The notes under the pieces are model-generated. The model was given only the letters and a program-made list of their open reading frames with translations, ran no database searches and was not told the origin of the DNA. Of a DNA stretch of 26,544 bases, positions 1 through 26,544 are shown piece by piece. Position numbers and translations under genes: made by a program. The stretch spans positions 1 through 26,544 of the IMG/VR virus record IMGVR_UViG_3300046011_005911, one strand, 5' to 3'. This DNA comes from a virus. Each line of letters begins with the position of its first letter. The first letter of the stretch is position 1.

Positions 1-2
1 AA

Positions 3-2054
3 GCGGACGCCGATGGCAGCCAATATGTTCAGCGCAAACTGCGCAACTGGAATACGCGATTCTGTATCTGGCCGGGGCAAAGTGAGGATGGCCGGAAGTG
101 GTCCGGCTCTCAAGGCAGGCAGCCCTGGCCCTGGAGTGGGGCATCCGATGTTCGTGTGCGTCTGGCCGACAATATCATTTCGGACAACACGGCCCTCCTC
201 TGTAACTCCTTCTTCAAGAGCCGCGTGCAAGTCCAGCCCGTCGAGAGCATGGACGTGGACAAGCGCAATGCTGCTGAGGCCGTAATGAAGTGGCTTATGT
301 TCCAGCACTGTCTGGACGACTTGCGCCGCGAAGTAAAACTCGCCGCCCAATTCCGCGAGACCTACGGGCTGGCCGTCATGGCGGTTGACTGGGTGCAGAC
401 CAGCCGCACCGAGATCAAGTCCTTCAGCATGGAAGACGCGCAGATGATGTTGGAGCAGTCGCAAGACCCCAACCTCGCCGCCCTTCTGGAAGTGGTCATG
501 GACCCGCTGCAAGAGGAGACGGCCGCCGAACTATTGGGGCAGATCATTCCTGAGTTGGGCAAAGTTTCCAAAGTCCGCGAGTTCCGCGAGAAGGGCCTTG
601 TCGAGTGGGAGTCGCCTTACATTTTTGAAAGCAAGCCGGTGTGGACCGCGCTTGAAGCATGGGAGGATGTCATCTTCCCCATTCAGACCTTCAGCCTTCA
701 GCGCGCCGCGTTCGTTGCCCGCAGAGAATTGCTCACAGAAGTGGAGTTGCGCGAGCGCGGCGCAGTTGAGGGCTGGGATGAGGAGTGGATCGAAGACGCC
801 GCCAAACACAAGGGCCAGCTCAAGCGCATCTCGCTCAACATCCACCGCACCGACCAGTTCCTTTACGAGCAACTGCGCGACATGTGCGAAATCTGGCACG
901 TCTACCGCAAGGAGAACGACCCGAAGACCAACGCCATCCGCGTCACCCGTTCGGTCATCAGCTACCATGTCCCTGACAAGGTCGGCGTGCATGAGCTACT
1001 GCCCTATGCCCACGGCCAATATCCTTTCATCGAACTCCCCCGCGAGCGCGCCACCCGCCCTCTGCTAGAGAGTCGCGGCATCCCCGAGCTGGTGCAGACC
1101 GCGCAGGAGGAAATCAAGATCCAGCGCGACTTCCGCTCCGACAGGGCCAGCATCAGCATCCTTCCGCCCGTCAAAGTGCCCGCCAACCGGGGCAAGTTTG
1201 ACCTGGTTCTCGGCCCCGGCATGCAGATCCCCGAACGCCGCCCCGGCGAGATCGAGTGGATGAATCCCCCTCGCCCCGACATGGGCAGCATCGAGGTGGA
1301 GGCCGCCACCCGCGCGGACGTGGACAATTACTTCGGCCGCATCAGCGATGCCGTCCCACAGCAACGCTACATGCTCCACACGCAGGAGCTAATCGACTCT
1401 TGGCTCATCGACATGAAGCTCTGCATCGCGCAGACCATGGCGCTGGCGCAACAGTATATGACTGCCGAGGAGGTCGCGCGCATCACCGGCAATGCCCAGT
1501 TGGCATTCAACGCATCGCCCCAAGACATCCGGGGCCGCTTTGACATTACCGCTGAGTTTGACGCGCGCCTCCTCGACAACGAAGCCCTCGGCGCAAAGCT
1601 CGAATACTTGGCCAAGGTGCTTGTCCCGCTCGACAGCTTCGGCGTCATCGACCGCGCCGGCCTTGTGAAATACATGTTCCAGGCGGTCGATCCCAACCTC
1701 GCCGGAATCCTCGTCCAAGACATCGGCCAAGCCACCGCCGCCGAACAGGAGGACGAGCAAGGAGCCTTCGCAAAAATCGCCGCAGGCACCGAACCACCAT
1801 TGAAAGAAGGCGGGCAAAACGCGCAGGTAAGGCTGCAAACCTTGCAGCAAATCATTCAGTCCAACCCCGCCGTCCAGCAGCGGTATCAGCAGGACGAAAT
1901 CTTCCGCTCGATGCTCGACGCCCGCGCACAAGCCTTCCAGTTCCAGCTGCAACAGCAGCAAAACGCAGTCATCGGCCGCACCGGCGCCCAGCCCGCGCTG
2001 CAAAAGCTCCAGCAAGACCAGCAACTCGGCATGACCGCCCAACCCGCCGCCTAA
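3..2054 (+). CDS. Phage portal protein (5' end outside the window)
   Basis: Portal protein, forming the dodecameric ring at the capsid vertex through which DNA is packaged and ejected and on which the tail is built. The frame is open from the left edge, so the true start lies upstream; a GTG at 156 would cut away conserved sequence. Before it the frame reads PGQSEDGRKWSGS and PWPWSGASDVRV, the tryptophan/proline-rich stretch leading into the RLADNII segment that I recognise from podovirus-type portals. The rest (at least 683 residues) is mixed alpha/beta, with a Gln-rich C-terminal tail (about the last 90 residues) likely to be helical like P22-type portal barrels. It is the first visible gene of a long + strand late operon. 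Family is assigned by eye; P22-like versus T7-like portal is not resolved. Confidence 0.82.
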   Translation, partial: ADADGSQYVQRKLRNWNTRFCIWPGQSEDGRKWSGSQGRQPWPWSGASDVRVRLADNIISDNTALLCNSFFKSRVQVQPVESMDVDKRNAAEAVMKWLMFQHCLDDLRREVKLAAQFRETYGLAVMAVDWVQTSRTEIKSFSMEDAQMMLEQSQDPNLAALLEVVMDPLQEETAAELLGQIIPELGKVSKVREFREKGLVEWESPYIFESKPVWTALEAWEDVIFPIQTFSLQRAAFVARRELLTEVELRERGAVEGWDEEWIEDAAKHKGQLKRISLNIHRTDQFLYEQLRDMCEIWHVYRKENDPKTNAIRVTRSVISYHVPDKVGVHELLPYAHGQYPFIELPRERATRPLLESRGIPELVQTAQEEIKIQRDFRSDRASISILPPVKVPANRGKFDLVLGPGMQIPERRPGEIEWMNPPRPDMGSIEVEAATRADVDNYFGRISDAVPQQRYMLHTQELIDSWLIDMKLCIAQTMALAQQYMTAEEVARITGNAQLAFNASPQDIRGRFDITAEFDARLLDNEALGAKLEYLAKVLVPLDSFGVIDRAGLVKYMFQAVDPNLAGILVQDIGQATAAEQEDEQGAFAKIAAGTEPPLKEGGQNAQVRLQTLQQIIQSNPAVQQRYQQDEIFRSMLDARAQAFQFQLQQQQNAVIGRTGAQPALQKLQQDQQLGMTAQPAA

Positions 2055-2057
2055 CCC

Positions 2058-2267
2058 ATGCACCCCAACGTCTCCGTCCGCAACATCGCCGGTCTAAATA
2101 TTCCCCAGCATAACGCCGTCGAGCTGAACTACGTCTCAACGACCAACAACCTCTCCACGGTGGTCTACAAGGAAGGCGCCCAAACGGTCGCCACGCTCAC
2201 ATTCACCTACGTTGGCGGCACGCCGACAGCGAATGACGCCAAGATTGCCACCGTGACCCGCTCCTAA
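2058..2267 (+). CDS. Small hypothetical virion protein
   Basis: A 69-residue protein that I do not recognise. It starts 3 bases after the portal stop and its stop overlaps the next ATG (TAATG at 2265-2269), so it is almost certainly co-translated with its neighbours. The sequence is rich in Thr, Val and Asn with alternating hydrophobic residues (for example NNLSTVVYKEG and VATLTFTYVGG), typical of a small all-beta structural or decoration protein. There is no signal peptide and no clear Shine-Dalgarno site. Location between the portal and a tail fibre suggests a virion role, which is inference only. Confidence 0.7.
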   Translation: MHPNVSVRNIAGLNIPQHNAVELNYVSTTNNLSTVVYKEGAQTVATLTFTYVGGTPTANDAKIATVTRS

Positions 2268-4048
2268 TGGCCTTCGGATTCAATCCTTTTACCGGCAACT
2301 TCGACCTCACCGGAGGAGGCGATGCTGCGCCGTTCGCCGGACAGGTAGACGCCTACGCCGACCTCCCGCTGGACAGCGCCGCCGCGCTCAATAGTCGCTG
2401 GCTGGTGAAAAACAATTCCGGCACTTGGCCGTTTAGCACCTACAAGCAGGCCGGCATCTACATTCGTGTCAGCACGGTCGGCGCCTCCCGCGACACCGAC
2501 TACCAGTTTGTCGGCACGCTGCCCTCGGTGATGAACGACAGTGAGTTTCTCGTCTACGACGATACGGACGCGACGAAAAATCTTAAGTTCAATGTCGGCG
2601 CCAACGTGCCCACGGCCAGCACGGTCACGCTAACTGCGCCCTCGGCGTCTGGCACCATTGGCTTCCTCCAATCCGTCAGCAGCATCACCGTTTCGACCGA
2701 CCACCAACTTACTGCCGCACGCAACCAGCGGGTGCTGGTCAACAGCACCGGCGGCGGATCTGGCACCGCTGTCTATTTGCCCGCCACCGGCAACGCCGAA
2801 GGCGACCGGCTGGAAGTGGCGTGCGTCGGCCTAACTTCTGGAACCCTCAACGTCCGCACCGGCCAGTATAATTTCACGGTAAGCGTAGCGATGGTCCTGG
2901 GCGAGCAGCGCACGTTCATCTACGCCTCCGGTGCGTGGACGGTCGGCACGGTCGAAAGCCACACGCACAGCGGTCTTGGCCCCACGTTTGCATCCTCCGC
3001 ATTTCGCGTTACCGAGCCAAGCGGGCTGGTGACAAATCAACTGGCGTTTAGTTTGTCCGGTATAACTGCTGGAGCAACCCGCACGCTGACCGTCCCAGAC
3101 GCCTCCGGTCGCATCCAGATCGAAGGCCAGCCCATCGGCAACACCACGCCAGCCGCAGGAACCTTCACCACGCTCGACACCGCAGACGGTTCCAGAACCG
3201 CTCTGCCGTTCCGTTTCACCGGCGAAACCAACAACGGATTTTACCGTCGAGCCGCAAACACGCTGACTTTTGTAACTGGTGGCAGCAACCGCTTTGAAAT
3301 CAGCGGCAGTGCGGTGCGATTAGAAGTCAACCAGTCCTTTAACTGGGTATCCAACGATTTGACTGGCTCACCCGATTTGACTTTAGTCCGTGATGCCGCA
3401 GACACCCTCGCCCAACGCCGCGCGGCCAACCCCCAAACCTTCAACATCTACAACACCTTCACCTCCTCGACGAACCACGAACGCGGCTTCCTTCGTTGGT
3501 CGAGCAACACCTTTACTATCGGCACGGAGAAGGGATCGGGCGGCGGGACGGCGCGGGGTTTAGCCCTTCAAGTAGATGGCGCTGATCGACTGACGATAAA
3601 TACAAACACAACTACTGGTGTTGGAATTGCCAGCAATCTTTCCATATCGAGCAGTTTTGGCATAGGGCTGCGGAGCGGTAATTTTGCCACCGCAACAACA
3701 CGCATTCATTCAGATGCCTCTGACACTATTGATTTGCGGCGAGATGGCAACGGCCAGCAAATCCGCATCTATAATACATACGCTTCTTCCACGGATTTTG
3801 AGCGAGCCAGACTGCGCTGGGCCAGCGACGAATTTATCCTCGACGCTGAAAAAGGCGGCACAGGCACCCTGCGCGGCATCAAGATCGGCAGCGCGACTTC
3901 TTCGCTTCTGGGTTTCTATGGCGTCACCCCCGTCGATCAACCCGCCACCGTAGCTGACCCCGCAGGCGGCGGAACGGTGGACACCGAAGCTCGCACCGCG
4001 ATCAACGCGATCATCGACCGCCTGCAAGAACTCGGACTTATCGCCTAA
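2267..4048 (+). CDS. Tail fibre protein with duplicated C-terminal module
   Basis: A 593-residue fibre-type protein, probably a trimeric receptor-binding appendage. The N-terminus (FNPFTGNFDLTG) is the short anchor-like opening seen on many phage fibres. The middle is Thr/Ser/Gly-rich beta sequence with a TLTAPSASGTIGF-type repeat that recurs near residues 270-285 as TLTVPDASGRIQI. Two related modules follow, about residues 371-437 and 477-543. Each has an RDAADT/SDASDT opening, then FNIYNTFTSSTNHERGFLRW or its counterpart IRIYNTYASSTDFERARLRW, then an EKGxGTxRG turn. The last 25 residues (EARTAINAIIDRLQELGLIA) form a helical C-terminal cap. The start overlaps the previous stop (TAATG). Base composition drops towards AT around 3590-3790, consistent with exchange of receptor-binding parts. 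Confidence 0.78.
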   Translation: MAFGFNPFTGNFDLTGGGDAAPFAGQVDAYADLPLDSAAALNSRWLVKNNSGTWPFSTYKQAGIYIRVSTVGASRDTDYQFVGTLPSVMNDSEFLVYDDTDATKNLKFNVGANVPTASTVTLTAPSASGTIGFLQSVSSITVSTDHQLTAARNQRVLVNSTGGGSGTAVYLPATGNAEGDRLEVACVGLTSGTLNVRTGQYNFTVSVAMVLGEQRTFIYASGAWTVGTVESHTHSGLGPTFASSAFRVTEPSGLVTNQLAFSLSGITAGATRTLTVPDASGRIQIEGQPIGNTTPAAGTFTTLDTADGSRTALPFRFTGETNNGFYRRAANTLTFVTGGSNRFEISGSAVRLEVNQSFNWVSNDLTGSPDLTLVRDAADTLAQRRAANPQTFNIYNTFTSSTNHERGFLRWSSNTFTIGTEKGSGGGTARGLALQVDGADRLTINTNTTTGVGIASNLSISSSFGIGLRSGNFATATTRIHSDASDTIDLRRDGNGQQIRIYNTYASSTDFERARLRWASDEFILDAEKGGTGTLRGIKIGSATSSLLGFYGVTPVDQPATVADPAGGGTVDTEARTAINAIIDRLQELGLIA

Positions 4049-4054
4049 AAAATT

Positions 4055-4366
4055 ATGCTAACCAACCCAACACCAATAGAAGTCCCCGCCGTAGCCGCCA
4101 AGGTCTACGACAGGCTGCACGTTTACAGTCTGTCCGCCATCCAGCCGACCGCTGATTCCGGCAGCATCACGGTTGAGTTGCTGCCCGCAACGGCAGACGG
4201 CGAACTGGCCAACGGCTCGCTCGTCCAGCGCATGACCGCGCCGCTCAACCCCGAAATCATGGCAGCGGTGCCCGAACTCGCCGCAGCGTTTGCCGCAGTG
4301 CTGGCCGCGATTCCGGCGACACAGGCTTACCTCGCCGCGCAACAGGAGGCTCCCGCAAATGAATAA
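4055..4366 (+). CDS. Small hypothetical protein downstream of tail fibre
   Basis: A 103-residue protein of unknown family. The first part contains VYDRLHVYSLSAIQP and a beta-rich segment; the last third is Ala-rich (MAAVPELAAAFAAVLAAIPA) and probably a helix. It begins 6 bases after the fibre gene, without an obvious Shine-Dalgarno site, and its last codons overlap the start of the next gene (ATG at 4359 inside GCAAATGAATAA). Position directly after a fibre gene makes a fibre-assembly or structural role possible, but nothing in the sequence shows it. Confidence 0.65.
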   Translation: MLTNPTPIEVPAVAAKVYDRLHVYSLSAIQPTADSGSITVELLPATADGELANGSLVQRMTAPLNPEIMAAVPELAAAFAAVLAAIPATQAYLAAQQEAPANE

Positions 4367-4520
4367 GCAAGTCACGCTGACCGAAGAGCAAGCGAAGTTG
4401 GTCATGCAGTGCCTCGACCTCGCGTGCAAGCAGGGCGGGCTTAATGCGGCGGCGGCGATCCTGCCGGTGGCGGCTGCGATTGAGGGGCAGTTGACGGAGA
4501 CGCCGGCCGCTAACGAGTAA
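4359..4520 (+). CDS. Small hypothetical protein (53 aa)
   Basis: Encodes 53 residues beginning MNKQVTLTEEQAKLVMQCLD, a predominantly helical, Ala/Gln-rich peptide with no membrane segment and no recognised family. I chose the ATG at 4359 because it lies within the end of the preceding gene, follows AACAGGAGGC (a good Shine-Dalgarno match, 4341-4350), and gives a sensible acidic/amphipathic helix. A longer open frame upstream is arginine-rich out-of-frame sequence. Its stop overlaps the next start (TAATG, 4518-4522). Confidence 0.6.
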   Translation: MNKQVTLTEEQAKLVMQCLDLACKQGGLNAAAAILPVAAAIEGQLTETPAANE

Positions 4521-5137
4521 TGAGGACTGTCACCCTACAGTCTATTTTGCTCCGCGCATGGCAACGTGTCGGCAACGACGCCAGCGATGTGGCAAATATT
4601 CCATCCGGCGCCCGCACCATGCTCGTTGCCGCCGCCAACGAACGCATCGCCGACTGCTGGGAGTGGGCCGATTGGCCGGAGCTTATGCGCGTTGAAAGCC
4701 GCACCGTCGAAGGCGACGACACGACCGGCTACTTCATCCCCTACGAGCAGAGCGGCCAGACCGCCATGGGCGAGGTCTTTTCTGTCATGAGGGACAATCC
4801 GGCAACTAACGTCTACCCGAGAGAGATCGGCTACACGCTGCTCGGAGACAACATCAGATTCCCCGAAGACAGCGACTTGCCGACCAGTGTGTGGGTCCGC
4901 TACCGCATCCGCCCGACCGAATACAGCGTCAGCAACCTCTCGGCGACTGTGCCAAGCGTCCTGGCCAAGGCAGCCGGTCTTATGTTGTCTGCCGATCTCC
5001 TCACCGAAGACGGCCAGATGGACAAGGCGCTGGCCATGGAACAAATGGCCGAAGCCGAGCTAATCGCCCAGCGGGACAAATACTATTTCCAACAAGGGCA
5101 GCCCAGCATGTGGACCGCCCGCGTCAACCAATACTAA
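4520..5137 (+). CDS. Putative head-tail adaptor / tail tubular protein A-like
   Basis: A 205-residue protein whose pattern fits podovirus head-tail connector proteins (P22 gp4 / T7 gp11 class). It has an N-terminal helical half with RAWQRVGNDASD and AANERIADCWEWADWPEL, a beta-rich middle (YFIPYEQSG, WVRYRIRPTEY), and a C-terminal helical hairpin with MDKALAMEQMAEAELIAQRD. These proteins bind beneath the portal ring and form the first layer of the tail. Start codon overlaps the previous stop (TAATG). Assignment comes from domain pattern and from its place between portal and tail-nozzle genes; there is no catalytic motif to confirm it. Confidence 0.6.
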   Translation: MRTVTLQSILLRAWQRVGNDASDVANIPSGARTMLVAAANERIADCWEWADWPELMRVESRTVEGDDTTGYFIPYEQSGQTAMGEVFSVMRDNPATNVYPREIGYTLLGDNIRFPEDSDLPTSVWVRYRIRPTEYSVSNLSATVPSVLAKAAGLMLSADLLTEDGQMDKALAMEQMAEAELIAQRDKYYFQQGQPSMWTARVNQY

Positions 5138-5153
5138 TCAACTACTAAAACAT

Positions 5154-5411
5154 ATGGGATTCCCTAACAACAAAATCACCAACGGCCTCAGCGGCGGCAA
5201 CTACATCGCCGACACAACGGCCCGCACCGGCGACTGGCTCGCCATCCAGGTGCTCGCCGACGCCAAGTTCCACACGCTGACCGGCAACATCGCCGACATT
5301 GCGAACACCACCGACGCCAGCGCCCCCGTCATTCCGGCGGGCACCGTGCTCTTCGGCAAGTTCACCGCCATCGACCTGCACAGCGGCCGGATCATCGCCT
5401 ACACCGCTTGA
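5154..5411 (+). CDS. Small structural-type hypothetical protein
   Basis: An 85-residue protein of unknown family, with a high content of Thr, Gly, Ile and Ala and several short predicted beta strands (DWLAIQVLADAKFHTLTG, VLFGKFTAIDLHSGRIIAY). It starts 16 bases after the adaptor candidate and its stop overlaps the ATG of the next gene (TGATG at 5409-5413). The small beta-rich character and gene position suggest a minor virion or decoration protein. No signal peptide or membrane segment is present. Confidence 0.65.
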   Translation: MGFPNNKITNGLSGGNYIADTTARTGDWLAIQVLADAKFHTLTGNIADIANTTDASAPVIPAGTVLFGKFTAIDLHSGRIIAYTA

Positions 5412-6733
5412 TGATCCTCGCCCCGACATTGACGCTCTCTGCTGGGTCCGGCGCCGCCATCGCGCGCCCGACCTTCTCGCGCGACTTTGCCGGGGAGAAG
5501 ACGCTGAACAACGGGACCGGGCCGAGCATCACGTTCACGCGGGCCAGCATCGGCACGTTCTTTGACGCGAACGGTGTGCTGCAAACGGCCGCCGCCAACG
5601 TCCCGCGATTTGACCATTCTGGCGGCAACAGCTTGGGGCTGCTCATCGAGGAGGCGCGGACGAATAGCATCCGCAACTCGCAGGCTGGTGGTTCGACCAG
5701 TGGGGTTATTGGGAGTGGCGGGGTGATGCCGACCAATGGATGGTCAATCAGCGCAAATGCCAATGGGATTACCAGCGAGATTATTGGCACGGGGACTGAA
5801 GATGGGCTGGCCTACATCGACATCAAGGTAAGCGGCACGCCGACATCAACGTCTTTTATGTTCATTGCCGACGAATCAAGCTCTCAAGTTGTTGCGGCAA
5901 ACGGGCAAGTGTGGACGCACTCGGCGTATATCAAGCTACAGGCGGGGGCAGCGACCAATGCCGTTACCCAAATAAACATTGCAGGCCGATTGAGTGATGG
6001 GGGCGTGATTGCAGGACAGACCAATCCGGTCACATTTACCCCAACATCGAGCGCCCTCAAAACACAGAGGCGCACAACCACTATAACATTTTCGGATGCC
6101 ACGGTTGTCCGCGCCGCCCCACTAATCACCGTTTCATATACCAACGGCAACGCCATCGACCTCACCCTCCGCATCGCGGCCCCACAACTGGAGCAAGGAG
6201 CCTTCCCCACCAGCTACATTCCGACGACATCCGCCGCCGTGACCCGCAGCGCGGACTCGGCCATCGTGAACCCGATCTCTTCGTTTTATAATGCTTCGGA
6301 GGGGACTTTGTTTGCGGAGGCGACGCCGAAAACTGAATCTTTGCATAACGGATATCAGCGAGTGCTTTTAACAGCCAACGACAATACTGACCTTAATCAA
6401 ATTACAATCGGCCAAGGAGGCTCTGGCAATCTGGATAAATTGGTTTTTGTTTCATTTATCAATGCTGGCGGCGGGACGGCAGAAATGTTTGGCGGCTCGG
6501 GCATTGCGGGTTCGACACAAAAAGCAGCAGGCGCATATAAAGCAAGCGATTTTGCGTTTAGTGTGAATGGCGGGGCCGTAGACACAGAAGCGTCTGGCTC
6601 GCCCGCAAGCGGGATCACTCACTTGTTTATCGGCAGACGGCCAGCCGATGGTTTTGTAAGCGGCCACATCCGCCGCATCGCCTACTTCCCCAAACGCCTG
6701 TCCAACGCCTTGCTCCAATCTTTGACAACCTAA
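5411..6733 (+). CDS. Head-spike / lectin-domain fibre protein
   Basis: A 440-residue fibre or spike. The opening contains FSRDFAGEKTLNNG, then TFTRASIGTFFDANGVLQ and LLIEEARTNSI, the hallmark of the phage head-spike-fibre family: a short N-terminal motif followed by concanavalin A/LamG-like beta-sandwich domains. A second landmark is AAPQLEQGAFPTSYIPT near residue 270, also typical. The C-terminal part (about 300-440) looks like a further carbohydrate-binding jelly roll ending HIRRIAYFPKRLSNALLQSLT. Likely role is attachment to surface glycans. I chose ATG 5411 rather than the TTG one codon earlier because the ATG overlaps the previous stop. AT-rich patches near 5720-6090 and 6350-6550 suggest exchanged domains. 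Confidence 0.75.
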   Translation: MILAPTLTLSAGSGAAIARPTFSRDFAGEKTLNNGTGPSITFTRASIGTFFDANGVLQTAAANVPRFDHSGGNSLGLLIEEARTNSIRNSQAGGSTSGVIGSGGVMPTNGWSISANANGITSEIIGTGTEDGLAYIDIKVSGTPTSTSFMFIADESSSQVVAANGQVWTHSAYIKLQAGAATNAVTQINIAGRLSDGGVIAGQTNPVTFTPTSSALKTQRRTTTITFSDATVVRAAPLITVSYTNGNAIDLTLRIAAPQLEQGAFPTSYIPTTSAAVTRSADSAIVNPISSFYNASEGTLFAEATPKTESLHNGYQRVLLTANDNTDLNQITIGQGGSGNLDKLVFVSFINAGGGTAEMFGGSGIAGSTQKAAGAYKASDFAFSVNGGAVDTEASGSPASGITHLFIGRRPADGFVSGHIRRIAYFPKRLSNALLQSLTT

Positions 6734-7086
6734 TGCGCCTCCTCCTCGTCATCCTTGCGCTGCTTCTGCCCGCCTGCTTAACGGCTGAGCAGCAGGTCAA
6801 CGACTGCCTGCCGGCGGCCATTGCCGCCCGCGAGGTCATGCAGAAGCAGGGCGTGCCGGCGAAGGTGCTGGTAGTCCACTGGCGCGAGGATGCCCGGACG
6901 CGCGGGCATGCCTATGCAGTGTTTTCTTATGGCGGCAAACGCTGGAGCTACGACAAGCAATTTGGCTCCATCCCGCTGACTGCCGGCCCTTCGCCCGACC
7001 AAGACCACGCTCTCTGGGAAGCGTGGGAAGCTAACCTAAAACGCGGACATAAGGGCGAAATCCGCGAAGCGTATTACCTGCAATGA
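6733..7086 (+). CDS. Secreted/lipoprotein papain- or transglutaminase-like protein
   Basis: A 117-residue protein with a hydrophobic export signal (residues 1-14) ending LLPAC, a plausible lipobox with Cys15, followed by a compact domain. The domain has Cys25 in VNDCLPAA at the start of a helix, His59 in RGHAYAVFSY and Asp74 in WSYDKQFG. That order and spacing matches the Cys-His-Asp arrangement of bacterial transglutaminase-like cysteine proteinases (BTLCP type) and related papain folds. If active it would act in the periplasm, perhaps on peptide cross-links or outer-membrane proteins during lysis. It is the first gene of the lysis cassette and overlaps both neighbours (TAATG start, ATGA at its end). 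Fold assignment is inference from the three residues and signal; the gene itself is secure. Confidence 0.7.
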   Translation: MRLLLVILALLLPACLTAEQQVNDCLPAAIAAREVMQKQGVPAKVLVVHWREDARTRGHAYAVFSYGGKRWSYDKQFGSIPLTAGPSPDQDHALWEAWEANLKRGHKGEIREAYYLQ

Positions 7087-7286
7087 GTCTTTTACATCAT
7101 CACCTCTCGACCGTGGAGCGCGGCGCCCTCGGCACCTTTGCCAGCATCGGCAGCGCCGCTGTCAGCTTGGTCTCGCAGCTCGAAGTCTACCTCCGAGTCG
7201 CTGGCCTATGTGTCGGACTTGCGGTCGGTGTAATCACCTTACTTTCGGTCCTTCACGACCTCCGCAGAAAACAGAAAGAGAAATAA
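7083..7286 (+). CDS. Small membrane protein, holin-region
   Basis: Encodes 67 residues. One strong membrane segment lies at about residues 38-58 (LRVAGLCVGLAVGVITLLSVL), preceded by a weaker amphipathic stretch (FASIGSAAVSLVSQL) and followed by a very basic tail (DLRRKQKEK) that should stay in the cytoplasm. This layout is common in phage holins, antiholins and inner-membrane spanin partners. It overlaps the preceding gene by ATGA and is followed after two bases by another small membrane protein, so the two could act as a pair. Function is assigned from context and topology only. Confidence 0.68.
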   Translation: MSLLHHHLSTVERGALGTFASIGSAAVSLVSQLEVYLRVAGLCVGLAVGVITLLSVLHDLRRKQKEK

Positions 7287-7288
7287 CC

Positions 7289-7462
7289 ATGCGCAACTGG
7301 AAAACAACGACCATCGGCATCCTAACCATGCTCATCGCTATTGCGACCGGCGGGAAGGAATACCTGCAAACTGAGCAGATCCCTGATCTGGCGCTCATCA
7401 TCACCAGCATCCTCGCGGGCTGGGGCTTGGTGCAGGCCAAGGACAATACAGCGCGCCTCTAA
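7289..7462 (+). CDS. Putative holin (57 aa, two membrane segments)
   Basis: Encodes 57 residues starting MRNWKTTTIGILTMLIAIAT, with hydrophobic segments at about 8-20 and 35-49 (ALIITSILAGWGLVQA) joined by a short polar loop containing GGKEYLQTEQIPD, and a short charged end (KDNTARL). This is a small-holin layout. I chose ATG 7289: it follows AAAGAGAAATAACC, two bases after the previous stop, and upstream codons in this frame read out-of-frame sequence. Its stop overlaps the next start (TAATG). Holin is the likely class; pore formation cannot be read from sequence. Confidence 0.7.
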   Translation: MRNWKTTTIGILTMLIAIATGGKEYLQTEQIPDLALIITSILAGWGLVQAKDNTARL

Positions 7463-7662
7463 TGAAGTGTCGCCCCCAGTTCGCCTTCGGCTTGGCTGTC
7501 GCACTCGTCCTTGGTGGATGCGTGACCCTGCCGCTGCCGCCGGTGCAGACCAGCGGGGCGGCGCCGGGCGACTGGGGATCTATCAAGGTGATGATCACTT
7601 ACGTTCCGAATGTCGGCAACCTCATCAACTCTTACAAGGAATGGAAAAAGCCAGAACAATGA
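7462..7662 (+). CDS. Small lipoprotein of the lysis cassette (o-spanin candidate)
   Basis: A 66-residue lipoprotein: positively charged start (MKCRPQF), hydrophobic h-region, then LVLGGC, a textbook lipobox with Cys20. The mature part is short and begins with a Pro-rich stretch (TLPLPPVQTSG), as in Rz1-type outer-membrane spanins, and ends in a helical NLINSYKEWKKPEQ. Located between two predicted holins, it may be the outer-membrane half of a spanin pair; a matching inner-membrane half would have to be one of the adjacent small membrane proteins. Both ends overlap neighbouring genes (TAATG and ATGA). Lipoprotein call is firm; spanin role is inference. Confidence 0.7.
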   Translation: MKCRPQFAFGLAVALVLGGCVTLPLPPVQTSGAAPGDWGSIKVMITYVPNVGNLINSYKEWKKPEQ

Positions 7663-8009
7663 AAACCTTTATCGAACGCCAACTCGTCCGCCTGCTGCTG
7701 TCCCGTGGCGGCCCGCTGCTGCAAAAGGCTGTTACCGCCGCCGCCGCTGCCGCCCTCACCTATCTGGCCACCAAGAGCGGCCTCGACCTTCGCGCCCTCG
7801 GCCTCAACGAAGCCATTCTCGCCGGCATCATCTGGGGCATCCTTGACGTGATCGTCACAAAGCTGCCAGCCAACGTCATCAAAGATTACGGCACGCAAAT
7901 CCAAGCCCTGCTTAACACGCACGGCCGTGGCCAGCACCTCAAGCTCGACGGCTATGTCGGGCCAGTGACCGTGGAAGCCGCCGCCGCTGAATTGGCTAGC
8001 CGGAATTAG
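7659..8009 (+). CDS. Membrane protein with C-terminal peptidoglycan-binding-like motif (holin candidate)
   Basis: Encodes 116 residues. Residues 20-38 (Ala-rich) and 50-68 (AILAGIIWGILDVIVTKLP) form two likely membrane segments. The C-terminal 40 residues contain IQALLNTHG (81-89) and DGYVGPVTVEA (97-107), which matches the LQxxLN...DGxxGPxT pattern of PG_binding_1 modules that bind peptidoglycan. The motif is shorter than a full module, so it may be a reduced form. I chose the ATG at 7659 that overlaps the lipoprotein stop (ATGA); the longer upstream frame is out-of-frame sequence. In context it could be a holin or membrane-tethered accessory that positions the lysin next to the wall. Confidence 0.68.
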   Translation: MKTFIERQLVRLLLSRGGPLLQKAVTAAAAAALTYLATKSGLDLRALGLNEAILAGIIWGILDVIVTKLPANVIKDYGTQIQALLNTHGRGQHLKLDGYVGPVTVEAAAAELASRN

Positions 8010-8030
8010 CATCGTCGATAACCCAAGCAA

Positions 8031-8597
8031 GTGATCCCGAAAAACCGGCCACAGCAAAAACGGCAAGACACTGAGCGGCAGCTAAAGAGCGCCGGTGTCA
8101 GTGATCCGGTGTGCTTGGTCGGCATCAGGGGCTACTACCGGGACAGCATGGGAGCGAAGGGCCGGCAGGACCGTGGAATCTATGACGACGCCATCATCCT
8201 CGTTTCCCCCAACGTCCACGCCGCCTTCAACGCCAACGTCGATCCCGCTCACTACGGCATCAATCCCAAGGTTCGCAAAGGATACGCCAGCCTCAAGCAA
8301 GGCGTCTGGCGCTACAAACTGGGCAAGCACGGCCTTCGGAGCGGCAACCCTTACAAGGCTTTGGTCCAAGGCGGTCCTGTCACAGTCAACCGCGATGGCG
8401 GGCAGACCGAGACCGGATGGTTTGGCATCAACATCCACAAGGGAAGCAACCGCAGCGTGAGCAGCGAGGGCTGTCAGACAATCCCGCCCGCGCAATGGCC
8501 GGCCTTCATCACGCTCGTTGAGACCGAACTCAAGCGCAACAACGCCAAGACCGTCTCCTACGTTTTAACCCAACCCAGAAAGGACATCGCCGCCTAA
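8031..8597 (+). CDS. L,D-transpeptidase-like lysin
   Basis: A 188-residue cytosolic-type protein with no signal peptide. The C-terminal part holds GWFGINIHKGSN (His136) and SSEGCQTI (Cys148), resembling the His...Ser-x-Gly-Cys active site of YkuD-type L,D-transpeptidases. Earlier conserved-looking stretches are GIRGYYRDSMG, YDDAIILVSP and GVWRYKLGKHG. In a lysis cassette it most likely acts on the peptidoglycan stem peptide as endolysin, though a wall-modifying role cannot be excluded. The GTG at 8031 is the first possible start, since an in-frame TAA lies at 8019-8021; the next Met (40) would remove conserved sequence. There is no Shine-Dalgarno site. Its stop overlaps the next start (TAATG). 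Confidence 0.72.
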   Translation: MIPKNRPQQKRQDTERQLKSAGVSDPVCLVGIRGYYRDSMGAKGRQDRGIYDDAIILVSPNVHAAFNANVDPAHYGINPKVRKGYASLKQGVWRYKLGKHGLRSGNPYKALVQGGPVTVNRDGGQTETGWFGINIHKGSNRSVSSEGCQTIPPAQWPAFITLVETELKRNNAKTVSYVLTQPRKDIAA

Positions 8598-10720
8598 TGG
8601 CCCTCGAAAGTCCAATCCTCCGCGATGGCGATGCCGGCTTCATCGGCTTCGCCAGCCGCTTGAATCCTGTGACGCTGCCGGCTGGCATGTTGCAGGACAG
8701 CGTGAATATGCGGCTGGACCGTGGCGTGGCGACAACCCGCAAGGGCAGCAAGCGCCTCACCGACACCATCGGCACGACCGGCGCCCCGCTCACTCTGGAC
8801 TTTGCGCTCGGCACGGACAAGGCAGCAACAATCACGCGGACTGGAACAACGGCCATTGTGACCTGCAATGCGCACGGCTTTTCTGACGGAGACCAGATCA
8901 ACATACGCGGAGCCACAGACCCGCTTTACAATGGCGACTTTGTAATTGGAACGGTAACGACCAATGGATTCCGCTATACAATGTCTGGCACCCCAGCAGC
9001 AGACGCATCCGGCGCCATCCTCGCCAACAACGGGCCGGAAGTGCGGGACAGCTACGAGGGCGGACTCTATGCCGCCACCGTCTTCGCCTCGCAGAACTAC
9101 GACAACGCAGCGGAATACATCGCCATGGCCGGATCGGACAGCGTGACCCTCTGGAAGCAGGGTGCCAGTCCGGTGGTCAAATCTTTCCCCAACTCGCCGA
9201 ACGAGCGCATCGAGGCGACTGACACGGTCTCCATGCTGCAAGCCTACGACCGTCTCTACGTCTTCCGCGAGGCGGCGCAAACCGGCAATTATGCGGGCAA
9301 GCTCACCAATTCGTCCGGCATAACCGTGAGCGGCACCATCGCCACGGTCAACGTGGACGCCCATGCCTACCCCGAAGGCGCCACGGTGCGGGTCGAAGGC
9401 AGCACCACGGCCGCGTTCGACGGACATGAGTTTCGCGTGCTCGGGACCAACCTCAATACCAACTCCTTTGAGATCACCGTCCCGAGCGGCACCGCGACCC
9501 ACGCCGCCGCAGGGATCAAGGTGCGCAGAGTGAAGCCGCCTCTCTACTGGAACGGTGGCAGCGGCAACTTTGACCGCGCCGCAGCAGGCGTGCCGGCCGA
9601 AGGCGTGACTTATACCAAGATGCCATCAGTCGGCTGGGCGGCCTACATCAATAACCGCCTCTGCCTCGCCCGCAACCGCGACACGGTGGCCATCAGCGAC
9701 ATCCTCAATCCCGACCTTTACGACCCTTTCTGGAACAGCTTCCGTGCCGGAGCTGGCGGCGATGACCGCATCGTTGCCATCCATCCATGGGTCGAGGGTC
9801 AGGTGCTCGTCTTCTGCCGAAAGTCCATCTGGCTAGCCACGATTAACCAGTTTGCCTCAACCGATGGCAGCGCCACGGCCATCGACACGCCGATCACCAA
9901 CCTCGTCCAGCTCACCAACGAGATTGGCTGCTCGGCGCGGAACACTATCGTCACCGCCGGACAATTCGTCTTCTTCCTCTCGGACGCCGGCATCTACCGC
10001 TTGGACAGCAGGCTCGACCTCAAACTGCGCGGCGACACGACACCGCTCTCCGAGCCAATCGCCGACCTGTTCAGCACTGTTGTGCAGTCCCGCGTCGAGA
10101 AAGCCGCCTTCGCCATCTGGCACAACAACCGCTACTTGATCGCGCTCCCGACCAGCACCGAACCGCTCGACGGCAACCAGCTTGTCCTGGCTTTCAATTC
10201 GCTAAACCAGCAGTGGGAATACCGAGACATCTATCCCGGCAGCGCCGCCGTCAACCAGATCATGGTGGCCAGCTACGACAACCAGCGCCGCGTGTTCAGC
10301 ATCCCGCGCACCGGCAATCTGTATCTGCTGGAAGAAAACGTCAACGCCCGCGACGACAACGCTGCCAACGGTGGAACTAGCCTTGTCACTGGACGCATCC
10401 GCACGCGGCGCTACGGCCTTGGCAGCATGACAACGAAGCGCTTCGTCCGCTCGCTCGCCGATGTGGTGCTGCCGGACACCGCCGGCATTACGGTCAAAGC
10501 AATCACGATCAATCCTGACAACGAGATTACGCTGGTCCCAGGGCAGACGAACACCTCGGGCTTGAGCGAAGACTACACGCTCAAGCAGCCGATCCGCGCC
10601 AAAGCCCACTACTGCGAGCTACAATTTGAAACCACGGCCAACCGGCCCGAAATCCGCAACGTCAGCATCGAGGCCGCCGGCCCGAGCCTGCCGCCGACTG
10701 AGACAAGGAACGCAGCTTAA
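8597..10720 (+). CDS. Tail nozzle / tail tubular protein B-like, with two FCCH-like inserts
   Basis: A 707-residue tail protein of the P22 gp10/T7 gp12 type. It has the typical opening (GFASRLNPVTLPAGMLQDSVNM, then a Thr/Arg/Lys turn) and long beta-propeller-like sequence such as YNDRLYVFREA-type blades, GWAAYINNRLCLARN, DRIVAIHPWVEGQVLVFC and FVFFLSDAGIYRLDS. It should form the distal tube that contacts the envelope. Two similar inserts, about residues 76-140 and 241-306, have the pattern AHGFSDGDQINIRG...YNGDF and AHAYPEGATVRVEG...FDGHEF. That is the pattern databases often label as an E1 FCCH domain, a small beta barrel common in phage tail proteins. The C-terminal 100 residues are beta-rich and end PPTETRNAA. 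Confidence 0.75.
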   Translation: MALESPILRDGDAGFIGFASRLNPVTLPAGMLQDSVNMRLDRGVATTRKGSKRLTDTIGTTGAPLTLDFALGTDKAATITRTGTTAIVTCNAHGFSDGDQINIRGATDPLYNGDFVIGTVTTNGFRYTMSGTPAADASGAILANNGPEVRDSYEGGLYAATVFASQNYDNAAEYIAMAGSDSVTLWKQGASPVVKSFPNSPNERIEATDTVSMLQAYDRLYVFREAAQTGNYAGKLTNSSGITVSGTIATVNVDAHAYPEGATVRVEGSTTAAFDGHEFRVLGTNLNTNSFEITVPSGTATHAAAGIKVRRVKPPLYWNGGSGNFDRAAAGVPAEGVTYTKMPSVGWAAYINNRLCLARNRDTVAISDILNPDLYDPFWNSFRAGAGGDDRIVAIHPWVEGQVLVFCRKSIWLATINQFASTDGSATAIDTPITNLVQLTNEIGCSARNTIVTAGQFVFFLSDAGIYRLDSRLDLKLRGDTTPLSEPIADLFSTVVQSRVEKAAFAIWHNNRYLIALPTSTEPLDGNQLVLAFNSLNQQWEYRDIYPGSAAVNQIMVASYDNQRRVFSIPRTGNLYLLEENVNARDDNAANGGTSLVTGRIRTRRYGLGSMTTKRFVRSLADVVLPDTAGITVKAITINPDNEITLVPGQTNTSGLSEDYTLKQPIRAKAHYCELQFETTANRPEIRNVSIEAAGPSLPPTETRNAA

Positions 10721-10738
10721 CAACTAAGGAACAAAATC

Positions 10739-11470
10739 ATGGCAACTGTAACTAAAGGCAGAACATTCACCTCCGGCGAAACCGTCACCCCCGCCAAGCT
10801 CAACGATGTCGTAGATCTGGCGACCGTGACCAATATCCAGACGGCGGACATTGCGGATGGGCAAGTGACGACCGCGAAGATTTTGGACGCCAATGTGACG
10901 GCGGCCAAGCTGGCCAGCAATGCCGTGGAGACGGCAAAGATTTTGGACGCAAACGTAACTCCGGCCAAACTCTCGCAGCCGTTGACTCTTGCCACAGCAC
11001 AAAACACCACCAGCGGCACCAGCATAAATTTTTCAGCAATTCCGTCTTGGGCAAGGCGCATTACCGTTTCTTTTAACGGCGTGAGCACCAACGGCAGCTC
11101 AAGGCTGGCGGTTCAACTCGGCACGTCCTCTGGGCTAACGACAACAGGATACACCAGTTTCACAGGAACTTTTGGCCGCACCGCTGAAAATTTTCAAAAC
11201 ACAGACAGGGTAACGAGTGGATTCGGGTGGTGGCACGGGGCGGCCATAGACGCCGGATACGGCAACATGATTTTGATAAACGTCAGCGGCAATACATGGG
11301 TGTCGTCGCACAGCGGCGGCGTGTCTGGCGGGTCCGGCGGCAGTTTTGATTTTGTAATTGTTGGCGGTGGCTCCGTTGCTTTGCCTGGCACGCTTACACA
11401 GCTGAGCCTAACCACCGTCAGCGGCGACACCTTCGACGCCGGATCGGTCAACATTATGTATGAGGGATGA
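10739..11470 (+). CDS. Short tail fibre protein
   Basis: A 243-residue fibre. The N-terminal third contains tandem copies of a coiled or beta-prism repeat: DLATVTNIQTADIADGQ, TTAKILDANVTAAKLAS and ETAKILDANVTPAKLSQ. This is the repeated TAKI/AAKL element of phage fibre shafts, also visible as DNA repeats around 10870-10980. The C-terminal part (about 85-243) is Gly/Ser/Thr-rich beta sequence with AT-richer codons, likely the receptor-binding head. A weak Shine-Dalgarno (AAGGA at 10726-10730) precedes the ATG. The stop overlaps the next gene by ATGA. Confidence 0.72.
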   Translation: MATVTKGRTFTSGETVTPAKLNDVVDLATVTNIQTADIADGQVTTAKILDANVTAAKLASNAVETAKILDANVTPAKLSQPLTLATAQNTTSGTSINFSAIPSWARRITVSFNGVSTNGSSRLAVQLGTSSGLTTTGYTSFTGTFGRTAENFQNTDRVTSGFGWWHGAAIDAGYGNMILINVSGNTWVSSHSGGVSGGSGGSFDFVIVGGGSVALPGTLTQLSLTTVSGDTFDAGSVNIMYEG

Positions 11471-11820
11471 TGACCCCATGGCAAAAGGCAAAAGCATGGC
11501 ACGACAACCACGTCACGGACGAGACCTTCGAGGAAACGCTCGGCTGGCATCTCACGCACGGGCTGGTCTACTCAACCGACAAGGTTTTCTTGTTGGCTCG
11601 GGAGGTCTACTGGGACGCGGAGCAGGAGGAGATGCACGATGACGGCGAGCCGAATGCTTGGTTCGTGGAGCTGGCTGCTAGTGCTGGGTGCGCAAACCCT
11701 GTGCGGGAGTTTATGCGTGTGGCGTCACGGCCGCAGCAGTGGGCGCTTTGGTGCCGGCACAACAGTTTTGAAATCAAGGCCCATGACTGGGCGAAACTTA
11801 GTAAGCGAGTAGGAGGATAA
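11467..11820 (+). CDS. Hypothetical protein, possible fibre chaperone
   Basis: A 117-residue, soluble, Trp-rich and acidic protein (WQKAKAWHDNH, EETLGWHLTHG, CRHNSFEIKAHDW). I do not recognise the family. It starts inside the end of the fibre gene (ATGA overlap), the usual position for a fibre-assembly chaperone or a small tail-associated protein, but no motif confirms this. Two adjacent ATGs (11467, 11470) are possible starts; the first gives the overlap. Confidence 0.65.
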   Translation: MMTPWQKAKAWHDNHVTDETFEETLGWHLTHGLVYSTDKVFLLAREVYWDAEQEEMHDDGEPNAWFVELAASAGCANPVREFMRVASRPQQWALWCRHNSFEIKAHDWAKLSKRVGG

Positions 11821-11824
11821 AATT

Positions 11825-12946
11825 ATGGGAGGCAGCAGCAAAAAATCTAAGAAACCCTCGGTGCAGCACGCGGCACCCTTGGACTTTAACGCATTGATGC
11901 GCTCGGCCAACGAGCAGGCGGCGGCGTCAGCCCGCGCTCAAGTGCAGGCGCAAATTGAGGCGTATCCGCAGCTTGAGGCATTGCAGCTCGGGACGATCCA
12001 GCGCATCGCCGATAACCTCAACAACCCTTACACGCAGGCCGCCCGCGCGGACATCAACCGCGTCTCCGGCCTCGGCAACATGCTGGCCGACCAAGTGGGG
12101 CCGACGAACATTGAGCGCATGCTCCAGCAGCAGGCCGAAACTGAGCTTGGCCTCGGCCGGTCGCTGTCCGCCGAGGAGACCCGTGACGCCCAGCAGTCCG
12201 CCCGCGCTGCGTTCGCCGCTCGCGGTCTCGGCACCAGCATGGGCAGCAGCGCCGCTGAGATCCTCAACCGTGACGCCGCCGCGCAAGCCCGCGAGGCCAG
12301 CCGGCGGAACTTCGCCTCAGCGACCAACCAGATGGTGACGGGGAATGTCTTTGGCCGCGCCGGTCAGGCTGGCGGCATGCTGGGCAGTGCGGCTCAGGGG
12401 CAGCTTATGGTTGATCCCTACAGTCGCGCGCTTGGCAGTGCGCAGATCGGCGGCAACCTCGGCAACAACTTGCAGAGCGGTATCGGGCAGACCTTCGGCG
12501 GTGCGCAGCAGATGGCCGGTAATGTGGCGAGCTTCAATGCCAACATGCTGGATACTCGGGCGAACAGTCAGCTTAACAACTGGGCGGCGATGCGCGGCGC
12601 GCAGATGCAGGCCGGCGCAATGAACCAGGCGGCGACCATGGGCATGATCGGGAGCATCGGCGGCGGTCTGCTCGGCGGCGCGGGCTTTGCCCTCTCTGAC
12701 AAGCGCGAGAAGAAAGACATCAAGCCGCTCGGCAAGGCTGGCAGCGTGCTTGGCCTCACCGCCTACGAATACAAATACAAGGGCGAGGACAAAAAGCACA
12801 AGGGCTTCATGGCTCAAGACGTGCAGAAGGTGCTGCCAGAGGCGGTAACTGAAGTCGATTACAAGGGCAAGAAACGGCTGGCCATCAAGCCGGCTGTCAT
12901 CGGCGCCGCCCTCGCTGAAGAACTGATGGCTGCCAAGGCGGCTTAA
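11825..12946 (+). CDS. Ala/Gln-rich virion protein with C-terminal S74 intramolecular chaperone
   Basis: A 373-residue protein. Residues 1-280 are Ala-, Gln- and Gly-rich and mostly helical (AQVQAQIEAYPQLEALQ, MLQQQAETELGLGRS), with hydrophobic glycine-rich stretches near 270-288, as in podovirus internal or ejection proteins. From residue 290 the sequence is a peptidase S74 (endosialidase-type) chaperone: LSDKREKKDI with Ser291 and Lys296 in the catalytic spacing, YEYKYKG, GFMAQDVQKVLPEAV (from 328) and a helical C-terminus. S74 domains trimerise their parent protein and then cut themselves off, so the mature protein should end near residue 290. A good Shine-Dalgarno (GTAGGAGG, 11809-11816) precedes the ATG. 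Confidence 0.78.
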   Translation: MGGSSKKSKKPSVQHAAPLDFNALMRSANEQAAASARAQVQAQIEAYPQLEALQLGTIQRIADNLNNPYTQAARADINRVSGLGNMLADQVGPTNIERMLQQQAETELGLGRSLSAEETRDAQQSARAAFAARGLGTSMGSSAAEILNRDAAAQAREASRRNFASATNQMVTGNVFGRAGQAGGMLGSAAQGQLMVDPYSRALGSAQIGGNLGNNLQSGIGQTFGGAQQMAGNVASFNANMLDTRANSQLNNWAAMRGAQMQAGAMNQAATMGMIGSIGGGLLGGAGFALSDKREKKDIKPLGKAGSVLGLTAYEYKYKGEDKKHKGFMAQDVQKVLPEAVTEVDYKGKKRLAIKPAVIGAALAEELMAAKAA

Positions 12947-12964
12947 CAAAAGGAGATCAACACT

Positions 12965-13420
12965 ATGTTTGCTTACAATCCAACACCAGACCGCTCGGGC
13001 GAAATCATGGCCGCCGGTCAAATGCAGGCGGCTCAAACTAACGCGCAGATGATGAGCGACCTCGGGCAGAATATTGGCGGGGCGCTGGCCAGTCTGGGCG
13101 GCATGTACGCCCAAAACAAGGGGCTGGAGGCCGAAGCCGCGGGCTACGACCGCATCGGCGAGATTCTCGGCGGCTCGATGTTCAAGGACAACCCGGCCGT
13201 GGGCGGATTTCTTGCCGACCTCCGCAAACAGAAAAATCCCCAGATGAAGATTGCCGGCTACAACGCGCTCTTCAACATGGCAGGGCCGATCAGCAATTCC
13301 TTGATGGCCCAGCGCACCGCTACGGTTCGCGCCAGCGCGCCGATTGTCGGACAGCAAATCACCAACGCAAACACGCAGGCCGAAGAAGGACCGAGCCTTG
13401 ACGGCACGATGCTTCCGTAA
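12965..13420 (+). CDS. Hypothetical internal virion / ejection protein
   Basis: A 151-residue protein rich in Ala, Gln, Gly and Met (MAAGQMQAAQTNAQMMSDLGQ, GGALASLGGMYAQNKGLEAEA), probably largely helical and weakly membrane-active, similar in style to small ejection proteins of podoviruses. It has an excellent Shine-Dalgarno (AAAGGAGAT, 12950-12958), and its stop overlaps the next start (TAATG at 13418-13422). No family motif was recognised; the role is inferred from composition and its place between the S74 protein and the giant protein. Confidence 0.65.
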   Translation: MFAYNPTPDRSGEIMAAGQMQAAQTNAQMMSDLGQNIGGALASLGGMYAQNKGLEAEAAGYDRIGEILGGSMFKDNPAVGGFLADLRKQKNPQMKIAGYNALFNMAGPISNSLMAQRTATVRASAPIVGQQITNANTQAEEGPSLDGTMLP

Positions 13421-14484
13421 TGTCGAGCAAACGAAAACCCGAGGGGCGCTTCCCGCTAGACCGTCCTCCAGGCGGCATGGTCGTGGAACCTCCGATGACA
13501 ATGGACGAGGAGACCGCAAATATGGACCCAAGTGACTTGAGCAGAAACAATGCAATGGCCCAAGCGGGCGATGACGTGCTGCCGCCGGTGAGGGACGCCG
13601 AGGGCAACCCGCTGCCGCTGGACGACTTGAGCGCGCCGGAAGACGCCATGGTTGACCCAACGCCCGCCGAAGTGCGCCGCGCTACGGTTAGCGTCCCAGC
13701 CAAGGGCGTGCATTTTAACTTTGAGCCGTTCCAAAGGATCGCGCAACTGCATGCTGCGGGGCAAACGCAGGAAGCCATCGCCATGCGCGATGCTCTCGAC
13801 CCGCAGTCACGCTACGTCTACGACAACATCAAGAACATGAAGAAGGTGCCAGCGGCTGAGGCCGCGCGGCTTGCTGACGAGTTCCGGCAAATGCAGGACC
13901 GGCAGGCGATGCAGAGCGCGAGCAAGGCAGCGGACCCCGCCAAAGAGCGCGAGCAGGCGCAGCAGGCGGCCCGCGTGCAGAGCGTCCTCGGCATCATGGA
14001 CAAATACACCGCCGAGGACAGTGACCTGGACAAGCTGGTCGGCCCAGCGGCGGGCAGCTTTGTGGCCAACGAATGGGACAAGTGGAACAATCAGGATCGC
14101 TACGCCAAGCGGTTTGAGCTGAGTTTCACGACCAAGACTGAGGTGCTGGAGGCGGCCAAATACGTTAAGCCGCTATCCAACGACGAGCGCAAGTTCCTCG
14201 AGGAGATGTTCCCGCGCCGCGACGATCCGCCGCAGGTCTGGCGGGAATACTTCAAGCGCACGCGCGAGATTCTTTCCCAAGGCCTGCCACAACAACCACA
14301 AGCGCAGGGCGCCGCACCGGCCGCCGCCGCACCGCAACCTTCCCAGCCTCCTCCAAACCTCAAACCAACCCGCATTGATCCAGTGACCGGCCAACCAATG
14401 ACGCTTATTCAAAACCAGCAGGGCAAGTGGGTCTACCGCCTCGCCCCGCAGCAGCCACAGCAGTCGAATGCCGCCGGCCGCTAA
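13420..14484 (+). CDS. Hypothetical internal virion protein
   Basis: A 354-residue hydrophilic protein. The N-terminal 60 residues are Pro/Asp-rich and probably disordered. The middle (about 90-275) is helical with charged repeats such as EAARLADEFRQMQDRQAMQSASK and FELSFTTKTEVLEAAKYV. The C-terminal 75 residues are a Gln/Pro/Ala linker (LPQQPQAQGAAPAAAAPQPSQ) followed by RIDPVTGQPMTLIQNQQGKW. No enzyme motif was found. It overlaps the giant downstream gene by 17 bases, and the pair resembles the internal-core protein couples of T7-like phages. Function is inferred from context only. Confidence 0.65.
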   Translation: MSSKRKPEGRFPLDRPPGGMVVEPPMTMDEETANMDPSDLSRNNAMAQAGDDVLPPVRDAEGNPLPLDDLSAPEDAMVDPTPAEVRRATVSVPAKGVHFNFEPFQRIAQLHAAGQTQEAIAMRDALDPQSRYVYDNIKNMKKVPAAEAARLADEFRQMQDRQAMQSASKAADPAKEREQAQQAARVQSVLGIMDKYTAEDSDLDKLVGPAAGSFVANEWDKWNNQDRYAKRFELSFTTKTEVLEAAKYVKPLSNDERKFLEEMFPRRDDPPQVWREYFKRTREILSQGLPQQPQAQGAAPAAAAPQPSQPPPNLKPTRIDPVTGQPMTLIQNQQGKWVYRLAPQQPQQSNAAGR

Positions 14485-17400
14485 AGAAGAATACACGCCG
14501 GAGGAGCTGGATGCGCTGGAGGCGCAGCAAGCGCCGCGTCCGGTCTACGACGTGATCTCGGGCGGCGTGGGCGCAGCCATGAGTTATTACGACGGGCCGC
14601 AGGAGACCAAAGCGGAATACACGCCGGAGGAGTTGGATGTGCGCGATGCGCTGTATGGCGCGCCGGAGCTGACGCCCGAGGAGTTGGACCAGCGGGCGGT
14701 GGACGCCAAGTATGATGCTCGCGTCATTCTGTCGCCGGAGCAGCTCAAGGAGGCGGACGAGCTGGAGGTCAAGCTGACCGAAGAGGGCAAGCGCCCCGGC
14801 AAGTGGCAGATGGCCAAGGCCATCGGCGGCGGCATTCTGCAGAGCGTGGCCGACTGGAACATGGCGCTAGACAAGAGCGGCAACCTAGCTGCGGTCGTTG
14901 AGAACGCGCTCATCAAGACCGGCGCCCTTGACCGTGACTACAAGCGCGTGCCGATGCTGGAGGCGGCGCTGCAGGCTCCGGCTTCGGCCAAGGCGGGCGT
15001 CCAGGGCACGGCACTGAACACGACCGAGACTGTCTTGGCACTTAACAATTTGGCGATGGGCAAGCCGCGTTATCGCGTGCAGGAGACCGGCGAGTTTGTC
15101 TACTCCCCGCTCGGCGGCGTGGCTCCGCTTACCCAGATGGCTGGCGAAGGAAAGACCCTGGTGCCAGTGACTGATGCGGACCTAGACGAGCACCGCTACC
15201 AGCTTTACGCCAAGGAAAACGCAATCCGCAGCACCTACCTTGACATCATGGATGAGAAGCTGCTGGGCGTGAAACCTAACCAGAGCTTCACACTGCCTGC
15301 AGAAATCCTACTGGCACCGGAGAACTTGGCGCCGGGCTTTGCCGCGACCAGAGTGACCGGCGCAGCGCGTCTCGGAAAACTTTTCAGCGCCAAAACGCTG
15401 GGTGCGGCTGAGGCGGCGGCGGGCGGCAGCGCCAACATTATCGACAAGGGTGCGGACGTGTTCACGCGCGCCGTGCAGAAGATGACCTTTGGCGCACTGG
15501 ACCGAAAGACGCAATCAAAGATCGCCAAAACCGCAGCCTATGGCGGTGGCGCCGGTGCCGTGGCGACCGTCATGTCTGGAGCGCCGGAGGAGGCGCGCAA
15601 CACAGCGCTGGCGCTGATGAGCCTCTACCCGATGTACAAGATGGGTTCCGGTGTGCTTCGCCGCGTCGAGGGCGCGACCGGCACGGCCAAGATGATCATG
15701 CGCGAGTCGGCTGATGCGACCAACGGTATGGACGATGTGGCGCGGGCGGCCGTGGCCAACAATGCGGCGGTGCCGCGGGAGATCCGCGAGGCGTTGGTCA
15801 ACCCAAGCAAGTTCGTCCCGCTGGAATCGACACCGGCGCGGATCGCCAAAAACGAGGCATTTTCCCCGCGCGTGCGCCAAGTGGCAGCGCGCCTAGCCAA
15901 CCCGCTGATCGTGCAGGCTTCGCGCACCGCCGGTGCCGTGGGGCGTGGCGCAGTGGTTGGACCGCTGGTCAACATCCCCTTTGCCGAAGCCTACCGCGAG
16001 ATGGGCGACGAGCAGACCGCAGAGGGCATCTACGGTGCCGGCGTGCTGTTTGGTGCGGGCGGCGGATTGGTTGGTCGTGTGGCCGGTGCCCGCGGGCGCC
16101 GGCGCGATGCGGCGGTGAGCGACATCGGGCGCATGCTGGTGGACATTCAGCAGAACAATGCGGGCGAGCTAGGACGTGCTGCGCCGGATCGGGCGGCCGA
16201 GGTCTACTACAGCATGAAGGAACCCGGCCGCATGCTGACCGACGTGGAGCTGGCGGGCGGCGACATCGACGCGCTGATGCGCAATACAAAATTTGAAGAC
16301 CTCGCTGGCATGGCGGCCATGCAGGGATTCTACCGCGACTCGGTCGATTTCATCCCGCTCAACGGCCTTGACTACAACGCCAACGTCAGCGCGCTAGGTG
16401 GCAATGGCACGGCGGGATACTTCCTGCATGCACCGGAAGGTCAGCGCGCCCGCCTCTTCCTTAACGCCGACGCCCGCCGCACCGACGTGGCGCCGCATGA
16501 ATACGGTCACGCCCTGCTGGCCAGCGCCGCCATGTCGCCAGAGATGAAAAACTCGGCCCGCGCCAGCATCAACCAGCGCTACGGTCCCGAGAAGCTGGAC
16601 GCCATGGCACGCGAGTATGCCCGCAATGTGGTCGCTGGGCGCAATGCGCGGGAGTTCCCCGGACAGAAAATGGACGTGAGCGAGGCTGAGGTAGACAGCA
16701 TCCTCAATGAGCTGACAGAAAATGGTTTGGCCCGCGGTGACGCCGACCGCCTTGACTGGCTGCGTGATGAAGTGTTCGCCGAAGAGCACCGTGCGGCCGG
16801 TATCGACTACGCCCAGATCCGCCGCGGCATCCCTGCGGGATTCAATCCGGTTGGCTTTGCTGAAAACGTGCTCGGTGCCAATGCTAGGGCGCTCGCAGCG
16901 GCAGGCGCGCCCATCGACCCGCAGACCGGCAAGCTGCAGGCGCCTCCCGACAGACTTTTCAAGGATAACCCAATCCTCGCCGCCGACCCAGTCATGCGCC
17001 GCAACATCCGGCAGTATGTCAGCGCCTACCAGCAGTGGCTCAACGACCCAGCGCATGAGGCTCCGGTCGGCGCCCCGCTGTCGCGCAGCGGCAACCCGAA
17101 TGATCTGAAGAACAACCCAAACGTCACGTTCCGCGACTACGGCAACGGCCGCCTTGAGAACGAGCTGGCCTTCATCGACGAGAGCGGCAACGTCAAGTTG
17201 AGGGATAAAAAGAATGATTCCGACCGCGCCAAGTTCATTCGCGCCCGCCAGCAGCAGGTGCGCGAGATGATCGACCGCGGCACCAAGGAGCCGAACGACC
17301 CGACCTTTGGCGTCCGCTTCCGCGACGGTCAGCGCATTGTGGCCGGCAAGACCTTGCCGCCGCGCTTTGACCTCACGCGATTCCCTACGCCTCTCAAGCA

Positions 17401-20400
17401 ACTCGCCCGCCGCATGGAGTCAATTGGCAACGCCGGAGAGACCATGCAGGTGCGCTACTTTGCATGGGGCAAATCCAGGGACTTATTCAAGCAAGGCAAC
17501 GTGCGTGACGCGCGGGCCATCAACCGCGAGGTGATGTTCGTTGAGTGGCAAGCGACCAAGGACGGCAACATCAACGCCTTCGTTGTCGATCTCACGCAGT
17601 TCCGCAACCGCGCCATGAAGGCCATCGCCCAGCGCGACCCCTCGCTGGCCGAGATCAATTGGGACTTCAAGCAGCTCGAGGCCGACCTCCGCCGCGTGTT
17701 GGACAACCACGCCAACGGACGCGCCGGATCAGACGGCATCGGACCGGATCGTCGCAACGCCGTCAACGCCTTGCTCGGCATTGGCACCAAGGCCAACCGC
17801 GCGGCCAACCCGCTGACCGGACTGGGCGGCAAGGGTTCCGCACTCAAGACGCTGCGCCTTGATGCCTTTGATGATATCGCTGGCACCGGCCGCCAAGGCT
17901 TCAGCTTTGATTACCAAAAGGCCAACGGCAACTTCATGCCCGATGCCCCGGCTCCGCGACCAGACCTAGACACCGACCTGCCGGTGCGCATGCCCCAGCA
18001 GATCCCGCGCCCGGCTCAGGGGATGCCGGATGTGGCGGCTTCTGGTAGGGGTGATGGGATGCCTAAGACGCCTCGCCGTTACGTCCCAATGGAGCAGTTC
18101 ATTAAGGAGGCTGGCGATGAACTTGGCGCAGTCTTGGCCAACGCTTACAACGACATGGACATCAACGAGGACAGGAACGCCCTTGTTGGCTTCGTTGACA
18201 CGCGCAACTCCATGTATCGCCAGCGCATTCCGGTGAAGGAGTTCTTCGACTGGCTGCACTCGGATGAGCCGATGCGCGGCCTAGTCTTTGATAGCGAAAA
18301 CAAGCCGGCCACGGCTGGCGAGGGCGCAAGCTACACGCGCGAAGGCTACGAGGCACTGCTCAACCGTCTGCGGGACATCAGCCTTCGCAAGCCGAAGAAA
18401 TCAGCCGCCCAGCGTGGGCAGGCGATGCCGGATGTCACAATCACTCCAGACGAGGCCCGCCGCCAAGGCTTGGTCGGCCCAGTGTATCACGGCTCGCCAG
18501 ACTTTAAGGGGCGCAAGTTTGATCCCAAGTATCGCGCCCGAAGCTCTGGCCTGTCGCGCGGCGGGGTTTCATTTACTGAGGATGTCGCCTCCGCTGACAG
18601 CTATGCTGGCGCGGGCGTTGACTCGGCGCAGGCTGCCGTGGACGCTGCCAATGACGTGATGCGTGACCTTGGCGCCCGCATGGAGGCTGGCCTCAAGCTG
18701 CGGGAGTTTGCCGATGTCAGCGAGGTTCCAGAGTTTAACGTGCGCTATGTGGACGACATGGATGAGCTGGCCAGCTATTTCAACGACCTCTCCAAGCGCA
18801 TCCCCAAAGACCTTGGCGCCCGCCTGCGTGACGCTGCCAAGGCGATCAACGAGCCAGCCAATCCGGTAGTCGTAGAGGCTTACCTGCGCAATCCCAAGGA
18901 GATGATGATCGACGGCAAGCGGCTGCTGGTGGCCGAGAATCCTGACGACATCTTTGTGTCTGCGGCACGGCCTCCGCAAGATGCGCCATCAGCCGCCCCG
19001 CGCGCCCAAGCCATGCCGGACTCCCTCAAGTCCGTTCCCACCGACCAACTCCAACGCCAATACGAGGAGAACCAAGGCTACCTCGGGCTGTCCACCCTGG
19101 GCATGCGTGAGGGCCGTCCGGTGCGTGGCGGTGCGGCGCAGACCCGCGAGCTGCTCCGGCGCAACGAGGCGATCAGCGCAGAGCTGCAGCGCCGCGGCGT
19201 GCGGGAGGAAGATCCGCAGCTGCAGCGGGCGTTGCAGAGGCGTGGGCAGGCGATGCCGGATGCTGCTCCCGCAGGCGCCCCGCCTTTCTACATGAAGAGC
19301 GCCCAAGTGCTGGACGCCAAGATCCAAGGCAAGGCCGCCACAGCAGACCAAGTGCGCGCCATCCTCAAGAACCCGCAGAACGGCATCAAGGCCGAGGAGC
19401 TGAAGTGGACCGGCATTGAGCAAGCCGTGGAGCGCATCGCCAAGGAGAACGGCGGGAAGGTGCCCAAGGAGGCGCTGCTGCGGTATCTGCAGGAGGATGG
19501 GGCGGTGAGGTTGGAGGAGGTTGTGCTGCCGGAAGATTCAAACATTACGCAAGCAGCGAATGATCCAGATTTTGACCCAGCCATGTATCGCGATGACCGC
19601 GCAAAGTTTGGTCAATACCAATTGCCGGGAGGAGCCAACTATCGTGAAGTCGTGTTAGCAATGCCGGCTAAAGCTGCGCTACGAAAAGAACTCAAAGAAG
19701 TCATTAATCAGTTTAACACGGCAGACGATCCCAATTTGCGCTCACAGCTTGAACAGCAGATGCGACAACTTGAAGTGAGAATGGCTGAAATGCCAGATGA
19801 CTACGCCTCGTCTCACTTCCAAGGGGTTCCCAACTACGTTGCCCACATGCGCCTCAACGAGCGCACTGATGCCGCGGGTAAACCGGGGCTGTTTCTGGAG
19901 GAGATCCAGAGTGACCGGCATCAGGCTGGGCGGGTTGCAGGATATGTTGGTGAAGAAAAATATAAAGAACTTCCCGCTGGTTATACGTTTACGATTGAAA
20001 ATGGAATGTATTGGGTAAATGACCCAAACGGGGATCAATTTACATCCAGACAATACAGCGGTGAATCGGCAAAAAATGAGGCGATAAATAGACTGAACAC
20101 TGAGGCGAGGGGCACAACGCAGTCACCAATCCCCGACGCCCCCTTCCGCAAAGACTGGCCCGTCCAGATGTTCAAGCGCGCCCTCGCTGATGCCGTTGGA
20201 AGCGGCAAGGAGTGGATTGGGTGGACGACTGGGGAGACGCAGGCGGCGCGGTATGATTTGAGCCAGCACTTTGACCGGATTCGCGTTCATAAAATTGAAA
20301 GCCCAGCTGATCAGGCGGGATGGCACGTTGAAGCATCTGGGAATGATAGCCTGCGGCGCGTTGCAAAAACCGACCAAGAGCTTGCCGATACAATAGGCAA

Positions 20401-20839
20401 AGAGCTTGCCGATAAGGCAATCAAGCAGATAACGACCCAGGTTGAGAAAGACGCCAAGCTGACGCAAAAGCAACGCGCAGCAACAACGGCCGACCCATAC
20501 GAGGCAGACTTTACAGGAGTTGATTTGCGCGTTGGCGGCGAAGGCATGAAGGGCTTCTACGACCAGATCTTGCCCAAGGAGATCAGCAAGTATGTGAAGC
20601 AGTGGGGTGCGCAGGTGGAGAAGGGCGAGATTTCGCAGCGCGTTGATGCCACCGAAGATGATGTCGCTGCCCTTCGCCGCGTTGGCATGCGCGTTCCGAA
20701 GACCATTCCCAAAACTGTCGAAACCCCCATCTGGCGCGTCAACATCACCCCGCAGATGCGCGAGGGGATCAAGAAGGCTGGGCAGGCGTTGTTTGTTGGC
20801 GGGATGGCCGCCGTGGTCGCCGAGCAGGAACAACAATAG
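14468..20839 (+). CDS. Giant polyvalent virion protein: metallopeptidase, ADP-ribosyltransferase-like and polyvalent modules
   Basis: A 2123-residue multidomain protein ending the late operon, probably carried in the particle and ejected with DNA. Three TPEELD repeats open it (10-15, 52-57, 69-74). Gly/Ala-rich, possibly membrane-active stretches lie near 340-420 and 495-550. HEYGH at 677-681 is a zinc-metallopeptidase motif, with DEVFAEEH (767-774) a plausible third-ligand region. After M1157 the protein is built of modules each opened by (A)MPD: M1157, M1186, M1320, M1516, M1596. The 1320-1516 module starts VYHGS (Tyr1340-His1341-Gly1342) and continues GVSFTED...SYAG (F1369, Y1379), like ADP-ribosyltransferases of polyvalent proteins. 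The last module has IKAEELKWTGIEQ, QLPGGANYREVVLAMP, FLEEIQSDRHQ, WIGWTTGETQAARYDLS (1916 on) and ends ITPQMREGIKKAGQALF, all familiar from large polyvalent phage and MGE proteins. Catalytic activity is untested inference. Confidence 0.8.
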   Translation: MPPAAKEEYTPEELDALEAQQAPRPVYDVISGGVGAAMSYYDGPQETKAEYTPEELDVRDALYGAPELTPEELDQRAVDAKYDARVILSPEQLKEADELEVKLTEEGKRPGKWQMAKAIGGGILQSVADWNMALDKSGNLAAVVENALIKTGALDRDYKRVPMLEAALQAPASAKAGVQGTALNTTETVLALNNLAMGKPRYRVQETGEFVYSPLGGVAPLTQMAGEGKTLVPVTDADLDEHRYQLYAKENAIRSTYLDIMDEKLLGVKPNQSFTLPAEILLAPENLAPGFAATRVTGAARLGKLFSAKTLGAAEAAAGGSANIIDKGADVFTRAVQKMTFGALDRKTQSKIAKTAAYGGGAGAVATVMSGAPEEARNTALALMSLYPMYKMGSGVLRRVEGATGTAKMIMRESADATNGMDDVARAAVANNAAVPREIREALVNPSKFVPLESTPARIAKNEAFSPRVRQVAARLANPLIVQASRTAGAVGRGAVVGPLVNIPFAEAYREMGDEQTAEGIYGAGVLFGAGGGLVGRVAGARGRRRDAAVSDIGRMLVDIQQNNAGELGRAAPDRAAEVYYSMKEPGRMLTDVELAGGDIDALMRNTKFEDLAGMAAMQGFYRDSVDFIPLNGLDYNANVSALGGNGTAGYFLHAPEGQRARLFLNADARRTDVAPHEYGHALLASAAMSPEMKNSARASINQRYGPEKLDAMAREYARNVVAGRNAREFPGQKMDVSEAEVDSILNELTENGLARGDADRLDWLRDEVFAEEHRAAGIDYAQIRRGIPAGFNPVGFAENVLGANARALAAAGAPIDPQTGKLQAPPDRLFKDNPILAADPVMRRNIRQYVSAYQQWLNDPAHEAPVGAPLSRSGNPNDLKNNPNVTFRDYGNGRLENELAFIDESGNVKLRDKKNDSDRAKFIRARQQQVREMIDRGTKEPNDPTFGVRFRDGQRIVAGKTLPPRFDLTRFPTPLKQLARRMESIGNAGETMQVRYFAWGKSRDLFKQGNVRDARAINREVMFVEWQATKDGNINAFVVDLTQFRNRAMKAIAQRDPSLAEINWDFKQLEADLRRVLDNHANGRAGSDGIGPDRRNAVNALLGIGTKANRAANPLTGLGGKGSALKTLRLDAFDDIAGTGRQGFSFDYQKANGNFMPDAPAPRPDLDTDLPVRMPQQIPRPAQGMPDVAASGRGDGMPKTPRRYVPMEQFIKEAGDELGAVLANAYNDMDINEDRNALVGFVDTRNSMYRQRIPVKEFFDWLHSDEPMRGLVFDSENKPATAGEGASYTREGYEALLNRLRDISLRKPKKSAAQRGQAMPDVTITPDEARRQGLVGPVYHGSPDFKGRKFDPKYRARSSGLSRGGVSFTEDVASADSYAGAGVDSAQAAVDAANDVMRDLGARMEAGLKLREFADVSEVPEFNVRYVDDMDELASYFNDLSKRIPKDLGARLRDAAKAINEPANPVVVEAYLRNPKEMMIDGKRLLVAENPDDIFVSAARPPQDAPSAAPRAQAMPDSLKSVPTDQLQRQYEENQGYLGLSTLGMREGRPVRGGAAQTRELLRRNEAISAELQRRGVREEDPQLQRALQRRGQAMPDAAPAGAPPFYMKSAQVLDAKIQGKAATADQVRAILKNPQNGIKAEELKWTGIEQAVERIAKENGGKVPKEALLRYLQEDGAVRLEEVVLPEDSNITQAANDPDFDPAMYRDDRAKFGQYQLPGGANYREVVLAMPAKAALRKELKEVINQFNTADDPNLRSQLEQQMRQLEVRMAEMPDDYASSHFQGVPNYVAHMRLNERTDAAGKPGLFLEEIQSDRHQAGRVAGYVGEEKYKELPAGYTFTIENGMYWVNDPNGDQFTSRQYSGESAKNEAINRLNTEARGTTQSPIPDAPFRKDWPVQMFKRALADAVGSGKEWIGWTTGETQAARYDLSQHFDRIRVHKIESPADQAGWHVEASGNDSLRRVAKTDQELADTIGKELADKAIKQITTQVEKDAKLTQKQRAATTADPYEADFTGVDLRVGGEGMKGFYDQILPKEISKYVKQWGAQVEKGEISQRVDATEDDVAALRRVGMRVPKTIPKTVETPIWRVNITPQMREGIKKAGQALFVGGMAAVVAEQEQQ
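18412..18434 (+). repeat. 23-bp direct repeat at a module junction (copy 1)
   Basis: This 23-bp stretch is repeated exactly at 19240-19262, 828 bp downstream and in the same reading frame. It encodes the RGQAMPD linker that opens the ADP-ribosyltransferase-like module of the giant protein. Identity at DNA level across synonymous positions suggests recent duplication or recombination at the linker. Confidence 0.75.
19240..19262 (+). repeat. 23-bp direct repeat at a module junction (copy 2)
   Basis: Exact second copy of the sequence at 18412-18434, in the same frame. It encodes the RGQAMPD linker that opens the C-terminal polyvalent module. A shorter related copy (GGATGCCGGATGT) lies at 18021-18033. 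Confidence 0.75.
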
Positions 20840-20870
20840 CTCATCTGGCACGCCCGGAAGGAGACTTGAG

Positions 20871-20886
20871 GCCCGCTCCGGCGGGC
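20871..20886. terminator. Intrinsic, probably bidirectional terminator
   Basis: GCCCGC-TCCG-GCGGGC forms a perfect 6-bp GC stem with a 4-base loop. It sits 31 bp after the stop of the giant late gene and 4 bp beyond the 3' end of the convergent integrase gene. The tract after it on the + strand is only moderately T-rich (TTCGTCATTT). Its position between convergent genes fits a shared terminator. Confidence 0.65.
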
Positions 20887-20890
20887 TTCG

Positions 20891-22030
20891 TCATTTGTGC
20901 CAAACATCCCGGAGATCCACCTCGCGGTCGAAGACAGCGTAGAAACGTGCCGTGGTCGAAGGCTCGGAATGCCCGAGCATGTGCTGCACCAAGCTGATCC
21001 TGCCGGTCTCATTCAGCACATCGCTGCCCGCCTGCTTGCGCAGCTCGTAGGCCGCCGCCCTCCGGTCCGGCAGAAACTCGCGCACCCACATGTTGAAGTT
21101 GCGCTCCATGAATTTCACCCGCATGCCCTTGGTGCGCCCCGGCACCATGAAGTCGTCCGCGGCGAGCAGCTCTGGCACCATCCACGCCGGCACCGCCATG
21201 ACCCGCCCGCGCTTGGCGCCGGTCTTGAGTGTCAGCCCTTCGTCCTCCCGCTCAATCAGCACCAACACATGCCGGTCGCCGCGGTCTTCGATCCAGCCCT
21301 TGCGACAGTAGGCGACCTCCTTGGGCGTCATGCCCAAGTAGCGGGTCAGCAGGAATGCCCGCCGCGTGGCGCCGCCGATTGCCTTGCTGGAGTTATCCAT
21401 CTTGCCAAGTATCTCCGGCGGAATTCGCACAAAGGTCGAGACCGGCGCCTTCATGCCCTTGGTCATGGCGGCAAACTCTTTGATGCAGTCCGGCAGCGGG
21501 AAGCCGCGCCAGTCCATCGGATTGCAGAACACGCTGCGCGCCCCGGAAAGCACCGAGCGCATCGTGTAGGCGCTGCCCTGGTAGGTCGTGCGGTATTTGG
21601 CCGCGGTGTCCGGCGAGATGACCGTCAGCGGCCGCGCCTGCACCCGCTCGTTGTCCTGCCCGAGGACGAGCCGCAGCATGCGCAGGAGGCGATTGACATT
21701 GGTCTGCTTCGTGTCAATCTGCGCGACCTTCAAGTAATGATCGACCGCTTCGCCAACCGTTTTGTGAACCGCCCGCTGGCCGTGCGCCCGCAGGGCCGCC
21801 AAGCCGTCCCGGTAGGCATCAGTGATCATGCCCTTGGCCTTCTCTTTGGCCATGACGAGGTCGCGCAGCCCGGTCGAGATGCGGATGCGCTTGGTCGTCT
21901 GCGGGTGGCGGAATTCCAGCTGCCAGCGCGGCGAGTCGGCAGTGCGGTAGAGCTTGCCGGCCATGCCGCCCACCTTGATGTCGTGCGTGTCCATGCGACA
22001 GACTCTGCCACCGGAAAGCATGTCTGGCAA
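20891..22030 (-). CDS. int: Tyrosine recombinase / phage integrase
   Basis: A 379-codon frame encoding a site-specific recombinase that should integrate the phage at an att site. An N-terminal arm-binding-like domain (about 25-85) is followed by a helical core-binding domain (90-190) and the catalytic domain (200-379). Catalytic residues visible are the beta-hairpin Lys (K269 or K273 in LKTGAKRGRV), Arg331 in AYELRKQAG, His354 in HMLGHSEPS and Tyr364 in ARFYA. Two positions are unusual. The first Arg of the tetrad, normally in GLRxxE, is Thr235 in LGMTPKE, and the His of HxxR is Tyr328. ATG 22030 has no Shine-Dalgarno and overlaps an inverted repeat; ATG 21994 (MDTHDIKVGG) is an equally good start. 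The gene converges on the late operon and abuts the candidate att region. Confidence 0.85.
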   Translation of the reverse strand: MPDMLSGGRVCRMDTHDIKVGGMAGKLYRTADSPRWQLEFRHPQTTKRIRISTGLRDLVMAKEKAKGMITDAYRDGLAALRAHGQRAVHKTVGEAVDHYLKVAQIDTKQTNVNRLLRMLRLVLGQDNERVQARPLTVISPDTAAKYRTTYQGSAYTMRSVLSGARSVFCNPMDWRGFPLPDCIKEFAAMTKGMKAPVSTFVRIPPEILGKMDNSSKAIGGATRRAFLLTRYLGMTPKEVAYCRKGWIEDRGDRHVLVLIEREDEGLTLKTGAKRGRVMAVPAWMVPELLAADDFMVPGRTKGMRVKFMERNFNMWVREFLPDRRAAAYELRKQAGSDVLNETGRISLVQHMLGHSEPSTTARFYAVFDREVDLRDVWHK

Positions 22031-22083
22031 ACTTTGACGGCAACTTTGCCAAAATTAAGTCAATTCAGATCAAACCAGATCAA
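22026..22083 (-). promoter_or_regulatory. Integrase promoter/operator region with phased repeats
   Basis: Upstream of int there is a GGCAAA-N13-TTTGCC inverted repeat (22026-22050). After it come CAA-centred units spaced 10 bp apart, including two copies of CAGATCAA at 22066-22073 and 22076-22083. On the int strand these read TTGATC, and the copy at 22083-22078 with CTTAAT at 22059-22054 is a possible -35/-10 pair (18-bp spacer). The repeats could be integrase arm sites, or weak members of the TGCCAA operator family (one TGCCAA at 22047-22052). Confidence 0.45.
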
Positions 22084-22120
22084 CTCAAACAACAACCTCT
22101 ACAGAGACAACCGTGCTTTC

Positions 22121-22188
22121 GCCAGAGTAGCACAGCGGTAGTGCAGGGGACTCATAAGCCTTCGGTCCTTTGTGTCCGATGGCTGGTT
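22121..22188 (+). tRNA. Degenerate tRNA-like element, anticodon CAT; candidate att site
   Basis: The 5' half reads as a tRNA: acceptor strand GCCAGAG (22121-22127), T8-A9, D stem GCAC/GTGC with loop AGCGGTA, and an anticodon arm GGGGA-CTCATAA-GCCTT (CAT anticodon at 22153-22155; the last stem pair is A-G). The 3' half is poor. GGCTGGT (22181-22187) pairs with only five acceptor positions, and no proper T arm or CCA is seen. Placed next to int, this fits a phage attachment site derived from a Met-type tRNA gene, or a decayed phage tRNA. Confidence 0.4.
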
Positions 22189-22202
22189 TGTCGAATAGTT
22201 TG

Positions 22203-22427
22203 TCAGCAGTAGGCCGCTTCCCTGCGGCAAATGTCCGCCTCAATCCCCGCAACCTCCTCGGCGAATGGCAGCACATCGAGGTCGGCGCAGGCATGCCGCA
22301 CGCTGTCCGCGCACAGGCACTGCCGCCGCATCATGGCGAACAGCTTCGGTGAGTCAAAGCGGCGGCCGGCGATGCGGATGCCGTCCCAAGGGAACGTGCC
22401 GGTGGCGAGGTAGTCGTGGCGGGTCAT
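22203..22427 (-). CDS. Small hypothetical protein (74 aa)
   Basis: Unrecognised soluble protein with four cysteines (QCLCADS, HACADL and the final Cys) and aromatic/basic N-terminus (MTRHDYLATGTFPWDG). The ATG overlaps the stop of the upstream gene (ATGA), and a strong Shine-Dalgarno (GGAGG, five bases before the ATG on this strand) lies inside that gene, so the two are translated together. It is the last gene before the tRNA-like/att region in the leftward operon. Clustered cysteines could bind metal, but no known finger spacing is evident. Confidence 0.6.
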   Translation of the reverse strand: MTRHDYLATGTFPWDGIRIAGRRFDSPKLFAMMRRQCLCADSVRHACADLDVLPFAEEVAGIEADICRREAAYC

Positions 22428-22711
22428 TGTTCCTCCAGGATCAGCTCGCGCTTTACCTTACCGCGGAAGACGCGGACGCACTTGGTTTCGTAGACGTAGA
22501 ACTCCCACGGCGCTGCGATCTCGTCATCTTCGTCGGTGGCGTAAATGTGGCTTTTTTCGCGGCAGTAGGCTTCGGCTTCGGCGAGCGTATCGAACGATCC
22601 GTCGTGTTCCCATTCGCCGTTTTTTTCGACGCTGTAGTAGACTTGGAACTCGGTGACGTTGAGGTCGGTATTGTCGCAGGATGTTTTGCGTTTGGTGGCT
22701 TTGGCTTTCAT
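22424..22711 (-). CDS. Small hypothetical protein (95 aa)
   Basis: Acidic 95-residue protein with a Lys-rich start (MKAKATKRK) and a central segment of the style FQVYYSVEKNGEWEHDGSF followed by DTLAEAEAYCREK. This beta-hairpin plus helix pattern is common in small phage accessory proteins of unknown role. No membrane segment is present. No Shine-Dalgarno precedes the ATG (upstream is ACCACACCACA-like). The stop overlaps the next leftward gene. Function unknown. Confidence 0.62.
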   Translation of the reverse strand: MKAKATKRKTSCDNTDLNVTEFQVYYSVEKNGEWEHDGSFDTLAEAEAYCREKSHIYATDEDDEIAAPWEFYVYETKCVRVFRGKVKRELILEEQ

Positions 22712-22751
22712 GTGGTGTGGTTATGTGTTGGTGGTTAAGAAAGTTCAAGGG

Positions 22752-23120
22752 TCATAGCTGCGGCCGGTGCTGCTGCGTCGCGCTGTACCAGTGGACATAC
22801 CGCGGGATGCGGAAGAGCAGGTGCCGCGGCACGGCGTAGCCCTCGTAGGACGTGTAGGTGTCCTCGATGCTGCTGTCCTGCGGCACCTGCACCTGGATGC
22901 GTACGTCATGCCTCCAGTTGCCGTCCGGGTCGGCCTCGACCGGGATGGTCAGCGGCGTCAGCCCCATGTACTCGCCATTGAGGAAGACCACGGCGCCGAT
23001 GGGCTGGCTGGCGATCTTCATGGGGACGATGCGGGCGGTTGGCCGGCGGATATCTGGCTCAGGCGCCGCGCAGCCGGATAGGACGGCTGCGGTTAGGATG
23101 GCGAGGAGGCGTGTTGGCAT
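22752..23120 (-). CDS. PEGA-like lipoprotein of the lysogeny operon
   Basis: A 122-residue lipoprotein if started at ATG 23120: MPTRLLAILT, then VLSGC with lipobox Cys17. The mature part contains ASQPIGAVVFLNGEYMGLTP, which closely fits the PEGA pattern (SxPxGAxVxxNGexxGxTP), a small beta domain of surface and periplasmic proteins. A longer frame up to 23192 is possible, but it would translate through operator repeats and place the signal sequence internally. It lies directly downstream of the regulator gene and has its own repeat array across the start. A prophage-expressed surface lipoprotein fits superinfection exclusion or lysogenic conversion, which is inference. Confidence 0.7.
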   Translation of the reverse strand: MPTRLLAILTAAVLSGCAAPEPDIRRPTARIVPMKIASQPIGAVVFLNGEYMGLTPLTIPVEADPDGNWRHDVRIQVQVPQDSSIEDTYTSYEGYAVPRHLLFRIPRYVHWYSATQQHRPQL

Positions 23121-23156
23121 TTGATGGCATTCTTTAGCGTTTGTTGGCATTGTCAA
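23114..23156 (-). promoter_or_regulatory. Phased TGCCAA operator array and promoter at the lipoprotein start
   Basis: On the + strand TGGCATT (23115, 23125, 23145) and a weaker TAGCGTT (23135) lie exactly 10 bp apart. On the - strand they read AATGCCAA-type units downstream of a consensus TTGACA (23156-23151). AAGAAT at 23134-23129 would be a -10 with 16-bp spacing. Transcription would then begin near the ATG at 23120, suggesting a very short or absent leader. Same hexamer as at the regulator promoter. Confidence 0.55.
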
Positions 23157-23200
23157 CGTGTTATTTGCAAAGTTGTTGCTATTGCTTGTCATTAAGCGAC

Positions 23201-23458
23201 TTACTTGAGCGCCTTTTCCATCCTGTCGGCCATGCCGCCGACATTGCGCAGAATCATCGCCCGGAATTGCTCGGTGAGCGGACCCTGGAACGCATCCTCG
23301 AGGTCCATGTAGAATTCCAGCGCCACGGCGACATACTTGGCGGCTTTGTGATCTGCGGCCGCAGCCCGCCGGTGCATGCGGTCATGCAGGTCGGTGCTGA
23401 GGTTGGCGAAGACGCCCTTGCGGGTGTCCTCCTTGTATCTTGGCTTCTTGGTGCTCAT
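23201..23458 (-). CDS. Ribbon-helix-helix DNA-binding regulator
   Basis: An 85-residue basic protein starting MSTKKPRYKEDTRKG. Residues about 15-52 (GVFANLSTDLHDRMHRRAA, then an ADHKAAKYVAVALEFYM helix) match the beta strand-helix-helix plan of Arc/MetJ/CopG-type regulators, which bind as dimers with the strand in the major groove and stack cooperatively on tandem sites. A C-terminal helical extension (LTEQFRAMILRNVGGMADRMEK) may aid oligomerisation. I chose ATG 23458 because 13 further upstream codons would run into the repeat array. It is divergent from the HTH gene at 23666 and preceded by phased TGCCAA arrays, so autoregulation and control of the divergent early operon is likely. It is the candidate immunity repressor, by inference. 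Confidence 0.7.
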   Translation of the reverse strand: MSTKKPRYKEDTRKGVFANLSTDLHDRMHRRAAAADHKAAKYVAVALEFYMDLEDAFQGPLTEQFRAMILRNVGGMADRMEKALK

Positions 23459-23471
23459 AGGTGCTGCTGTT

Positions 23472-23507
23472 TGCCAATAGACTCCAACGGATGCCAACGG
23501 ATGTCAA
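23472..23507. promoter_or_regulatory. Operator array 1: four 10-bp-phased TGCCAA-type sites
   Basis: TGCCAA (23472), CTCCAA (23482), TGCCAA (23492) and TGTCAA (23502) sit at exact 10-bp intervals just upstream of the regulator start. The last unit read on the - strand is TTGACA, a consensus -35 box for the regulator gene, so bound protein would block its own promoter. No convincing -10 is seen at 17 bp. Confidence 0.62.
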
Positions 23508-23524
23508 ATAGGGACTTTGCCCCA

Positions 23525-23583
23525 TGCCAAGGAATGCCAAAAATAATCCTTGCAGTGTTGGCAGTCTTTGGCATTATTTGGCT
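23525..23583. promoter_or_regulatory. Operator array 2: inverted arrays of phased sites
   Basis: TGCCAA at 23525 and 23535 (10 bp apart) is followed by the opposite orientation, TTGGCA at 23558 and 23568 and TTGGCT at 23578 (10 bp apart). The two sets face each other around an AT-rich centre (23541-23557). It lies in the divergent region between the two regulator genes. Confidence 0.62.
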
Positions 23584-23627
23584 ATCCGATGCACGCCCAC
23601 TTCGTGAATCAAGTCGCCCAAAAGGTT

Positions 23628-23662
23628 TGCCCACGTTGCCAAGGAATGCCAAGGAACGCCTT
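23628..23662. promoter_or_regulatory. Operator array 3 at the start of the rightward operon
   Basis: TGCCCA (23628), TGCCAA (23637), TGCCAA (23647) and CGCCTT (23657) are spaced 9, 10 and 10 bp. They end 3 bp before the ATG of the HTH gene and cover its Shine-Dalgarno (AAGGA, 23651-23655). Protein bound here would repress the early operon, and the repeats are also in its 5' leader. Confidence 0.58.
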
Positions 23663-23665
23663 TCT

Positions 23666-23854
23666 ATGACACACCACACACAACTGCTCACGATCCGCGA
23701 CGCGGCGAATGCCCTCCGGGTGAGCTATGCACAGACCCGCCTCTGGGTTTTAGAAGGCCGGCTGCCGTCGATTGCCCTCGGGCAACGCACACGCCGGATA
23801 CCCGCAGACCAACTCGCCAAGTTCATCGCGAACAACACCACGGGAGGAAACTGA
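23666..23854 (+). CDS. Excisionase-type HTH (MerR-like) DNA-binding protein
   Basis: A 62-residue protein: LLTIRDAANALRVSYAQTR forms the first helices of a winged HTH of the HTH_17/excisionase family, then LWVLEGRLPSIALG and RTRRIPADQLAKFI complete the classical order (Trp, G-x-L/I, R-x-IP-x-x-x-L). Such proteins direct excision by bending att DNA or act as Cro-like regulators. It is the first gene of the rightward early operon, divergent from the ribbon-helix-helix gene. I chose ATG 23666 because upstream codons in the same frame run through the operator arrays. Excisionase versus early-gene regulator cannot be separated by sequence. Confidence 0.75.
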   Translation: MTHHTQLLTIRDAANALRVSYAQTRLWVLEGRLPSIALGQRTRRIPADQLAKFIANNTTGGN

Positions 23855-23855
23855 T

Positions 23856-23981
23856 ATGACGCCGACATTAATCGAAACGATCAACTACCTGTTGGACGGA
23901 CCATTCGTTCCCTTCGCCGTCCTCTGCGTCATCACGCTGATCCTCTGCGACTGGATTGAAAGGAAAGGACGGTCCCTATGA
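23856..23981 (+). CDS. Small single-pass membrane protein (41 aa)
   Basis: Encodes 41 residues with a hydrophobic segment at about 16-31 (PFVPFAVLCVITLILCDW) and a basic C-terminus (IERKGRSL). A strong Shine-Dalgarno (GGGAGG, 23842-23847) precedes the ATG one base after the HTH gene's stop, and its own stop overlaps the next start (ATGA), so expression is well supported. Role unknown; an early phage membrane peptide that alters the host envelope is possible. Confidence 0.62.
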   Translation: MTPTLIETINYLLDGPFVPFAVLCVITLILCDWIERKGRSL

Positions 23982-24292
23982 TCGACCTCAACATTGACCG
24001 GCCGTATCACCCGGAAGCGCTCTGCGAGTGCGGCGACCCTGAATGCCTCGGACCCGCCGATGCCGCCATTCCGGTCGTTGAGGCGCTGGCCGCTTCGCTG
24101 CCGCAATTGCAGTCGCCGATGCTCAGGCTCATCAAGGAGCGCAATGAGGCGCGGCGCCTTGCCGTGGCGATGGTCAACGCGACGAACGTCAACATGCTCA
24201 AGCAGAGCGTGGCCATGGAGAAAGCATTCACCGACATCTGCAAGTCTCAAAGCAAGTGGGACAAGCGGAGTTACGAGGAGGTGCCGCAATGA
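23978..24292 (+). CDS. Hypothetical early protein (104 aa)
   Basis: Unrecognised protein. A short N-terminal cysteine-containing segment (ALCECGDPECLGP) is followed by a long helical region (LPQLQSPMLRLIKERNEARRLAVAMVNATNVNMLKQSVAMEKAF). The three cysteines in CECGDPEC could bind a metal ion. It overlaps both neighbours by ATGA and has a Shine-Dalgarno upstream (AAAGGAAAGGA, 23959-23969). No enzymatic motif. Confidence 0.65.
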   Translation: MIDLNIDRPYHPEALCECGDPECLGPADAAIPVVEALAASLPQLQSPMLRLIKERNEARRLAVAMVNATNVNMLKQSVAMEKAFTDICKSQSKWDKRSYEEVPQ

Positions 24293-24507
24293 GCTACGAA
24301 CTCGGAGACCCGGACGACCGCTGCTGCGACGAGGGCCGCGAGGCGGACATCGAGGAGCGTGACGCAGAGGACTGCAGCAAGGCTTACGGCGTGCCGCATG
24401 ATCCCTACGCGCATCGCACGCCGGAGGAAGATGCCGAGTGGGAAGCGGATAAGCGCTTGGACTACGAGGCGGATCGGATCTGCGGGCATCACTGGGGGAA
24501 TTGTTAG
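24289..24507 (+). CDS. Acidic hypothetical early protein (72 aa)
   Basis: Very acidic protein starting MSYELGDPDDRCCDEGREAD, with DAEDCSKAYGVPHDPYAHRT and EEDAEWEADKRLDYEADRICGHHW. Cys and His near both ends (CC, CGHHWGNC) suggest possible metal binding; the strong negative charge could mimic DNA, as in some anti-restriction proteins, but no family is recognised. ATG 24289 overlaps the previous stop and follows GAGGAGG (24277-24283). Confidence 0.62.
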   Translation: MSYELGDPDDRCCDEGREADIEERDAEDCSKAYGVPHDPYAHRTPEEDAEWEADKRLDYEADRICGHHWGNC

Positions 24508-24509
24508 CC

Positions 24510-24884
24510 ATGCAAACACGTCATCCTTGCTGGGCAATTTGGAAGGGCATGAAGCAACGCTGCGACAATCCTAATCGCAAAGACTTCGCCTATTACGGTG
24601 GTCGAGGAATTGGCTACGACCCCAAGTGGTCAACGCTTGCTGGGTTCCTTCAAGACATGGGCGAGCGCCCATCTTTCAGCCACACGCTGGATCGGATTGA
24701 TGTCAACGCTGGGTACAGCAAGGCGAATTGCCGCTGGGCCACGCGCAAAGAGCAAGCACGCAACCAGCGCAACAACATCATCGTAGACGGCCGCCTCCTC
24801 GTTGAGCTGGCCGAAGAACAAAACGTCAGTTTGCGCGCTATGTATTCGCGCCATTACCGCGGAGGAAAACAATGTGGATACTAA
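24510..24884 (+). CDS. YGGRGI/CRWAT phage protein (AP2/HNH-associated type)
   Basis: Starting at ATG 24510 (after GGGGGA, 24493-24498) it encodes 124 residues with a familiar order: WAIWKGMKQRCDNPNR, YYGGRGIGYDPKW, FLQDMGERP, LDRIDVNAGYS, NCRWATRKEQARNQRNN. This pattern occurs in many small phage proteins labelled as HNH or AP2-domain homing-endonuclease relatives; the CRWAT...QxxN segment probably contacts DNA. No complete HNH triad is visible, so nuclease activity is uncertain. The C-terminal VELAEEQNVSLRAMYSRHYRG looks like a small HTH. Its last 13 bases overlap the following methyltransferase frames. Confidence 0.65.
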   Translation: MQTRHPCWAIWKGMKQRCDNPNRKDFAYYGGRGIGYDPKWSTLAGFLQDMGERPSFSHTLDRIDVNAGYSKANCRWATRKEQARNQRNNIIVDGRLLVELAEEQNVSLRAMYSRHYRGGKQCGY

Positions 24885-25972
24885 CACCATCAATCACGTC
24901 AGCCTTTGCAGCGGCTACGGGGGCATCGACCTCGGCCTCAAGCGAGCAATTGGCGAGCGCCTGCGCACAGTCGCTTTTGTGGAGGTCGAGTGCTTCGCCG
25001 TCTGCAACTTGGCAGCGAAGGCTGAAGCAAAACTCTTGGACAACGCACCTATCTGGAGCGATCTGCGAACCTTCCCTTGGGGAAAGTTTCACGGACTGGT
25101 GGACATCCTCTCTGGCGGCTACCCGTGCCAGCCATTCAGCGCAGCCGGCAAGCGACTCGGCGCCGAAGACCCAAGACACCTCTGGCCCTACATATCAGCC
25201 GGAATTGCTGCAATGCGACCAAGTGTCTGTTTCTTTGAAAACGTCGAGGGACATATCAGCCTTGGGCTTCCCGACGTGCTGCAAGACTTGGCAGGAATGG
25301 GTTACCGAACGACGTGGTGCGTGGCGTCAGCGAGTGAATGCGGCGCGCCTCACCAGCGGAAGCGGGTCTTCATCTTGGCCCACGATACGAGCCTCGGAAT
25401 ACAAGGACGTTGGCCCAGTTGGATCGAAGAGTCACGACCACATGCTGGGCAAGCACTACCTCTGCGCGGTGGTGACGCAGGATGCGGCCACGAATGGCCA
25501 AGCCGCCCCGGCGAGCAGCAGTTCGCTTGGGAGCCGCCAAGGGTTGTGGGCAACGCCGCGCAGTGCGATGGCGTCGATGCATCCAGAATATGGGGAGCAT
25601 TGGAACGAAAATCGCGGCGGCGAAAGTCTTGCGACACAAGCGTGGAAGCGGCAGCCGGAGCACTGGGGCACGCCAACAGCCCGCGACCACAAGAGCGGCC
25701 GAGGCAACGAGGAGCGGCAATACAAGGAGCTGACGCCGATGGTGGAGAGAACGCAGGCGGGGAAATTAAACCAGAATTGGGTTTGCTGCTTGATGGGAGT
25801 GCCGATGGGTTGGGTGGACCCAATGTGTCCGGTCTCAGTGATCAAGAACTGGCCGAGATTCGTCAGTGGATGGCTACGTCCACAAACCGCACCGATTCCC
25901 TGCGGCTCCTCGGCAACGGAGTTGTGCCGGCCACCGCAGAGCGGGCTTTCCGAGTTCTCGTTGGCGAGCTGA
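24872..25972 (+). CDS. Overlapping-frame protein with WPT repeats (methyltransferase companion)
   Basis: A 366-codon open frame running one base out of register through the whole methyltransferase gene. ATG 24872 lies at ideal distance from GGAGGA (24861-24866). Its second half does not look like chance: SLKTSRDISALG and TWQEWVTERRGAWRQR lead to three W-x-T elements (SSWPT at 169, LWATP at 226, HWGTP at 265), then TARDHKSGRG and LNQNWVCCLMGVPMGWVDP (299-317). I recognise these from phage cytosine methyltransferase-associated proteins, where the WPTP region and the LNPxWVExLMGxPxGW motif occur together. It could be a separate protein, or a target-recognition segment joined to the other frame by frameshifting. 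Low-complexity Ser/Ala in residues 1-110 suggests the N-terminus is unconstrained. Confidence 0.55.
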   Translation: MWILTPSITSAFAAATGASTSASSEQLASACAQSLLWRSSASPSATWQRRLKQNSWTTHLSGAICEPSLGESFTDWWTSSLAATRASHSAQPASDSAPKTQDTSGPTYQPELLQCDQVSVSLKTSRDISALGFPTCCKTWQEWVTERRGAWRQRVNAARLTSGSGSSSWPTIRASEYKDVGPVGSKSHDHMLGKHYLCAVVTQDAATNGQAAPASSSSLGSRQGLWATPRSAMASMHPEYGEHWNENRGGESLATQAWKRQPEHWGTPTARDHKSGRGNEERQYKELTPMVERTQAGKLNQNWVCCLMGVPMGWVDPMCPVSVIKNWPRFVSGWLRPQTAPIPCGSSATELCRPPQSGLSEFSLAS

Positions 25973-25989
25973 TGGAGGCAATCACATGA
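24874..25989 (+). CDS. C5 cytosine DNA methyltransferase
   Basis: A 371-residue cytosine-5 methyltransferase, transferring a methyl group from SAM to DNA. Motif I CSGYGGIDLGL (12-22), motif IV GGYPCQPFSAAGKR with catalytic Cys85, motif VI FENVEG (121-126), motif VIII QRKRVFI (161-167) and motif X LLGNGVVPATAERAF (345-359) are in order. The 170-340 segment (target recognition) is compositionally odd. It contains GALGHANSPRPQ and KPELGLLLDGSADGL, typical of related phage enzymes, but is overlapped by another frame. I chose GTG 24874, eight bases after GGAGG (24861-24865); an earlier TTG at 24802 lies within the previous gene. The stop overlaps the next gene (ATGA). Likely protects phage DNA from host restriction. 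Confidence 0.82.
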   Translation: MDTNTINHVSLCSGYGGIDLGLKRAIGERLRTVAFVEVECFAVCNLAAKAEAKLLDNAPIWSDLRTFPWGKFHGLVDILSGGYPCQPFSAAGKRLGAEDPRHLWPYISAGIAAMRPSVCFFENVEGHISLGLPDVLQDLAGMGYRTTWCVASASECGAPHQRKRVFILAHDTSLGIQGRWPSWIEESRPHAGQALPLRGGDAGCGHEWPSRPGEQQFAWEPPRVVGNAAQCDGVDASRIWGALERKSRRRKSCDTSVEAAAGALGHANSPRPQERPRQRGAAIQGADADGGENAGGEIKPELGLLLDGSADGLGGPNVSGLSDQELAEIRQWMATSTNRTDSLRLLGNGVVPATAERAFRVLVGELMEAIT

Positions 25990-26138
25990 CCACCCACGAC
26001 ATCGACCTCGTCACGCAATGGCTCGCCGCGCGGGACAACGAGAAGACCGGCGCCAAGGTCTACCACGGCGAGCGGCCATGTTTGCCGGCGGCTGCCATGT
26101 TGGCGGTGGCTGAGAGGATCTGGAGGAAGCGCAAGTGA
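25986..26138 (+). CDS. Small hypothetical early protein (50 aa)
   Basis: A 50-residue protein beginning MTTHDIDLVTQWLAARDNEK, probably two helices around a short loop (YHGERPCLPAAAMLAVAERI). The ATG overlaps the methyltransferase stop (ATGA), and its own stop overlaps a GTG start for the next gene. No family recognised. Longer upstream codons in this frame are out-of-frame methyltransferase sequence. Confidence 0.6.
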   Translation: MTTHDIDLVTQWLAARDNEKTGAKVYHGERPCLPAAAMLAVAERIWRKRK

Positions 26139-26356
26139 TCAAGCCGCTCGCCATCGCCACGGCATGCACATTGTTTGCAGGCTGCTCCGCGGCGTCTTGG
26201 CGGGCGACCGCGCCGCACAACGCGCCGGCTGCCTGGGAGTACAATTCCAAGATGGAAGGCTGGCTGGCGCTGCGCGATGGCTGGATGCGACTGACGGCGC
26301 CGCGTGGGTTTGAGTGGGATGACCTTACGCAGTCTTACAGGGAGAGGTTGAGATGA
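26135..26356 (+). CDS. Small lipoprotein of the early operon
   Basis: A 73-residue lipoprotein starting at GTG 26135: KPLAIATACTLFAGC gives a short signal with lipobox Cys17 (LFAGC). The mature part is Trp-rich (AAWEYNSKMEGWLALRDGW, GFEWDDLTQSYRERL) and probably helical. The GTG overlaps the previous stop (GTGA), and GGAGG lies eight bases upstream (26122-26126), supporting this start. An early-expressed outer-membrane lipoprotein could exclude competing phages, but the sequence gives no direct evidence. Confidence 0.65.
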   Translation: MIKPLAIATACTLFAGCSAASWRATAPHNAPAAWEYNSKMEGWLALRDGWMRLTAPRGFEWDDLTQSYRERLR

Positions 26357-26544
26357 AGGCTGTGGCACCGGACAAGCTGTGCGCCTGGCAGGTCGAGGAC
26401 GACATCTATCACGTCCAGAGCCGTGACCCGTGGCTTTCCGGCGTGCTCTTAGACATGGGCATGAAGCGGATCGCGCGGGCTATCAAGGGCGGGCATTTGC
26501 ATATCTTTGAGACGGACCAGGGCATCGCGCCGCTGCGGCCGCCT
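26353..26544 (+). CDS. Hypothetical early protein, cut by right window edge
   Basis: ATG 26353 overlaps the lipoprotein stop (ATGA) and opens a frame that runs to the window end (64 codons, no stop). It encodes MKAVAPDKLCAWQVEDDIYH, then SRDPWLSGVLLDMGMKRIARAI and GGHLHIFETDQG. GAGAGG at 26342-26347 serves as the ribosome binding site. No family recognised; the C-terminus is missing. Confidence 0.6.
   Translation, partial: MKAVAPDKLCAWQVEDDIYHVQSRDPWLSGVLLDMGMKRIARAIKGGHLHIFETDQGIAPLRPP

Follow-up and report, generated by a model that had tools for sequence, protein, structure and literature searches.

At one end of the IMG/VR record analysed here, a virus sequence of 26,544 bases referred to below as the window, a gene for a C5-cytosine methyltransferase (frame F0) is overlapped by a second long frame on the same strand (frame F1). 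The question raised by this locus is whether F1 encodes a product and, if so, what that product contributes. To our knowledge, there are few proven cases of long overlaps on one strand in which selection acts on both products. Here, hundreds of relatives make it possible to separate which frame is selected where, and split and fused relatives provide natural controls. Comparison of these sequences makes it very probable that the polypeptides specified by the two overlapping frames form one C5-cytosine methyltransferase.

Layout and family matches of the two frames

Read as open reading frames, F0 is open throughout and encodes 371 amino acids, and F1 comprises 366 codons in phase +1 relative to F0 (Table 1). 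The ATG at 24872 and the GTG at 24874 are the predicted starts of F1 and F0. Among 38 window-family loci examined, the start region was located in 29 (the pattern missed 9), and 28 of these have the overlapping start codons; the exception, L044, has another F1 ATG slightly upstream.

Table 1. Features of the overlapping pair, with positions in the window.
Feature	Position	Strand	Basis
Shine-Dalgarno-like GGAGG	24861-24865	+	sequence
Overlapping start codons ATGTG (predicted starts)	F1 ATG 24872-24874; F0 GTG 24874-24876	+	sequence
F0, catalytic (alpha) polypeptide; C5-cytosine methyltransferase motifs I-VIII and X	24874..25989	+	PF00145, phrog_363
F1, +1-frame (beta) polypeptide; WPT cassettes and motif-IX-like segment	24872..25972	+	phrog_1008, conservation
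F0 motif I	24901-24924	+	sequence
F0 motif IV	25114-25149	+	sequence
F0 motif VI	25231-25251	+	sequence
F0 motif VIII	25342-25380	+	sequence
F1 cassette region: WPTI 25376, WATP 25547, WGTP 25664	25376..25765	+	profile tests, F0 openness, low F0 pLDDT
F1 motif-IX-like segment LNQNWVCCLMGVPMGW	25766-25813	+	positional match to single-ORF actinophage enzymes
F0 motif X, RLLGNGVVPATAERAF	25903-25950	+	constraint back in F0; helix 352-370 in F0 model

The initial annotation recognised C5-methyltransferase motifs in F0. In agreement with this, F0 matched PF00145 (4.5e-32; 112.2 bits for a cut-off of 22; profile positions 2-168 of 324), with a match that stops after about motif VIII, and motifs I, IV, VI, VIII and X, under their customary names, were located. 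F0 also matched phrog_363 (2.9e-54) and scored 83 bits with NCBIfam dcm, under the cut-off of 100.65. The +1 frame was likewise as described, open for 366 codons and containing WPT, WAT and WGT (residues 169, 226 and 265), TARDHKSGRG and LNQNWVCCLMGVPMGW. F1 matched PHROG 1008, 'DNA methyltransferase' (1.6e-12; 48.5 bits; F1 residues 78-317; profile positions 39-281 of 329) and is a member of a recognised family. A true overlapping pair, one of the options first proposed, is supported. Motif X of F0 weakly matched the end of the same profile (positions 293-320; 0.0019). The best value for the F1 profile against the PDB was 0.44, and a search for the window F1 on plasmids gave no match. The PADLOC models of the Druantia cytosine methylases DruM2 and DruM matched F0 (24883-25986; best 3.5e-34) and gave no match with F1.

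The end of an HNH endonuclease-like ORF (24501-24884; phrog_3377, 1.3e-39) lies within the first bases of the pair, and all three forward frames are thus inside open genes at 24872-24884. Elsewhere in the window, a 2123-aa ORF (14468-20839) partly matches phrog_7348, 'endolysin' (1.5e-9, residues 1772-1982), and an integrase-like gene is present on the minus strand (20891-22030; phrog_1, 1e-13), which suggests a temperate phage.

Nested, split and single-chain relatives

IMG/VR searches with F1 and F0 returned 23 and 33 loci, respectively. Forty-one loci were taken further, a set that includes the window sequence itself (L024), contig-end fragments, the near-identical L034 and L035, and two phage records. 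Both frames were open and the phase was +1 in all 41; stop codons in the F1 of relatives, which had been named as grounds for rejecting the overlap, were thus not encountered in this set. The F0/F1 pair is found in named phages, including N15 (gene 58), SEN4, Lc-Nu, BcepC6B and Acinetobacter phage ABMM1, among others. Both frames are annotated in Paenibacillus larvae phage Tadhana and Xanthomonas phage PhiXhv-28, and one CDS is annotated for gene 58 of N15. No report of this overlap was present among the literature matches listed, most subscription journals lying outside the coverage.

Scans with F1 alignments (the best 80 of 578, 537 and 123 relatives) provided 240 loci, some of them mutual copies. 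A methyltransferase was present in all 240, with F1 in phase +1 in 239 and a single ORF in the other, L276. Scans with the catalytic part of F0 only (best 80 each) provided 159 new loci; F1 was present in phase +1 in 158 of these and at +2 in L521, a result that covers one clade rather than all C5-methyltransferases since the seeds were genes carrying F1. The sequence of L521 (133-1952) looks like a partly duplicated tandem of the methyltransferase, with a +1 F1 for each copy. In L276, from a Klebsiella michiganensis contig (about 2160-3408), F0 continues in the F1 frame past motif VIII, the former F1 is cut short and the third frame holds the motif X end of F0; L276 has intact relatives and looks like an indel allele. 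F1 was in no case a free-standing gene (0 of 240 loci). L073, from a Porphyromonas phage (1429-2055), seemed to be one by its annotation, F1 being annotated as a hypothetical protein, yet an unannotated methyltransferase frame lies beneath it.

Seventy-seven loci were fetched. A single ORF contained both motif VIII and the motif-IX-like segment in 13 of the 77, and the segment was located in a second, +1 ORF in 16; 47 were left unclassified by the patterns and one was at +2. In mycobacteriophage Rita, motif VIII is followed in one ORF by LPTP units, an MMGWPxGW segment and motif X. LPTP units are also present in the +1 frame of this locus (L320, 1048-2217), upstream of the in-frame units, and look like the trace of a frame change. 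L365 is a single-ORF form without LPTP units. F1-like segments therefore occur in split and single-ORF actinophage enzymes, contrary to what the initial annotation regarded as a second sign against the overlap, namely F1 homologues confined to it. The position of LNQNWVCCLMGVPMGW is that of the in-frame segment between motifs VIII and X of the single-ORF enzymes. We take this segment to be motif IX by position and general consensus rather than by residue-level alignment.

These relatives bear on whether F1 might be a separate protein with a job of its own, such as modulating the methyltransferase, rather than the small domain of the enzyme. F1 is indeed an open frame distinct from F0, the start signals described below are its own, and F0, which carries motif X, could be imagined to work alone. 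However, the single-ORF homologues place the F1 segment between motifs VIII and X, which is the small-domain position, F1 of the split forms also bears motif X, and a methyltransferase accompanied F1 at each of the 240 loci. We consider a separate function for F1 improbable.

Openness and constraint in each frame

Differences between relatives were counted per F0 codon position, the first position of F0 being the wobble position of F1 (Table 2). In all three groups, position 3 was the most variable over motifs I-VIII and from motif X on, and position 1 in the 45 codons before motif X. The middle region was ambiguous by this approach, with position 3 highest in the window family and the A2-type and position 1 in the N15-type. 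In ten single-ORF actinophage genes used as controls, position 3 was highest in every region.

Table 2. Differences at F0 codon positions 1/2/3 by region. Values for the N15-type and A2-type are for the full F0; 14 of 140 and 31 of 79 loci, respectively, lacked the motif VIII or X pattern and set no regions.
Group	Motifs I-VIII	Middle	Last 45 codons before X	From X on
Window family	0.157/0.108/0.281	0.146/0.097/0.190	0.249/0.074/0.126	0.064/0.027/0.323
N15-type	0.161/0.129/0.407	0.283/0.154/0.257	0.206/0.126/0.181	0.236/0.249/0.400
A2-type	0.251/0.155/0.368	0.205/0.110/0.253	0.269/0.151/0.166	0.131/0.065/0.556

In a second approach, residues of one frame were compared between groups with shuffles preserving the other frame. 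HMM scores against the window family were high for the third-frame control as well in six of seven test loci (all but L057); these scores are confounded by shared ancestry, and the between-group tests were relied on instead. After motif VIII (20 loci per comparison), F1 exceeded F0-preserving shuffles in 95-100% of the loci, versus 10-15% for F0 with F1-preserving shuffles. Over the last 45 codons before motif X, the corresponding values were 88-100% for F1 and 0-16% for F0, but F0 reached 56-60% between the N15-type and the A2-type. In these same 45 codons, the third frame exceeded its own shuffles as well, in 12-80% of the loci, at lower scores (0.9-10.0 bits versus 12.5-37.1 bits for F1). 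We take this to be a by-product of the constraint on F1, and it weakens the control. Over motifs I-VIII, F0 won in 45-100% of the loci. For F1, three of six comparisons gave 60-90% over motifs IV-VIII, and the remaining values over motifs I-VIII were 35% at most; for 24901..25380 in comparisons involving the window family, the fraction was 0-15%, with one exception of 0.60 (motifs IV-VIII). From motif X on, F0 beat the shuffles in 25-80% and F1 in 0-30%. F1 residues over motifs I-IV were not conserved, and some 70 of them may be passive or untranslated.

Judged from these comparisons, the order of constraint is F0 over motifs I-VIII, F1 over the motif-IX-like segment and F0 over motif X, in agreement with the order of catalytic half, WPT segment and motif X first proposed. 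The WPT cassettes are under F1 constraint according to the profile tests, the codon-position test being ambiguous there, and F0 residues between motifs VIII and IX are mostly not conserved beyond what F1 forces. The initial annotation had both frames constrained over 25210-25830. This was borne out only in part: F1 residues are conserved across groups over about 25380-25890, and F0 is mainly kept open there. Equal constraint on the two frames was thus rejected in favour of a constrained frame that switches from F0 to F1 and back.

Openness of F0 was assessed between motifs VIII and IX at nested loci, defined by a recognised motif IX in F1 (9, 10 and 2 further loci of the three sets lacked it and were left out). 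F0 was open in 135 of 137 loci (61/62, 44/45 and 30/30), with 9 stops versus 620 expected, and motif X followed shortly in F0 in 127 (60, 37 and 30). In the split actinophage-type set, F0 was open in none of 20 loci, with 66 stops versus 70.9 expected (43 others lacked such a motif). In a slightly different set of 20 split loci, motif X was in F1 in 19, all of them with stops in F0; in L393, F1 lacked motif X and F0 was open.

At the other end of the overlap, F1 stops vanish at a 5' edge that depends on the type. In the window family the edge coincides roughly with the start of the gene; it precedes motif IV by about 40 codons in the N15-type (with a small residue after it) and by about 10 in the A5 type. 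A start codon with a strict Shine-Dalgarno sequence was enriched at this edge in F1 (30/79 versus 9% and 22/78 versus 8%), and showed no enrichment in the third frame (22% versus 26% and 4% versus 4%). The start position was not conserved across types. GAT codons at an F0 Asp that provide an F1 ATG were used at the candidate site (89/215) as elsewhere (2022/4820), giving no start signal, and a second candidate site gave 11/23 versus 203/552 (p 0.28).

Programmed frameshifting, with a move into F1 past motif VIII and a return to F0 ahead of motif X, would produce one hybrid enzyme and leave the F0-F1-F0 order of constraint. The single-ORF homologues share the order of parts of such a hybrid, and L276 is a natural F0-to-F1 join. 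This possibility, which the initial annotation raised, would nevertheless require two shifts per protein. The zero frame need not be kept open past a shift, yet F0 is open through the F1 part at nearly all nested loci; likewise, an open F1 ahead of the shift would not be required, but the frame is open from well before motif VIII and has start and Shine-Dalgarno signals. We regard frameshifting as quite improbable.

Openness of F1 was evaluated over an interval set by F0, from motif IV to 8 codons before motif X (or 40 codons before the end if motif X was unrecognised), against shuffles that keep the F0 protein and its codon pool. For 152 distinct loci (5 skipped, 2 duplicates), F1 was open in 144, with 13 stops versus 466 expected. 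The third frame contained 1898 stops versus 1840 expected and was open in no locus, as predicted by chance. Of the eight loci with F1 stops, five have them past the motif-IX-like segment; in L414 two stops lie close to motif IV, and the segment was not recognised in L453 and L528. For the window sequence, 500 synonymous shuffles gave a mean of 4.0 F1 stops and left F1 open in 0.4%. The interval was in that case the overlap of the two ORFs, for which zero stops in the native sequence hold by construction; such zero counts were not relied on.

Spurious long +1 frames are common in GC-rich DNA, and the GC content of the genes in the 41-locus set is 0.54-0.63 except in L057 and L058. That F1 is such a compositional artefact, with no product, is nevertheless scarcely credible, since codon-preserving shuffles left F1 open in about 4%, the frame is kept at low GC in Tadhana (gene GC 0.47) and ABMM1 (locus GC 0.42), and F1 residues are conserved over saturated distances (L057 and the between-group tests). 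A past frameshift or a gene in decay, read in two ways, has one allele of that appearance in L276 and is excluded for practical purposes by an arrangement intact in 239/240 and 158/159 loci.

Putative recognition cassettes, a predicted two-part enzyme and known systems

Cutting by pattern yielded 163 cassettes from 35 window-family loci (three pairs had the same string), which formed 69 clusters. Seventeen of 60 clusters had at least two different right neighbours, indicating that cassettes recombine. Two to eight cassette motifs per locus were found in 30 window-family loci. The cassettes are probably involved in target recognition.

In the structure model of the window F0 (mean pLDDT 58), pLDDT was below 50 at residues 187-321 and 333-347 and the helix at 352-370, corresponding to motif X, was better predicted; F0 opposite the cassettes is read as a linker. 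The model of the single-ORF enzyme L321 (mean pLDDT 64; 12 sequences) was similar to M.HhaI (Z 22.0, rmsd 3.5, 233 aligned, residues 2-384). Its motif-IX-like segment forms a strand (328-330) and a helix (332-338) ahead of the motif X helices, and residues 169-286, which include the LPTP units, had a pLDDT below 50. Searched against the PDB, the A3 profile gave an alignment covering the N-terminal part only.

The openness of both frames, the switch of constraint between them, the constant +1 phase, the enrichment of start and Shine-Dalgarno signals for F1 and the in-frame fusions together point to a two-polypeptide enzyme. F0 and F1 would be initiated separately from the overlapping frames. 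F0 would provide the large catalytic domain, comprising motifs I-VIII and then X, with the stretch from VIII to X acting as a linker set mostly by the other frame. F1 would provide the small domain, comprising the variable array of WPT(P) cassettes, probably for target recognition, followed by motif IX. By analogy with what is reported for M.EcoHK31I, F0 and F1 would associate into the active enzyme. We infer translation, association, methylation and the role of the cassettes in specificity from the comparisons described above.

A broader reading, which could equally prove right or wrong, is that a widespread family of phage enzymes has its catalytic and specificity halves in two frames of one stretch of DNA, that its recognition cassettes recombine as dual-frame modules, one swap changing recognition by F1 while the F0 linker only has to stay open, and that frame changes convert this family between nested, split and single-chain forms. 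If so, it would offer a direct view of a long same-strand overlapping gene pair arising and resolving. F1 is often unannotated or labelled 'DNA methyltransferase', and phage methylation may consequently be credited to only one half of its enzyme. Should the cassettes determine specificity, these phages would have exchangeable recognition modules with which to counter host restriction.

Among known enzymes, M.HhaI, M.HaeIII and the product of Rita gene 76 have the same parts in one chain, in the order I-VIII, variable region, IX and X, and need no second frame. The window differs from this single-chain layout, since the motif-IX-like segment is in F1 and the Pfam match of F0 ends after motif VIII. 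The multispecific methyltransferases of Bacillus phages are single chains with several recognition units between motifs VIII and IX; by this general description, they are alike in the location of the units and unlike in the single chain. M.AquI, in the description available, has motifs I-VIII in its alpha chain and IX-X in its beta chain, the division seen in the split actinophage relatives, in which F1 comprises the variable part, IX and X; unlike M.AquI, the window type keeps motif X in F0.

The closest layout is that of M.EcoHK31I, a two-polypeptide enzyme (YGGCCR). Its small subunit was reportedly shown by Lee and colleagues in 1995 to be specified by an alternate reading frame within the coding sequence of the large one. 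A portion of a published account assigns motifs I-VIII and X, as well as the predicted TRD, to the larger subunit and only motif IX to the smaller polypeptide (PMC3404938). The layout and the frame-specific constraint of the F0/F1 pair indicate the same motif split, with the second chain in an overlapping frame; the likeness is one of layout. As far as these partial descriptions go, the nested and split forms appear to match the M.EcoHK31I and M.AquI layouts. The predicted TRD of M.EcoHK31I is on the larger subunit in that account, whereas here F1 contains the variable cassettes and F0 is mostly free of constraint between motifs VIII and X. The pair is also phage-borne. The M.EcoHK31I layout was thus known; its occurrence with shuffled cassettes and a wide distribution among phages, gene 58 of N15 included, is added here.
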